Assembly: GCA_013178415.1 (NCBI GenBank)
Contig: JABLXA010000002.1
Location: 62,001-126,000, forward strand
DNA: 64,000 nucleotides
Source of the DNA: Bacillota bacterium
GTDB taxonomy: Bacteria > Bacillota > SHA-98 > Ch115
Direction of reading: 5' to 3'
Shown: positions 1 to 64,000 of the stretch, piece after piece
Position numbering within the stretch: position 1 is the first letter of the stretch
Layout of the letters: each line of letters opens with the position of its first letter
Notes under the pieces: model-generated
Told to the model about the DNA's origin: nothing
Databases searched by the model: none
The model's input: only the letters and a program-made list of their open reading frames with translations
Program-made: the position numbers and the translations under genes

Positions 1-1339
1 GACCTATCTGTGAGGCAGGGACAAACCCCCTGACACCCACATCAACCACAACGCCACCCTTTACGACATCAGTGACCTTACCCTGCACAACCTCACCGGT
101 GGAGAGGGCATTCAAGATACGTTCCCAGGCTTTCTCTGTATCTGCCTCTTTCTTGGAGAGGATCACATCCCCATCATCCGTGAATGCCTTGATCTTAACG
201 TCCACAGAGTCGCCAACCGACACGACATCGGCGGCCGAATTCACGCGGCGATTGGATAGATCCGCCAACCGAATTATCCCTTCAGACTTATACCCGATAT
301 CAACCAGCACTTCATCCGGGTCCACCTTGACTATCGTGCCGGTTACAATGTCCCCCTCATGAAACTCACGACCCCCATCAGAGACTCCCGCGGCTTCGCT
401 GTTGCCGTCTTTATCATCCAATTGATCCTCGCCAGCTTTCATATCTGGCATCGTATCCAACTCCTGACCGACAGAACTCATATTGTCATGTCTCTCCTCA
501 CTTAACTCAGCCATCTTCGCCAAAACCTCCTCGATCACCCAGCTGGGCGTTGAAGCTCCCGCCGTAATGCCCAAGGATCGCACCCCAGCCAAATTCACTT
601 TTGCGGCTTCTTCAGCATTCTCCACAAGAAAGGCCGGTATGTTCTCCTTTTCAACGATTTGCTTCAGCCTTTGAGCATTCGCGCTCGCCCTGCTTCCGAT
701 CACCAGTGCTGCATCAACACTGTGCGCCAGTTGCCGAGCTGCCCTTTGCCGCTCGATCGTGGCCATGCAAATGGTGTTTTCGACCGCTACTTCCTGGGCA
801 CGGCTGGAAAGCTCCGCCACTATAGCATCAAATAACTCAACAGGCACGGTAGTCTGCGCCACGATGCCGATCTTCGGGCCGACCACTTTCGCCTTTGCTT
901 CCTCAACAGAGGATACCACTACGACCTCTCCCTGGCCACAACCAACAAGGCCCTTGACCTCTGTATGGTCGGGGTCACCCACGATAGCCACCTTATAACC
1001 TGATGCCAGCATGTCCTTGACGATCTTCTGCGACCGGGTCACATTCGGGCAGGTCGCATCTATGATGTTGACCCCGCGACTTCGAAGGTCATCAATAACC
1101 GCGGGTGGAATGCCATGTGAAGGTATCACCACGGTCCCACCAGATATGCGATCCAGATCCCGTGCTATATGAACTCCCCTGTCCTCCAGCCACCTTGTGA
1201 CACTCGAGTTATGCACAAGAGGACCAAGAGTGAAAACAGGGCTGCCTGACCCTGCGTTGCGACATACAATGTCAATGGCGCGTCGAACGCCGTAGCACAT
1301 GCCATATTTATCGGCAAGAACGACCCTCGATAGCCTCAC
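1..1339 (-). CDS. ispH: IspH (HMBPP reductase) fused to ribosomal protein S1, partial
   Basis: Bifunctional protein; its C-terminus lies beyond position 1. The first ~280 residues are 4-hydroxy-3-methylbut-2-enyl diphosphate reductase, last step of the MEP isoprenoid pathway. The three [4Fe-4S] cysteines are visible at about residues 15 (GMCYGVRRA), 97 (ATCPNVTRS) and 191 (ENTICMATIE), with the conserved His in SHG and the TAGASTP motif. An acidic linker (~280-325) leads into S1 RNA-binding repeats: one complete (HEGDIVTGTIVKVDPDEVLV) and a second cut by the window edge (GEVVQGKVTDVVKGGVVVDV). IspH-S1 fusions are known in Clostridia. I chose the GTG at 1339, which overlaps plsC by 32 bp; no other in-frame start precedes the first cysteine motif with a better ribosome site. 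Confidence 0.93.
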   Translation of the reverse strand, partial: MRLSRVVLADKYGMCYGVRRAIDIVCRNAGSGSPVFTLGPLVHNSSVTRWLEDRGVHIARDLDRISGGTVVIPSHGIPPAVIDDLRSRGVNIIDATCPNVTRSQKIVKDMLASGYKVAIVGDPDHTEVKGLVGCGQGEVVVVSSVEEAKAKVVGPKIGIVAQTTVPVELFDAIVAELSSRAQEVAVENTICMATIERQRAARQLAHSVDAALVIGSRASANAQRLKQIVEKENIPAFLVENAEEAAKVNLAGVRSLGITAGASTPSWVIEEVLAKMAELSEERHDNMSSVGQELDTMPDMKAGEDQLDDKDGNSEAAGVSDGGREFHEGDIVTGTIVKVDPDEVLVDIGYKSEGIIRLADLSNRRVNSAADVVSVGDSVDVKIKAFTDDGDVILSKKEADTEKAWERILNALSTGEVVQGKVTDVVKGGVVVDVGVRGFVPASQIG

Positions 1340-1937
1340 CCCCTGTATCCGCCATAAGGGCGGCGATTTCATTCATAATCTTTTCACTCATGACTCCAAT
1401 CGGCATTTCGTCATCGCGTGAAAAGACAAGAGGCTTACCAATTCTTACTTCTATCCGCCCGGGACAAGGAAGGAGAGCATTCTTCTTCCATATTTCTCTG
1501 GTGCCAAGCACAGCAATGGGAATAACAGGGGCACCCGATTTGGAAGCAATAAGGGCGGTCCCTGACATTGCGGGAAGCAATTTCCCATTAACGCTTCGGG
1601 TGCCTTCTGGAAATACTCCAAGGACCCTGCCTCTTTCCAAAATTCTGAGGGAATGCCTGAATGCCTGCCTGTCAGCTTCTCCCCGTCTCACGGGAAATGC
1701 ATAAACCCATTTCAATATAGTCGCGAATATCGGATTTCGGAATAATTCCTGTTTGGCCATGAAATCAATTGGCCGCTTCACGACGCAACCGATGACTATG
1801 GGATCCAGCAGGCTTACATGATTTGACGCCAAGATGACAGGACCTTGTCGAGGGATATTTTCCTCGCCGATTACCCGGACATGACAGGTGATCATTAGTA
1901 AGGCCCTGATAATTAGACGGCCCAGGAAATAAAGCAC
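1308..1937 (-). CDS. plsC: 1-acyl-sn-glycerol-3-phosphate acyltransferase (PlsC family)
   Basis: A 209-residue membrane-associated acyltransferase that would acylate lysophosphatidic acid to phosphatidic acid. The HX4D catalytic motif is NHVSLLD (about residues 40-46) and the substrate-binding motif is FPEGTRSVNG (about 113-122). An N-terminal hydrophobic stretch precedes the catalytic motif. The GTG start lies 4 bp after the hisC-cmk stop and the end overlaps the ispH-rpsA start, so translation is probably coupled along hisC-cmk, plsC and ispH-rpsA. The order cmk, plsC, ispH-rpsA is common in Clostridia. Confidence 0.92.
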   Translation of the reverse strand: MLYFLGRLIIRALLMITCHVRVIGEENIPRQGPVILASNHVSLLDPIVIGCVVKRPIDFMAKQELFRNPIFATILKWVYAFPVRRGEADRQAFRHSLRILERGRVLGVFPEGTRSVNGKLLPAMSGTALIASKSGAPVIPIAVLGTREIWKKNALLPCPGRIEVRIGKPLVFSRDDEMPIGVMSEKIMNEIAALMADTGGEAIEGRSCR

Positions 1938-1941
1938 CCCA

Positions 1942-3762
1942 TCACCCCGTGCATTTACCCGGTAGAGATCCGACTATGTCAAGTATCTCGGAAATAACTC
2001 TTTCGGGAGACTTGCCTGTCGTATCGAGAGTAATGGAATCATCCGCAGGTTTCAGAGGCGCATTTACCCTTTCACTATCCATCTTGTCCCTCATCTCAAT
2101 ATTCTCTCTGATCTTGGAGATATCCTGCGAGATTCCCTTTTCCGACAATTGTCGGCTACGCCTTACGGCCCGTTCCGCCGGAGATGCGGTGAGAAAGATC
2201 TTCAGATCCGCCTCAGGCAGGACTACTGTCCCAATATCCCGACCTTCCATGACGACCCCACCGTCTCTAGCGAGAAGACGTTGTTTCTCTGTAAGTATCT
2301 TTCTCGCCAGAGGGACCCTGGACACCGGGGAAACTAGAGAGTCAACCTCAGGACTTGTCAATTCCCCGGTTACATCTTCGCCATCCATGAAAACCTTCAT
2401 GGTTGCAGGATCGCTCCATTCAAAACGAAGGTCCAGGTTTTGCGCGATATTTCCTACTTCTGCATCATCATAAGCGGATGCTCCTGACCTTATTACCTTG
2501 AGCGTAAGGGCCCGGTACATGAGTCCGGTGCTGACATACCGCAGGCCGAGACGATTGGCAAGCATGCTAGCTATGGTGCTCTTGCCAGACCCGGCCGGCC
2601 CATCGATGGCTATCACCAGGCCGTTTCGTCCTCCTGAAACCTGTCTCCCCGAAAGGTACGATACGATGGCGCGAACCAGCCTCTCGTTTTGCTCAGGCGT
2701 TCCAATCGTTATCCTGATGAAACCCGGCATCCCAAAAGAATCGAGAAGCCTGGTCACCACGCCATTCTTAAGTATGTGTTCATAAATCTCGGGCGCTTTA
2801 TCCCCAAACTTTACTGCTATGAAGTTGGCTTCGGTGGGTATATAGAAAAGATTGAGTCGTTCAAATTCCGAGTAAAGATACCTTTTGCCTATCTGGGTAA
2901 TATTCCTTGATCTTGCCACGTGCTCATCATCCTGGAGCGCAGCTCTGGCAGCCTCCTGGGCAATGGAACTCACGTTGAATGGAATCCTGACTTTATTCAA
3001 ACACGAGATGATATCGGGCCGGCTGTATGCCCACCCTACCCTGAGACCCGCAAGCCCGTATATCTTTGAAAAGGTCCTGAGGACAATGACAGGCAGGCCG
3101 TCGCGGACGTATCCCATGGCATCGGGGTAATCAGAGGATTCAACAAATTCGCGATAAGCCTCGTCAAATACCACGAGGCAATCGGATTCCTGCGCGGCTC
3201 TTACTATCCTTTCACACGGTTCCTGCCCGATTATCGTGCCTGTGGGATTATTGGGGTTGCAAATGAAGATCAGCTTGGTCTTCGGGGTGATGGCATCGAT
3301 GATTGCATCAGCGTCGAAAGTATAGTCCCTGAGTGGGATCGCTAGAAAATCGGCGCCCATCAGATTAGATACAAACCTATACTGAACAAAGGATGGATGA
3401 CCAGTTACTACCTCTTCCCCTGGGTTCAGGAATGCAAGGCCAATCATTTCTATAAGTTCATCGGCCCCGGCTCCGAGGGCGATCTCTTCTTCTCGGATGC
3501 CGTATTTTTCGGCAATTGCCTCTTTGAGGTAAAACCCGCGCGCATCCGGATACAAATGCGCTTCAGCCATTGCAGAACGGCAGGCTTCCATCGCCTTGGG
3601 AGAAGGGCCCAGAGGGTTCTCATTGGAGGCAAGCTTCACAACCCCCGATAATCCGAGTTCCCTTTCCACTTCCTGAATCGGCTTACCCGGCGTATATGGA
3701 CGTATACTCTCTAGTACCTTTCTGGCAAGGGGGGAATTGGTCTTATCCACATCACTGGCCAT
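1942..3762 (-). CDS. hisC-cmk: Fused histidinol-phosphate aminotransferase / cytidylate kinase
   Basis: One uninterrupted reading frame of 606 residues holds two complete enzymes. Residues 1 to ~379 are a class I/II PLP aminotransferase of the HisC type: ASNENPLGPSP near the N-terminus, NPNNPTGT, VFDEAYREF and the PLP lysine in RTFSKIYGLAGLRVGW. Residues ~380-606 are CMP kinase: P-loop IDGPAGSGKST, TGLMYRALT, GRDIGTVVLPEAD and RRSRQL. Neither half lacks a core motif. The joint is GRQVSGGRNGLVIAIDG. HisC makes histidinol phosphate from imidazole-acetol phosphate (related enzymes also transaminate aromatic keto acids); CMK phosphorylates CMP/dCMP. In related genomes these are usually separate neighbours. 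The start is the ATG at 3762, 5 nt after GGAGGCG; the frame is open further upstream but without a comparable site. Confidence 0.93.
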   Translation of the reverse strand: MASDVDKTNSPLARKVLESIRPYTPGKPIQEVERELGLSGVVKLASNENPLGPSPKAMEACRSAMAEAHLYPDARGFYLKEAIAEKYGIREEEIALGAGADELIEMIGLAFLNPGEEVVTGHPSFVQYRFVSNLMGADFLAIPLRDYTFDADAIIDAITPKTKLIFICNPNNPTGTIIGQEPCERIVRAAQESDCLVVFDEAYREFVESSDYPDAMGYVRDGLPVIVLRTFSKIYGLAGLRVGWAYSRPDIISCLNKVRIPFNVSSIAQEAARAALQDDEHVARSRNITQIGKRYLYSEFERLNLFYIPTEANFIAVKFGDKAPEIYEHILKNGVVTRLLDSFGMPGFIRITIGTPEQNERLVRAIVSYLSGRQVSGGRNGLVIAIDGPAGSGKSTIASMLANRLGLRYVSTGLMYRALTLKVIRSGASAYDDAEVGNIAQNLDLRFEWSDPATMKVFMDGEDVTGELTSPEVDSLVSPVSRVPLARKILTEKQRLLARDGGVVMEGRDIGTVVLPEADLKIFLTASPAERAVRRSRQLSEKGISQDISKIRENIEMRDKMDSERVNAPLKPADDSITLDTTGKSPERVISEILDIVGSLPGKCTG

Positions 3763-3787
3763 CTTCTCGCCTCCGCCCGCTCTGGCT

Positions 3788-3818
3788 AAAACACAAAAAG
3801 CACCCGCCACCGAGTGCC
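3788..3818 (-). terminator. Attenuator-like intrinsic terminator in the hisC-cmk leader
   Basis: On the minus strand GCACTC-ggtggc-GGGTGC forms a 6-bp stem (one G-U pair) followed directly by TTTTTGTGTTTT. It lies between the promoter at 3920-3948 and the ribosome site of hisC-cmk, so it would end transcription before the gene unless prevented. No T-box core or other riboswitch that I know is recognisable. With the promoter it accounts for the 303-bp gap between hisC-cmk and rluB (3763-4065). Confidence 0.6.
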
Positions 3819-3919
3819 AAATGCTTCCCGCTTCCTTCAAAACCTACATCTACATAAAAAACCAAAGCCTTGTCGCCAAAACCGAATCCCTTGCGATATG
3901 CGAAGATACTACGGGCAAA

Positions 3920-3948
3920 ATTATACAACTTTGGCCGCCTCACAACAA
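3920..3948 (-). promoter_or_regulatory. Sigma-A promoter for hisC-cmk-plsC-ispH-rpsA
   Basis: A perfect -10 (TATAAT, plus-strand 3920-3925) sits exactly 17 bp from a weak -35 TTGTTG (3943-3948). Transcription would start near 3912 and give a leader of about 150 nt that contains the attenuator-like hairpin. Confidence 0.6.
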
Positions 3949-4005
3949 CACCACAGACTCATGAACTAAATCAAAACACTATCGCCGTGACAACATCTAA
4001 CATAG

Positions 4006-4034
4006 AGTCTAGCATACTTACATGCGCCTTGCAA
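4006..4034 (-). promoter_or_regulatory. Possible second, upstream promoter for hisC-cmk
   Basis: TTGCAA (4029-4034) and TAGACT (4006-4011) are spaced 17 bp on the minus strand just after the rluB stop. Both boxes match 4 of 6 consensus bases, so this is a weak candidate for a tandem promoter. Confidence 0.3.
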
Positions 4035-4065
4035 GAGATTTAGAGAAATGATTTAGATGAAAAGC

Positions 4066-4998
4066 CTATTTTGCCTTCTCACCCTGGATAATCTCGACGT
4101 ATTCCTTTATTGGAACACCCTCGAGGCGCTCCAGGGGAACAAGACGTCGGCGCCCGAAATCAGTAGCTATAAGGGATTGCGCCGCAATGAGCGTGATGCC
4201 GAATATGATACCGAGTATGATGAACAATCTCTCACCTACAGATATTATGTCTGGACGCGATGTTTTGCTCCTCTCTCTTGCTTTATCTACAAATCTCATG
4301 AGATCTCTTATCTCTCGATGGGAAAGGTGACGATATCTGCCCTGACCAAGCCTCCCCAGGGAAAGCGGCCCGAATTTCACACGTTTGAGCCTTAAAACAG
4401 GATGCCCCACGGCCCTGCACATATTCTTTACCTGGTGCTTCCTGCCCTCATGGATCGTTATTCTGAGAATCGCACTGCCCTTGAGCCTCTTCAGGATATC
4501 CGCGCTGGCTGGCGCAGATACATGTCCGTCTAAATCCACTCCTGTCCTGAGCCTCTCAAGATCCTGTTCATCAGGAATCCCCTCCACACGGGCTATGTAT
4601 GTCTTATCCACTTCCCACTTAGGGTGAGTCAGGATTTGAGCAAGCCCGCCATCATTGGTAAGAAAGAGCAAGCCTTCAGCGTCATAGTCCAGCCTGCCGA
4701 CTGGAAAAACCCTCTCTGAAACATCGGGGATCAAATCCATGACAGTTGGGCGTCCCTGCGGATCCCGCACAGTGGTCACATAGCCCGGGGGTTTATGAAG
4801 CATGAGGTACACTTTCTTTTCGAGCCGGATGACATTTCCGTCCACCTCGATGATGTCATCCCGCGGGTCTGCCTTGACTCCAAGATCCCTCACGATGGCT
4901 CCATTGATCTTCACCCTACCCTCCATGATGATAGATTCACATGCTCTACGCGATCCAAATCCGGCGGCCGCTAATATCTTCTGGAGGCGTTCTGCCAT
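4066..4998 (-). CDS. rluB: RsuA/RluB-family pseudouridine synthase with C-terminal membrane tail
   Basis: A 310-residue protein. Residues 1-60 form an S4 RNA-binding domain (RLQKILAAAGFGSRRACE); the catalytic domain follows, with the catalytic Asp in GRLDYDAEGLLFLT and the RKHQVKNMCRAVGHPVLRL motif. The family converts a uridine of large-subunit rRNA to pseudouridine. The family usually ends near residue ~240; here ~70 more residues include one hydrophobic span (LFIILGIIFGITLIAAQSLI) followed by RRRLVPLERLEGVPIKEYVE. That tail resembles the small one-TM proteins (DUF5359/YpfB type) encoded just before cmk in bacilli, and a cmk gene does follow here. The start is the ATG at 4998; the frame continues upstream into trkA without a ribosome site. 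Confidence 0.88.
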   Translation of the reverse strand: MAERLQKILAAAGFGSRRACESIIMEGRVKINGAIVRDLGVKADPRDDIIEVDGNVIRLEKKVYLMLHKPPGYVTTVRDPQGRPTVMDLIPDVSERVFPVGRLDYDAEGLLFLTNDGGLAQILTHPKWEVDKTYIARVEGIPDEQDLERLRTGVDLDGHVSAPASADILKRLKGSAILRITIHEGRKHQVKNMCRAVGHPVLRLKRVKFGPLSLGRLGQGRYRHLSHREIRDLMRFVDKARERSKTSRPDIISVGERLFIILGIIFGITLIAAQSLIATDFGRRRLVPLERLEGVPIKEYVEIIQGEKAK

Positions 4999-5014
4999 TG
5001 ATGCTACCATTCCC

Positions 5015-5665
5015 TCAATCATTCTTGGGGAGTTTCTCAAAGCTCTCAGTTCGCCCTATCAAGACAAGAATGTCTCCTTCATTGATCTTATCATCAGCAC
5101 CTGGCGATACTTTGATGCGCCCCTGTGATCTGATTGCAACCACATTGATCCCGAATTGAGCCCTGATATTGAGCTCCCTCAGGCTCTTTCCCACAAATTC
5201 AGGGGGCGAAATAATTTCAGCTATAGTGAATTCAGGTGAAAGTTCGATATAATCCAGGATATTCCCTGAGACAAGGCTCGTTGCTACGCGTATGGCCATG
5301 TCCCGCTCTGGATATATGACTCTGTCAGCCCCCACCCTTTCAAGTACTTTGCCGTGAAGCTCATCATGAGCCTTCGCCACGACGAACTTTATGCCAAGGT
5401 CCTTTAAAATCAATGTGGCGAGGATACTAGACTCGATATCCTCACCAATGCTTACCACGGCCACATCTACATTTCTGATGCCGAGGGACTTCAGAGCATC
5501 TTCATCAGTGGCATTTGCTTGCACAGCATGCGTAACGATATTCGCCATATGCTGGACCTTCTCCTGATCGTCATCAATGGCCAGCACCTGGCACCCGAGC
5601 CGGGATAGTGTTCTCGCGACACCTTCCCCAAATCTGCCAAGGCCAATCACGGCGAATTGCTTCAT
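5015..5665 (-). CDS. trkA: TrkA-type potassium channel/transporter regulatory subunit
   Basis: A 216-residue cytoplasmic RCK protein. The N-terminal Rossmann fold has the dinucleotide motif GLGRFGEGVA and the acidic residues of LAIDDD; the TrkA-C domain (about 135-216, FVGKSLREL ... GDILVLIGR) binds ligand. It resembles single-unit KtrA/TrkA proteins that gate a membrane K+ transporter by sensing NAD(H), ATP/ADP or c-di-AMP. No membrane partner is encoded in the window. It is the first gene behind a strong promoter and lies 16 bp upstream of rluB. Confidence 0.9.
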   Translation of the reverse strand: MKQFAVIGLGRFGEGVARTLSRLGCQVLAIDDDQEKVQHMANIVTHAVQANATDEDALKSLGIRNVDVAVVSIGEDIESSILATLILKDLGIKFVVAKAHDELHGKVLERVGADRVIYPERDMAIRVATSLVSGNILDYIELSPEFTIAEIISPPEFVGKSLRELNIRAQFGINVVAIRSQGRIKVSPGADDKINEGDILVLIGRTESFEKLPKND

Positions 5666-5703
5666 AAGCTACCGCGTCCCCCCATTCTCCCTATTCCATT
5701 CCG

Positions 5704-5732
5704 AGTATATTCAACCCCGCAATTGCTGTCAA
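5704..5732 (-). promoter_or_regulatory. Strong sigma-A promoter for trkA-rluB
   Basis: On the minus strand: perfect -35 TTGACA (5727-5732), 17-bp spacer, -10 TATACT (5704-5709). It lies between gerW and trkA and marks the start of a new transcription unit. Confidence 0.75.
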
Positions 5733-5785
5733 CTGGAACAGCAGGGGTATGTCGGGGAACAGCGGGGAAAGGAGGCCCTGGGAAG

Positions 5786-6226
5786 CTATTGGGCAGTGCC
5801 CTGGACATTAGGGCGCGTTAGTTCCCGCCTCCGTCCGGAATTACCTTGCAGCTGCTGCAAAAGCTGCGGCGCAACATCCAGGAGCCTGTCGAAAATAGCA
5901 TTTCTATCAACAGGGAGAAGCCTGACCTGGCCATTTCCGACTATGAGGAACGCCACCGGACTTACTGATATACCTGCGCCGCTCCCTCCACCAAATGGGG
6001 ACGCGCCAGATGCGGCCTCACCGTCACCCTGGCCTTCGGGAGCCGCGCCTCCGGCCTCGAAATCCGTGCCGCCAGCAGCAAAGCCGAAACTGACCCTGGA
6101 TACAGGCAAGATAACATTACCATCCGGGGTTTCCACGGGATCACCCAGAATGGTATTTACGTCAACCATCTCTTTGATACTCTGCATGGCCGTCTTCATG
6201 AGGCCTTCTATCGGATGCTCCGCCAT
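5786..6226 (-). CDS. gerW: Sporulation protein GerW (YtfJ)
   Basis: A 146-residue soluble protein of the YtfJ/GerW family, needed for normal spore germination in Bacillus. The signature N-terminus is HPIEGLMKTAMQSIKEMVD, followed by GDPVETPDG and SFGFAAGGTDF; a Gly/Ala-rich middle (EGQGDGEAASGAS) leads to a conserved block (VSPVAFLIVGNGQVRLLPVD). The ATG at 6226 has GGAGG 10 nt upstream and matches the usual family start. It overlaps the upstream DUF2953 gene by 65 bp, a long same-strand overlap. The same pair of neighbours (ytfI-ytfJ) occurs in Bacillus. Confidence 0.92.
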   Translation of the reverse strand: MAEHPIEGLMKTAMQSIKEMVDVNTILGDPVETPDGNVILPVSRVSFGFAAGGTDFEAGGAAPEGQGDGEAASGASPFGGGSGAGISVSPVAFLIVGNGQVRLLPVDRNAIFDRLLDVAPQLLQQLQGNSGRRRELTRPNVQGTAQ

Positions 6227-6848
6227 GAGATGCCACCCTCCTTCGCTTCTTCCGCGCGCGATATATTTTCTGGAATTCATGCAGACCTCGGACGATAATA
6301 TAACCTGGATTTATCTTCACTATGCAATGAAAGGTGACATCAAAAACTGGCTGGTCAAAGACAGGGATGATCCTGATGGAGGGACGCTTGCGAAATATCA
6401 AATGATTCTGCGCAATGGCCAGAAGAGGGCCTCCTGTGGCCCATGACATTCCAGATAGAATGGCGGTAGCTGCGGCATCCCCAGTATTGAACCTGATAAA
6501 GAGGTGAAATAGCAGGCATTCATGTTTCATACCGAGAGCCGCACTTCTCATCGCACCCAGGATCTTTTTTCTCAATCCGGCACGCTCATCCTTATGGGGC
6601 TCAGAATGCTCAGGCGCCTTCCCGAAACCCCGCTCAAGGAATGACCGCGCCTGCTCAACCAACTTTTCCTGAAGAGAAAGGTCTGCCAGCCTTAGTCTAA
6701 TCAACCAGAGAAGGGTCAAATTCAGAATGAGATTATCGGCCCCGCCCCTTCTTCTATAGTTTAACTCCACCTTCACCGGGACGAAGAGGAAACTTATGAT
6801 GGGCAAAAAGAAGGCAAGGATAACAAAAGCTATACTTTTGATGCACAA
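6162..6848 (-). CDS. DUF2953 membrane-anchored protein (YtfI-like)
   Basis: A 228-residue protein with an N-terminal hydrophobic helix (AFVILAFFLPIISFLFV) followed by VKVELNYRRRG, the usual opening of DUF2953/YtfI proteins. The rest is soluble, with a conserved C-terminal block (FDVTFHCIVKINPGYIIVRG) ending in a basic tail. Its function is unknown; the pairing with gerW suggests a role around sporulation. The TTG at 6848 is preferred because GGAGGGG lies just upstream and the membrane helix then starts at the N-terminus. The last ~20 residues are encoded inside the gerW start region. Confidence 0.8.
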   Translation of the reverse strand: MCIKSIAFVILAFFLPIISFLFVPVKVELNYRRRGGADNLILNLTLLWLIRLRLADLSLQEKLVEQARSFLERGFGKAPEHSEPHKDERAGLRKKILGAMRSAALGMKHECLLFHLFIRFNTGDAAATAILSGMSWATGGPLLAIAQNHLIFRKRPSIRIIPVFDQPVFDVTFHCIVKINPGYIIVRGLHEFQKIYRARKKRRRVASHGGASDRRPHEDGHAEYQRDG

Positions 6849-6911
6849 CCCCTTCCCCTCCGACACAACCTCTTTCCATAATTTGTTCGTCAAGGCAAGG
6901 GGATATTCATC

Positions 6912-7502
6912 TCAAACTCCAGATCTTTCAGAATCAATCTTTGCTTGAGAGGGTCCCGCCGGGGGTGACAGAACCCCGGATGCATGCTCCGGCTTCTGCG
7001 CTGGCGGGAGGTCCTTTAAGGATCTAAGCCCGAAGTATCTCAGGAATTCAGGCGTTGTACCATAAAGAATAGGCCGGCCTATGGAATCTTTGCGCCCTAC
7101 CTCGCAGATGAGACCACGATCGAGCAAAGTGGCTATCACCCCATCACATTTGACCCCCCTGATAGATTCTAACTCTGCGCGGGTTATCGGCTGCCGGTAA
7201 GCGATTATGGCTAGAGTCTCAAGGGAAGGACGGCTCAAAGGGGAGGTCCTGTTGCCCTTTTCCGCTTTCTCCAAATAGTCCGCATATGCTGGCCGCGTTA
7301 CCATCTGGTATCCACCGGCTACCTCCACTATCTGGATCCCGTGTCTTCCTTCGTTATATAAGTCCATCAGACTACTAATAGATTTCTCTGCTTCCTCAGG
7401 AGTTATAGAAAGAATGGTGCTGATTTCCTTCACTGTTATAGGCCGAGACAAGCTGAACAAGAGAGCTTCAGCCGCGGCTTCGATCTCATTTAGGCAACGC
7501 AT
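6912..7502 (-). CDS. scpB: Segregation and condensation protein B
   Basis: A 196-residue kleisin-associated protein of the SMC-ScpA-ScpB complex that compacts and segregates the chromosome. It has two winged-helix domains: IEAAAEALLFSLSRPITVKE near the start, and the family motif AIIAYRQPITRAELESIRGV in the middle, followed by GRPILYGTT. The tail after ~170 is Pro/Ala-rich and probably disordered. It overlaps scpA by 17 bp; I chose the ATG at 7502 because the sequence then begins like other ScpB proteins, but an ATG at 7523 is also in frame. Confidence 0.93.
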   Translation of the reverse strand: MRCLNEIEAAAEALLFSLSRPITVKEISTILSITPEEAEKSISSLMDLYNEGRHGIQIVEVAGGYQMVTRPAYADYLEKAEKGNRTSPLSRPSLETLAIIAYRQPITRAELESIRGVKCDGVIATLLDRGLICEVGRKDSIGRPILYGTTPEFLRYFGLRSLKDLPPAQKPEHASGVLSPPAGPSQAKIDSERSGV

Positions 7503-8343
7503 CTTGCATACTCTCGCCTTCATCGACCAAGATCACCATGATCTCGCCGAAATGACGGTCCTGCTGGGCCCGGACAGCCCCGATACGTATGAGCTCAAGC
7601 AAGGCGATGAAAGCGGCAATGATGGCAGACCTAGTCCGGGGGCCGGTGAATAGCTCGCGGAAACTCATCCTCCGCCTGTCTTTGAACTTATCCCTTATCT
7701 CCTGCATTCGCTCCTCGATGGATAGCTCCTCTGTCGGGACAGGAACGTCATCTTCATCTATCTCTCTAAGGAGACCTTCGAGGGCTGATATGAGGTCTTC
7801 AAGTGTCACCCGCTCAGAAGAAGAGTCATCCTGTCTGAATGCCACCTGTTTGGCTACCAGGGCATCATCAACTGGGCGCCCCTTTACCCTGCGCCAAATC
7901 TCTTCCCGCCTCTTGAGCGCCTCTGCCGCCCTGCGAAATTGTTCATATTCCTCCAGGCGCTGGCGTAAAGTGGGTATGGTATCCTCGAGGCTGCCTCGAT
8001 CCTCTTCATCTCCCTCTTCCAAAGCCGCGGCATTCCCCTCCGCGGGCTGGTCATCTGGGAATAGCCTTCTTGCTTTCTCGCGCACCAGCATGGCAAGCGC
8101 CAGCGCCTGGTCAGCCGTCTCATCCAGATCCAGGAGATCAGGATCCTGGCTGCTCACGATTCTATGGAATTCAGAAGCCAATTTCCCCACCTGAAAAGAT
8201 GAAAGATCCATTTTCCCCTGCGAGAGAATCCGCAGAAAATCCCTGGGACTTCCTTCAAAGGAGCCTATCTTGACAACAAAGAGATTCTCCTGATCTCTGC
8301 CGGGTAGATGGTCCCTATTTTTTTGAGCCCTTCCGGTCACCAT
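7486..8343 (-). CDS. scpA: Segregation and condensation protein A (kleisin)
   Basis: A 285-residue kleisin that bridges the SMC heads. It begins with VVKIGSFEGSPRDFLRIL, a diverged form of the family FEGPLDLLL motif, followed by LASEFHRIV and an acidic, charged centre (EGDEEDRGSLED). The C-terminal winged helix is SFRELFTGPRTRSAIIAAFI ... LIRIGAVRAQQD. The ATG at 8343 follows GGAGG and overlaps the M50 protease gene by 7 bp; scpB overlaps its end, as is usual for scpAB. Confidence 0.92.
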   Translation of the reverse strand: MVTGRAQKNRDHLPGRDQENLFVVKIGSFEGSPRDFLRILSQGKMDLSSFQVGKLASEFHRIVSSQDPDLLDLDETADQALALAMLVREKARRLFPDDQPAEGNAAALEEGDEEDRGSLEDTIPTLRQRLEEYEQFRRAAEALKRREEIWRRVKGRPVDDALVAKQVAFRQDDSSSERVTLEDLISALEGLLREIDEDDVPVPTEELSIEERMQEIRDKFKDRRRMSFRELFTGPRTRSAIIAAFIALLELIRIGAVRAQQDRHFGEIMVILVDEGESMQDALPK

Positions 8344-8930
8344 CCAAGCACGATCCTCCGCAAGAGGGCCCAAATGGGGATGATGAAATAGGATGTAGCC
8401 CCTGTGATGATGAGAAAGAGCAATATGAAGGGTCCATATGCTTCAAGCTGGTAGTAAAGATATGCATTCTTGCCCCTTAATAGCCCTGCCAAGACACGCG
8501 ACCCATCCAGAGGCGGGATTGGTATCAGGTTGAAAGCGGCCAGCCCCAGGTTGATGTACACGCTGATTTCCAACACAAATCTGATTCCATATGAAAGTGG
8601 CACTCCGAACCGCAGTGGGAGACCAAACAAAAAGGCCATTGTGACGTTCGCAAGGGGACCTGCGATTCCCACGGCCATGATTCCTCGTCGCCAGTCTTTG
8701 AAATAAGCTGGATTGATTGGTACGGGTTTTGCCCATCCAAACCTCTGGGTGATGATCAACATGAGTGTCCCCAGAAGATCGAGGTGCGCCAGAGGGTTCA
8801 ATGTAAGCCTGCCAGCGAGGCGCGGGGTTGGATCCCCGAGGGAGTTGGCAACGGCTCCGTGTGCATATTCATGTACAGTAAGAGCCAGGAGAATTATTGG
8901 CAGGGTTACAAGTGTCATCATCAAGTTCAA
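8337..8930 (-). CDS. Site-2 protease family protein (M50B, YwhC-like)
   Basis: A 197-residue integral membrane metalloprotease. The zinc ligands are in HEYAHG (about residues 20-25) and the third ligand in IPIPPLDGSRVL (about 141); several hydrophobic helices fill the rest. It lacks the PDZ domain seen in RseP at 40353-41399. Short M50B proteins beside scpAB are frequent in Firmicutes; the substrate is unknown. The start is probably the TTG at 8930, 10 nt after GGGGGA; ATG codons follow three codons later. Confidence 0.88.
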   Translation of the reverse strand: MNLMMTLVTLPIILLALTVHEYAHGAVANSLGDPTPRLAGRLTLNPLAHLDLLGTLMLIITQRFGWAKPVPINPAYFKDWRRGIMAVGIAGPLANVTMAFLFGLPLRFGVPLSYGIRFVLEISVYINLGLAAFNLIPIPPLDGSRVLAGLLRGKNAYLYYQLEAYGPFILLFLIITGATSYFIIPIWALLRRIVLGW

Positions 8931-8969
8931 TGTACGAAAATCCCCCTTATGCCGCCTATTGCGTCACTC

Positions 8970-10310
8970 TCAGAGCCCTGCGACACTCTGGCGTTCCTGC
9001 CTCATTGCGTCGGGGATCCGGTCCTTAGCGATTAGATCCTCATATGTTTCCCTCTCAACCACGCAGGTTGAGATGCCGTTTGACACGAAGACGCATGCCG
9101 GCCTCGGCAGCCTGTTATAATTACTCGCCATGGAATAAGTATATGCGCCGGTGGTCATAACGGCCAGAATATCTCCGGGTTCCACAGGGGGGAGCTTGAT
9201 ATCCCAGATCAGCATGTCGCCGGATTCACAACTCTTGCCGGCAACGGATACAATCTCAGTAGGAGGAAGGTTTGCCTTGCCTGCAATAATGGCGGCGTAT
9301 TTAGCTCCATAGAGAGCCACTCTGGGATTATCTGCCATACCACCATCTACCGCCACATATTTGCGTACATGAGGAATGGTCTTCACGGCTCCAACAGTAT
9401 AAAGGGTGATACCAGCTTCACCAACGATATAACGACCAGGTTCAAAAAGAAGCTTGGGCACCGGGATCCCATAATCATTGGCCTTCGCCTTCACGGTCTG
9501 AGCCACCCTTGAGAAGAGCTCCTTCAAATCAGGTCTTGTATCCTCTGGCACGTAACGGACACCCACTCCGCCTCCCAGATCCAGCTCCTCTGGCACAAAT
9601 CCCGTTTCTTTGTATGCTTCGCCGATGAAATCCATCATCGTCTCGCAACTCGCGACATATGGATCAATCTCGAGGATTTGGGAGCCAATATGTGAATGGA
9701 AACCGTGGACCTCGATATTGTCCATGGAAAGAGCCTCCTTCAGGACCTCCATGGCCTGACCGTTAGCGATGACAATACCGAATTTAGAGTCAATTTGCCC
9801 TGTGCGAATATAATCATGAGTGTGGGCCTCCACCCCGGGAGTAAGACGAAGTATTATATCTGCCTTGACGCCATATCCGCCAGCGAGCTCATTCAAAAGG
9901 TGAAGCTCATAGGGGCTGTCCACCATGAAACGCTTGATCCTGGACTCGAGTCCGAGCCGGATCTCATCCATTGATTTATTGTTTCCATGAAAATAGATCC
10001 TATCAGGCGGAAATCCAGCCGCAAGCGCAGTATAGAGTTCGCCGCCACTTGAGACGTCCAGCGACAACCCCTCTTCGTCCACAAGGCGGCACATGGCAAG
10101 AGCGCAAAACGCCTTACTGGCATAAAGGACTTCGCTACGCGGATATACGTCGCGAAGGCCGTTCTTAAACTCCCGGCACGCTTTCCTGATGGCCATTTCA
10201 TCCATGACATAAAGGGGAGTTCCGTAGGTCCGGGCAAGCTCTACTGTATCACAACCTCCAAAGACAAGATGACCACTGGCGTTTATATGCATTGAGTTTT
10301 TGTAGTTCAC
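8970..10310 (-). CDS. lysA: Diaminopimelate decarboxylase
   Basis: A 446-residue PLP enzyme that converts meso-diaminopimelate to lysine. Motifs in order: the PLP lysine in YASKAFCALA, HGNNKS, the phosphate-binding GGGVGVRYVPED, FEPGRYIVGEAG and the active-site CESGD. Length and motif order fit the family throughout. The GTG at 10310 has GAGAGGAG 7 nt upstream. It has its own promoter overlapping the stop codon of the upstream activase gene and is followed closely by the M50 gene and scpAB. Confidence 0.96.
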   Translation of the reverse strand: MNYKNSMHINASGHLVFGGCDTVELARTYGTPLYVMDEMAIRKACREFKNGLRDVYPRSEVLYASKAFCALAMCRLVDEEGLSLDVSSGGELYTALAAGFPPDRIYFHGNNKSMDEIRLGLESRIKRFMVDSPYELHLLNELAGGYGVKADIILRLTPGVEAHTHDYIRTGQIDSKFGIVIANGQAMEVLKEALSMDNIEVHGFHSHIGSQILEIDPYVASCETMMDFIGEAYKETGFVPEELDLGGGVGVRYVPEDTRPDLKELFSRVAQTVKAKANDYGIPVPKLLFEPGRYIVGEAGITLYTVGAVKTIPHVRKYVAVDGGMADNPRVALYGAKYAAIIAGKANLPPTEIVSVAGKSCESGDMLIWDIKLPPVEPGDILAVMTTGAYTYSMASNYNRLPRPACVFVSNGISTCVVERETYEDLIAKDRIPDAMRQERQSVAGL

Positions 10311-10354
10311 AGGAAGGCTCCTCTCCCGAGAAAATCTGCTGCAACCTTTCCCTA

Positions 10355-10384
10355 ATCATAGCATTTGGCGAAATGATCCGTCAA
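10355..10384 (-). promoter_or_regulatory. Sigma-A promoter for lysA
   Basis: On the minus strand TTGACG (10379-10384), an 18-bp spacer and TATGAT (10355-10360). The -35 box overlaps the stop codon of the upstream activase gene. Confidence 0.6.
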
Positions 10385-11340
10385 GGAAGCTGTGATGACC
10401 ATCTGCCGCACCTATCACCCCATCTAGCTAGCGTGTCCCCCTGTAGACTTAGATTGATGACCTCACAGCGGTTTGGGCAACCTTTGCATTCAAAGGTACT
10501 TACGGCATACTCATTGTCTTTTACCTCAAAACCCCTAAAGCGCGTAGGCCTGGGGTTTCTCGCAACCTCCTCCTTCGCCAGGATGGCTGCACCAATTGCG
10601 CCCATGACGGCATGGTGCTTGGGCACTATTACCGGGAAGCCTAATGCCTTTTCGAAGGCTCGTGTCATGCCTGCATTAGCTGCAACTCCTCCCTGAAAAA
10701 CCACAGGCGGCAATATCTCTTTGCCCTTGCCGACATTGTTGAGGTAATTGCGGACTAGTGCCTCACAAAGGCCGGCGATTATATCCTCGATCCGGTGTCC
10801 GGTTTGCTGCTTGTGTATCATGTCAGACTCTGCGAATACAGCGCAGCGCCCTGCGATCCGCACCGGGACATTGGCCTTCAGGGCAAGCCCCCCGAACTCC
10901 TCGATGGGAATGCCCAGCCTGGTTGCCTGGTGATCGAGGAATGAGCCAGTCCCGGCGGCGCAGACCGTATTCATGGCGAAATCAACCACGACACCATGCC
11001 TGAGGATTATAATCTTTGAATCCTGTCCGCCGATCTCTATCACTGTCTGGACATCCGGTATCTCTCGGGCCGAAGCCACCGCGTGGGCCGTTATCTCGTT
11101 CTTTACGCAATCTGCCCCTACGACGACAGAAGCCAGGACCCTCCCGCTCCCAGTGGTTCCCACACCAAGGACCTTCATATCAGGATATAGCGCTGCGACT
11201 TCGGAAAGTCCCTGCTGGATCATCTTTATGGGCTGTCCCTGAGTCCTGAGATATATTGAATGAATTACATTGTCAGACTCGTCCATTACTATGATATTAG
11301 TGCTTACCGAACCAACATCTATACCAAGGTAGCCACGCAT
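10381..11340 (-). CDS. Acyl-CoA dehydratase activase (BadF/BadG/HgdC ATPase family)
   Basis: A 319-residue ASKHA-fold ATPase. The phosphate-1 loop is GIDVGSVSTNIIV; ADP-binding motifs are EIGGQDSKII and FQGGVAANAGM. The two cysteines that hold the bridging [4Fe-4S] cluster in HgdC-type activators are present (NTVCAAGTGSF, GRCAVFAESD). A C-terminal extension carries CKGCPNRCEV, a cysteine knuckle also found in the long fused activase-DUF2229 proteins. Known relatives use ATP to inject a low-potential electron into 2-hydroxyacyl-CoA dehydratases; none is encoded nearby, so the partner is unknown. The gene overlaps its upstream neighbour by 22 bp. Confidence 0.87.
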   Translation of the reverse strand: MRGYLGIDVGSVSTNIIVMDESDNVIHSIYLRTQGQPIKMIQQGLSEVAALYPDMKVLGVGTTGSGRVLASVVVGADCVKNEITAHAVASAREIPDVQTVIEIGGQDSKIIILRHGVVVDFAMNTVCAAGTGSFLDHQATRLGIPIEEFGGLALKANVPVRIAGRCAVFAESDMIHKQQTGHRIEDIIAGLCEALVRNYLNNVGKGKEILPPVVFQGGVAANAGMTRAFEKALGFPVIVPKHHAVMGAIGAAILAKEEVARNPRPTRFRGFEVKDNEYAVSTFECKGCPNRCEVINLSLQGDTLARWGDRCGRWSSQLP

Positions 11341-12434
11341 TCCCTGAGTTCCCCCATATTCCCTCTCCGTTGCCTCATGAGATCCACGAAAGCTTCTAGT
11401 CGGGTAATTACTCCCACATCAGAGGAGTGCTCGTCAAACACCAGAGTCAAAACCGGGATATTCAGATCCCGCGACACCCTTGGAAGAATGCTCTCGGCCA
11501 CGATCTCAGGCATGCATGTGAGCGGAAGCACTTGAATGACTCCGTCAAACCCCCTTCTTGCATAATCCACGGTATGCGCCACTGTCTCAAGTCCATGGCC
11601 GCCCACGAAGTGCCCGAGATACGGTTTTGCAAGATCCTCGATCCTGTTATGTCTGCGCAGCCTGAAAATATCTCCGATTACATGCCTCTTTATCCAATCT
11701 CCCAGGTATATTGAACGCTCAACCTCACATCCGAGTTCCCCGAGCCTGGTTTCGACATTCAGGTTTGCAAATGGCTCAAGGAGGACATATATCTCTCCCA
11801 CCAACCCGACCTTGAGGGGTGGAGGTCCTTCTGCCTTCGGCAGCGAGCGAAGAATGGCGAGGCCCTCCCTAAGGGCCGACCTGGTCGCCTCAATAGTCTC
11901 GGCTCCATCGATCTTTGACAATATCTCGTTCACGGCTTTTGTGGTTTGCTTCTTTATTGCCTCGAGGGGACGCACCTTCACTGCCAATTTCTCGACCTGG
12001 TCTATCGCGGCGATTTTCTCCCAGCAGAGGCGAAGGGCGTATATCACATCCCTCACCCTGGCCGGCCCCACAAGCCGGCCAAGCTGCTTTAGGACAGGTC
12101 TTATCCTGCCCTGGGGAGGGTCAATTATAATCATCTCAAAATCGTACCCCAGGTCCTTGAGGATCTCACGCTCGACCTCGCCGTAAAATCCGAATCGGCA
12201 TGGCCCCACGCCCCCAGCCATGACGATGGTGTCAGCTCCCTGTTCCATGGCTTCGATGTAGTTCCCCACATTGACTTTGAGAGGGAGACACGCAAATTCC
12301 GGCGAATACTTTGATCCCAAAGAAAGGGTGCGCTGGCTCGATGGGGGAGGCACTATCACCTCGATTCCCAGGTGGCGGAAAAGAGCCGATATCGGTATAT
12401 AAATGCTCCCCATGTGAGGAAATGTCAATTTCAC
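11319..12434 (-). CDS. Acyl-CoA dehydratase activase-related protein, DUF2229/CoA activase-like (second)
   Basis: A 371-residue cytoplasmic protein of the group often annotated CoA protein activase (COG3580/3581-like). Conserved cysteines are in SPEFACLPLK, GPCRFG and LPLTCMPEIV, and the family signature VFDEHSSDVGVITRLEAFVD lies near the C-terminus. The gene starts in an ATGA overlap with the upstream paralogue and overlaps the activase at its end, so the three genes form one tight unit. In other Firmicutes these regions occur within one very long protein. The biochemical role is not known. Confidence 0.8.
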   Translation of the reverse strand: MKLTFPHMGSIYIPISALFRHLGIEVIVPPPSSQRTLSLGSKYSPEFACLPLKVNVGNYIEAMEQGADTIVMAGGVGPCRFGFYGEVEREILKDLGYDFEMIIIDPPQGRIRPVLKQLGRLVGPARVRDVIYALRLCWEKIAAIDQVEKLAVKVRPLEAIKKQTTKAVNEILSKIDGAETIEATRSALREGLAILRSLPKAEGPPPLKVGLVGEIYVLLEPFANLNVETRLGELGCEVERSIYLGDWIKRHVIGDIFRLRRHNRIEDLAKPYLGHFVGGHGLETVAHTVDYARRGFDGVIQVLPLTCMPEIVAESILPRVSRDLNIPVLTLVFDEHSSDVGVITRLEAFVDLMRQRRGNMGELRECVATLV

Positions 12435-13474
12435 GCCGATTTCCTCCTGTTTATCATATCCAGAAACGCCTCAAGCCTGGTGACAACCCCCGCCTCACCG
12501 GAATGTTCGTCCAACGTTATTTTCGTGAGAGGAATCTTCGAGCTCCGCTTCGCTTCCATCTCGATGATCTCTCCCACTACCGAATCCAATCCGCAGCCGA
12601 AGGCGCTTATATGGATGCAGCCATCCACTCTTCCAGAATGAAGAAAGTGGAAGGCAGCGCCCACCAACCTTCTGCCCATTGTCCAGAAAAGCCATCTTGG
12701 CAAAGATTTGAGCTCATCCTCGATTATCTCCCACGGTATCATATCACTGGTAATGACCTTGCATCCGGCATTGCTGAGCCGCGGGAGAATCGCCATATTG
12801 GTGTAGTCATCATAGAGAAGGTATGGATGCCCTATGACCCCGATGGTGACCCGGGCTTCCTTTTTTTTCCTTTCCTGAGCCATCGCGGCTATTTCCGCGA
12901 GATCCGAGGGAATCGATGAATCCAAATCCGACCTAGGCCCCAGAAGCATCGACGCGATTTCATCAGGGAAATACCCCTTGAAAAACAATGCCTCGGAGTC
13001 AAGCTGGACCTTATTGGCCATTTCATATGCACGTCTCACCACATGTTGATTTGACGAAAATAGTAGACCTATATTCATCATCTCGCGGAAGACCTTTTTC
13101 GTCCTGTTGCCACGGCTGAGATCTATACAGGGCGAGAGGATGGCGGGAGCGTCAGGAGGCGTCACTGCCCTTATCATATCTGGAAGTCCCATGAATTTCG
13201 GACAAATAAATGCCCTGCTTTCGACCCCGACCAATCTTGGGATGAAGATATAGTCAGATGTATCCAAAAGCGAGGCTGCATGTCCAAAAAACAATTTCAC
13301 AGGCATACATGCTTCATCCACAGCCAGCTGGACCCCTGTATCGACTATCTTGCGACTGGTATGCGGAGATAGCGCGACCTTACATCCTAATTCAGTAAAG
13401 AATGTGGCCCATGCCGGGTAGTAGTAGTAGCAGAGCAGTGCGCGTGGAATACCAACAAGCTTCGACGAATTCAC
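12431..13474 (-). CDS. Acyl-CoA dehydratase activase-related protein, DUF2229 (first)
   Basis: A 347-residue protein that opens with the DUF2229 signature VGIPRALLCYYYYPAWATFF, then has cysteines in DEACMPVKLF, FICPKF, LSPCIDLS and ISAFGCGLDS, and ends with LDEHSGEAGVVTRLEAF. The C-terminal motif is shared with its downstream partner, pointing to an old duplication or paired folds. The cysteines suggest an iron-sulfur or metal site (inference). The GTG start at 13474 has TGGAGG upstream. It is the first gene of the three-gene module and follows spoVAE after 69 bp without a clear terminator. Confidence 0.8.
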   Translation of the reverse strand: MNSSKLVGIPRALLCYYYYPAWATFFTELGCKVALSPHTSRKIVDTGVQLAVDEACMPVKLFFGHAASLLDTSDYIFIPRLVGVESRAFICPKFMGLPDMIRAVTPPDAPAILSPCIDLSRGNRTKKVFREMMNIGLLFSSNQHVVRRAYEMANKVQLDSEALFFKGYFPDEIASMLLGPRSDLDSSIPSDLAEIAAMAQERKKKEARVTIGVIGHPYLLYDDYTNMAILPRLSNAGCKVITSDMIPWEIIEDELKSLPRWLFWTMGRRLVGAAFHFLHSGRVDGCIHISAFGCGLDSVVGEIIEMEAKRSSKIPLTKITLDEHSGEAGVVTRLEAFLDMINRRKSA

Positions 13475-13543
13475 GTAAAATCCTCCATCCCATGGACAAA
13501 ATCCCCTCTTCGGATCCCCAATTCACATCCTCTCCCCGTGACA

Positions 13544-13894
13544 CTATACTCGCGGCGTGAAGATGAGGGCTATGATGGTGCCGAAGAATACAGCCGCGGC
13601 CAGGCCGAGCCCGGTGAATTCAAAGACCCCCGTGAGCAGTCCGACCCAGCCCAGCCTCTGAGACTCTAAAATCACGCCTCTTACCAGAGATGCCCCGAAG
13701 CCAGATACCGGCACGAGAGCCCCGGCTCCTGCCAGCCTCACCAAAGGCTCGTATAATCCGAACCCTCCGAGAATTGCCCCTGCCACGGTGAAGATAACCA
13801 ACATATGTCCCGGGGTAAGGGAGGTGTTGTCCAGGATGAGTTGTCCCAGGCCGCATATCAGGCCGCCAATGAGAAATGCCAAAATATATGTCAT
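13544..13894 (-). CDS. spoVAE: Stage V sporulation protein AE (SpoVAEb type)
   Basis: A 116-residue integral membrane protein with about four hydrophobic helices (YILAFLIGGLICGLGQLIL near the start). The SpoVAE family motif PVSGFGASLVRG is present in the middle. SpoVA proteins form the channel for Ca2+-dipicolinate movement into the forespore and out on germination. It is homologous in layout to SpoVAC just upstream. The ribosome site is GAGGGGGT. Confidence 0.93.
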   Translation of the reverse strand: MTYILAFLIGGLICGLGQLILDNTSLTPGHMLVIFTVAGAILGGFGLYEPLVRLAGAGALVPVSGFGASLVRGVILESQRLGWVGLLTGVFEFTGLGLAAAVFFGTIIALIFTPRV

Positions 13895-13943
13895 ATATCG
13901 CTACCCCCTCAAAAATGCTCCGGAAGGATATCCAAGATCGATA

Positions 13944-14954
13944 TCATGGCCGTTCGATTACGATGGCATGCGCTATAGTAGGGATTGTCTCTCCTTGCTG
14001 ATAAGATAAAGGGCTCATGAGCGCGCCCGTGGCGACGAGAAGGACCTTTTTCAATAGCCCCCTTATCATGCTCTTATAAATGTGACCGAGGGTGACCACG
14101 CCGGAACAAGCACAACCACTGCCTCCTGCGCCCACATTTTCATTGGGCGCGTATATCATAAGTCCGCAGTCATTGTAGTTAGACGCAAGGGCGATTCCTT
14201 TATCCTTCAGAACCTCGCCCAGCATTACTCTTCCTACCCGGCCAAGATCCCCTGTAAGCACCAGGTCATAGTCCTCCATCCTGGTGTTTGTATCAGAAAA
14301 ATGCCAAAATAGCGTGTCAGCCGCTGCCGGCGCCATGGCTGATCCCATGTCATTTGGGTCCTTGACGCCAAGATCGAGGACCCTGCCGACTGTACTGCAA
14401 GTTACCCTGGGGCCTGTCCCCTGGGCCTTTATCACGGCGGCTGCAGCCCCGGTGACTGTGTACTGGGAAGTGGTCTTTCTCTTGATGTTCAGCTCGATTG
14501 GATAACGGTACTGCCTTTCTGCGGTCTGGTAGTGACTGGATGCCGCGGCAAGGACAGTGTCAGCGAACCCCCCATCTACGATCATTGCTGCAATTGTTAG
14601 AGCTTCTGAGATGGTGGAGCAGGCGCCATACAGGCCCAGATAAGGGATGGATAGCTGGCGAGCCGCGAAGCTTGCTGATATTATCTGATTCAAGAGATCG
14701 CCAGCAAGCATGTAATGAACATCCTCCGGTTTGAGCTGGGCTGTTTGGAGCGCAATATTACACGCCTCCTCCAACATCTTGGACTCGGCCTTTTCAGCCG
14801 TGCTCTGCCCCATATAAAGATCCGGCAGAACCGCGTCAAAATCAGGAGCAAGCGGCCCTCTTCCTTCTACAGGGCCGACTATTGTGCCAGTCGCTATTAT
14901 GACGGGCGGATTCGAATACTTGATGGTTCTTTGTCCCAACCGCTTTACTGCCAA
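13944..14954 (-). CDS. spoVAD: Stage V sporulation protein AD
   Basis: A 336-residue thiolase-fold protein of the SpoVAD family, the cytoplasm-facing dipicolinate-binding part of the SpoVA channel. Visible segments: PPVIIATGTIVGPVEGRGPL at the N-terminus, LYMGQSTAEKAESKMLEEA, YGACSTISEAL (the position of the thiolase nucleophile), ASSHYQTAERQYRYPIE and CGLMIY followed by GGSGCACSGVV. I chose the TTG at 14954, 10 nt after GGAGGAG; upstream in-frame codons read through a hairpin-rich spacer. It is followed by spoVAE after 49 bp. Confidence 0.93.
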   Translation of the reverse strand: MAVKRLGQRTIKYSNPPVIIATGTIVGPVEGRGPLAPDFDAVLPDLYMGQSTAEKAESKMLEEACNIALQTAQLKPEDVHYMLAGDLLNQIISASFAARQLSIPYLGLYGACSTISEALTIAAMIVDGGFADTVLAAASSHYQTAERQYRYPIELNIKRKTTSQYTVTGAAAAVIKAQGTGPRVTCSTVGRVLDLGVKDPNDMGSAMAPAAADTLFWHFSDTNTRMEDYDLVLTGDLGRVGRVMLGEVLKDKGIALASNYNDCGLMIYAPNENVGAGGSGCACSGVVTLGHIYKSMIRGLLKKVLLVATGALMSPLSYQQGETIPTIAHAIVIERP

Positions 14955-14971
14955 TGAATCCCATCTCCTCC

Positions 14972-15046
14972 GGCGCCAGTTTAATCCAGCCGGCGCCAAT
15001 CTATCCCAATGGATCTAATCCGATGGGCGGCCTCATGTGAGGCCGC
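14972..15046 (-). other. Two RNA hairpins between spoVAC and spoVAD
   Basis: The spacer holds a perfect 20-bp palindrome (GCGGCCTCA/TGAGGCCGC, 15027-15046) right after the spoVAC stop, and a repeated GGCGCC (14972-14977 and 14992-14997) that can pair with its own copy beside the spoVAD ribosome site. Neither is followed by a U-run, so they are more likely mRNA stability or translation elements than terminators. Confidence 0.5.
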
Positions 15047-15049
15047 GTT

Positions 15050-15508
15050 TCAGGTAACCAGCATATGTATCATGCCCACCGCTACCGCAGCCAGGATCCC
15101 GAAGACCAGCACCGGCCCTGCAACGATGAACATCTTGGCCCCCATTCCCAACACATACCCTTCTCTCTTGAAGTCCATGGCTGCCGCGACGATGGTGTTG
15201 GAAAAACCCGTGATAGGAACGGCGGCACCGGCCCCGGAAAATTCCCCCAGTTCATCATAGATACCTATCCCGGTGGCAAGCGCTCCCAGGAAAATCATCA
15301 CAGCCAGCGTGGGGCCGGACGCTTCATCCACAGCAAGCCCTCTGGCCGTGAAGAAGTCGAGAACTGCCTGTCCGATTACACATATGGCCCCGCCTACTAT
15401 GAACGCCACGACGAAATTCTGGAGGGTCGGGGGCCTCGGCTTATGCTTTTTCATGATCTCTTGATATTTTGCTGCCTGCCTGGCACGCTCGGCCTGATCC
15501 AAGGGCAT
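15050..15508 (-). CDS. spoVAC: Stage V sporulation protein AC
   Basis: A 152-residue membrane protein. A charged N-terminus (QAERARQAAKYQEIMKKHKP) is followed by four to five hydrophobic segments with the conserved FIVGGAICVIGQAVLDFF and PITGFSNTIVAAAMDFKREG. SpoVAC acts as the mechanosensitive pore component of the dipicolinate channel in Bacillus. AAGGGAGG precedes the ATG. The cluster carries only spoVAC, spoVAD and spoVAE, the minimal conserved set; spoVAA and spoVAB are not seen. Confidence 0.95.
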   Translation of the reverse strand: MPLDQAERARQAAKYQEIMKKHKPRPPTLQNFVVAFIVGGAICVIGQAVLDFFTARGLAVDEASGPTLAVMIFLGALATGIGIYDELGEFSGAGAAVPITGFSNTIVAAAMDFKREGYVLGMGAKMFIVAGPVLVFGILAAVAVGMIHMLVT

Positions 15509-15558
15509 TCAAGATCCCTCCCTTACCTGGTTGAGGGGATAGCCTAAGAGGGAAGACA

Positions 15559-15765
15559 TCATGTCCCATCCACCTTGAAGGCCACCTGAACATCGGCCTT
15601 GTATTTAGAGATTCGCCCATTTTCTACGCTGGCGGTCATGTTGGTCACTTCAACCCCAGTGATATTTCTCACTGTTTTAGACGCCTCGCTGACCGCATTC
15701 CTTACAGCCTCATCCCAGCTATTCGGAGATTCCCCCAAGAGCTCGATGATCTTTACCACAGCCAT
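15559..15765 (-). CDS. Dodecin family flavin-binding protein
   Basis: A 68-residue protein with the full dodecin pattern: VVKIIELLGESPNSWDEAVR, NAVSEASKTVRNITGVEV, and ISKYKADVQVAFKVD. Known dodecins form hollow dodecamers that store riboflavin, FMN or CoA. The Trp that stacks on flavin is present in SWDEAV. It sits between sigF and spoVAC with a sigma-G-like promoter in front, which suggests forespore expression (inference). The ribosome site is AAAGGGGGT. Confidence 0.93.
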   Translation of the reverse strand: MAVVKIIELLGESPNSWDEAVRNAVSEASKTVRNITGVEVTNMTASVENGRISKYKADVQVAFKVDGT

Positions 15766-15819
15766 ACCGAATACCCCCTTTGCTGACGATATTTCGATTT
15801 GGGTTCTACAGTCAGGCTT

Positions 15820-15849
15820 TAGTATAACAAGCTAAAAGGGGTTTAATTC
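15820..15849 (-). promoter_or_regulatory. Sigma-G-like promoter for dodecin-spoVA
   Basis: On the minus strand GAATT (15845-15849), an 18-bp spacer and TATACTA (15820-15826) match the sigma-G consensus GHATR-N18-CATNHTA at 4/5 and 6/7 positions. The -10 is also a sigma-A-like TATACT but no good sigma-A -35 is present. spoVA is a sigma-G operon in Bacillus, which supports the call. Confidence 0.5.
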
Positions 15850-15851
15850 TA

Positions 15852-15867
15852 GGTCTCTGAGAAGACC
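15852..15867 (-). terminator. Weak hairpin after sigF
   Basis: GGTCT-tctcag-AGACC just past the sigF stop forms a 5-bp stem; the following tract (TAGAATTAAACCCCTTTT) is only partly U-rich. It may partly end the spoIIA operon before the dodecin promoter. Confidence 0.3.
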
Positions 15868-15875
15868 GAAGATGG

Positions 15876-16646
15876 TCAGGCGAGCTCGGCGTGGATTGCT
15901 TTCAGCGCTTTTTTCTCAAGCCGACAGATTTGAGCTTGAGAGATTCCCATAATATTGGAAACTTCTTGCTGACTCAAATCATTGAAATACCTAAGGAGCA
16001 AGATGCGTCTTTCTCTCTCTGGCAGTCGCTCGAGGGCCTCCCTGACGGCGATCGACTCAAATTGCTGAAATGAATCATCACTGTCCGAGATTTGGTCCAT
16101 GAGCCTTATCGGGCGCTCCCCCTCCTCATCTTCAGTCTCGTCGAACAGATATACTGGAGGGGAAGTGGCCTCGAAAGCCTCCACTATCTCTTCCGGCAAT
16201 ACCTTAAGGGCCGCGGCAAGTTCGCTGATGCCAGGTTCGCGGCCCAGAGAAGAGATGAGTTCGGATCTTTTCTCGCGGGCCGCCGCGGCCAGCGCCCTGA
16301 CCGACCGGCTCACGTGCACCGGCTGATAATCCCTGAGATGCTTTCTGATCTCTCCAATAATGACGGGCACGGCATATGTAGAAAACTTCACGTTGAATGA
16401 CGGGTCAAAACGGTCCACTGCCTTGAGCAGACCGATGCAACCAACTTGAAACAGCTCATCCTTATCTTCCCCACACTCGGGAAAGCGGGACACAATGCTC
16501 ATGATCAGCCGCAAGTTTGCCTGGATGAGTTCATCCCGGCTTTCTTTATCCCCACTATGCGCCCGCTGGATAAGTTCCCGAAATTCATCATCTGAAAGTA
16601 CGCGCGATGGGGGAAGGCGTAAGGAACTAAACCTGTCGCCTGGCAT
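15876..16646 (-). CDS. sigF: RNA polymerase forespore sigma factor SigF
   Basis: A 256-residue sigma-70 group 3 protein. Region 2 contains LIQANLRLIMSIVSRF, DELFQVGCIGLLKAVDRFDP and KFSTYAVPVIIGEIRKHLRD; region 3 includes REPGISELAAALKV; region 4 ends with LLRYFNDLSQQEVSNIMGIS and QAQICRLEKKALK. It follows spoIIAA and spoIIAB in the classic anti-anti-sigma / anti-sigma / sigma order, which separates it from SigG and SigB. The ATG at 16646 has GGAGGT 7 nt upstream. Confidence 0.96.
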   Translation of the reverse strand: MPGDRFSSLRLPPSRVLSDDEFRELIQRAHSGDKESRDELIQANLRLIMSIVSRFPECGEDKDELFQVGCIGLLKAVDRFDPSFNVKFSTYAVPVIIGEIRKHLRDYQPVHVSRSVRALAAAAREKRSELISSLGREPGISELAAALKVLPEEIVEAFEATSPPVYLFDETEDEEGERPIRLMDQISDSDDSFQQFESIAVREALERLPERERRILLLRYFNDLSQQEVSNIMGISQAQICRLEKKALKAIHAELA

Positions 16647-16665
16647 TTGCAGCACCTCCGCTCTC

Positions 16666-17100
16666 TCAGGCTGCCGCAGCCGGGCGCTTGCGTATTATCA
16701 CTCTTGTGCCTTCTCCCTTGCGAGATACCACCTCCAAATGATCTGCAAGGGCCTCCATGATGGTGAACCCCATGCCAAGCCTGTCCACCTTTGTAGTATA
16801 GGCAGGCTTCATGGCCTGGGCGACATCCTCGATGCCTTCTCCTTCATCCTCAACGATCATCTCTACAGAATCGTCGCTGATGCTCGAGCTGACCCTGACC
16901 ACACCAGGATCCCGGGAATCCGGATAACCATGTATTATGGCATTTGAAACAGCCTCTGAAATAATCAGCTTGATGTCATCTATCTCTTCCAATGTGAAAG
17001 CCCCAACCTGCGAAGCGAAGCAGGCAACAGCAACTCTAGCAAATTCAACGTTTTCAGCCACTGCGGGGAATTCCATCTTCATGTAATTCTTCACGCTCAA
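16666..17100 (-). CDS. spoIIAB: Anti-sigma F factor / serine kinase SpoIIAB
   Basis: A 144-residue GHKL-fold protein that holds SigF inactive and phosphorylates SpoIIAA. The N box is IISEAVSNAIIHGYP, followed by the G1 motif VEDEGEGIED, and RLGMGFTIMEALAD and GEGTRVIIRK (G2 region). The likely start is the TTG at 17100, which overlaps the spoIIAA stop, so the two are translationally coupled. Confidence 0.96.
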   Translation of the reverse strand: MSVKNYMKMEFPAVAENVEFARVAVACFASQVGAFTLEEIDDIKLIISEAVSNAIIHGYPDSRDPGVVRVSSSISDDSVEMIVEDEGEGIEDVAQAMKPAYTTKVDRLGMGFTIMEALADHLEVVSRKGEGTRVIIRKRPAAAA

Positions 17101-17456
17101 CGCTGTCCACCCCCAGCCAGAGCAGCAACCGCCCGTTCTTCTGTATCAAATACCTGTATTATCTTGAGCAATCCTGAGAGCTCGAAGACCTTCATGATGT
17201 GGGGGGTAAGCGAGCATGCAGCAAGTCGCCCATTTACCTGACTCAATTTGCGGTAACGGCCAAGGATGGCGCCAAGACCCGAGCTATCTAAAAATGTGAC
17301 TCCTCCCATGGAGAGAATGATGGAATGAATATCGCCCGCTTGACGATCCAGGACGCTATCGATTGTATCTCTAAACTCGGGAGCCGTCCTGAGATCTAGC
17401 TCGCCAAACACTCTGGCTATCATGCCATTCTTGAATGGAATGAGGTCCACATGCAT
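17097..17456 (-). CDS. spoIIAA: Anti-sigma F factor antagonist SpoIIAA
   Basis: A 119-residue STAS-domain protein. Unphosphorylated SpoIIAA frees SigF from SpoIIAB; the phosphorylatable serine is in FLDSSGLGAILGRY. The ATG at 17456 is chosen: GGAGGT lies 9 nt upstream, the length matches Bacillus SpoIIAA, and the upstream in-frame ATG at 17486 would lie almost at the predicted transcription start of the sigma-H promoter. Confidence 0.96.
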   Translation of the reverse strand: MHVDLIPFKNGMIARVFGELDLRTAPEFRDTIDSVLDRQAGDIHSIILSMGGVTFLDSSGLGAILGRYRKLSQVNGRLAACSLTPHIMKVFELSGLLKIIQVFDTEERAVAALAGGGQR

Positions 17457-17495
17457 GGCCCTGTTTACCTCCAGTCCATGGTTCATTCCATTTCC

Positions 17496-17524
17496 TTATT
17501 CTCCGAGTCTTGCGCCTTTCCTTC
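17496..17524 (-). promoter_or_regulatory. Sigma-H promoter of the spoIIA operon
   Basis: On the minus strand GAAGGAAAG (17516-17524), 11 bp, then GGAGAATAA (17496-17504). The sigma-H consensus is RNAGGAWWW-N11/12-RNNGAATWW; the -10 part matches fully and the -35 part misses only its last base. spoIIA is transcribed by sigma-H in Bacillus. Confidence 0.75.
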
Positions 17525-17566
17525 CGTAATAGTAAAAAAAGACAAAAGAAACCCCGCCTGCCTCCT

Positions 17567-18784
17567 CTACCCAAATATGGCTTTTATGAGATCTCTTATC
17601 ATCCTGAAGAGTATCTGAAAGATACTGCCTCTTTCGACGTCATCCTTTGCTACCAGGTCGACGCTTGCTATTTCCTGTCCGTCGAGATAGGCCGCCATTT
17701 TGCCCAGTTTCTGTCCCTTTTTTACAGGTGCCACGACACGCTCATCAATGCTCGTCTCGATCTTGACATCGGCCTCACGTCCCCGCTTGACACAGGCGGA
17801 CGCCTCTGACGCTGACACTACCGTGACTTTCTCCTGTTTCCCCCGAAGCACCTTGATCTCGGCCACCACCTGATCCTTTTGAATCATGGGCACCCCAGCA
17901 TAGAACCTGAAACCATAGTCCAATAGCTTGGCGGTTTCAGAGAACCGTACCTTTGAGTCCGCGAGTCCCATGACCACCGCGATCAGACGGAGATTATCCC
18001 GTTTTGCCGTCGCTGAAAGGCAATAGCCAGCATCCTCCGTGTAGCCCGTCTTGAGACCGTCACATCCCTTATAATCCTTGATCAGCCTATTGGTGTTGAC
18101 AAGAATGTTCTTGCCATCCCTTACATAATCAATCCAGATGGTGAACCATTCGTGAACCTTTGGATGCTTTATCAATTCCCTTGACATGACTGCGACATCA
18201 TAGGCGCTGGTGAGGTGACCTTCTGCAGGGAGACCGGTGCAGTTGACGAAATGAGTATCCTGCATTCCCAATTCCTTGGCACGTTTATTCATCATATCTA
18301 CGAACACTTCCTCCGCGCCCGCGATGTGCTCTGCCACGGCAACTGAAGCGTCATTCGCCGAGACCACCGCAATAGATTTCATAAGGTCATTCAGGGACAT
18401 CTCCTCGCCAACTTCGAGCCAGATCTGAGATCCTCCCTGCATTGACGCACGGTCGCTTGCGATCACCTTATCATCGAGGTGGATCTTTCCTTGCTCCAAG
18501 GCTTCCATTGCCAAGAGCATGGTCATTATCTTGGTTATGCTTGCAGGAGGCCTCTTCCTGTGAGAATCCTTTTCAAAGAGGATTTGTCCTGATGTAGCTT
18601 CCATGAGAACTGCAGATGGAGCTGTAATGTTCGGGAGCGGTTCACTTTGAGAGACTGTTGGAGCTGCGGCAGGCACGGTCTCATTTCCGTCGGCCAGAAG
18701 GATGCCGGCAAAAGCAAATGAGAGACAAAGCAATCCAAGCCCCAGAACAGACGCCAGGATGAAGTTCCGAGCTATCTTAAACAA
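17567..18784 (-). CDS. dacF: D-alanyl-D-alanine carboxypeptidase (DacF-like, S11)
   Basis: A 405-residue penicillin-binding protein that trims the terminal D-Ala from peptidoglycan stem peptides. It has an N-terminal signal/membrane segment (ILASVLGLGLLCLSFAFAGI), then the SxxK motif SITKIM, the SxN motif SANDAS, and KTG in GLKTGYTEDAG. The C-terminal PBP5-type beta domain is followed by an amphipathic tail (FQILFRMIRDLIKAIFG) for membrane binding. The start is a TTG at 18784 preceded by GGGAGAGG. As in Bacillus, dacF is directly upstream of spoIIAA; a U-rich stretch without a clear stem follows it. Confidence 0.93.
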   Translation of the reverse strand: MFKIARNFILASVLGLGLLCLSFAFAGILLADGNETVPAAAPTVSQSEPLPNITAPSAVLMEATSGQILFEKDSHRKRPPASITKIMTMLLAMEALEQGKIHLDDKVIASDRASMQGGSQIWLEVGEEMSLNDLMKSIAVVSANDASVAVAEHIAGAEEVFVDMMNKRAKELGMQDTHFVNCTGLPAEGHLTSAYDVAVMSRELIKHPKVHEWFTIWIDYVRDGKNILVNTNRLIKDYKGCDGLKTGYTEDAGYCLSATAKRDNLRLIAVVMGLADSKVRFSETAKLLDYGFRFYAGVPMIQKDQVVAEIKVLRGKQEKVTVVSASEASACVKRGREADVKIETSIDERVVAPVKKGQKLGKMAAYLDGQEIASVDLVAKDDVERGSIFQILFRMIRDLIKAIFG

Positions 18785-18907
18785 TATCCTCTCCCCCCTT
18801 GGAACACATCCACCATCATGGCCTAACGGCCATACTTGTTTACTGGTAAAACATATTCCAAGGGGATGAGAGATATTACCCGCTCCGATCTTCCAGCTTC
18901 AATCTAT

Positions 18908-20143
18908 CTAGCCCATATAGATATCATCGAAAAAGCTCTTTCCGGCCAAATCCCCCGCTGCTCCCGCTATTCCGAGAAGATCACATATGGTCTTGCCTGC
19001 ATCTGCGAGACTCGACCTTGTCCCGAGGGAGATTCCCCTCTTTATACGTTTTCCTGTCACCATGATGGGAACATACTCCCTGGAATGGTCAGTGCTCTCA
19101 GTTGTGGGGTCGCATCCATGGTCAGCGGTCACCATCAGGACATCGCCCTCCCTCATAGCGTCGATGAGACCCGAGAGGCGTCTGTCCAGGTCCATGAGCG
19201 CTCTGGCGAAACCCCCGCTGTCATTTCTATGTCCATACAGGCTGTCAAAATCTACGCAATTTGTAAAAACGAGACCTTGATAAGGTCCGTCAGTCGCGAT
19301 GCGCAGCGTCTCTTCCATGCTCTCGTCGCTGGATCCGGTGTGATAAGACTCGGTAAGGCCTCGATGGGCAAAAATATCCTCGATTTTCCCGACTCCGACC
19401 ACAGGGAACCCACCCTGGGCAATGAAATCAAGCATGGTCTTTTGTGGTGGCGCGACAGAAAAATCCCTGCGCCTCTCAGTTCTCCTGAAACTCCCAGGCG
19501 ATCCCGTAAATGGCCTTGCGATGACCCGTCCCACATTATGCTCGCCGGTGAGAATTTCCCTGGCGATGCGGCAAATCCTGTATAATTCTTCAACAGGGAT
19601 GACATCCTCATGGGCGGCGATCTGGAAGACACTGTCGGCAGAAGTGTAGACTATGGGCTGCCCTGTGCGGATATGTTCTTCCCCCAGTTCCTTGATGATT
19701 TCTGTGCCAGATGCGGGCTTATTGCCGAGCACCCTGCGGCCTATTGCCTTTTCAAAGGTTGAGATGACTTCGCTTGGGAACCCATGAGGATATGTAGGGA
19801 ATGGCCTATCCAGGATGATGCCGCTGATCTCCCAATGCCCTGTGGTTGTATCCTTACCTGGTGAGATTTCAGCCATCCTGCCGTAGCAGCCCGAAGGCGA
19901 CGAAGCCGCCCTGACTCCCTGGATGCTGCTTCCACCCATCTCTGCGATGTTCCCGATCCCGAGGCTTTCCAACGTAGGGATGCGGACCCCACCTACACTT
20001 CTTGCCATATTTACCAAGGTATTACTTCCGGCATCACCGTACCTTTCCGCGTCAGGCAGCGCCCCGATCCCCACTCCATCCATTATTATCAAGAAAACCC
20101 GGTCTACGGGAGCCTTTGCTCCAGGATTCATTTTCGATTGCAT
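18908..20143 (-). CDS. deoB: Phosphopentomutase
   Basis: A 411-residue alkaline-phosphatase-superfamily enzyme that interconverts ribose 1-phosphate and ribose 5-phosphate (and the deoxy forms) in nucleoside salvage. Metal ligands and motifs: [19 protein letters not shown], the nucleophile region of [29 protein letters not shown] and [18 protein letters not shown]. The ATG at 20143 has AGGAGA upstream. It is 15 bp behind xerD, an arrangement also seen in Bacillus (xerD/ripX-drm). Confidence 0.96.
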
Positions 20144-20158
20144 GAGAATCTCTCCTGA

Positions 20159-21073
20159 CTATGCTCTCGGATGAGCTCTATCATATATCTCCTTAAGTTT
20201 TCCACGAGTAAGATGAGTATATATCTGAGTCGTAGAAATATCTTGATGCCCCAACATCTCCTGGACGGAACGGAGATCCGCTCCACCCTCCAGAAGATGG
20301 GTCGCGAATGAATGCCTGAAGGTATGAGGAGTGACACGGCGCTCCACGCCTGCGCCCTTTACATACTGTTTCAGTATCTTCCAGAACCCCTGCCGGGTAA
20401 GACGTCCTCCGCGTCTATTGAGAAAAAGAGCCTCTGTACCACGTTTTTTGGCCAGAACCGGCCTGGCGACGCGGAGGTAGATCTCCAACCATTCGACAGC
20501 TGCTTGGCCAAGAGGTATGATCCTTTCCCTAGACCCCTTACCAATACACTTCACATACCCCATATCTGTATTCACATCGCCTAAATCAAGGGAGATGAGT
20601 TCCGAGACCCGCATGCCTGTGGCATAGAGGAGCTCGAGCATGGCCCTGTCTCGGATGGCCCAGGTCTGGTCCGGCCGGGGGGCGGATACGATTTCTTGCG
20701 CCTCTTCTACGGTGAGGACCTGAGGAAGGTATTTCTCCTTCTTAGGGGATTCGATGTGGAGCGTCGGGTCTATTTCTATGTTATATTCAGCAGTGTAAAA
20801 TTTGAAAAAGGACTTGATAGCCGCAAGGGCCCTGATGATCGTGGAAGTCACCTTCCCCTGGCCTTTCAGGAAGGCGAGATAATCCAGGATGTCTTCTTGA
20901 GTTGCATCCTCGATAGCCGTCTTTGGCTCTCGTTTTGAGAGATAGTTTGCCAGTCCGTGGAGATCTCTTTCATAAGCCTGAATAGTGTTCGCTGCGAGCC
21001 CTCTTTCAACTGCCAGGAATGATAGAAATTCTGTGATATATCTATTTCCTTCGCATCCTCTAGACCCATCCAT
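20159..21073 (-). CDS. xerD: Tyrosine recombinase XerD
   Basis: A 304-residue site-specific recombinase for resolving chromosome dimers at dif. The N-terminal SAM-like domain includes FLAVERGLAANTIQAYERDL; the catalytic domain has Arg in TGMRVSELISLDLGDVN, HTFRHSFATHLLEGGADL, LGHQDISTTQIYTH and the nucleophile Tyr in the last motif. It is more XerD-like than the protein at 51522-52526 by its operon with deoB and spoIIM. No dif site was recognised in the window. Confidence 0.93.
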   Translation of the reverse strand: MDGSRGCEGNRYITEFLSFLAVERGLAANTIQAYERDLHGLANYLSKREPKTAIEDATQEDILDYLAFLKGQGKVTSTIIRALAAIKSFFKFYTAEYNIEIDPTLHIESPKKEKYLPQVLTVEEAQEIVSAPRPDQTWAIRDRAMLELLYATGMRVSELISLDLGDVNTDMGYVKCIGKGSRERIIPLGQAAVEWLEIYLRVARPVLAKKRGTEALFLNRRGGRLTRQGFWKILKQYVKGAGVERRVTPHTFRHSFATHLLEGGADLRSVQEMLGHQDISTTQIYTHLTRGKLKEIYDRAHPRA

Positions 21074-21211
21074 TCAAAGATGCCTTCCTTGTCCGATGTT
21101 TCCGAGACAAAAGAAGGCTTCTACATTACATCCATTTTTCCTGCGGAGTGCCATCACATAAAAATGCACCGATTGGTCGTCACAATGCAGGAGCCCTCGA
21201 GTATGACACCA

Positions 21212-21853
21212 TCACACGAGGACCCCCAATATGGAACGAAGCAGGACAGGAGTGAGATATACTTCTATGGCGGCTGCGATGGCCACAACTAGGATCATCA
21301 TGGCTGAAATCAGGATGGTTGAAATGAAGGCCTGGCGGAGCGATACATCAGTCTTAAAGAGTTTCACAGAAATCCAGGCCCAGGTGAATGTGAGCGATTC
21401 TGCCCCGATTATGATGATGGCCGGTACTTGCAGCACACTGTGCGGGAGCAAGGCGGAGCAGGCCATCAGTGCTCCTTTCAGGGCCATTTCATCCACCATC
21501 AACCCCACGGTGAATCCTATGCCAAATCCATGGATGAAAAGCATAACTGGTATAACCGGAGCGCCGATCACAGAGATGCCTGCCACGACCATGGTCATCG
21601 CTTTCTGAAGGGGGGATAGGAATGCCTCCCGGGCTCCGCGAATAGTGGCTATATGTGGCTTCTCAAGAAAATACCTGACAAAGGTGTAGAGATATCCTCG
21701 GAGTTCATACCTCTGGGCGGAGTCGATAATCCTCACGGCGATAGCTCCAAATATGACTCCCATGGTAAAGAGCACGCATGCTATCGTATATGGGCCGGGC
21801 CGCGACTTGACATGCCGATATATGAAATCCTTCAGTTCATCGCGAAATGGCAT
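21212..21853 (-). CDS. spoIIM: Stage II sporulation protein M
   Basis: A 213-residue polytopic membrane protein of the SpoIIDMP complex, which removes septal peptidoglycan during engulfment. The N-terminus is cytoplasmic and charged; hydrophobic spans begin at about residue 22 (YTIACVLFTMGVIFGAIAV), and the conserved middle is FIHGFGIGFTVG followed by ALLPHSVLQVPAII. The ATG at 21853 has GAGGAG close by and matches the usual family start. Neighbours xerD and DUF3866 are common companions of spoIIM. Confidence 0.92.
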   Translation of the reverse strand: MPFRDELKDFIYRHVKSRPGPYTIACVLFTMGVIFGAIAVRIIDSAQRYELRGYLYTFVRYFLEKPHIATIRGAREAFLSPLQKAMTMVVAGISVIGAPVIPVMLFIHGFGIGFTVGLMVDEMALKGALMACSALLPHSVLQVPAIIIIGAESLTFTWAWISVKLFKTDVSLRQAFISTILISAMMILVVAIAAAIEVYLTPVLLRSILGVLV

Positions 21854-21992
21854 TCTCCTCACCCCTCTCCACATGCTTATTCAGTAGAGGGACGGGCTAT
21901 GACAGGCATGTATTGGTGAGCGAAGACAAGTTGTGCGTATAGATCTGGAATCATCGGCATATTATTAATTGCGTGTGAAAGGAGGAAGGAAA

Positions 21993-22184
21993 TTGGCTCA
22001 GATGGCTGTTACTCCCAAGGGATTGTTTGCCAGCGGCAAAGTCCGCGATGTATCAAAAAGCATAGAGGTCCTGATCGGATCCAGGCCTCTCAGATTATCA
22101 GATCTGCTGGAGTCTTTGGGAAAGGATCCTGACGGCGTGAAATCCGGCCGCGGCGCTCGCAAGAAAGAATTCCCGATCTTCTGA
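21993..22184 (+). CDS. Small hypothetical protein, plus strand
   Basis: A 63-codon frame starts with TTG 7 nt after a near-ideal ribosome site AAAGGAGGA (21978-21986). The product (AQMAVTPKGLFASGKVRDVS ... LRLSDLLESLGKDP ... GARKKEFPIF) is basic at its end and has no signal or membrane span; I do not recognise a family. Its first 105 bp lie in the gap between spoIIM and the DUF3866 gene; the last 87 bp are antisense to the DUF3866 3' end. A weak forespore-type promoter (GTATA-N16-CATATTA) lies just upstream. It may be a real sporulation gene, but this rests on the ribosome site and codon pattern. Confidence 0.45.
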   Translation: MAQMAVTPKGLFASGKVRDVSKSIEVLIGSRPLRLSDLLESLGKDPDGVKSGRGARKKEFPIF

Positions 22185-23198
22185 GACCTTCCTGCCCATG
22201 GTGCTGAGCTCGACGCCATTTTCCCTAAGAAACTCCAGGGCTGGAGCGCCATCTTCTTCGATCACTTGATGTTTGTCTAGAAGGCCCTCATTCTGCAAAG
22301 CGGCAAACACCATCTGGCGCTTGGGTCCGTCGAGGATTGGCAGGCATAAGATCACTCTCACAAGGATGATATCCTTAAGTATTGTAATCGTGTGATGGCT
22401 TACCCCCACATGTCGTTTTCTAGGATCTGCAAAGCTGATGCGAGGCGCCAGCAGCGGAATTCCGCCCATGGCATGGACAGCATTGGCCGTCTCGCCCTGT
22501 TCGACACCTGTAAATCCGTACTTTGTCCCAGTGCCGACGATTCCAGGGCCCATGGCTACCACAGTCACATCCGCCTTGGCAGCGCTCTTTGCGATGGCGA
22601 GACCGCTATGAACATTTACGGCCTCGTGTTCCCCGCCAAAGGCATGGCCTGCAGTGATGGTTGTATCGATGAGGCCCTTTGCGCGAAGCTCCCTCACAGT
22701 CCTGCTGTATGTTATAGGCAATGCCCCGCCATCGGTCATGAGATATGCGACTTTGGCCTTTCCCTTTGATCCGAGCTTTATAGCAGCGCAAGCTGGAGCT
22801 ACCATGCTGTGTAGCTCGAGGATGACCACCGGCATCCCGCAAAGGCCATGAAAGTCCATGATATCCTGGCGATATGGACTTCCCTCTTCCTCATCGCAGA
22901 AACATTTCACTTGCAATGGGGTGTATCGCAGCTTCATGATATGGCCCCGAGGATCAGGATCCAGCAGGTCATTACCTTCGGCAAAGATAACGAAGTGGGC
23001 GCCACCTGTCCCGAGCCCCAGATGAACGGCGGTAGTATTGAGGATGATATCCTGACCCTTGTGTAATGGGCCGGTCAGGAAATCATAATTTATCGCCTTT
23101 TCCCGACGTCCTTCGACCAGGACAATGACAGTGGTGACCCCATCGCTTTGTTCCAGGATCTCCTCTACTTTGCCACGTCTTATGCGAATCATATACAT
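22098..23198 (-). CDS. DUF3866 family protein
   Basis: A 366-residue soluble protein of the DUF3866 family, found in Firmicutes and Actinobacteria, often beside spoIIM or xerD; function unknown. It starts with IRRGKVEEILEQSDGVTTVI and contains VHLGLGTGGAHFVIF, LTDGGALPI, GHAFGGEHEAVNVHSGLAIA, MGPGIVGTGTKYGFTGVEQG and the HHTITILKDI block. The repeated Gly-rich loops look like nucleotide or metabolite binding (inference). A TATAAT sits only 10 nt before the ATG at 23198, so the mRNA leader may be very short. The gene is divergent from the GerMN gene. Confidence 0.85.
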   Translation of the reverse strand: MYMIRIRRGKVEEILEQSDGVTTVIVLVEGRREKAINYDFLTGPLHKGQDIILNTTAVHLGLGTGGAHFVIFAEGNDLLDPDPRGHIMKLRYTPLQVKCFCDEEEGSPYRQDIMDFHGLCGMPVVILELHSMVAPACAAIKLGSKGKAKVAYLMTDGGALPITYSRTVRELRAKGLIDTTITAGHAFGGEHEAVNVHSGLAIAKSAAKADVTVVAMGPGIVGTGTKYGFTGVEQGETANAVHAMGGIPLLAPRISFADPRKRHVGVSHHTITILKDIILVRVILCLPILDGPKRQMVFAALQNEGLLDKHQVIEEDGAPALEFLRENGVELSTMGRKVSEDREFFLASAAAGFHAVRILSQRLQQI

Positions 23199-23308
23199 CG
23201 CCTGAGATATTATAACACTTTTGCAGGACAGAATTTCCTTTTTGCAGGCATCAGGATAGAATATATTTTGGGCAATATATGTATCGGTGAATGAAAGAGG
23301 TGTTCTTT

Positions 23309-23938
23309 ATGAGAGGCAGTAACACGCTCGTAACTTCGCTCGTAGTTGTTTTGATCATCGTGGGGCTGGTAGCCACAATAGCCTACATGGTATCAACGGA
23401 TACCCGCCTCAGGAAGGATCTGAGCCTCCTGAAAACGGAGCGGGACAAGCTCGTGGAGAGAGTAGACGACCTCGAGACCAGGGTCAAATCTCTTGAGAGG
23501 CGGGTGCCCAGCCTCACATCGTCCAAGGTGACCCTGTATTTCGCCCGTTCCACGGAAAAAGATATCTTTTTGCAGCCGGTGCCAACCACTGTCCAGACCA
23601 CGGAAAATCTCCCAAAGGCCGCGCTGGAAGCGCTCGCCAAGGGTCCACCACCTGGATCTGGACTTTCCCCCACCCTGCCTCCTGATACGCGAGTGCTGGG
23701 AGTGACTGTTAAGGATGGCACGGCATTTGCAGATTTTAGCTCTGACATTCGCGCCAAATTCCCTGGCGGAAGCCGAACTGAAGAAGTCCTGGTGTATTCG
23801 ATAGTGAATACCCTCACGAGCCTCCCGGGTATCAGCAAGGTCCAGATCCTTATAGATGGCAGGAAGACCGAGACCATAGGAGGCCATATGGGAATAGCCG
23901 TGCCCTTGTCAAAAGATGAAAGCCTAGTGCGCAGGTAG
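23309..23938 (+). CDS. GerMN domain protein, membrane-anchored
   Basis: A 209-residue protein with an N-terminal transmembrane anchor (LVTSLVVVLIIVGLVATIAY), a short coiled coil (about residues 33-62, LKTERDKLVERVDDLETRVK) and a C-terminal GerMN domain (VTLYFARSTEKDIFLQPV ... LPPDTRVLGVTVKDGTAFAD ... GISKVQILIDGRKTETIGGH). GerMN domains occur in spore-germination and cell-envelope proteins. The ATG at 23309 has AAAGAGGTG upstream. It is one of only two plus-strand genes, divergent from DUF3866, and overlaps the end of korC by 15 bp in convergent orientation. Confidence 0.88.
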   Translation: MRGSNTLVTSLVVVLIIVGLVATIAYMVSTDTRLRKDLSLLKTERDKLVERVDDLETRVKSLERRVPSLTSSKVTLYFARSTEKDIFLQPVPTTVQTTENLPKAALEALAKGPPPGSGLSPTLPPDTRVLGVTVKDGTAFADFSSDIRAKFPGGSRTEEVLVYSIVNTLTSLPGISKVQILIDGRKTETIGGHMGIAVPLSKDESLVRR

Positions 23939-24484
23939 GGGCTGGCCTCTTTCCGCCATTCCCCAACCTTGTTGCAATGCCTTTTTGTTAAGTGGTATCA
24001 AGTGATGGCGGCGGGAGGAAAGGACCTTGCCCAATGAGTCTTCAATGGACTGCATGCTCACAACACCGGTCTTGGCCAGGTATGCGCCCAGGAGCACCAT
24101 GTTGGCCACCCTGATTTCGCCCAGATCATTGGCTATCTTGTTTGCGGGCAGGGCAATGATCTCTATGTCACTGCGCTCCGGGCCTTCATCGATGAGGGAA
24201 CTATCATAGAGGATGAGCCCGCCTGGTTTGAGAGATGACTCAAACCGCAGGAGCGATGGCCTATTCAAAACTATCAAGCTGTCCGCTTCTGTCACAATAG
24301 GGGATGCGATTTCATCAGAAGATATTATCACGGAGCAATTAGCTGTGCCTCCCCGCATCTCAGGCCCATACGACGGGATCCATGACACCATCTTGCCCTC
24401 GAGCGTCCCGGCGAACGCGAGAAGTTGTCCCATCACCATGATTCCCTGGCCGCCAAAACCAGCTATTATGAGTTCCTCATGCAT
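23924..24484 (-). CDS. korC: 2-oxoacid:ferredoxin oxidoreductase, gamma subunit
   Basis: A 186-residue subunit with the family opening [20 protein letters not shown], then [20 protein letters not shown] and [13 protein letters not shown]. It belongs to the Kor/Vor type of multi-subunit CoA-dependent 2-oxoacid ferredoxin oxidoreductase. The start overlaps the korB end by 8 bp. Its last codons overlap the convergent GerMN gene. Confidence 0.92.
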
Positions 24485-25232
24485 TCATGACACCCTCCCC
24501 GTGCGACACGAATTCTCCAAGAGGGTAGTATTGCTGCATTTTTTCATCCACCCACCTCAATGCCTCCACAGGTGTCATACCCCAGCATGTCGGGCATGAT
24601 GACAGGAATTCCACCAAGCTGAATCCCTTGCCTTCTAACTGGGACTGGAACGCCCGTTTTACCGCGCGCTTGGCCTTCGCCACGTTGGCTGGGGAAGTCA
24701 AGGACACCCTGGCGATATAAGAGGGGCCATTTAATGTAGAAAGGAGCTCGCACATCCTGATCGGATACCCTGCGATCTTGGGATCCCGGCCCATTGGAGA
24801 AGTGGTAGTCTTTTGGCCAGGCAGGGTCGTAGGCGCCATCTGTCCCCCTGTCATGCCGTAGATGGCATTGTTGACGAAGATCACGGTGATATTCTCCCCT
24901 CGCGTCGCGGCGTGAATAATCTCTGCAGTGCCTATGGATGCAAGGTCTCCATCACCTTGGTAGCAGAAGACGACCCGGTCAGGCAATACTCGCTTGACAC
25001 CGGTGGCCACCGCGGGGGCACGCCCGTGTGATGCCTCGATCATGTCGCAATTGAAGTAATTATAGGCAAAGACCGCACACCCCACCGGCGCGATTCCTAT
25101 CGTGCGATCTAATATATCGAATTCGTCTATGGCTTCGGCCACGATCCTATGGATGATACCATGAGTACAGCCGGGGCAATAATGAGTCTCGGCCTCGGTG
25201 AGGGCCTTTGGGCGGCCAAATACTTTATGCAT
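24477..25232 (-). CDS. korB: 2-oxoacid:ferredoxin oxidoreductase, beta subunit (TPP-binding)
   Basis: A 251-residue thiamine-diphosphate subunit. The cysteine pair [15 protein letters not shown] near the N-terminus and the TPP/Mg motif [20 protein letters not shown] followed by [14 protein letters not shown] are visible. Further cysteines sit in [15 protein letters not shown]. Together with alpha, gamma and the ferredoxin-like subunit it oxidises a 2-oxoacid (2-oxoglutarate or a branched-chain keto acid) to acyl-CoA with reduction of ferredoxin. The gene starts 3 bp after korA. Confidence 0.93.
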
Positions 25233-25235
25233 AGC

Positions 25236-26297
25236 TCACACCCCGCCTTCCGCGATTTTGCAGACTTGCTGGAATAGCTCCTCCGGGGTGGGGATCATCC
25301 CTCCGGAGCGGCCATAGAAATAAACCGGCTTCTTACCCTCCACAGCAAGTCGCGCATCCTCAACCATCTGCCCCATGCTCATCTCAGCCACAAGAAATGC
25401 CCGAACCCTATCGGCCAGGCTGTTCAATGGGCGCAGTGGGAAAGGATAAAGGGTTATGGGCCTGAAGAGTCCGGCAAGTATGCCCGCCTTCCTGGCCCTG
25501 TGGACTGCTGACTTTGCGATGCGAGCGGTTGTCCCATAGGCTACGATGACTATATTCGCGTCTTCTGTCATGTATTCCTCATGTCTTACAAGCTCCTTGC
25601 AAAGTCTTTCATATTTTTCTGCAAGTCGAATATTGAGCTGCTCCAACCTCTCTGGGTTCAATTCGAGAGAGGTGATTATATTCCGTTCCCTGCCTCTGGC
25701 GCCTGTTGTAGCCCATGGCTTGGGCATAGGCGCTGCATCTCCACCCTCCCTGAATTCTACAGGCTCCATCATCTGCCCCAGCACCCCATCCCCCAGCACC
25801 ATGACAGGATTTCGATATTTATCGGCTATATCAAAGGCGTCCATCATGACATCCGCCAATTCCTGCACAGAATTGGGACCTAGGACAACCAGCCTGTAAT
25901 CCCCGTGACCCCCGCCCTTGGTTGCCTGGAGATAATCGGATTGCGCCGGCTGAATTCCGCCAAGGCCAGGACCGCCCCTCACCATATTGACTATTACGCA
26001 AGGCAATTCACAGGCTGCGATATATGATATCCCTTCCTGCATCAGGCTTATCCCAGGGCTGGAGGAAGATGTCATCACTCTAGCCCCGGCGCAGGCAGCT
26101 CCGTAAACCATGTGACTCGCCGCCACTTCGCTCTCTGCCTGCACAAAGACTCCGCCCACCTCGGGCAGCCTTTTTGCCATGTACTCAGCCACTTCATTCT
26201 GAGGCGTGATAGGATACCCGAAGAAATATCGACAACCGGCTCGTATCGCAGCCTCAGCCAGGGCCTCATTGCCTTTCATGAGTAATCTTTCGCCCAT
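25236..26297 (-). CDS. korA: 2-oxoacid:ferredoxin oxidoreductase, alpha subunit (VorB/KorA-like)
   Basis: A 353-residue pyrimidine-binding subunit. Motifs include GNEALAEAAIRAGCRYFFGY followed by PITPQNEVAEYM, QAESEVAASHMVYGAA, MTSSSSPGISLMQEGISYIA and GPGLGGIQPAQSDYLQATKG, all typical of VorB/KorA proteins. The sequence resembles proteins annotated as 3-methyl-2-oxobutanoate dehydrogenase VorB at least as much as 2-oxoglutarate enzymes, so the substrate is not settled. It is preceded by the ferredoxin subunit (88-bp gap). Confidence 0.93.
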   Translation of the reverse strand: MGERLLMKGNEALAEAAIRAGCRYFFGYPITPQNEVAEYMAKRLPEVGGVFVQAESEVAASHMVYGAACAGARVMTSSSSPGISLMQEGISYIAACELPCVIVNMVRGGPGLGGIQPAQSDYLQATKGGGHGDYRLVVLGPNSVQELADVMMDAFDIADKYRNPVMVLGDGVLGQMMEPVEFREGGDAAPMPKPWATTGARGRERNIITSLELNPERLEQLNIRLAEKYERLCKELVRHEEYMTEDANIVIVAYGTTARIAKSAVHRARKAGILAGLFRPITLYPFPLRPLNSLADRVRAFLVAEMSMGQMVEDARLAVEGKKPVYFYGRSGGMIPTPEELFQQVCKIAEGGV

Positions 26298-26385
26298 CCG
26301 GGCGCGCCTCCCTCCATGTAAGTCCGCCAGTACAAAGGTATTCTGCGCCTATACCTGAAAATCTGGGAACTCCACCACTAGACTT

Positions 26386-26592
26386 TTATACCCTGTAAAC
26401 CTCTATGGCCACGTCCGGGCACATTATGCCGCAGATCCCGCAGCTTGTGCACTTTTCCTCATTCGTCAAGGTAGCTGGATGATGACCTTTGGCATTGAAA
26501 CGGTCAGACATGGTGAGGGCGCCTTTCGGGCAAAAATGAATGCAAAGACCGCATCCCTTGCACCTATCCTCATCAATTATGACCTTGGACAT
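26386..26592 (-). CDS. korD: 2-oxoacid:ferredoxin oxidoreductase, delta subunit (2x[4Fe-4S] ferredoxin)
   Basis: A 68-residue ferredoxin-like protein with two complete cluster motifs, CKGCGLCIHFCP and CTSCGICGIMCP. It passes electrons from the TPP subunit to free ferredoxin. The ATG at 26592 begins MSKVIIDEDRC, as in related proteins; an in-frame ATG at 26622 adds ten residues and is less likely. It is the first gene of the korD-A-B-C unit. Confidence 0.92.
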   Translation of the reverse strand: MSKVIIDEDRCKGCGLCIHFCPKGALTMSDRFNAKGHHPATLTNEEKCTSCGICGIMCPDVAIEVYRV

Positions 26593-26675
26593 GACTTCGG
26601 CCCCCTCTTTCGCATAAAACATTAGCTTTCCATCACCCCTGCCAATTCGGACTGACCAGGAGTCCGCCTCTCCCT

Positions 26676-26704
26676 ATAATACCGCTAAAATTCTGTAGGG
26701 TAAA
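26676..26704 (-). promoter_or_regulatory. Promoter for korDABC
   Basis: On the minus strand TTTACC (26699-26704), 17 bp, TATTAT (26676-26681). It lies downstream of the pnp terminator and upstream of korD, where a new transcription start is expected. Confidence 0.5.
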
Positions 26705-26716
26705 GCAGCTCCTGTC

Positions 26717-26747
26717 AAAATAAAAAAGGGGGACGAATTCCCCTTTT
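26717..26747 (-). terminator. Intrinsic terminator after pnp
   Basis: On the minus strand AAAAGGGG-aattcgtC-CCCCTTTT continues into TTATTTTG: an 8-bp stem with a U-rich tail, 30 bp after the pnp stop. It ends the long rimP-to-pnp unit. Confidence 0.8.
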
Positions 26748-26776
26748 CTTTGAGACCTGGCAGACGAAGCCGGAGA

Positions 26777-28942
26777 TTATCGGCGAAAAGGCTTCCGCCT
26801 CGAATCATTATCCCTGTGACGTCTATCGGCCGCAGCCAGAACTGCCTCAGGTTCTGGTGGCAAAGCTTCTTTTCGAGAGAGGTTTATTCTGCCCTGTCTA
26901 TCTATGTCAACGACCTTCACAAGGACGGGATCTCCGACTTTCACTACATCCTCGACCCGGCTCACCCGCTCCCTTGCCAGCTCAGAGATATGAACGAGCC
27001 CTTCCTTGCCAGGCAGGATCTCTACAAAGGCCCCGAAGTTCATGATCCTGGTCACAGTGCCAGTGTAGATCTTGCCGACCTCTACATCGGCTGTAAGAGA
27101 CTGGATCATCTCCCTCGCTTTCATACCGGCTTCAACGTCCTGAGATGCTATGAAGATTCGTCCATCATCTTCAACATCGATCTTGACCCCGGTCTCATCG
27201 ATGATCTTGCGTATGACCTTGCCGCCAGGGCCTATAACATCACGGATCTTATCTGGTGAGATCTCCATGGAAATCATGCGCGGAGCGTAGGGAGAAAGCT
27301 CCTTGCGCGGTTCAGGAATGACCTCCAGCATCTTGCTGAGAATGAACATCCTGCCTACCCTGGCCTGCTCCAGGGCCCTTTCCAGGATATCTTTCGATAT
27401 GCCCTGTATCTTAATATCCATCTGAATGGCGGTTACTCCCTTTTCTGTCCCCGCCACTTTGAAATCCATATCTCCAAGGGCATCCTCGATTCCCTGTATA
27501 TCGGAGAGTATGGCCACTTCATCGTTCTCTTTCACAAGTCCCATTGCAATGCCGGCTACGGGGCGCTTTATAGGCACTCCGGCATCCATCAGGGCAAGGG
27601 TGCTTCCGCATACACTCGCCTGGGAGGTTGAGCCATTAGACTCTAACACCTCGGAAACCAAACGAATTGTATAAGGGAAGTCGTTTTCGTCAGGGATGAC
27701 AGGGAAGAGAGCCCGCTCCGCCAAGGCGCCATGGCCGATCTCGCGTCTGCCTGCGCCCCGGATTGGACGGACCTCGCCAACACTGAATGGAGGGAAATTA
27801 TAATGGTGAATATACCGCTTGGATTCCTCCTCAGTGAGATCCTCTAGCATTTGCTCTTCTCCTATAGCCCCCAGGGTGAGCGCAGTAAGCACTTGTGTTT
27901 GGCCACGGGTGAAGAGACCAGAACCATGCACGCGCGGCAGGACTCCCACTTCGCAGGATATGGGTCGGATCTCATCCAACGCGCGGCCGTCAGGTCGAGC
28001 CTTGAAGTTGATGATGAGAGAACGTACTTCTTCCTTCACGATTTTCTCCAGAACAGCCTTGACATCCTTTTCGTAGAGCTCATACTGGTCCTGCAATTCT
28101 TCCCTCATGACATTTGCGACTTCTTCTTTTATGGACTCAATGAGCTCTTCCCGCGCGAGTTTGTCGGTCCCCTTAATGGCCTCCCTGAGCCTGTCCTGGG
28201 CAAGCTCCCGTACCTTTGCCTCGATGTCGGCATTGACCTCGTAGAGGACCACAGGCATCTTGGGAACCCCGGCCACCTGCTGGAGCCTCTCCTGAAGCTC
28301 GATGATCTCCTTGATTGATTCATGGCCAAACATTATAGCATCGATTATGACACTCTCCGGGACCTCATTTGCCCCTGCCTCAACCATGAGTATTGCGTCC
28401 TTGGTCCCGGCAACGACCAGCGAGAGATCGCTCCGCTCGATTTGCTCGACAGTGGGATTTATCACAAATTCCCCGTCAACTCTTCCTACCCTTACTCCTC
28501 CGATAGGTCCAGCAAAGGGGATATCGGATATGGTGAGAGCGCAAGACGCGCCAATCAATGCGGGGATGTCAGGGGGATTGTCATGCTCTACAGAGAGCAC
28601 CGTAGCCACCACCTGAACATCATTTCGAAACCCCTGCGGGAACAGGGGCCTTATGGGGCGGTCGATCATCCTGGCCGACAAAGTGGCAGCTTCACTTGGC
28701 TTCCCTTCCCTTTTGATCCAGCCACCCGGGATCTTCCCCACAGCATACAATCGTTCCTCATAATCGACTATGAGCGGAAAGAAGTCTATACCCTCGCGAG
28801 GTTCCTTGGATGCGCAAGCTGTCACGAGAACGACTGTGTCTCCGTATCTCACCCATACAGATCCATTGGCCTGTTTCGCGACTTTGCCTGTCTCGAGTGA
28901 AAGTCTCCGTCCGCCCAGAATCATATCCAGGCAATGCTGCAT
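26777..28942 (-). CDS. pnp: Polyribonucleotide nucleotidyltransferase (PNPase)
   Basis: A 721-residue trimeric 3'-5' exoribonuclease. Two RNase PH domains flank an all-alpha domain: [20 protein letters not shown] in the first and [14 protein letters not shown], with the catalytic Asp region [20 protein letters not shown], in the second. A KH domain ([20 protein letters not shown]) and an S1 domain ([20 protein letters not shown]) form the C-terminus. AGGAGGTAA precedes the ATG. It follows rpsO by 15 bp, the near-universal rpsO-pnp order. Confidence 0.97.
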
Positions 28943-28957
28943 ATAGCTGCTTACCTC

Positions 28958-29227
28958 CTAGCGTCTCAGGCCCAGTCTGTCTATCAATGCCCGATATCTT
29001 TCAATATCCCGATCTCTGAGGTAATTGAGGAGCCTCCTCCTATGTCCGACCATCTTAAGAAGACCTCGTCTTGAATGATGGTCCTTGGTGTGAACCCTCA
29101 GATGCTCTGTGAGGTCATTGATCCGCTGGGTCAGTATTGCTATCTGAACCTCAGGTGAACCAGTGTCAGTCTCATGAAGCCTGAACTCTGTTATCAGTTT
29201 TTGCTTTTCCTCTGACGGCAAACTCAT
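28958..29227 (-). CDS. rpsO: 30S ribosomal protein S15
   Basis: An 89-residue primary 16S rRNA binder. Typical blocks: [40 protein letters not shown] and [32 protein letters not shown] precedes the ATG. It sits between ribF and pnp. Confidence 0.98.
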
Positions 29228-29293
29228 GCCGTCCTCACCTCCCTTAATTGTGAATCCCCACCTGCCAAGGTATTCGTGGGAGAGTCGAGCGCC

Positions 29294-30286
29294 CTAGCAA
29301 GGGGTTCCAATGCCACAGACATTGTACCATAGTTTCGAGCCAGTGTAAACGTATGTGGGCGATTTCAGGATCTCCATCGCAGTCTTTACATCCACCTGGA
29401 TTTGCCTGGCGAGGTCCGCAGCGCTATTGAACCTTATTTCTTCTCTGATCCTTTCGATGAAGTATACGGTTATTCGTTCGCCATAAAGGTCCAGCTCAGC
29501 ATCCATGACATATATCTCCACCAACTTATTCTTTCCATTGAAGGTCGGTCTGAAACCTACATTCGCGACACCAAGGAAGATTCTGCCATAGATCCGGAGC
29601 TTTACTGCATACACCCCATTCGCCAGCTGGATGATATCTCCGGGAAACTCGAAATTCGCGGTAGGAAATCCAAGGGACCTACCGATCCCGCGCCCCTTCT
29701 CTACTACTCCCGTCAGGCTAAAAGGGCGGCCAAGGAGAACCCCTGCATCCTTCACTTTACCCTCAAGCAGAAGCCTTCTGATCTCGGTGGAGGCTACGGC
29801 GACACCGTTGATGATAATCGGTGGCACGATATGTACCCTTATTCCCTGCCTTGCCCCCAATTCCCTTAGAGCGTCTGGATCCCCCTGGGCCCCAGCTCCA
29901 AATGTATAATTATACCCAACCACCACTTCGGCGGCATTCAATGTGCCGAGCAGAATCTCCGAAATGAAATCCTGGGGGGTCATGGAAGCAAGTTCCTGAT
30001 CAAATGGCCAGAAAAGCAGGCAGTCTACACGATGCTTCTCTATGAGGGCTATCTTCTCCTCTTGGGTCACGATATTGGGGACTTCTAGACCTTTTAAGAC
30101 TGACACTGGATGGCGATCGAATGTAAAAACCACGGAAGGGATCCCAGATCGCAATGCAACGGATGTCAATTTCTGCAGTACAGCGGCATGTCCCAGGTGA
30201 ATACCATCGAACATCCCAAGCGCAACAGCTGTCTTGTTATCACCTATGAACTTCTTTGCTTCGCATGCTGAGAAGATGACATCCAC
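29294..30286 (-). CDS. ribF: Bifunctional riboflavin kinase / FAD synthetase
   Basis: A 330-residue enzyme that makes FMN from riboflavin and then FAD. The N-terminal nucleotidyltransferase has GMFDGIHLGHAAVLQKL and FTFDRHPVSVLKG; the C-terminal flavokinase has GVVEKGRGIGRSLGFPTANF and NGVYAVKLRIYG. The GTG at 30286 has AGGAGGT upstream and follows the truB stop by 3 bp. The last ~25 residues after KTAMEILKSP extend slightly beyond the usual end. Confidence 0.95.
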   Translation of the reverse strand: MDVIFSACEAKKFIGDNKTAVALGMFDGIHLGHAAVLQKLTSVALRSGIPSVVFTFDRHPVSVLKGLEVPNIVTQEEKIALIEKHRVDCLLFWPFDQELASMTPQDFISEILLGTLNAAEVVVGYNYTFGAGAQGDPDALRELGARQGIRVHIVPPIIINGVAVASTEIRRLLLEGKVKDAGVLLGRPFSLTGVVEKGRGIGRSLGFPTANFEFPGDIIQLANGVYAVKLRIYGRIFLGVANVGFRPTFNGKNKLVEIYVMDAELDLYGERITVYFIERIREEIRFNSAADLARQIQVDVKTAMEILKSPTYVYTGSKLWYNVCGIGTPC

Positions 30287-30289
30287 GCT

Positions 30290-31252
30290 CTATACCTCCT
30301 GATTTGATCTCATGGCGGGCAAGAGGACCCTCTCTGGTTTGAGGATGTATTGCCCACCCGAATTACTCGCTATGGCTATAGCTACAACTGCCCCATCGTA
30401 CATCAGTCTAAGCTTGGTTCCGTCTGGGAGGTTGCGGATATCCCCAGGAAGATAGGCACGTGAGATAGGCCCGCCAGCTGCTACAGTGGAGACCTCCTCC
30501 GGGGAAATGGCGACTGATGGCATATTCCTCAAAGCATAGGAAATGGGAACGACAACCGAATGAGTGCGCCTGGATGACACCGCGCGACTCAACTCTTCAA
30601 GGGTAACTGATTCCCCTATGGAAAAACCGGAGGATTCCGTGCGAAGAAGGAATAGAAGATAGGCACCACAGCCCAGCATCTCGCCAATGTCATGGCACAG
30701 TGCCCTTATGTACGTCCCCTGTGAACACCTGACATCTATGGTAACTGAATCACCAAATCCTATCTCCATCCCCGTGTGTCCCCAGTTGAAGACTTCGATG
30801 CGGAAGATCTCTACCTCTCTTGCTGGTCTCTCCACGACCACTCCTTGCCGAGCTAGTTCGTACAGCCGCTTGCCCCGATGATGCACTGCAGAGACCATGG
30901 GAGGCACCTGTTTTATCTTGCCTTCGAACCGCTCCAGGGCCTTCATCAAAACCTCTCGTGGAATTCGGAAACCCCGCTTCTCGGAAGTTACAGAACCCGA
31001 CGCGTCCATTGTGTCCGTAGCTATACCGAACACAATCTCAGCCCTATAAGCTTTCTCTAGGTGTTCCAAATATGGCACGATCTTCGTGGCCCTACCTATC
31101 AATATGGGTAAGACCCCCGCCGCCTCGGGATCTAGGGTGCCCGCATGTCCGGCCTTTTTGATTCCCAGAACCCTGCGAATGAGGGACACCACATCATGGG
31201 AAGTCATTCCCGGGGGCTTAAGAATCGGTATTACTCCGTCCAGACGCGACAA
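30290..31252 (-). CDS. truB: tRNA pseudouridine(55) synthase
   Basis: About 320 residues. The enzyme makes Psi55 in the tRNA T-loop. Motifs: GVIPILKPPGMTSHDVVSLI, the catalytic Asp in HAGTLDPEAAGVLPILIGRA, KAYRAEIVFGIATDTMDASG and CSQGTYIRALCHDIGEMLG. The C-terminus carries a PUA-like domain. The frame is open to 31270, overlapping nrnA; the true start is a TTG at 31252 or a CTG at 31243, since no ATG precedes the first motif. Confidence 0.94.
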   Translation of the reverse strand: MSRLDGVIPILKPPGMTSHDVVSLIRRVLGIKKAGHAGTLDPEAAGVLPILIGRATKIVPYLEHLEKAYRAEIVFGIATDTMDASGSVTSEKRGFRIPREVLMKALERFEGKIKQVPPMVSAVHHRGKRLYELARQGVVVERPAREVEIFRIEVFNWGHTGMEIGFGDSVTIDVRCSQGTYIRALCHDIGEMLGCGAYLLFLLRTESSGFSIGESVTLEELSRAVSSRRTHSVVVPISYALRNMPSVAISPEEVSTVAAGGPISRAYLPGDIRNLPDGTKLRLMYDGAVVAIAIASNSGGQYILKPERVLLPAMRSNQEV

Positions 31253-32216
31253 CCCTGCACACAAGGTCAAGCACCCGCCCTCTCACCTCGTCCATCGACC
31301 CCTCTACTATGCACCCCGCTGCCCTGGCATGTCCCCCTCCTCCGAAATGCCTGGCGATCGCCGCCACATCTATCGGGTCTCGGGATCTGAAGCCCACGTG
31401 GATCTTCCCATCCTTCCCCTCGCGGAAGAGCAGCGCGCACTCTACCCCCTTTATCATCCGGGGGTAATTAATAAAGCCCTCTGTCTCACTTTCGGCCACA
31501 TCAAACTCCGCCAGATCTTTCCTCGTGACCTCGGCCCAGGCTACCCGTCTTTCGCAGGTGGTCTGCAGCTTGTCCAGTACCCTGCCCAGCAATTTGACGC
31601 TGTAATAAGACCGCGTCTCAAATATGAACATGGAGATGTGGGACGGGCTTGCGCCGAGGTCAACCAGGCGCGCCGCTATTGAAAGGCTGCGTCCTGTGGT
31701 ATTGCAATACCTGAAAGAACCCGTATCTGAGATTATAGCAGTCAAGATACACGTTGCCAGATCCTGTGTGATATCCACACCAAGGTCTTGGACTATCTGA
31801 TAGACCAGTTCTCCCGTAGCTGCAGCATCTGGCAATACATAATTATAGTGGCCGAAATGGTCGTTTGTGACATGATGGTCTATATTGATGACCGGAGAAT
31901 TCCAGCCGGCCAAGAGATCCTGGATTTTCCCCAACCGCTCGCGATCACTAGAGTCGAGGGATACTACGACATCTGGCCGGCTATTTATATCCACAGGCTT
32001 CAAAATCTGATCAGCCCCGGGAAGAAATGTATATGAATCCGGGATATCATCGTCGCATGCCACACGCACCTTCTTGCCCAGCCCCATCAGGGCGAGCCTC
32101 ATAGCCAGAAGTGAACCGATGGCGTCTCCATCAGGGAAAATATGGCATACTAGAAGGAAATCACCATACTGTCTTATCGCGTCGACCACATCTTTAGTTT
32201 GGGGCATTCCCGCCAT
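31218..32216 (-). CDS. nrnA: DHH/DHHA1 bifunctional oligoribonuclease / PAP phosphatase NrnA
   Basis: A 332-residue two-domain phosphoesterase that degrades nano-RNA and dephosphorylates 3'-phosphoadenosine 5'-phosphate. DHH motifs in order: HIFPDGDAIGSLLAM, SLDSSDRERLG, NIDHHVTND and ISDTGSFRYCNTTG; the DHHA1 motif GGGGHARAAGCIVE is near the C-terminus. The ATG at 32216 shares a base with the rbfA stop (TAATG); an ATG three codons later is an alternative. Placement between rbfA and truB is standard for Clostridia. Confidence 0.95.
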   Translation of the reverse strand: MAGMPQTKDVVDAIRQYGDFLLVCHIFPDGDAIGSLLAMRLALMGLGKKVRVACDDDIPDSYTFLPGADQILKPVDINSRPDVVVSLDSSDRERLGKIQDLLAGWNSPVINIDHHVTNDHFGHYNYVLPDAAATGELVYQIVQDLGVDITQDLATCILTAIISDTGSFRYCNTTGRSLSIAARLVDLGASPSHISMFIFETRSYYSVKLLGRVLDKLQTTCERRVAWAEVTRKDLAEFDVAESETEGFINYPRMIKGVECALLFREGKDGKIHVGFRSRDPIDVAAIARHFGGGGHARAAGCIVEGSMDEVRGRVLDLVCRVVASGRSNTDS

Positions 32217-32578
32217 TACTCCCCTTCCCCTTTTTCCTTCTTGATCTCAGAAAGGAGACTGAAGATCCGCGCGCCGCGCTCTATGGCATTGTCGAGCTTG
32301 AAGACGATCTCGGGCGCATGTCTCAGACGTATCCTCTTTGCGATCTCCGTCCTGATGAACCCCGTTGCGCTTTCAAGCGCATCGATGGACGCATCCTTTT
32401 CCTCGGGGCTTCCCATCGCGCTTACATAGATCTTGGCATGGCTCAAATCGTTCGATACCTCAACTTCGGTAACGCTCACGAATCCAAGCCTTGGATCCTT
32501 TATCTCCCTTTGGAGGATGTCGCTCACTTCATCCCTTATAAGCTCCGCTAGTCTATCAGCTCTGAGCCTGGCCATCAT
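32216..32578 (-). CDS. rbfA: 30S ribosome-binding factor A
   Basis: A 120-residue KH-type 16S maturation factor. Blocks: RADRLAELIRDEVSDILQRE, DPRLGFVSVTEVEVSNDLSH and AKIYVSAMG, then LRHAPEIVFKLDNAIERGAR. GGAGGT lies 6 nt before the first of two adjacent ATG codons. The Lys/Glu-rich tail (IKKEKGEGE) is short. Confidence 0.96.
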   Translation of the reverse strand: MMARLRADRLAELIRDEVSDILQREIKDPRLGFVSVTEVEVSNDLSHAKIYVSAMGSPEEKDASIDALESATGFIRTEIAKRIRLRHAPEIVFKLDNAIERGARIFSLLSEIKKEKGEGE

Positions 32579-32611
32579 CGTCTGACCTCCTACCCATCAT
32601 CGATCCCCGCC

Positions 32612-32893
32612 TCAGACGATCTCTATGGAATAGTCAAGAAGGACCGCCTCACCATCTTTATCCAGATCATTTATGACTGATGAGAGTATACTATTGGCAT
32701 GCCTCGCGCTGGACGAGACGCATGTCACGCCGATAGTCGCCCTCTGCCATATGTCCTGAGAAGCTACCTCGGCGATGGCGATGTTATATTTTGACCTCAT
32801 ACGCTCAATCAGGCTCTTGAGCACCCTCCTCTTGGCCTTCAAAGAATCAGCTCCGCCAATATAAAACTCAGCAGTGAGGATGCCCACAACCAT
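32612..32893 (-). CDS. ylxP: DUF503 protein YlxP
   Basis: A 93-residue DUF503 protein: VVGILTAEFYIGGADSLKAK, RRVLKSLIERMRSKYNIAIA and EVASQDIWQRATIGVTCVSS. Members are encoded between infB and rbfA in most Firmicutes and are linked to ribosome assembly by context only. The ATG at 32893 has GGAGGGG 6 nt upstream, so the six codons before it are probably not translated. Confidence 0.93.
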   Translation of the reverse strand: MVVGILTAEFYIGGADSLKAKRRVLKSLIERMRSKYNIAIAEVASQDIWQRATIGVTCVSSSARHANSILSSVINDLDKDGEAVLLDYSIEIV

Positions 32894-32938
32894 AACGGTC
32901 CCCTCCACCACAACCCGAGGATCCGTCTGAGCCTGGCA

Positions 32939-35929
32939 TCAAAGCTCGCGACGTACCTCTTCGATCTTGTACGCCTCGATGGCGTCATTCTCTTTGATGT
33001 CGTTGAAGTTCTCAATGCCTATGCCACATTCAAATCCTGCAAGGACCTCCCTGACATCTTCTTTGAATCTCTTGAGGGAGGCGATCTTGCCATCATAGAT
33101 GACCACATTGTCCCTGATCACCCTGACATTCGCGTCGCGGGTTATCTTGCCCTCTGAAACATATGCTCCAGCGACGGTCCCGACCTTGGGAACCTTGAAG
33201 GTGGCCCTTACCTCCGCCCTACCAACGAACACCTCCCGCTGTTCCGGCTCGAGCAGGCCTTCCATGGCCGCCTTGATATCATCTATGGCATCGTAAATGA
33301 TGCTGTATGTCCTGAGATCTATACCCTCACGTTCCGCCACTTTTCGCGCATTGGCGTCGGGACGAACCTGGAATCCAATTACAATAGCGTTGGATGCGGC
33401 GGCCAGCATGACATCACTTTCGGTGATGCCGCCCACGCCGCTATGGATTATATTCACCCTCACTTCTTCTGTTCCAAGTTGTCCGAAGGCCTGTTTCAAG
33501 GCTTCCACGGATCCCTGAACATCAGCTTTGAGGACAAGATTGAGTTCCTTGACCTCTCCTTCTTTGATATGTTCGAAGAGATCTTCCAGGCTGACCCTAT
33601 GAGGCGCCTGCATTTCCTCCGCGCGCCTCCGCTCCAGCCTGCGTTCAGCGAGTTCCTTCGCCATGTGATCGTCAGATACCACTGTCATTATACTTCCAGG
33701 CGTCGGGACATCCGAAAGCCCCAGAACTTCCACTGGCATCGAAGGACCGGCTTCTGTCACAGGCCTTCCCATATGGTCCAGCATAGCGCGGACCCGACCG
33801 TACACTTCGCCAGCGACTATGGCATCCCCGATCCGGAGTGTGCCTTTTTGGACCAGCACCGTCGCCACCGGGCCTCTTCCCTTATCGAGCTCAGATTCTA
33901 CCACAGTGCCTCTTGCCGGCCGGTCTGGGTTGGCCTTGAGTTCCCGCATTTCAGCCACCAGGAGTATCATCTCCAGCAAGTCTTCGATACCTTGCTTCTT
34001 GAGGGCAGACACCTCCACCATCACGGTGTCTCCACCCCATGCTTCCGGCACCAGTCCGAGCTCGCTCAACTGCTGCTTTACGCGATCTGGTTCGGCATTT
34101 GCCTTATCTATCTTGTTTATCGCTACTATTATGGGAACGCCAGCTGCCCTGGCGTGGTTGATCGCCTCTACCGTCTGCGGCATGACTCCATCATCAGCGG
34201 CGACTACCAGTATAGCGATATCTGTAACCTGCGCTCCCCTGGCTCTCATCTCAGTAAACGCCTCATGGCCCGGGGTATCCAGGAAAGTTATCTTCTTATC
34301 GTTGAGCTCTACCTGATAAGCCCCGATATGCTGGGTTATACCTCCGGCCTCTTGGGCTGTAACATTGGTGCTCCGAATGACATCCAGAAGTGATGTCTTT
34401 CCATGGTCCACGTGTCCCATTATGGTAACAACGGGTGGGCGCATCTTCAAGCTCTCCGGAGGATCAGGAAGATCTTCTATGCCGAACTCACGAGCTTCCT
34501 TCTCGCTGAGACGTTCTGCCTCGAAGCCATATTCGTCTGCAACAATGGATGCCGCATCATAATCTATTTCCTGGTTGATGGTGACCAACACGCCCATGCC
34601 CATCAATGTTTTGATGAGGTCAGAGGCAGCAATACCAAGTTTTTCAGCAAGATCCTTTACCGCTATGGATTCCGGCAAAGCAATCTTCTTCTCTCGCTGT
34701 GGCTTTTCTCGCCGCTTTGCGGGCTGTGGTGAGATATTCTCCTTTACGGCTTTACTACGCAAGAGCCTTTCCTCGACGACTCGCGATACCCTGTCTCCGA
34801 CGCGACCAAAGGATTTCTTGCCTTTACGCTGTTCCTTAGAGGCTGCTCCGCCCCTGGTCCTGGCCAGATCCGGCCTCAGCCGAGATATGGGTCTTGCAGT
34901 TTCACTCTTGACCGCAGGCGCGGAAATCTTCCCCTGCCTTTCACGCTCAATCGGCACCACTTTTGCCTGTTCTTGAGGCCTTACCTGGCTAGATGGCGCC
35001 GGCTTTCCTTGTGTTTCCTGTACCATGTCTTTCTCTTGCGTATCCTGCGCCTTGGCCTTTTCTTGTATCCCTTGACCAGGTCGGGCGTCAGGCTTCGGAG
35101 AGGGCTTGACGGCCGCAACCGTATCAGCCTTACCATGCTCATCAGAGGGCGCCACCACCTTGGTATCTTTCCCGGAGATGACTTCAGCGGGCGCTGCGCT
35201 CTTTGCCTCTACCCGGGCACTGGTCTCAGTCGGTATAGATCTCTTTGCCTCTATTCCTACGCTGGCCTCAGAAGATATTGTCTTCGTTGCTTCAGTTCGA
35301 GCCGCAACCCCGGGAGGCGCGGTGATCTTGCCAGCCTGCGCAGGGGGCGCTATTTGAGAAGCTGGCCTGCCAGGCTGTTCATGCTTCCACTGAACCTGAG
35401 TCCTTTGCTGAACCCCGCCCATCTCCGTATGAGACTGACGAATGGCAGTCTCCTGCACAGTTCTTAAGCCCTGCTGCGTATTAGTTGGCACCTCCTTGGA
35501 AAGACGATTGCTTGCTGCTCCCATTCCTGCTGGCCTGCCCGTCTCATGTGACTGATGCGAAGACATCCGGCTGACCGGCCGGCGGTCTACAGGCTTCGTC
35601 CGTCTTGGCCTCTGGGGGAGAATATCTGGCAGATTCCTTGCGAGCGGCCTGTCAGAAGCCAATGTCTTCATTATGGCACGCGCTCTATCATCTGCGGCAT
35701 CGGGTCGGGCCTCGGCCTTTTCCTCGCCCTTTTGGGACTGAGGCTTCTGTCTGACTGGAGCCCTACCTTCCATTTCCGCAAACCTATTCTTGATGAATCT
35801 GACCACATTATCCTCTAGGGCACTCATATGATTCTTCCCACGGACGCCAGAATCCTCCAGGAGCTGAAGAATCTCCTTACTATTCTTATCTAGCTCTCTC
35901 GCCAACTCATATACCCTTGTCTTACCCAT
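32939..35929 (-). CDS. infB: Translation initiation factor IF-2
   Basis: A 996-residue GTPase that places initiator tRNA on the 30S subunit. The C-terminal half is the conserved core: GTPase motifs [12 protein letters not shown] (about residue 495), DTPGHEAF and NKIDK, then domains II-IV. The N-terminal half starts with an IF2_N repeat ([20 protein letters not shown]), has a second near residue 420 ([20 protein letters not shown]), and between them ~330 residues of Pro/Ala/Gln/Lys-rich low complexity. The length is above the Bacillus protein (~716) but normal for clostridial forms. The ylxQ gene usual between rnpM and infB is absent. Confidence 0.97.
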
Positions 35930-35996
35930 CTATAAAACCACCCCCACCACAGCTCAGATCTCAATTTGTCTCTCTCTGATAACACCTCACTATCCA

Positions 35997-36347
35997 TCAT
36001 TTTTTGCCTGATTGGCTTTCAAGAAGGGCTTTGCGCCGCTCTATCTCGCGTCTTTCAGCCTCGCGCCTCGCTAGCTCCATTTTCAATTGCGAGACGACTT
36101 CAGGCGATAGATCGTCGCCTAGCGCTTTCTGAAAGCGCTTACCTGACAAGGCAGAGTTGATGCACGCCTCATTAGGGCATAAATATGCGCCCCTGCCAGC
36201 CAGTTTGCCTGAAGGATCCACCTTGAACTCACCCCCGGATGTCCTGACTATCCGGATCAATTCTTTTTTAGGCTTGACCTCCTGGCATCCCAGACACGTC
36301 CGCATCGGAATCTTCCGCTTTTTGGGCTGCGCCTGTCCTTTCGGCAT
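35997..36347 (-). CDS. rnpM: RNase P modulator RnpM (YlxR, DUF448)
   Basis: A 116-residue YlxR-family protein: PMRTCLGCQEVKPKKELIRI, then KVDPSGKLAGRGAYLCPNEA. Bacillus YlxR/RnpM binds and inhibits RNase P RNA. The C-terminus beyond residue ~85 is an added charged helix (ARREAERREIERRKALLE). The ATG at 36347 follows GGAGGATGCTCT. It lies between nusA and infB as in most Firmicutes. Confidence 0.93.
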   Translation of the reverse strand: MPKGQAQPKKRKIPMRTCLGCQEVKPKKELIRIVRTSGGEFKVDPSGKLAGRGAYLCPNEACINSALSGKRFQKALGDDLSPEVVSQLKMELARREAERREIERRKALLESQSGKK

Positions 36348-36389
36348 AGAGCATCCTCCACTCTGCAACTAATCTATATATTGGTAATA

Positions 36390-37856
36390 TCAGAAGTAGT
36401 CATCCTCTTCCTCATCCTCGAGCAACTCTTCACGCTTGCGCTTCATCTTAGGCCTGCGTTTCACCTTTTTTCTCGAAGCTTCCGCTTCATCTTCCTCTTC
36501 GAGGATTTTTGCGTCATCCGCTATTCCTTTTTTCTTCTGTTTCTTCTTTACCTTTGACTTCCCCTCATCCTCAGAATATGGGGTAGTGCCTTCCTTAGCT
36601 CCCTCTTCACCGACCACCTTTTCTGGCGCGCTTTGTTCCTCTTCTGACGCATTTTGCTCCTCTTGCTTCCCGGCACTTTCCTCTTCTAGCGCGCTCTGCT
36701 CATCTGGCGCATTCTGCTCCCCATGCTCCCCGGCCATCTCTTCTGGCGTCGCTACATCTTCCCGTTCTTCAACAACAGGTTCCGTGGATTTGGTAGCTTC
36801 CAATTCTTCTACCTTCGGCAGTTCGAGGGCCTGCGATTCGCTCTTGATATCGATCTTCCAGCCTGTGAGCTTGGCGGCCAACCTGGCGTTTTGACCCGCC
36901 CGACCTATGGCCAGGGATAACTGATTATCGGGCACGATCACCATCGCAGCCTTGACTACTGCATTTATCCTCACGCCGAGGACCTTGGCAGGACTAAGCG
37001 CGTTTGCGATATATTCCTCCGGAGATTCGCGCCATTCTACTACATCTATCTTTTCGCCTTTGAGCTCAGTCACAATCTTCTGCACCCGTATGCCCCTGGG
37101 CCCTACACACGCCCCTACAGGGTCCACATTGGGATCAGTGGCACTTACCGCCACTTTTGAACGTATCCCAGCTTCCCGGGCTATCTGCCTGATGACAACG
37201 ATTCCATCGTAAATCTCGGGCACCTCGAGCTCCAGGAGACGTTTCAAAAGTCCCGGATGGGTGCGGGAGACAACCACCTGGGGACCACGTGGCGTGTTCC
37301 GGACTTCCACTATATATACCTTCAGTCGCTCGCCTTGCTGGTACGATTCCTTCTGCATCTGTTCCGATAAAGGCATTACAGCCTCGACTCTGCCCAGATC
37401 AACTATCACATTCCTACCCTCATAGCGCTGCACGACGCCTGTGACTACATCGCCTTCGCGGTTGCTGTATTCCTCAAAGATGACCTCCCGCTCCGCCTCA
37501 CGAATCTTTTGAAGAACGACCTGCTTCGCAGTTTGAGCAGCAATGCGTCCGAAATCCCTCGGAGTTACCTCAGTTTCAATGACATCACCGGTGGCATAGT
37601 TCGGATTCACCGTCAATGCCTCGGCGAGAGATATTTCTGAACGTGGGTCCTTGACGTCATCCACGACATTTTTCCTCGCAAAAACCTGCACTGTACCGGA
37701 ATCAGGATCCACCTCGACCCTGACATTGTGGGCCGATCCGAAATTCCGCTTAAAAGCAGATACTAAGGCCGCCTCCAGAGCAGAAATCAGTATGTCTTTT
37801 TTGATACCTTTCTCTTTTTCCAGCTGCGCAAAGGCCTCTATGACGTCAAGGTTCAT
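36390..37856 (-). CDS. nusA: Transcription termination/antitermination factor NusA with long charged tail
   Basis: A 488-residue protein. Residues 1 to ~125 form the RNA polymerase-binding N-terminal domain (EAFAQLEKEKGIKKDILISA), followed by S1 (GDVVTGVVQRYEGRNVIVDL) and two KH domains (VGACVGPRGIRVQKIVTELK; SLAIGRAGQNARLAAKLTGW). After ~342 comes an unusual 146-residue tail: acidic, with an imperfect repeat (GEQNAPDEQSALEEESAG / EEQNASEEEQSAPEKVVG), then alternating Lys/Arg and Glu/Asp blocks (KVKKKQKKK, KVKRRPKMKRKREE) and EEEDDYF at the end. The ATG at 37856 has GGAGGGAG upstream and overlaps rimP by 11 bp. Confidence 0.96.
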   Translation of the reverse strand: MNLDVIEAFAQLEKEKGIKKDILISALEAALVSAFKRNFGSAHNVRVEVDPDSGTVQVFARKNVVDDVKDPRSEISLAEALTVNPNYATGDVIETEVTPRDFGRIAAQTAKQVVLQKIREAEREVIFEEYSNREGDVVTGVVQRYEGRNVIVDLGRVEAVMPLSEQMQKESYQQGERLKVYIVEVRNTPRGPQVVVSRTHPGLLKRLLELEVPEIYDGIVVIRQIAREAGIRSKVAVSATDPNVDPVGACVGPRGIRVQKIVTELKGEKIDVVEWRESPEEYIANALSPAKVLGVRINAVVKAAMVIVPDNQLSLAIGRAGQNARLAAKLTGWKIDIKSESQALELPKVEELEATKSTEPVVEEREDVATPEEMAGEHGEQNAPDEQSALEEESAGKQEEQNASEEEQSAPEKVVGEEGAKEGTTPYSEDEGKSKVKKKQKKKGIADDAKILEEEDEAEASRKKVKRRPKMKRKREELLEDEEEDDYF

Positions 37857-38328
37857 TGACTTCTCCCTCCACAACAAGACGTGCCTTGCTTATCCTATCT
37901 TTTGGAATATCCACAACCAAACCGTCTACATCCACCCTGACATTTCCGTCAGCAAGACCGAGAAGATGACCGATAAACTCCTTGCGACCGCCGATCTGCG
38001 AAAAAGTGTTGATGGCTACCATACGACCCTTATATTTGTCGAACTCTTCTTCTTTACGCAAGGGCTTCTCACCAGACGAGGAAACCTCGAGGATATAGCT
38101 TTGCGGGATCGGGTCCAGGCTATCCAGCTTCCTTCCGACTTCCTCGCTGATCTTTGTGCAGTCGTCAATAGAGACTCCACCCGGTTTATCCACATAGATC
38201 CTGAGGAGCCATTCGCCAGCCTCTTTTACATACAGAACGTCAACGAGCTCAAGCCCTTGATCCTCCACTATAGGAGCCGCAAGATCACTTACAATTCTCT
38301 CGATTTTCTCGATCCTTTCAGTCTTCAT
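37846..38328 (-). CDS. rimP: Ribosome maturation factor RimP
   Basis: A 160-residue 30S assembly factor. Blocks: LAAPIVEDQGLELVDVLYVK, WLLRIYVDKPGGVSIDDCTK and SYILEVSSSGEKPLRKEEEF. It heads the rimP-nusA-rnpM-infB operon behind a structured leader and promoter (38360-38489). Confidence 0.96.
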   Translation of the reverse strand: MKTERIEKIERIVSDLAAPIVEDQGLELVDVLYVKEAGEWLLRIYVDKPGGVSIDDCTKISEEVGRKLDSLDPIPQSYILEVSSSGEKPLRKEEEFDKYKGRMVAINTFSQIGGRKEFIGHLLGLADGNVRVDVDGLVVDIPKDRISKARLVVEGEVNEP

Positions 38329-38359
38329 CGTCTTGCCCCCTCTATACCGCGAACGTCAG

Positions 38360-38439
38360 GGTCCACAGACCTCTTATACACAAGATTAAGGAGTGGGTTT
38401 CCCCACTCCAACATTCAAGACAAGGTCTGCGGAAGGACC
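38360..38439 (-). other. Structured 5' leader of the rimP-nusA-infB operon
   Basis: The leader can fold as an outer stem (GGTCC and AGACCT on one side, at 38360-38372, with AGGTCT and GGACC at 38423-38439 on the other; asymmetric internal loop) that encloses a hairpin GGAGTGGG-gaaa-CCCACTCC (about 38390-38409). The inner stem has a GAAA tetraloop and is followed by TTAATCTTG, a poor U-run. I know of no matching riboswitch or protein-binding leader. Confidence 0.5.
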
Positions 38440-38449
38440 TTCAGTAGGA

Positions 38450-38489
38450 CTATACTCAAAGTATAGCACAATAAAAGCTCAAATTGCAA
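38450..38489 (-). promoter_or_regulatory. Promoter of the rimP operon with overlapping palindrome
   Basis: On the minus strand TTGCAA (38484-38489), an 18-bp spacer and TATACT (38460-38465). A perfect 7-bp inverted repeat CTATACT-ttg-AGTATAG (38450-38466) covers the -10 and the expected transcription start, as an operator would. Confidence 0.55.
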
Positions 38490-38505
38490 GTATCGCACGC
38501 CATTA

Positions 38506-39162
38506 TTATTGTCGTGCCGCCATTTGTTTCAGAATCTCCCAATACATCCTCGCCCTTTGTAGGGCCCCCCTAAATACTCCTCTTTTTTCTTCCTTCATCT
38601 GATGCGTGACATTCTCCAACGAAACGTACACCAGCCTGGCTCCGCGTGCCCGTGCATAATCAGTCAGCGCTATTTCAGAGCCAAACCTGGCATTGGATAT
38701 ATCCAGATCCTTGATGAAGGCTCTTCTCATGGCCCGTTGTCCAGATAGCGAAGGTGAGATCTTCAGGGCGAGGTCCGTTGCAGCCCTCCCACCTTTGAAT
38801 ACCCCTACCGTCATGTCCGCGCGGCCCTCTATCACCGGCAGTATAAGAGAGCGAATGTGAGATTCAGTAAGGCCGATGAGGTCGGCATCTAGAAACACCA
38901 CGATATCGCTGGAGGAAGCCCTAAGACCTTCCTGCATGGCCCCGCCCTTCCCAACGTTCCTGGCGAGCTCTATTACCTTCGCCCCGGCCCGCCTGGCATA
39001 GAGGGCTGTTTTATCAGTGGAACCATCGCTGACTACAGTTACATCATCTGTGACCTTCAGCGCTTCCATGACCACCTGTTGGATGGTGCTCTCTTCGTTA
39101 TATGCAGGTATCACTATCTGGATGCTAGGCGAGTTTTTGAGGACCTCAAGTTCCCCTTTCAT
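38506..39162 (-). CDS. Family 2 glycosyltransferase
   Basis: A 218-residue GT-A fold transferase. Nucleotide-sugar motifs: IQIVIPAYNEESTIQQVV, VVSDGSTDKTALYARRAG, NVGKGGAMQEGLRAS and the metal-binding FLDADL. Its middle (TVGVFKGGRAATDLALKISP) resembles glycosyltransferases acting on polyprenyl phosphate or phosphoglycerate acceptors, but the substrate cannot be assigned. The start overlaps the ispG stop by 4 bp, so it ends the ispG/dxr/uppS isoprenoid unit; a lipid-carrier substrate would fit that setting (inference). Confidence 0.85.
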   Translation of the reverse strand: MKGELEVLKNSPSIQIVIPAYNEESTIQQVVMEALKVTDDVTVVSDGSTDKTALYARRAGAKVIELARNVGKGGAMQEGLRASSSDIVVFLDADLIGLTESHIRSLILPVIEGRADMTVGVFKGGRAATDLALKISPSLSGQRAMRRAFIKDLDISNARFGSEIALTDYARARGARLVYVSLENVTHQMKEEKRGVFRGALQRARMYWEILKQMAARQ

Positions 39163-40346
39163 CTAGATTCCCCATTTCCATCAGTATTGGACACCATGTG
39201 GCCCCCGGCAAGTTTGGAGATCTCATTTAGAAGGACGGGAATGAATTCCTCTTGGGCCATCTGACGTACTGGCTTTCCTTTTACAAACAGCAGGCCCCTT
39301 CCTTTGCCAATGGCCAACCCCACATCGGCCTCCTGGGCCTCGCCGGGTCCATTGACCTCACATCCCATAATCGCCACCTTGAGAGGAACCTCGAGATGAC
39401 CCGTCCTTTTATCCACCTCTTGAGCCACCTCGGAAAGAAATCTCAATCCGACACGACAGCGGCCGCATGTGGGACATGAAATGATCTCCACTCCACCCTT
39501 TCTCAGTTTCAGAGCTCTCAGGATCTCGCGGCCTACCCTCACCTCTTCGACAGGATCTCCGGTGAGGGAAACCCTGATAGTATCCCCTATGCCATCTGCG
39601 AGCAAAACGCCGAGGGCGACAGAGGATTTGATGGCGCCTGCCCATGGTGATCCTGCTTCAGTGAGGCCGAGGTGCAGCGGGTAATCCGCTATCTTGGCCA
39701 TCTCCCTGTAGGCCTGGATAGTAGTCAAAGGATCAGATGCCTTCAGGGAGATCACAATATCCGAAAGACCCATATCTTCAAGCAACCTTGCGGAGATGAC
39801 AGCGCTCTCCACCAGAGCGAAAGCAGAGCGCCCTCCATGCTTGGCTATCAGGTCTTTGGATACGGAACCAGAATTGACGCCAATTCTCACGGGAACCCGG
39901 TATTTCAAGCATGCAGATGCCAGCTCCTTGAGCCCCCTTTCAGGGGTATTCCCGGGATTTATCCTGATCTTGTCGACACCGGCGTCCAGTGCCATGAGCC
40001 CCAGCCTATAGTTGAAGTGAATATCCGCCACTAGAGGCATATCGGTTTTACTCCGGATCTTTGCCACGGCTCTCGCGGCTTCTTCATCCGGAATAGCCAT
40101 GCGGATTATCTCGCACCCGGCTTTCTCCAGACGCTCGATCTCAGAGCAAGTCGCACCCACATCCCTTGTGTCTGTCTTGGTCATAGATTGGATGCTGATC
40201 GGGGCGTTCCCGCCTATGAGAATCCCCCGCACCTTCACCTGGCGTGACTTCCGCCTCGTTATATGCTCGTCCATGATGTATCTAACAGCGGTCGATAAGC
40301 GTATGTCGACAGCTTCTTCAGCCCCCCTCATCATCGAGTTCTGCAT
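39159..40346 (-). CDS. ispG: 4-hydroxy-3-methylbut-2-en-1-yl diphosphate synthase
   Basis: About 395 residues in the longest frame. IspG makes HMBPP in the MEP pathway, feeding IspH at 1-1339. The TIM-barrel half has SIQSMTKTDTRDVGATCSEI and MPLVADIHFNYRLGLMAL; the [4Fe-4S] ligands are in ISCPTCGRC and MGCEVNGPGE. The core begins near ITRRKSRQVKVRGILIGG; starts at 40346, 40331/40334 and 40274 are all ATG and none has a strong ribosome site, so the N-terminus is uncertain by up to 24 residues. Confidence 0.95.
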   Translation of the reverse strand: MQNSMMRGAEEAVDIRLSTAVRYIMDEHITRRKSRQVKVRGILIGGNAPISIQSMTKTDTRDVGATCSEIERLEKAGCEIIRMAIPDEEAARAVAKIRSKTDMPLVADIHFNYRLGLMALDAGVDKIRINPGNTPERGLKELASACLKYRVPVRIGVNSGSVSKDLIAKHGGRSAFALVESAVISARLLEDMGLSDIVISLKASDPLTTIQAYREMAKIADYPLHLGLTEAGSPWAGAIKSSVALGVLLADGIGDTIRVSLTGDPVEEVRVGREILRALKLRKGGVEIISCPTCGRCRVGLRFLSEVAQEVDKRTGHLEVPLKVAIMGCEVNGPGEAQEADVGLAIGKGRGLLFVKGKPVRQMAQEEFIPVLLNEISKLAGGHMVSNTDGNGESR

Positions 40347-40352
40347 TGCGTA

Positions 40353-41399
40353 TCACATCAGTCGCTGTGTAATCCTGGAAATATCACTCATTGTGGCAAA
40401 CAGAAAAATGAGCCCGAGAGTCGCTATACCTATCAACCTGGCAAATGCCTCCTGGCTTTCAGTGAGCGGCTTACGCCTTATAGCTTCCACCAGAAGCATC
40501 AAGATCCACCCGCCGTCAAGGATGGGAATCGGCAGCAGGTTTAAGATCCCGAGATTTATATTGAGAAGCGCTGTGAGAAATAGCAGGTTGATGAACCCAA
40601 GCCTCGCCGTCTGACCAACCATTTGCGCAATGCCGAGCGGCCCCGCGACCTCAGGGCGCGCACGGCCGGAGACTATTTGATAGAGAGTTTGCACCAGGCC
40701 TACAGTGACCTTTCTGGTAAAATCCCAAGAGTACGCTATGGATTCTTTGAGAGGGGCGGCCTCCCAGGTTTCTTTCAGGGTCACGCCGATCAATCCGTTC
40801 CCGGTAGCCGGATCCTTCTCCGGAATGACCAGACAAGAAATCCTCTGGCCATCTCTCTCCACGGTTATCGCGATCTCCTTTCCGGCGCTTGTCATGACAC
40901 GCTCGCGGACATCATTCACCGACCTCACCCGTGCCCCAGCGATTTCCACTATCCTGTCTCCGGCCAACATGCCGCCGCGCTCGGCAGGCGACCCGGGGTT
41001 GATAGATTGTACCTCTGTCGTCGGAAGTCCATTTACGGAAAATATCAACCCCAGTATAACTAGAGCCGCGACGAAATTCATGAAAGGCCCGGCAAATACC
41101 GTGGCAATCCGAGTGAGGATAGGCTTATTGCGAAAGCTCGCTGGATCGTCATCCCGGATATCTTCCGCAGGATCCTCAGGCCTGTCAAGGCCTGCGAACT
41201 TGACAAACGCGCCTAGAGGCAGTAGTCTCAGAGAATATACTGTGCTCCCCCGCTGGAATCGGAAAAAACGCGGCCCGAAGCCCAGAGAAAACTCCAAGAC
41301 TTTGATCCCGCTGAGTTTTCCGACTATGAAATGCCCAAACTCATGCACGAAGGCAAATAGGCTGAACACGATGATGAACGATACTATGGTGAGTAGCAC
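40353..41399 (-). CDS. rseP: RIP metalloprotease RseP (M50)
   Basis: A 348-residue intramembrane zinc protease. HEFGHFIVG at the N-terminus carries two ligands; LPIPILDGGWI in the C-terminal part carries the third. Between them is one PDZ domain (INPGSPAERGGMLAGDRIVE). Bacillus RasP, the counterpart, cleaves anti-sigma factors and signal-peptide remnants. I prefer the GTG at 41399 (GGGGAG 9 nt upstream) to the TTG at 41408. It lies between dxr and ispG, as in many Firmicutes. Confidence 0.95.
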   Translation of the reverse strand: MLLTIVSFIIVFSLFAFVHEFGHFIVGKLSGIKVLEFSLGFGPRFFRFQRGSTVYSLRLLPLGAFVKFAGLDRPEDPAEDIRDDDPASFRNKPILTRIATVFAGPFMNFVAALVILGLIFSVNGLPTTEVQSINPGSPAERGGMLAGDRIVEIAGARVRSVNDVRERVMTSAGKEIAITVERDGQRISCLVIPEKDPATGNGLIGVTLKETWEAAPLKESIAYSWDFTRKVTVGLVQTLYQIVSGRARPEVAGPLGIAQMVGQTARLGFINLLFLTALLNINLGILNLLPIPILDGGWILMLLVEAIRRKPLTESQEAFARLIGIATLGLIFLFATMSDISRITQRLM

Positions 41400-41414
41400 A
41401 AAACCCAACTCCCC

Positions 41415-42596
41415 TCAAAGGTCCTTCCAGATTTCGGAAGCCACGTTCCTTGCCCAACGATCTGCTGAGAGGACCGCATCGATCGAATCAACCGGGCGCG
41501 GATCGTGTTTTTCCATCACCGCCGAGACCAGGCGCGCTATGCTGGTGAACTTGATCCGATGCGTCAAGAAAAGCCCCACGGCAATCTCATTCGCCGCATT
41601 CATCACAGCGGGCAATGTCCCACCGATCTTACACGCGTGATAACCCAATTCCAGAGCGGGATAACGCGCTGGGTCCGGGATGTAAAATTCGAGGCGACCG
41701 ATCCCGGCAAGATCCAGTCTCATTGCCGGGCCTGGTATTCGGGCCGGACATGTTAGGGCATATTGTATGGGGATCCTCATATCCGGGACGCCCAATTGCG
41801 CAAGAAACGCTCCATCCTTGAACTCGACCAGGGAATGCACGATGCTCGAGGGGTGGACCAATACATGTATATTTTCAGGTTTCAGATCAAACAACCACCT
41901 CGCCTCGATGACTTCCAGGCACTTATTCATGAAAGTAGCCGAGTCTATGGTGACCTTGGGTCCCATCTGCCACGTAGGATGTTTCAAAGCCTCTTCAGGT
42001 GTAGCCTCATTCAGCCGTGACAGGTCATAGTCCCTGAATGCTCCTCCTGACGCAGTGAGATAGATGGAACGAAGCCCTGACCTGTCCTGCCCTTGCAGGC
42101 ATTGGAAAATAGCCGAATGCTCGCTATCGACTGGGACCAGCGAAGAACCGGACCTGCCCACCTCACGCATCACCATCTCGCCCCCGGCCACCAGCGTCTC
42201 CTTATTGGCAAGAGCTACCTTTTTCCCGGCCCTCAAGGCGGCAACAGTGGGCTTAAGCCCTATTATGCCCACAACAGCGTTTAGCACTATATCTATGGAT
42301 GGCAAAGAGACAATATATTCAAGGCCATCCTCCCCTGAAAGGACCTCGATGCATGGGAGGTCCTGGAGATCTCCTTTCAAATCACGGACAAATTCCGGTT
42401 GGGAAATGACCACAATCCGCGGCCTGAATTTCCGCGCCTGAGACGCCAGCAGCCTCCAATTCGTCCCAGCGGCGAGGGCCTCAACCTTGAAACCACCCCC
42501 CAGGCCTTCCACGACCTCGAGCGCTTGCTTCCCTATCGACCCTGTAGATCCGAGTACAGCGATATTCTTTACTGGCAGCTGAGGTTCATTCCCCAA
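41415..42596 (-). CDS. dxr: 1-deoxy-D-xylulose 5-phosphate reductoisomerase
   Basis: A 393-residue NADPH enzyme for the second step of the MEP pathway. Motifs: NIAVLGSTGSIGKQALEVVE (NADPH binding), ANKETLVAGG, PVDSEHSAIFQCLQG, LTASGGAFRD and PTWQMGPKVTIDSATFMNK. The TTG at 42596 has GGAGGGG upstream. It is followed by rseP after 15 bp. Confidence 0.96.
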   Translation of the reverse strand: MGNEPQLPVKNIAVLGSTGSIGKQALEVVEGLGGGFKVEALAAGTNWRLLASQARKFRPRIVVISQPEFVRDLKGDLQDLPCIEVLSGEDGLEYIVSLPSIDIVLNAVVGIIGLKPTVAALRAGKKVALANKETLVAGGEMVMREVGRSGSSLVPVDSEHSAIFQCLQGQDRSGLRSIYLTASGGAFRDYDLSRLNEATPEEALKHPTWQMGPKVTIDSATFMNKCLEVIEARWLFDLKPENIHVLVHPSSIVHSLVEFKDGAFLAQLGVPDMRIPIQYALTCPARIPGPAMRLDLAGIGRLEFYIPDPARYPALELGYHACKIGGTLPAVMNAANEIAVGLFLTHRIKFTSIARLVSAVMEKHDPRPVDSIDAVLSADRWARNVASEIWKDL

Positions 42597-42611
42597 GATC
42601 TACCCCTCCGT

Positions 42612-43667
42612 CTATTCCTTCGGCGCCAAAGGCAGGATTCCCGCATTGACTATCGCCTTGATAACGACCACTGTGAGAGGCCCGATGATGAACCCAACAG
42701 CGCCGAATAGCCGGGCTCCCACATAGATCGAGATGAGCACCGCCAGCGGGTGAAGGCCAAGGCCTGTGGCAAGGACCCTGGGCTCAGCGATTCTTCGCGC
42801 TATAAATGTCACGACCATGACCCCTATGAGCACAATGGCGGCCCAGAGCCTATCATTCATGATATAGTAAATGGCCATGGGCCAAAAGATGGTCCCAGGA
42901 CCGACTATTGGTATGATATCAAAGAGCCCTGCCAGTATGCCAAGGAGCCAGGCATACCTCACCCCAATGAGGACCAGGCCGAAAATACTGATTATAGTCG
43001 TAATGCCGATCAAGATTACCTGCGCGCGGATAAACCCCACCGTCGCGCTGAACACCTCAACACGGGCGGAATGCGCCCGTTCCTTGAACCTACCTGGAAT
43101 GAGACTAACAAGAAATCTTAGAATGGTCTCTTTATCCTTGAGCATGAAGTAGGTGGCAATCACCGTGACTACGATGAAGATGCCAAGCGCCGGAAGTCCT
43201 GCAAGGGCGCTCATCACCGCGGACAGCACCCTTTCAGCCGCCAGGTAAAGCCTGCTCTGGTTGCTCCTTATAGCGTCAATCACCGGCGGGGGCAAGCCCT
43301 TGTAGAACTTCGACGCGGATTCTATAAGGTTATTCAGCATCTGGGTCAAGGTAGCATCATAGGCAGGAAGTAATCTCCATAATTGCTCTATTTCGGCATA
43401 TAGCTGAGCCACTCCTATAATGATGCCAGTCGTGACGAGAATCAAAACTATCATGAGGGCTGCAAAGGCCGCAAGGCCTCGGCTGAACCGCAACTTGCGC
43501 TGGAAAATCCCCACTATCGGATCTATAACGCAAGCGAGCAAGGCAGCGGCCAGGAAAGGCCCAAAGTATGGAAGGACATATCTGAGCCCCAGGAAAATCC
43601 CCGCGCAAATGATGAGCCACATGAGAAACAATCTTACGGAGCCTGTCAATGTCACCTCGCCCCTCAT
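42612..43667 (-). CDS. AI-2E family transporter (UPF0118)
   Basis: A 351-residue polytopic membrane protein with about eight hydrophobic spans, beginning LFLMWLIICAGIFLGLRYVL. The C-terminal signature region IPIVGPGTIFWPMAIYYIMN and LGLHPLAVLISIYVGARLFG then IIGPLTVVVI is typical. Family members export diverse small molecules or Na+; the substrate here is unknown. The gene overlaps the cdsA stop by 4 bp, so it is co-translated within the uppS-cdsA-dxr unit. Confidence 0.9.
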   Translation of the reverse strand: MRGEVTLTGSVRLFLMWLIICAGIFLGLRYVLPYFGPFLAAALLACVIDPIVGIFQRKLRFSRGLAAFAALMIVLILVTTGIIIGVAQLYAEIEQLWRLLPAYDATLTQMLNNLIESASKFYKGLPPPVIDAIRSNQSRLYLAAERVLSAVMSALAGLPALGIFIVVTVIATYFMLKDKETILRFLVSLIPGRFKERAHSARVEVFSATVGFIRAQVILIGITTIISIFGLVLIGVRYAWLLGILAGLFDIIPIVGPGTIFWPMAIYYIMNDRLWAAIVLIGVMVVTFIARRIAEPRVLATGLGLHPLAVLISIYVGARLFGAVGFIIGPLTVVVIKAIVNAGILPLAPKE

Positions 43668-44485
43668 AAGAAAAGTATCATGTAATAATATACCACTATG
43701 ATTCCAATGAGGATACTATCGAAGCGGTCAAGGACTCCACCGTGGCCCGGCAAGAAGGATCCCGAATCCTTGACCCCTGCATCGCGCTTGATGGCGGATT
43801 CTATAAGATCACCTATCTCTCCGCCAACGGCTGTGAATAGGCCAAGAGGACCGACATGCCTCCATGACATTGGATGGAGGCCAAACTGAGGCAAGATCAG
43901 GTTGAGCAGGAGGCCTATCGTGAAACCAGCCACAATCCCGCCGATCGCCCCCTCGATAGTCTTTTTCGGGCTGACGGCTGGGCAGAGCTTATGTTTACCC
44001 AGGGTCGAACCTACGAAATATGCCCCGGTATCGGTGGCAGAGACCACAGCTATCGTGAAAAGCGAATAAAAAGCGCCCGAAACGTCATGAGGCTCTCCCC
44101 GCATCTGAAGGAAGAAGGCAATGGGCAGTGCCACATACAGAGACGACATTACATTGGCAGCGGATGCAGCTATTATGTTTCCTACGCCCCGGTCAATGAG
44201 GTGCACGAAAAAACTCAGCACTATAATGATCAGCACTATTATGGAGATGTACTCCGAATAGCCGGTGTATGACGCGATCGCCAAGGCCAGTGTGCCAAGG
44301 AGCGCCAGGGGAGTGTAAACCTTCAAGCCTTTCCTTGCGGCGAGTCGGCAAAACTCAAAAGTGCCTGCCATCCCTATCGTTGCCGCAGCAACAAAAAACG
44401 GCAATCCCCCGACCAATATGAGATAAAGCCCTGCGAGAGCCGCCGCAAGACCCGAAGCCGTCCTGATGAGCGCCCTATCATTCAT
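43664..44485 (-). CDS. cdsA: Phosphatidate cytidylyltransferase
   Basis: A 273-residue membrane enzyme that makes CDP-diacylglycerol from phosphatidate and CTP. Seven or more hydrophobic spans; the conserved C-terminal blocks are SPKKTIEGAIGGIVAGFTIG and SAIKRDAGVKDSGSFLPGHG followed by GVLDRFDSIL. It overlaps uppS by 8 bp. Confidence 0.95.
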   Translation of the reverse strand: MNDRALIRTASGLAAALAGLYLILVGGLPFFVAAATIGMAGTFEFCRLAARKGLKVYTPLALLGTLALAIASYTGYSEYISIIVLIIIVLSFFVHLIDRGVGNIIAASAANVMSSLYVALPIAFFLQMRGEPHDVSGAFYSLFTIAVVSATDTGAYFVGSTLGKHKLCPAVSPKKTIEGAIGGIVAGFTIGLLLNLILPQFGLHPMSWRHVGPLGLFTAVGGEIGDLIESAIKRDAGVKDSGSFLPGHGGVLDRFDSILIGIIVVYYYMILFL

Positions 44486-45293
44486 CTGAATTGCTCAGCC
44501 CTCCGAATCTCCTCTTTCTGGTCTGATACAATCGGATCGCCGCGAAGAGGTCCTTCTCCGAAAAATCTGGCCAGAGAACATCAGTTACCAGAAATTCAGA
44601 ATATGCGACCTGCCAGATCATGAAATTGCTTATCCTCATCTCGCCGCTCGTCCGTATGACAAGATCAGGATCAGGAACTCCGGCAGTGTAAAGATGCTCC
44701 TGTATGGTTTCCTCTGTAATACTCTCAAGCCGCAACTCGCCATCGAGGAGTTTCTTTCCCACACTGCGCATGGCGTCCGCAATTTCTCTTCTTCCACCAT
44801 AGTTGAACGCGATGAAAAGATTGAGGCCTGTAGCGTTCCAGGTGGCCTCCTCGATATGGGATATGGCTTGCAGCAGTGAGGGGCCAAGACCATCTCTAGA
44901 TCCGATTATCTTCACCTTGACATTGTTCGCCAGAAGTGACGCGGTTTCATTCTTGATGGTGTCTTCAAACACGTTCATGAGGGTGTTCACTTCTGTCCTA
45001 GGCCTTCTCCAATTTTCCGTCGAGAAAGCATACAGGGTGAGATAGCGGATTCCTATCTTGCCGCATACCTTGACTATGTCTTTTACCTTTTCCACGCCGC
45101 GACGATGGCCGAATTCCCGTGGAAGCCCACGTCTCTTGGCCCAGCGGCCATTACCATCCATTATTATGGCAATATGGGAAGGAATTGGTTTGCTGGCATC
45201 AAAAGCTTGTATCGAAGGTTTTTCCGGCTTCTCCCGCTCTGGGCCAAGTTTAGAGAATACTCTCATGGAGTTTAAGAGATCACTGAGGCCCAT
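44478..45293 (-). CDS. uppS: Isoprenyl transferase (undecaprenyl diphosphate synthase)
   Basis: A 271-residue cis-prenyltransferase. The active-site Asp is in IAIIMDGNGRWAKRRGLPRE, followed by GHRRGVEKVK, LTLYAFSTENWRRP and the C-terminal signature VIRTSGEMRISNFMIWQVAY. About 35 extra N-terminal residues precede the core. It makes the C55 carrier for cell-wall synthesis. It starts only 17 bp past the U-run of the intrinsic terminator at 45310-45360, so it either relies on read-through or on a promoter I could not see. Confidence 0.96.
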   Translation of the reverse strand: MGLSDLLNSMRVFSKLGPEREKPEKPSIQAFDASKPIPSHIAIIMDGNGRWAKRRGLPREFGHRRGVEKVKDIVKVCGKIGIRYLTLYAFSTENWRRPRTEVNTLMNVFEDTIKNETASLLANNVKVKIIGSRDGLGPSLLQAISHIEEATWNATGLNLFIAFNYGGRREIADAMRSVGKKLLDGELRLESITEETIQEHLYTAGVPDPDLVIRTSGEMRISNFMIWQVAYSEFLVTDVLWPDFSEKDLFAAIRLYQTRKRRFGGLSNSDE

Positions 45294-45309
45294 TGAAACT
45301 CCCCCCGAT

Positions 45310-45360
45310 GATAAATAAAAAACACGCCGGCAGACTCATGGAAGATATACGCCTGCCGGC
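45310..45360 (-). terminator. Intrinsic terminator of the rpsB-tsf-pyrH-frr unit
   Basis: On the minus strand GCCGGCAG (45353-45360) pairs with CTGCCGGC (45326-45333) around a 19-nt loop and is followed by GTGTTTTTTATTTAT. It separates the ribosomal/UMP-kinase genes from uppS. Confidence 0.75.
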
Positions 45361-45371
45361 CCATTTGCAGC

Positions 45372-45593
45372 TTAGCGAATGATGCTCTCAGGGCTGCTCG
45401 CTACTATCAGCGCCACGTGGTCACTGTCTATATGCTGTCGAACCACCCTGTAAACACTCTTGACATTCGCTCGCCCATCATGCCTTCCCCGGTCAGGAGG
45501 CGGCGAAGTGACAGAAACATGAACATTCAACCCGATTTTCGAAATGACGCTGAGGGCATCCGCCAGCGGCAGGGATATTACATCAAGAGGCAA
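45372..45593 (-). CDS. Small PASTA-like hypothetical protein
   Basis: A 73-residue protein that directly follows frr. The segment SLPLADALSVISKIGLNVHV followed by SVTSPPPD looks like one PASTA repeat (Leu-x-x-Ala-Leu ... Gly-Leu-x-Val), and VALIVASSPE near the end resembles a final strand. No signal or membrane span is present. The TTG at 45593 is chosen because GGAGGT lies 11 nt upstream at the frr stop; an in-frame ATG at 45635 lies inside frr without a ribosome site. The terminator follows directly. The function is unknown. Confidence 0.65.
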   Translation of the reverse strand: MPLDVISLPLADALSVISKIGLNVHVSVTSPPPDRGRHDGRANVKSVYRVVRQHIDSDHVALIVASSPESIIR

Positions 45594-45600
45594 GGGAAGG

Positions 45601-46158
45601 CTATACCTCCATGATCTCGCTCTCTTTGATGGCAAGGAGAGCGTCGATCTCGCCTATATATTTATCTGTCAGTTTCTGGACTTCCTCCTGCCTTCTCTTG
45701 GATTCATCCTCAGAGATCTCTCCGCTCTTTGCCCGGGCTTTCAGACCTTCATTGGCTTCCCTGCGGATGTTCCGTATTGCGACCTTGAATTCCTCAGCCT
45801 GCTTGTGAGCCAAACGCACAAGCTCCTTGCGTCTTTCCTCTGTGAGTGATGGCAGGGAAATCCTCAGCACATTGCCATCACTTACAGGAGTCAAACCGAG
45901 GTTGGCCTTCAGAATGGCCTTTTCTATATTGGGCAATTGATTCCTGTCCCAGGGTTGGACCACCAACATCCTGGATTCAGGAGCCGTTATAGTCGCCACC
46001 TGATTTACCGGGTATAGGCCGCCATAGCTCTCCACCATGACCCGGTCCAGAAGAGCCGGGTTGGCGCGGCTTGTACGGATGGCATTGAATTCCCTCTTGA
46101 CGGCGTCTATTACTCCCCTCATCTTATCCTCGGCTCGACGAATTTCCTCTGTGGACAT
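45601..46158 (-). CDS. frr: Ribosome recycling factor
   Basis: A 185-residue L-shaped protein that, with EF-G, splits post-termination ribosomes. Blocks: FNAIRTSRANPALLDRVMVE, PESRMLVVQPWDRNQLPNIE and RISLPSLTEERRKELVRLAH. It starts 1 bp after pyrH, the usual pyrH-frr order. Confidence 0.98.
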   Translation of the reverse strand: MSTEEIRRAEDKMRGVIDAVKREFNAIRTSRANPALLDRVMVESYGGLYPVNQVATITAPESRMLVVQPWDRNQLPNIEKAILKANLGLTPVSDGNVLRISLPSLTEERRKELVRLAHKQAEEFKVAIRNIRREANEGLKARAKSGEISEDESKRRQEEVQKLTDKYIGEIDALLAIKESEIMEV

Positions 46159-46159
46159 T

Positions 46160-47603
<1,444 letters not shown>

Positions 47604-47664
47604 GCGGGTTACCCCCTTCCCTATTTCATGTCTTTTGAAGAGAATCACGGGTCTCCGTGGACTA

Positions 47665-48522
47665 CTAACCTATAAGCTCATCGGAAGACTCGAACTCCTC
47701 CACATCTTGGGCCTCGGTCGACAACTCCGCTACCTCTTCCTCGACCTGCGAGTACTCGCCTTCCAGATCATGTTCCGCTAGTTCACCCGTTGGTGAGCCT
47801 ACTCCCTGCTCCGCTTCTTGCTCCATCAACGCTTCATCCCTACCTTCTCTGCCCTCGAGGACGGCATCCGCTATCTTGGACGTGATCAGTTTGACGGCCC
47901 TGATGGCATCATCATTGCCTGGAATGACATAATCAACCTCATCTGGATCGCAATTCGTATCTACTATAGCTACTACGGGGATTTCCAGTTTCCGAGCCTC
48001 GGACACCGCGTTTTTCTCCTTTCTGGGATCCACGACGAAAAGCGCTCCCGGAAGTTCGGTCATCTCCTTGATCCCGCCAAGATATTTCTCGAGCCTCTGC
48101 TTCTCTCTTTCCAGGTTTAGTACTTCTTTCTTGGGCAATACATCGAAGGAACCATCCTCAGACATTCTCTCGAGCGTCTTGAGACGTTCGATCCTCTTTC
48201 TGATAGTGCGGAAGTTGGTGAGCGTTCCGCCTAGCCATCTTTCGTTTACATAGAACATGCCACAACGCTCAGCTTCTTCTTTCACAGTATCATGAGCTTG
48301 TTTCTTGGTCCCGACGAATAGCACGCTGCCGCCACCCATTACGACCTCCTTGATGAATGCATAAGCGGCATCTATTTTCTTCACAGTCTTTTGAAGGTCG
48401 ACAATGTAAATCCCGTTGCGCTCAGTATAAATATACTCAGCCATTTTGGGATTCCAGCGGCGAGTTTGATGGCCAAAATGCACTCCTGCCTCGAGGAGCT
48501 GCTTCATGCTCACTACTGGCAT
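47665..48522 (-). CDS. rpsB: 30S ribosomal protein S2 with acidic tail
   Basis: A 285-residue protein. Core: [53 protein letters not shown] and [20 protein letters not shown]. After ~residue 225 a ~60-residue tail rich in Glu/Asp ([20 protein letters not shown] ...) extends beyond the usual end. The ATG at 48522 has AGGAGGTGA 5 nt upstream. Confidence 0.97.
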
Positions 48523-48651
48523 CCAACTCACCTCCTCTCCGCGCTGGTTTGAGCCTCCGCCTCGTTCATAGGCCGGTGGAACCTGCATCTTGCGTCATCT
48601 TTGCGGGCAACCCCAACGGCCTCCGGGGCGTGCGTAATTACACCATGGCTT

Positions 48652-48680
48652 AGTATACCACAATCACATACCCATATCAA
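48652..48680 (-). promoter_or_regulatory. Promoter for rpsB inside the codY 3' end
   Basis: On the minus strand TTGATA (48675-48680), 17 bp, TATACT (48652-48657). The -35 lies within the last codons of codY. Transcription would start near 48645 and give a ~120-nt GC-rich rpsB leader with possible pairing (GCCCCGGAGGCCGTTGGGG). Confidence 0.65.
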
Positions 48681-49482
48681 TTGCTAGTTTGCTCGGGCCG
48701 GTCCTTGTCTTGATCCTTTCCAGCTCGTCAAATAGCTTGTCATTCAAGACCCTGATGTAGGTCCCCTTCATACCCAGAGATCTCGATTCTATGACGCCCG
48801 CACTCTCAAACTTTCTGAGGGCGTTTACTATGACCGATCGCGTGATTCCCGCCTTATCGGCTATCTTGCTCGCTACTAGCAGCCCTTCCTGTCCATTGAG
48901 CTCATCAAAGATATACCCTACTGCTTCCTGCTCTGAGAAAGAGAGAGTCTCGAGAGCCATATGGACAGCCGCCATCTTGCGTGTCTCTTCCGCCAACCTC
49001 TCGGACTTGGCCCTGACGATCTCAAGGCCGATGGCAGTAGCTGCGCTCTCCGCTATCGCTAAGTCTTTTTCATCGAGTTCGCGGTCAAAGCGCACCAGCG
49101 CCAGGGTCGCAAGCCTCTCTTCTCCCGCGAATATAGGGATCACGGTTAGGAATTTACTGGAAAATGGACACCGGGAGCCTTCCCAGATGAAGCAGCCATC
49201 CCCGTTCTGCATGTTCTCAGATGTCTCTATCATCTTGACGAGCTTATCATTGAACTCCTTGGGAAGGGTATTTCCGTCAGCCCTGCAGGATGCCATGATC
49301 TCACATTCATGGTTCTGCACGAAGCCGCATCCCAAAATCCTGCCTTCTCGACCGACCAGGTATGCATTTGCCTCTAGCTCTTCGGCGAGGATCGGCAAGA
49401 GCTCCTTAAAATCCACAGGATATTGCGCCTGTGACTGGATGTAATTGTTGATCCTTCTAGTCTTGTCCAGAAATTTCCCCAT
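48664..49482 (-). CDS. codY: GTP- and branched-chain amino acid-sensing repressor CodY
   Basis: A 272-residue dimeric regulator. The N-terminal GAF-like domain starts KFLDKTRRINNYIQSQA and includes FLTVIPIFAGEERLATLALV; the C-terminal winged helix has EGLLVASKIADKAGITRSVI and NALRKFESAGVIESRSLGMK, nearly identical to Bacillus CodY. A short insertion before FLTVIPI carries extra cysteines (GCFIWEGSRCPFSSK, MASCRADG), unlike Bacillus. The ATG at 49482 has AGGAGGA 9 nt upstream, so the in-frame ATG at 49539 is rejected. It is last in topA-trmFO-xerC-hslV-hslU-codY. Confidence 0.95.
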   Translation of the reverse strand: MGKFLDKTRRINNYIQSQAQYPVDFKELLPILAEELEANAYLVGREGRILGCGFVQNHECEIMASCRADGNTLPKEFNDKLVKMIETSENMQNGDGCFIWEGSRCPFSSKFLTVIPIFAGEERLATLALVRFDRELDEKDLAIAESAATAIGLEIVRAKSERLAEETRKMAAVHMALETLSFSEQEAVGYIFDELNGQEGLLVASKIADKAGITRSVIVNALRKFESAGVIESRSLGMKGTYIRVLNDKLFDELERIKTRTGPSKLAIDMGM

Positions 49483-49560
49483 AATCAAAGAGTCCTCCTT
49501 ATGAATTAATGTGTTTGTTGCTGCGTGTGAATCAATCATTGATCAACGCTCACACGGAGA

Positions 49561-50952
49561 CTATAGAATATACCTGCTAAGATCTTTATTCTGCAGGATA
49601 TACGCTAATTTGGACCTGACATATGAGCCATCTATGGTCACCTGCCGAAGTTCCTCGGAGGGCGCCTCAAATGACACATCCTCGAGGAGCTTCTCCATCA
49701 CTGTATGGAGTCTTCTGGCCCCAATGTTCTCCGATTCACGGTTGACATCATCCGCGATCCGCGCGATTTCATCAATACCTTCATCAGTAAAGACGACCTT
49801 TACGCCGTCGGTAGAGAGAAGAGCCTCATATTGCTTGATTAGGGCATTTTCTGGCTCCGTCAGGATCCGCTTGAAATCCTCGCATGTGAGAGGTTCAAGC
49901 TCCACCCTGATAGGAAATCGCCCCTGAAGCTCTGGGATGAGGTCCGATGGCTTCGAGACGTGAAACGCGCCGGCGGCAATGAAAAGGATATGATCTGTCC
50001 GGACCGGGCCATATTTCGTCATAACGGTAGATCCTTCAACAATAGGAAGGATGTCCCTTTGAACCCCTTCCCTCGATACATCCGGTCCAGCCCCTCGCTC
50101 CCTGCCGGCGATCTTATCGATCTCATCCAGGAAGACGATGCCGTCCTGTTCAGTTTTCGAAATCGCCTGCGAGACCACTTCGTCCATATCGATGAGCTTC
50201 TGAGCCTCTTCCTGGGCCAGTATCTTTCTGGCATCCCTGACAGGAACCTTCCTTTTGCGTTTGCGCTTGGGGAAGAGCCCGCCGAACATATCTTGCATAT
50301 TGATGCCGAGCTCCTCGATACCTGCGCCGGAGAAGATCTCAACCACTGGGGGTGAGCTATCCTCCACCGTAATCTCCAGCATTTCGTCTTCCAGTTCCCC
50401 TTTGCGAAGCCTTTCTCTCAGAACTATTCTTCTTTCCTTTATTTGACGGCGAGATTCCTCCTCATCCTCCTGGTCCTGTTTCGCGAGCCCGAGGTTTCCC
50501 AGAAAAACAGTAAAGGGATTGGAACCTCCTTCTCGGGCGGGCTCTGGCGCTAGGATCTCCAGCAATCTGTCTTCCACCATCGCTTCGGCTTTATGGTAGA
50601 CTCGCTGCATCTCCTGGGCCTTGACCATACGGATAGCTGTCTCCACCAAATCCCGAATGATGGAATCTACATCTCGGCCCACATATCCGACTTCAGTGAA
50701 CTTGGTGGCTTCCACCTTGATGAACGGCGCATCAGCCAGCCTGGCCAATCTGCGCGCGATTTCCGTTTTCCCGACGCCGGTGGGACCGATCATGAGTATA
50801 TTCTTTGGGAGCACCTCATCCCGGAGCCTGGCAGGGAGCATGCGTCGCCTGTATCTGTTGCGCAAAGCTATGGCGACTGCCCGCTTTGCGCTTGCCTGCC
50901 CCACGATGTATTTGTCGAGCTCATGGACGATCTCCCGTGGTGTCAATTCCAC
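49561..50952 (-). CDS. hslU: ATP-dependent protease ATPase subunit HslU (ClpY)
   Basis: A 463-residue AAA+ unfoldase that feeds HslV. Walker A is [16 protein letters not shown], Walker [11 protein letters not shown], followed by the sensor region [20 protein letters not shown]; the I domain is charged ([20 protein letters not shown]). The C-terminal tail ends DLSRYIL, which inserts into HslV. Residues [17 protein letters not shown] are typical of HslU. Confidence 0.97.
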
Positions 50953-50981
50953 AGCTCAAAGCCTCCTTCAACCTCCACTCT

Positions 50982-51509
50982 TCAAAGCTCCTCAACTATG
51001 ATATCGGAATTGGTATATATACATATAGTGGATGCAATACGTAATGATTCTTCCACGACCTCCCTTACAGAGAGGCCCGTGTGTCTCAAGAGGGCTCTCG
51101 CCGCCGCGAGGGCATAGGGTCCCCCGGACCCAATGGCGGCAATGCCATCGTCGGGTTCGATCACATCTCCGCTTCCAGATATGACAAATAGATGGCTGGA
51201 GTCAACCGCGATCAGAAAGGCGTCGAGTCTCCTAAGAGCTCGGTCGAGTCGCCATTCCTTTGCTAGCTCCACGGACGCCCGCGGCAAATTGCCACGAAAC
51301 TCCTCGAGTTTGCCTTCTAGCCTCTCAAACAGCGTGAAACCATCAGCGGCTGAACCTGCGAACCCTGCAATGACATTCCCCTGATGAATACGCCTCACTT
51401 TACGCGCCCCATGCTTTACTATAGTCTCGCCAAGAGTCACCTGACCGTCCCCGGCAACGGCGGCTTTCCCATCCTTGAGAACGGCGAGGATGGTTGTGCT
51501 GCGTAACAT
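50982..51509 (-). CDS. hslV: ATP-dependent protease proteolytic subunit HslV (ClpQ)
   Basis: A 175-residue Ntn-hydrolase. After a four-residue leader the mature chain begins [20 protein letters not shown], giving an N-terminal threonine nucleophile as in most bacteria (Bacillus uses serine). [14 protein letters not shown] and the C-terminal ICIYTNSDI block are conserved. The gene follows xerC by 12 bp. Confidence 0.97.
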
Positions 51510-51521
51510 AAAACCTGCGCC

Positions 51522-52526
51522 TCATTTCTTTTCCGGCTCATTCAGATGCGCTCTCGGATGAGAACGCATGTAAACCTCTCTGAGCCTATCCGTTGTTATA
51601 TGTGTATAGATCTGGGTCGTGGAAATATTCGCATGACCCAAGAGTTCCTGGACCGCTCGCAGGTCCGCTCCGGCCTCGAGGAGGTGAGTGGCGAAGGAGT
51701 GTCGCAGAGTATGAGGACTCATCGAGAATCTTTGACTCGTCAATAAAACATACTTGTCAACTATTCGCTCTACGCCCCTGGTAGAAATTCTTTGGCCGAA
51801 TTTATTCAAGAATAAAGCGCCATCCAACTCAAGCCCGTGTCTAACGTCCTTACCACCTTTTGTCCTTGACCCGGCGTCCCATCGCGCCTCCAGCAGGGAG
51901 GGCCTTGATTCTCGTAGATAACGCTCCAGCGCTGAAAGCGCCTTCCTGCCTATTGGCACGATCCTCTCCTTGGATCCTTTCCCAAAAGCCCTCACATAGC
52001 CAACACGGAAATCTAGATCTTGAATATCTAGCCTGACCAGCTCGGATACCCGGAGGCCAGTAGCATAAAGAGTTTCCAGGATAGCCCTATCCCTCAATCC
52101 CAGAGTCGACTGATCGGGGGCCTCCAACAAAGCGGAGATCTCATTTATATTCACATACCTCGGAAGTCTGCGCGCTATCTTTGGCGTCGTCACATTCTTC
52201 GCCGGATTCTTGGTGATGTACCCCCGCAGCGCCAGGAATCTATAAAAAGACCTTATGGCGGCGATGCTGCGCGCGATGGTTGTTCGCGCGTAGCCTGCCT
52301 TTGTAAGGCGCGCCAAGTAATCTCGAATGAGGTGGACATCGCAATCCTGAATATCAGGCTCACGACCAAGAGCATCCTCTAAGAAACTATAAAAGCGCGA
52401 GATATCGTGCTGGTAACTGGTAATTGTATGGGAAGACGCATTTCTTTCCACGACCAGATACTGCAAAAACTCCGAGACCCTGCTCTGCACCCCTCTTCGC
52501 AACTCCCTGTCACGCCATTCAATCAT
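51522..52526 (-). CDS. xerC: Tyrosine recombinase XerC
   Basis: A 334-residue recombinase. N-terminal domain: FLQYLVVERNASSHTITSYQ. Catalytic motifs: TGLRVSELVRLDIQDLDFR, HTLRHSFATHLLEAGADL, LGHANISTTQIYTH with the Tyr nucleophile. An insertion of about 25 residues (EARWDAGSRTKGGKDVRHGL) lies between the first Arg motif and ALFLNKFG, making it longer than the usual ~300. The position between trmFO and hslV matches codV of Bacillus. Confidence 0.95.
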   Translation of the reverse strand: MIEWRDRELRRGVQSRVSEFLQYLVVERNASSHTITSYQHDISRFYSFLEDALGREPDIQDCDVHLIRDYLARLTKAGYARTTIARSIAAIRSFYRFLALRGYITKNPAKNVTTPKIARRLPRYVNINEISALLEAPDQSTLGLRDRAILETLYATGLRVSELVRLDIQDLDFRVGYVRAFGKGSKERIVPIGRKALSALERYLRESRPSLLEARWDAGSRTKGGKDVRHGLELDGALFLNKFGQRISTRGVERIVDKYVLLTSQRFSMSPHTLRHSFATHLLEAGADLRAVQELLGHANISTTQIYTHITTDRLREVYMRSHPRAHLNEPEKK

Positions 52527-52559
52527 TCAAGTGTTGATTTTATCATAGTTGAAAAATTC

Positions 52560-53909
52560 CTACAAGACGCAATCGATAACTTCCGCGAAATTTCGCATCG
52601 CGGAGAGGGCTCTTTCCGCCAGAAGACGTCTTCTCTCCTTTTTGTTCCTCAAGCGACGTCCCGCAAACTGGGGAAGTATGCCGAAATTGGCGTTCATAGG
52701 TTGAAAAGAGGTGGGATCAGCGGATACCACATAATGGGACAAAGCGCCGATCATCGTCTCGCGTGGTGGGGCTACCGGCTCCTTCTCTCTCAGAAGGAAC
52801 GAGGCTGTAATGCCGGCCAAGATCCCCATGGCGGCGGATTCCATATATCCTTCCACACCAATGACTTGGCCCGCAAATAGTATCCCAGGATCAGCCCTGG
52901 TCTGGAGAGTCGGCAGAAGTATCATCGGAGAATTGATGAAAGTGTTTCTATGCATGACCCCATATCTTACAAACTCAGCATTCTCCAATCCCGGGATCAT
53001 GCGAAATACTCTTCTTTGCTCGGGCCAGGTGAGCCTTGTCTGGAATCCAACCATATTGAGCAAGTTCCCCTCAGGGTCTTCGCGTCTCAATTGAACCACG
53101 GCATATGGACGCTCTCCAGTGCCCGGAATTGTGAGTCCCGCGGGACGCAGGGGACCGAAGGCCAGAGCCTGCTTGCCCCTCCTCGCTATTTCCTCTATAG
53201 GCATACATCCCTCAAAGAGGCTCAATTCCTCGAATTCCCTGGTTGGAACCACCTCAGCCTCGATCAAGTTGGTCCAGAACCTTTCATATTCCTTCTCTGT
53301 CATGGGGCAGTTGGCGTAATCAGCGTCTCCCTTACCGTAACGGGCCGCCCAGAATACCTTGCTCTCGTCGATGCTCTCTCTAGTTATGATGGGCGCCACA
53401 GCATCGTAGAAGTATAGATGTTCCTGGCCGGTCAATGCCGCTATCGCCTTCGCCAGTGCAGGGGATGTGAGGGGGCCGGAAGAGATTATCACGGGTCTTC
53501 CAGCCGGAATTTCCCTGGCCTCTTCATGAATGATCCTGATGTTGCCTTGAGATTCTATTTCTTCAGTTACAAGCCTCGCAAATGACTTCCTTTCTACAGC
53601 CAGGGCGCTGCCTGCGGGGACACGGCAGGCATATGCACACTTCAAAGTGATGGACCCCAGCATCGACATCTCTCGTTTGAGGAGTCCGGCACCTGTATCG
53701 TCCAGAATGGATCCGAGAGAGTTGCTGCAAACGAGCTCTGCAAGATAACCGGTCTCATGCGCCGGAGTCATTTCAATCGGCCTCATCTCCACAAGATCCA
53801 CCCGGATGCCACGTCTTGCAGCCTGGAAGGAGGCCTCCACCCCTGCGAGACCTCCCCCGATGACAATCAGTCTATCAGATTCCACCCTCTGTCGATCATC
53901 CCTCATCAT
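52560..53909 (-). CDS. trmFO: FAD/folate-dependent tRNA (uracil-54-C5)-methyltransferase TrmFO
   Basis: A 449-residue flavoprotein that makes T54 of tRNA with methylenetetrahydrofolate. The FAD motif LIVIGGGLAGVEASFQAARR is at the N-terminus, then VEMRPIEMTPAHETGYLAEL, CSNSLGSILDDTGAGLLKRE and the catalytic-cysteine region YANCPMTEKEYERFWTNLIE; the C-terminus has GVEGYMESAAMGILAG. I chose the ATG at 53909 (GGAG 8 nt upstream), which overlaps topA by 14 bp; the longer frame to 53999 lies inside topA. Confidence 0.95.
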   Translation of the reverse strand: MMRDDRQRVESDRLIVIGGGLAGVEASFQAARRGIRVDLVEMRPIEMTPAHETGYLAELVCSNSLGSILDDTGAGLLKREMSMLGSITLKCAYACRVPAGSALAVERKSFARLVTEEIESQGNIRIIHEEAREIPAGRPVIISSGPLTSPALAKAIAALTGQEHLYFYDAVAPIITRESIDESKVFWAARYGKGDADYANCPMTEKEYERFWTNLIEAEVVPTREFEELSLFEGCMPIEEIARRGKQALAFGPLRPAGLTIPGTGERPYAVVQLRREDPEGNLLNMVGFQTRLTWPEQRRVFRMIPGLENAEFVRYGVMHRNTFINSPMILLPTLQTRADPGILFAGQVIGVEGYMESAAMGILAGITASFLLREKEPVAPPRETMIGALSHYVVSADPTSFQPMNANFGILPQFAGRRLRNKKERRRLLAERALSAMRNFAEVIDCVL

Positions 53910-56055
53910 CGTCTGCTCCAGCCGCAGCCTTCCTTCTCGATCCACCGGAGGCCTCGCCTTCCGGCGGCTTTTCGGTGTATCCACATGACCCATTGACACA
54001 TTGATATATGGCGCTTTTACCGCGCCCTTTTTGGACCAGAAATGCGTTACATTTCGGGCAGGTCCTATTTGTGGGCTGGTTCCATGTCACAAAGTCACAT
54101 TCAGGGTAACGAGAACAACCATAGAATTTCCTCCCCTTCTTGGTCCTGCGCTCCACTACAGCCGCCCCGCATTTCGGACAAGGCACCCCGACCTCATGCA
54201 CGATATTCTTTGTAAACCTGCATTCCGGGAACCCTGGGCAAGCCAGAAATCTGCCATATCGCCCATATTTGATTACAAGATTGCGCCCACAATTAGGGCA
54301 TTTTTCTTCTGTGACCTCATCAGCTATCTTTACATGAGCGAGTTCCTTCTCAGCAGTTTCAATGAGTTTTTCAAAAGGTTGGTAGAAATCTCGCACCACA
54401 CCGTCCCATTCTGTCTTGCCCTCTGCTATCTGGTCGAGCTGGTCTTCCATCCGGGCTGTGAACTCGATATCGACCACGTCGGGGAACCACTCTTTGAGCA
54501 GATCCACCACTGCGAATCCAAGCTCCGTAGGGCGGAATCTCTTCTCTTCAAGCTCCACATAGTTTCGCCTCAGAATGGTGTCAATGATCGGTGCGTACGT
54601 GCTCGGACGCCCTATGCCCTTTTCTTCCAGGGCCTTAACAAGGCTTGCCTCGGTGTACCGCGGAGGCGGTTGTGTGAAATGCTGGTCCTGGGTCAACTTT
54701 ATCAGGCGCAGCTTATTTCCAGCGGCCAATTCCGGGATCCTCTGATCATTTTCATCATCGGAGATAGTGGTATCAGTGTCCCTCGTTTCTGTATAGACTA
54801 TAGAAAATCCCGGAAACTTCATCTGAGAACCAGTGGCCCTGAAAAGGTATTCACCAGCAGTTACGTCTACGATTGTCATGTCAAAGACGGCTGGCTTCAT
54901 CTGGCTCGCCACGAAACGTTCCCATATGAGCCTGTAGAGACGATATTGATCTCGCGACAGATACTGTTTCACCATATCAGGAGATCTGGTGACCGCTGTG
55001 GGACGTATGGCCTCGTGCGCCTCCTGGGCAGTGGCCTTTGCCTTATAGTGAGGAGCTTTTTCAGGTACATACTCTGCCCCATAGCGCTGCCGTATAAAGT
55101 CTCGCGCCATCTCCTGCGCCTCTGCGGCTACCCTCACGGCATCAGTTCTGATATACGTCACAAGGCCGACACTACCTTCATCGCCGATCTCGAGGCCCTC
55201 ATAGAGTTGCTGGGCCAGGAGCATGGTCTTCTTTGCGCTGAAACCCAGCCGCCTCGAGGCCTCTTGCTGCATTGTGCTGGTGGTAAACGGCGGTGAAGGA
55301 GACCTCTTCCTTTCCTTCTTCTTGACATCCGCAACGATGAAATCAAGCCCTCTGGCGCTCTCTACGATCCTATCGGCCTCGTCTTTAGAGCCTATATGAG
55401 GGGTCTTCCCGGATACCTTCACCAATCTCGCCGAGAAGCTGGTCTCCTCATTATCATCCGGGGCAAGTATGGCCTCGATGGTCCAATATTCTTCCTGCTT
55501 GAATTCATTGATCTCGCGCTCACGGTCGCAGATCAGGCGGACGGCGACCGATTGAACGCGCCCCGCGGAAAGCCCTCTTCTAACTTTCTTCCATAGGAGT
55601 GGACTGAGCTTATACCCTACTAGTCGATCCAGGACCCGGCGAGCCTGCTGGGCCTCCACAAGATCAATGTCTATCCCCCTTGGCTTCTTGAGAGCCTCTG
55701 TTATGGCTTTCTTGGTGATCTCATTGAATTCGATCCTGCATGGAGCATCTTTATCTAGCCCCAAAATCTCGGCAATATGCCAGGAAATTGCCTCGCCTTC
55801 ACGATCAGGGTCCGTGGCGAGGAGCACTTTCTTAGCCTTTCGCGCGCTCTCCTTCAATTCATTGACCACCTTGGCACGGCCGCGAATGGTGACATATTTC
55901 GGCTGAAAGCCATTCTCCACATCCACCCCAAGGGCGCTTTTGGGCAGGTCCCTCACATGGCCCATCGTAGCCTTGACCTGATAGCCCCTTCCGAGAAACT
56001 TCGATATGGTCTTCATCTTCGCAGGAGATTCGACTATTATGATGGAATCCGCCAT
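53896..56055 (-). CDS. topA: DNA topoisomerase I
   Basis: A 719-residue type IA topoisomerase that relaxes negative supercoils. The TOPRIM domain starts IIIVESPAKMKTISKFLG and has the DPDREGEAISWH metal motif; the catalytic Tyr is in GLVTYIRTDAVRV. Three C4 zinc-finger modules close the protein (CPNCGRNLVIKYGRYGRFLA, CPKCGAAVVERRTKKGRKFY, CPKCNAFLVQKGRGKSAIY), the last one with its second Cys pair as CVNGSCG. It heads the topA-to-codY unit. Confidence 0.97.
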   Translation of the reverse strand: MADSIIIVESPAKMKTISKFLGRGYQVKATMGHVRDLPKSALGVDVENGFQPKYVTIRGRAKVVNELKESARKAKKVLLATDPDREGEAISWHIAEILGLDKDAPCRIEFNEITKKAITEALKKPRGIDIDLVEAQQARRVLDRLVGYKLSPLLWKKVRRGLSAGRVQSVAVRLICDREREINEFKQEEYWTIEAILAPDDNEETSFSARLVKVSGKTPHIGSKDEADRIVESARGLDFIVADVKKKERKRSPSPPFTTSTMQQEASRRLGFSAKKTMLLAQQLYEGLEIGDEGSVGLVTYIRTDAVRVAAEAQEMARDFIRQRYGAEYVPEKAPHYKAKATAQEAHEAIRPTAVTRSPDMVKQYLSRDQYRLYRLIWERFVASQMKPAVFDMTIVDVTAGEYLFRATGSQMKFPGFSIVYTETRDTDTTISDDENDQRIPELAAGNKLRLIKLTQDQHFTQPPPRYTEASLVKALEEKGIGRPSTYAPIIDTILRRNYVELEEKRFRPTELGFAVVDLLKEWFPDVVDIEFTARMEDQLDQIAEGKTEWDGVVRDFYQPFEKLIETAEKELAHVKIADEVTEEKCPNCGRNLVIKYGRYGRFLACPGFPECRFTKNIVHEVGVPCPKCGAAVVERRTKKGRKFYGCSRYPECDFVTWNQPTNRTCPKCNAFLVQKGRGKSAIYQCVNGSCGYTEKPPEGEASGGSRRKAAAGADDDEG

Positions 56056-56089
56056 TTGACCACCTCTTCAGGCTTTCTGTCAATCAATG

Positions 56090-56118
56090 ATGATATCCCC
56101 ATTTTCAGAAAAAATCAA
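56090..56118 (-). promoter_or_regulatory. Promoter for the topA operon
   Basis: On the minus strand TTGATT (56113-56118), 17 bp, TATCAT (56090-56095). Its -35 box is part of the U-rich tail of the terminator of the upstream DUF494 gene. Confidence 0.6.
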
Positions 56119-56137
56119 CCATCCTATATAAGGATGG
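56109..56137 (-). terminator. Intrinsic terminator after the DUF494 (smg) gene
   Basis: On the minus strand CCATCC-ttatata-GGATGG is followed by TTGATTTTTT. It closes the yraN-comM-dprA-smg unit just before topA. Confidence 0.7.
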
Positions 56138-56193
56138 CCTTCCCATTCGCATCCAAAATTCCACAGGCTGGTCCCAATCACGCAACGGGCTAT

Positions 56194-56667
56194 TTAATGG
56201 ACGTTCCTGCGCGGGCGCTTCTTCCTGTTCGACCAGTCAAACCCAAGAAGCATCACCAGACGGTCCTGGTCTTTTATTATACGATCGAACAGCCAGCTGA
56301 TATCTGAGACATCGAGGCCGATAGCATCCATCTGGCTCAAGTAGAAGAGGAGTTCGTCGATCTCGGATGGCGTTATCAAGCCTAATCTTGATAGGGTTTC
56401 GAGTTGGCCCTGAGCTTCTAATGTTAGCCTCATCTTCTCCTGAGGGTCCAGGACCCGCCTTACAGGTAATGAATCCTGACCATCATGCATATTTGTATCC
56501 TCGGGCAAGGAAAACACCAGGTTGAATGCCGCATCGATTTCCGCTGCATTATAACCCCTGGCAAGGAGGTCGTTCACCAATGTAGCCCCACTCTCAGGGA
56601 GCTTCCCACCCTGTAAAATGAGCTTTATGAGCAGGTTTACAATCTCCATGACTCTCTCGTTCAACAT
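56194..56667 (-). CDS. smg: DUF494 family protein (Smg-like)
   Basis: A 157-residue, mostly helical protein. Recognisable DUF494 blocks: NERVMEIVNLLIKLILQGGK, YNAAEIDAAFNLVFSLPED and TPSEIDELLFYLSQMD. In E. coli smg lies between dprA and topA-related genes; the same place is kept here. The function is not established; links to ribosome or tRNA biology rest on context. A good GGAGGATCA ribosome site precedes the ATG. Confidence 0.85.
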   Translation of the reverse strand: MLNERVMEIVNLLIKLILQGGKLPESGATLVNDLLARGYNAAEIDAAFNLVFSLPEDTNMHDGQDSLPVRRVLDPQEKMRLTLEAQGQLETLSRLGLITPSEIDELLFYLSQMDAIGLDVSDISWLFDRIIKDQDRLVMLLGFDWSNRKKRPRRNVH

Positions 56668-56688
56668 TGATCCTCCACTTCTGCTAGA

Positions 56689-57888
56689 TTAAGATCTTTG
56701 AAAAGGATCCTCCTCATGCCTCATAAAGGAATCCCCCGGAAGAGACCTTATGATGCCTGAAAGCTCGAGATCGATCAAAACACTGGCCACATCCGAAGCA
56801 TTAGCGCCAGTGCGCTCGATTATCTCATCCCGTGTCATGGGCTCATATTCCAGGACATCTAGGATCAGCTTCTGGTTACCTGACAGGCCCATTGAGGCAG
56901 ATGGGCCCGAAGGCTTCTCGATCATCTTCGTATCCGATGTCCTGGATTGCGGCCCCGCGGGGCGCAGAACCCTCCCGACCTCTGCCTCGATGGTTTCCCT
57001 GATCTCCTCGATGTCCAGCGCCGGCGAAGCCCCGTCCCTTATCAGCTTATTGGGACCAGCAGCCTGCGGCCTGCGAATGTCGCCCGGAACTGCAAACACA
57101 GGTCTTCCCTGCTCTGCTGCAAATCCACACGTCACAAGCGCGCCACTCCTATCCCGGGCTTCAACCACCAAACACGCTAGGGCAAGACCACTTATGATCC
57201 TGTTGCGACACGGAAAATTGCCCCTCTGCGGGAGGGTCCCCATGGGAAATTCGCTGAGAACCGCTCCTTTCAGAGCAATTTCTTTATAAAGATCATGATT
57301 TTCCGGTGGATATACCACATCCACCCCACTTCCCAGGACCGCAACGGTGCGGCCTCCTGCCGCAAGCGCCCCCTTATGCGCGGCAGAGTCGATACCGAGG
57401 GCCATGCCACTTACTATCGTGATCCCGCTCGAAGAAAGATCCCTGGCAAACCTGAAGGCAACTCCCTCGCCATATGGGCTCGCCCGCCTTGTCCCAACTA
57501 TAGCGCAGGCAGCATCATCGCGCTGAGATAGATCCCCTATGATGTAGAGCACCGGAGGAGGGTCATGAATATGTTTCAGATTGGCCGGATAAGACGGGCT
57601 ATCAAGAGTGACAATCCTCGCCCCCGCATTTCTGGCCCTATCCAACTCTCGATCGATCTCGACCGTGCTCCTATGCTCTATGATATTATCAATTACCTTA
57701 TCAGGTATACCTGGCGTCATCCTGAGCTGAGAGGCCGGCGCCTCCCATGCCTGCCTCAAGGTGCCGAAGAACCTGCGAAGAGACATCATCCTCCTGATCC
57801 CGAGACCGGGTACCATATTGAAGAGGACCCAAAATATCCCCTCTGGCCCTGTGTCTATGAAAACGCCGTCGTCGTTATATTTCCACAT
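56689..57888 (-). CDS. dprA: DNA-processing protein DprA
   Basis: A 399-residue protein that loads RecA on incoming single-stranded DNA during natural transformation. N-terminal helical domain (VPGLGIRRMMSLRRFFGTLR), then the Rossmann-fold core with AIVGTRRASPYGEGVAFRFA, VSGMALGIDSAAHKGALAAG, GSGVDVVYPPENHDL and FPMGTLPQRGNFPCRNRIIS. A Pro/Ser-rich linker leads to a C-terminal winged helix (SGNQKLILDVLEYEPMTRDE). Confidence 0.95.
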   Translation of the reverse strand: MWKYNDDGVFIDTGPEGIFWVLFNMVPGLGIRRMMSLRRFFGTLRQAWEAPASQLRMTPGIPDKVIDNIIEHRSTVEIDRELDRARNAGARIVTLDSPSYPANLKHIHDPPPVLYIIGDLSQRDDAACAIVGTRRASPYGEGVAFRFARDLSSSGITIVSGMALGIDSAAHKGALAAGGRTVAVLGSGVDVVYPPENHDLYKEIALKGAVLSEFPMGTLPQRGNFPCRNRIISGLALACLVVEARDRSGALVTCGFAAEQGRPVFAVPGDIRRPQAAGPNKLIRDGASPALDIEEIRETIEAEVGRVLRPAGPQSRTSDTKMIEKPSGPSASMGLSGNQKLILDVLEYEPMTRDEIIERTGANASDVASVLIDLELSGIIRSLPGDSFMRHEEDPFQRS

Positions 57889-57906
57889 GGCGCGCTTGTC
57901 TCCTTC

Positions 57907-59499
57907 TCAGGATCTACGATTCCATGGCAAAATCGCGCGATAACTCAGCGCTTCAGCTATGTGTTTCTTATCTATGACCGTATCCCCACCCAAATCCGCG
58001 ATAGTCTGTGAGACCTTCAGGATCTTATTATAAGATCGAGAGGAAAGGGAAAAGCTCTCGAAAGCCTTCATCAGCAATTTTCGACCTTCTTCTGTTACCC
58101 GACAGAATCGGGCCACTTCGCGAGAGCTCATCTCCCCATTGAAAGATATCTTCAGCCCCTCGAACCTCTTCACCTGAATCTCCCGCGCGGACATGACGCG
58201 CGCCAGAACCTCGCGAGAAGTCTCCCCCTTCACGCCCCCATAGAGGTCCTGGATATCCAGCCTCGGCACCTCGACAAAAAGATCTATCCTATCGAGAAGG
58301 GGCCCAGAGATCCTTCCCGCGTAAGATGCAACGGCCCTTGGTGAACAGCTGCATTCGCGTCCATGGGCACCCCGCCAACCACAAGGGCACGGGTTGGAAG
58401 ATGCTACCATAAGGCTCATGGCCGGGAGAGTAACCGATCCTGAGGCCCTGGATATGGTGATCTTACCCTCCTCAAGGGGCTGCCGCATCGCTTCCAGGAC
58501 ACTTCGCCTGAATTCGGGAAGCTCGTCCAGAAATAATACTCCTCTGTGAGCCAGGCTGATCTCTCCAGGCCTTATCATGGGGCCGCCCCCCACCAGTCCT
58601 GCATAGGATGAGGTATGATGAGGGGAACGAAACGGGCGTTTAGTGATGAGTCCCTGCCCCGGCTTCAGGAGCCCTGCCACACTGTAGACTTTTGTGATCT
58701 CGATGGCCTCACTTTGGGTCGGAGGCGGCATCAAGGTCGGAAGACGTTTTGCCAGCATCGTCTTTCCAGAGCCCGGCGGCCCGACCATGAGAACATTGTG
58801 CCATCCTGCCGCGGCGATCTCCAGGGCCCGCTTGGCGTGCATCTGGCCGATCACATCTGAGAGATCCAGGGACTCCGCTGATTCCAATGGATCTGAGTCT
58901 GATGGATGGTCGGCCAGAGTATCGCGCGGCCGAAAGTCAGTGGTGGAATCACCGGTCCTTTTACATGCAACGGTGAGACTCCCGTCAAATCTTCCATTTA
59001 GAACATCATAGGCATCCTCGAGGGACGATACCGGAAGTGCCGTAATGCCCTCCAAGGCTCTTACTTCATTTGCGTTTTCCGCCGGCACCAGCAGAGAATT
59101 CCGACCTGACTCCAGGGCTGAAACAGCAATGCATAGAGCGCCCCTGGCAGGCCGCACACTGCCATCGAGGGAAAGTTCGCCCATGACCACGAATTTCCGC
59201 AGAGCATCTTGCGGAATATGTCCAAGTGATGCCAGGATCCCAAGAGCTATAGCAAGATCAAAGCCTGTCCCCCCTTTTTTCATGACGGCGGGCGCCAAAT
59301 TGACGATTATCCTGCGAGCAGGGAATTCCCAACCCGAATTGCGGATGGACGCCCTTATTCTCTCCCTGGATTCCTGGATAGCGGTGTCGGGGAGCCCAAC
59401 TATGGTGAAGTCTGGAAGCCCTTTAGACACGTCCACCTCCACCTCGACTATATATCCATCTACCCCTGTCACTCCACCGCTGTAGACAGTTGACAACAT
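57907..59499 (-). CDS. comM: YifB/ComM family AAA+ ATPase (Mg-chelatase-like)
   Basis: A 530-residue AAA+ protein. The N-terminal LonC-like domain (GVTGVDGYIVEVEVDVSKGL, LPDFTIVGLPDTAIQESRER) is followed by the P-loop GPPGSGKTMLAKRLPTLMPP, the HRGVLFLDELPEFRRSVLEA Walker B block and CGWRGAHGRECSCSPRAVAS with a cysteine cluster. ComM family members are helicases that promote branch migration during recombination of acquired DNA. It lies between yraN and dprA, the common arrangement. Confidence 0.95.
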   Translation of the reverse strand: MLSTVYSGGVTGVDGYIVEVEVDVSKGLPDFTIVGLPDTAIQESRERIRASIRNSGWEFPARRIIVNLAPAVMKKGGTGFDLAIALGILASLGHIPQDALRKFVVMGELSLDGSVRPARGALCIAVSALESGRNSLLVPAENANEVRALEGITALPVSSLEDAYDVLNGRFDGSLTVACKRTGDSTTDFRPRDTLADHPSDSDPLESAESLDLSDVIGQMHAKRALEIAAAGWHNVLMVGPPGSGKTMLAKRLPTLMPPPTQSEAIEITKVYSVAGLLKPGQGLITKRPFRSPHHTSSYAGLVGGGPMIRPGEISLAHRGVLFLDELPEFRRSVLEAMRQPLEEGKITISRASGSVTLPAMSLMVASSNPCPCGWRGAHGRECSCSPRAVASYAGRISGPLLDRIDLFVEVPRLDIQDLYGGVKGETSREVLARVMSAREIQVKRFEGLKISFNGEMSSREVARFCRVTEEGRKLLMKAFESFSLSSRSYNKILKVSQTIADLGGDTVIDKKHIAEALSYRAILPWNRRS

Positions 59500-59514
59500 G
59501 AACCGGCCTCCTGG

Positions 59515-59925
59515 TCAAGACTGCGCGTCTAAATCGAAAGAGTTCTTGATGAGCGTTATTATGGGCGCACTTTCACCCTTATGAAAGTCCACGATAGCAG
59601 TATCGAAACGACACGGGACATCAAGCCCGCCCGCGGTCAAGAGGTACGAGATGGCTGCGCGAATTATTCGCCGTCTCTTGCGCATTCCGACCCTTTCTCC
59701 AGGGTCTCCGGAGGAGAGAGAAGATCTGCTCTTGACCTCGACAAAGACTGTGGTTTGCCCTTCTGAAACAATGAGATCTATCTCACCACGCCTTGTGCGA
59801 TAATTGCGCTTGAGTATACTGCAGCCGAGGGATTCAAGATAGGATGCGACTATGTCCTCTCCTCGCCGGCCCAGTATGCCCGCCTGTCCAGGAGGCAAAG
59901 ACTTCACCCCGCTCATCTCGTTCAT
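59515..59925 (-). CDS. yraN: YraN family endonuclease-like protein (UPF0102)
   Basis: A 136-residue protein with the UPF0102 pattern GRRGEDIVASYLESLGCSIL, RNYRTRRGEIDLIVSEGQTT and VFVEVKSRSS. The E-x-D ... E-V-K residues match the catalytic layout of Holliday-junction-resolvase-fold nucleases; the real activity is unproven. It begins the yraN-comM-dprA-smg unit. Other Firmicutes have rnhB directly upstream, but here nifJ intervenes. Confidence 0.92.
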   Translation of the reverse strand: MNEMSGVKSLPPGQAGILGRRGEDIVASYLESLGCSILKRNYRTRRGEIDLIVSEGQTTVFVEVKSRSSLSSGDPGERVGMRKRRRIIRAAISYLLTAGGLDVPCRFDTAIVDFHKGESAPIITLIKNSFDLDAQS

Positions 59926-59989
59926 TGTAATCCATCTTGTTCCTGTAATTCTTTATTCTACCTTGGATGATATATTCCTGCCTATAGAG

Positions 59990-60043
59990 GAAAAATTTAT
60001 ATAAAAGAGGAGGCTCCCGGCTGTGCCGGCTGATGAGCCTCCT
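59990..60043 (-). terminator. Intrinsic terminator after nifJ
   Basis: On the minus strand AGGAGGCTC (60035-60043) pairs with GAGCCTCCT (60008-60016), with an inner CCGGC-aca-GCCGG stem, then CTCTTTTATATAAATTTTT. The rest of the 193-bp gap (59926-60118) shows no gene and no clear yraN promoter. Confidence 0.8.
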
Positions 60044-60118
60044 TGTATCTTACTGGTATCCCATTGGCCATTCTATCGAAACCAGATCGGGGCCGGACAA
60101 ACGGCCCTGTAACCAACA

Positions 60119-63640
<3,522 letters not shown>

Positions 63641-63683
63641 TCATCTCCTTAAGAACAATAATCACTGGGCCATGCCAATTCTA

Positions 63684-63713
63684 ACTATAATACTCTTATG
63701 GATCAGAAGTCAA
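63684..63713 (-). promoter_or_regulatory. Sigma-A promoter for nifJ
   Basis: On the minus strand TTGACT (63708-63713), 18 bp, TATAGT (63684-63689); each box has at most one mismatch to consensus. It starts 17 bp after the rnhB stop. Confidence 0.65.
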
Positions 63714-63729
63714 TTTTCAGGCCAGATTT

Positions 63730-64000
63730 TCAGACGCCGGCATTCATTGGCAACCGGCGCTCATAGCAGCGTCTGACCGGAGAGAATGAAAAGCGATGGA
63801 TCGGGCAGGGCCCATATCGGGCGAGGGCATCTAGATGAGATTGAGTCGGATACCCCTTATGAACCGCGAAACCGTATTGTGGGAAAAAATCGCCCATTCG
63901 CACCATGATCCGATCTCGCGTCACCTTTGCTACCACAGAGGCTGCCGCTATTGAAAAGCAGAAGGCATCGCCATGGATTATGCCTTTCTGCGGGTAATTC
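63730..64000 (-). CDS. rnhB: Ribonuclease HII, C-terminal part
   Basis: About 90 C-terminal residues of RNase HII; the N-terminus lies beyond 64000. The frame reads in from the window edge ([20 protein letters not shown]), matching the conserved IAAASIVAKVTRD block; [20 protein letters not shown] and HRFSFSPVR follow as in the family. The enzyme removes ribonucleotides and RNA primers from RNA-DNA hybrids. A shorter frame starting at 63936 is only a piece of this gene. Confidence 0.9.

Follow-up and report, generated by a model that had tools for sequence, protein, structure and literature searches.

The stretch of DNA analyzed, here called the window, comprises 64,000 nucleotides and carries a rimP-nusA-ylxR-infB operon on its minus strand. 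The 177 bases between the upstream glycosyltransferase gene and rimP were found to contain a promoter-like site, a hairpin and a broken U-tract. The features, all on the minus strand, are given below in the direction of transcription.

38506..39162, minus strand: gene for a family 2 glycosyltransferase, upstream of the operon and on the same strand
38484..38489, minus strand: -35-like hexamer TTGCAA; together with the -10 it matches 9 of 12 consensus positions, with an 18-nt spacer
38460..38468, minus strand: extended -10, TGC TATACT
38450..38466, minus strand: 7-bp palindrome CTATACT-TTG-AGTATAG with a 3-nt spacer, overlapping the -10; window only
38423..38432, minus strand: 5' half of an outer stem, CCGCAGACCU; strong in the window only
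38390..38409, minus strand: rimP-leader terminator hairpin GGAGUGGG-GAAA-CCCACUCC, 8 bp, kept in relatives
38376..38389, minus strand: interrupted U-tract UUAAUCUUGUGUAU after the hairpin; interrupted in relatives too
38363..38372, minus strand: 3' half of the outer stem, AGGUCUGUGG, downstream of the terminator; strong in the window only
37846..38328, minus strand: rimP (Pfam RimP_N and RimP C-terminal domain)
36390..37853, minus strand: nusA, the presumed regulator and regulated gene (Pfam NusA_N, S1 and KH_5)
35997..36368, minus strand: ylxR (Pfam YlxR, scanned from 36344)
32939..35929, minus strand: infB (Pfam IF-2, IF2_N and GTP_EFTU)

A further gene upstream of the operon on the same strand is ispG-like as judged from its sequence. 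The ylxQ (L7Ae-like) gene is often located between ylxR and infB; here the interval between the two (35930..35996) leaves no room for it. The window NusA has a long low-complexity C-terminal tail past the KH region, acidic and then basic (36390..36800, minus strand). No tRNA or tmRNA genes were found within the 64-kb window, and the Rfam covariance models matched nothing in the window at the gathering score and nothing at E ≤ 10 in 38320..38520.

An earlier note on this DNA had described an inner 8-bp GAAA-capped hairpin, an outer long-range stem and a perfect 7-bp palindrome over the -10, and all three are present in the minus strand at the positions listed. The tail that follows the inner stem resembles that of a terminator but is weak and interrupted, with 5 U in the first 8 nucleotides, and the foot of the stem consists of a G-C pair followed by a U-U mismatch. 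Folding of the window transcript up to the hairpin gave two small local hairpins in addition to the terminator.

We compared leaders by reading the DNA that precedes each RimP match in the related genomes (59 of 61). A strict hairpin pattern was found in 54 of these 59 leaders, and a pattern allowing wobble and compensated cores in all 59. In a second set the core pattern was found in 102 of 103 further genomes, with nusA as the next gene in all 103; the last leader (L205) has a compensated core, GAGUGAGG/CCUCACUC, and was recognized by eye. A like hairpin thus precedes rimP in all 162 rimP-bearing genomes read in the phylum of the window, a count from which genomes without a RimP match are excluded (2 of 61 in the first set and 4 of 149 in the second). 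Second pattern matches starting with GGTGGC in L056 and L058 were excluded. The upstream reading covered these 59 and 103 genomes out of 386 with a RimP match. A plain DNA search gave matches to the hairpin region in six of the 61 related genomes (G001, G002, G003, G037, G060 and the window), in the first five each time just upstream of rimP.

The arms of the stem were highly conserved: AGUGGG/CCCACU was found in 150 of the 162 leaders, AGUGGG/CCCGCU in seven, GGUGGG/CCCACU in three and a fully compensated version in two, one of them L067 with GUGGC/GCCAC. The earlier note had suggested looking for covariation among rimP leaders, and the inner hairpin was found to carry compensatory changes. 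In the alignment of 59 rows, both partners vary in 5 of 10 pairs, with 24 such cells, values matched by 1 and 0 of 500 shuffles, respectively. Three core pairs are invariant in this alignment while the lower stem covaries; the rows are related, so that the covariation and the arm counts do not represent independent events. Of the three structures the hairpin alone exceeds local chance, and it is a real element.

Pairs 2–4 below AGUGGG were mostly A-U or G-U (147, 131 and 115 of the 162 leaders), and the longest U run was at most four in 160 of 162 tails, an interrupted U-tract being the rule. The window deviates from most of the set by the G-C at its stem foot and by its poor U-tract; since even by the standards of the family the tract UUAAUCUUGUGU is a poor one, termination in the window could be very weak. 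The distance from the hairpin to the start of the RimP domain had a median of 108 nt and a range of 30–360 nt in the 162 leaders. The T-n-T-T motif of NusG pausing occupied positions 7–10 of the tail in 75 of 162 leaders and occurred anywhere within positions 5–12 in 109 of 162, compared to 2987 of 8100 shuffles, which is suggestive only.

We also inspected 80 named loci, which were kept out of the 162 because at least 15 of them duplicate genomes counted before. The motif pattern was found in 68 of the 79 loci having enough upstream DNA. Of the 11 loci without it, four (L124, L131, L133 and L146) proved by eye to be near variants and six (L138, L140, L141, L142, L144 and L147) to have a different hairpin at the same place; in L145 no hairpin was seen in the mere 110 nt upstream. 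The differently spelled hairpins in L138, L140, L141, L142 and L147 belong to Oscillospiraceae-like or Clostridia loci.

A covariance model of the element gave matches in 59 of the 61 genomes, and the best-scoring places among those listed were rimP leaders. The two genomes without a match (G011 and G024) also lack a RimP match. That the leaders match is expected because the model was built from them, and the real test is the rest of the genome. The extra matches there were weaker, the exception being G049 with three near-identical repeats whose scores are close to that of its leader. In the seven stretches viewed, the extra matches lay in ordinary terminator-like hairpins or in the G049 repeats, and none was accepted as another leader. 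The G049 repeats (L148, L149 and L150) carry a hairpin like that of the rimP leader beside unrelated genes and perhaps represent a mobile element.

The promoter-like site of the window, TTGCAA-18-TATACT with TG preceding the -10 (38489..38460, minus strand), would start transcription near 38453 on the minus strand. Its TATACT is the most frequent -10 of the set (61 of 162 leaders). A first promoter score was reached by 156 of 162 leaders and by 336 of 810 shuffles, and because of this poor discrimination we changed to a stricter pattern of two hexamers, TTGnnn...TGnTAnnnT. Of the 162 leaders, 145 have the stricter pattern in the 150 nt preceding the hairpin, compared to 78 of 3240 shuffled segments, and 17 lack it; its median distance to the hairpin was 40 nt. 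This enrichment argues that the promoter is real. A CCUUC box lies close to the leader 5' end, about 9–17 nt past the -10 pattern, in 14 of the 16 leaders of the class to which the window belongs (L002–L017) and in none of the 146 outside it; the 16 rows are related, and in the window leader the box is displaced to position 23.

As the glycosyltransferase gene lies on the same strand, the hairpin could also end its transcripts. It is quite unlikely, however, that the hairpin is a mere 3' terminator of the upstream gene with no regulatory role for rimP-nusA, even though intrinsic terminators resemble one another. The promoter pattern that closely precedes the hairpin in 145 of 162 leaders argues against it. 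A crude frame test, moreover, gave the upstream frame the opposite orientation in 33 of 162 leaders, the same orientation in 110, a tie in 11 and too short a stretch in eight. The genes upstream also vary in genomes where the hairpin stays with nusA, as described below for G114 compared to G149 and G281.

The other two structures of the window did not share this conservation. Of 59 leaders, that of the window alone has a palindrome arm of at least 6 bp, and 39 of 59 leaders had no arm of at least 4 bp. The earlier note had considered the palindrome as a possible DNA operator, and in the window it is perfect (7 bp with a 3-nt spacer) and overlaps the -10. Conservation at the promoter, as expected of an operator, was not seen in the 59 leaders, and the common -10 TATACT itself makes up half of the palindrome. 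We therefore rejected the operator, and it is extremely improbable that some repressor binds there; the palindrome in the window is probably accidental.

The window leader as a whole folds better than its shuffles (z -2.75, with 2 of 200 shuffles equally good). The outer stem was compared to shuffles by duplex energy in 58 leaders; the window was the only one of 58 to reach z < -2, the mean over the 58 being +0.12. The outer stem was thus rejected as a conserved part, and the relatives lend no support to a function for it. Because its 3' half lies downstream of the hairpin, the outer stem could presumably act only once the polymerase is beyond the terminator. The 58 leaders shared no larger conserved structure and no antiterminator. 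Palindrome and outer stem occur in the window only and are therefore not the conserved signal; as judged from these comparisons, neither has a conserved role.

The conserved element is the rimP-leader described by Naville and Gautheret (2010; PMC2965389), who call it the most ubiquitous transcription attenuator of their set. Like the published element, the hairpin is a short terminator directly upstream of rimP-nusA-infB with a G-rich 5' arm, a C-rich 3' arm and a U-stretch, its GGG...CCC stem is conserved across species, and no antiterminator is visible (PMC2965389). The published consensus is GGGc(...)gCCC, whereas we found a near-invariant GUGGG(...)CCCAC; the 30–360 nt from hairpin to RimP domain compare to 4–130 nt from terminator to gene start, distances that were measured differently (PMC2965389). 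The hairpin of the window is thus an excellent, ordinary example of a known attenuator.

For the rimP-leader NusA was named the best candidate regulator (PMC2965389). A 2025 review describes B. subtilis NusA as autoregulated through NusA-stimulated termination in its 5' leader, and NusA as a general transcription factor essential in both E. coli and B. subtilis (PMC12288461). In S. agalactiae, termination in the rimP leader was mapped 31 nt past the start site and NusA feedback was proposed (PMC4448216). B. subtilis terminators that need NusA or NusG are characterized by a weak stem base and an interrupted U-tract (PMC8060035), and both traits were found in the 162-leader set. As in B. subtilis, the terminator of the window belongs to a nusA operon leader (PMC12288461).

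The earlier note had proposed a feedback site for NusA in a folded leader. The inner hairpin supports this proposal well, being a known rimP-leader terminator and being kept before nusA in three genomes without rimP; it would act as a weak terminator and not through a folded leader with an outer stem. The B. subtilis nusA leader terminator was reportedly described by Mondal et al. in 2016 as mediating NusA autoregulation with no antiterminator. The E. coli metY-nusA-infB operon is also reported to be repressed by its own NusA, but differs in its leader, which holds a tRNA gene.

The association with rimP itself could be examined in genomes that have lost this gene. A RimP search of 398 genomes left 12 without a match, and nusA was found in eight of them; the other four (G239, G252, G314 and G344) had no nusA match and are uninformative. 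In three genomes of two families (G114, G149 and G281) nusA is immediately preceded by the hairpin, and no rimP intervenes. The gene upstream is a tRNA synthetase gene in G114 and an MFS transporter gene in G149 and G281, and a gap at the G281 locus is unlikely because this assembly consists of two contigs. In three genomes of one genus (G024, G150 and G249) no leader was found before nusA in the stretches read, and nusA is preceded by glycosyltransferase and MgtC genes (by Pfam in G024, by likeness in the others). The control is therefore dispensable in this genus. In G265 some 450 nt of unassigned DNA separate the hairpin from nusA, and in G237 nusA lies at a contig edge. Altogether, in two of three informative lineages nusA retained the leader although rimP was lost. 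The hairpin before nusA in genomes without detectable rimP points to nusA, not rimP, as the regulated gene. The passages of Naville and Gautheret that we saw make no mention of leaders without rimP (PMC2965389), and no mention of a leader kept by nusA once rimP was lost was found in a search confined to open-licence papers, seen mostly as listings.

These genomes also bear on the alternative that the feedback comes not from NusA but from RimP, or from some other factor of ribosome assembly, binding to the leader. The element nearly always precedes rimP, whose product acts on the ribosome, and RimP feedback is mentioned as a hypothesis by Naville and Gautheret (PMC2965389). We regard it as very unlikely, since G114, G149 and G281 keep the hairpin right before nusA and since the work on B. 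subtilis implicates NusA (PMC12288461).

The element is thus very probably a rimP-leader, a weak intrinsic terminator close to the promoter that responds to NusA. RNA polymerase would initiate some 45 nt upstream of the hairpin. At high levels NusA would aid formation of the hairpin with its near-invariant GUGGG/CCCAC core, the polymerase would pause on the broken U-tract and transcripts would stop short of rimP; at low NusA levels the polymerase would read through into rimP-nusA-ylxR-infB. Such NusA-dependent termination in the leader would make an antiterminator unnecessary. Both termination at the window hairpin and its dependence on NusA are put forward by analogy with other bacteria, and NusA probably limits itself and its operon partners through a weak stop signal there.

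A NusA-dependent terminator alone leaves the fixed sequence of the stem core unexplained. The core may in addition be a sequence-specific site for a protein, e.g., the KH domains of NusA or RNA polymerase, which would add to the NusA-responsive terminator; we consider this conceivable, at somewhat less than even chances. The 5' arm AGUGGG was found in 157 of 162 leaders although any GC-rich stem could terminate, and in seven of 162 leaders a changed 3' arm gives a U-G wobble while the 5' arm is kept. Recognition of the sequence by a protein is also argued for by Naville and Gautheret (PMC2965389). However, compensated or replaced cores exist (L067 with GUGGC/GCCAC, and L205), and in several Oscillospiraceae-like loci the hairpin, as judged by eye, is a different one.

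Other bacteria are already known to use the mechanism, and the added insight here is modest: the constancy of the element, its position close to the promoter and the argument drawn from genomes that lost rimP. A NusA-dependent terminator that gauges NusA is among the simplest of feedback loops. Tentatively, the leader may be nusA's own gauge of NusA, persisting without rimP, with a frozen GUGGG/CCCAC core that is read sequence-specifically by NusA or NusA-bound polymerase. If true, this core would set the leader apart from ordinary terminators, in which the sequence of the stem is free to vary. The fixed stem core poses a directly testable question: whether the sequence of the stem is read, or only its strength.
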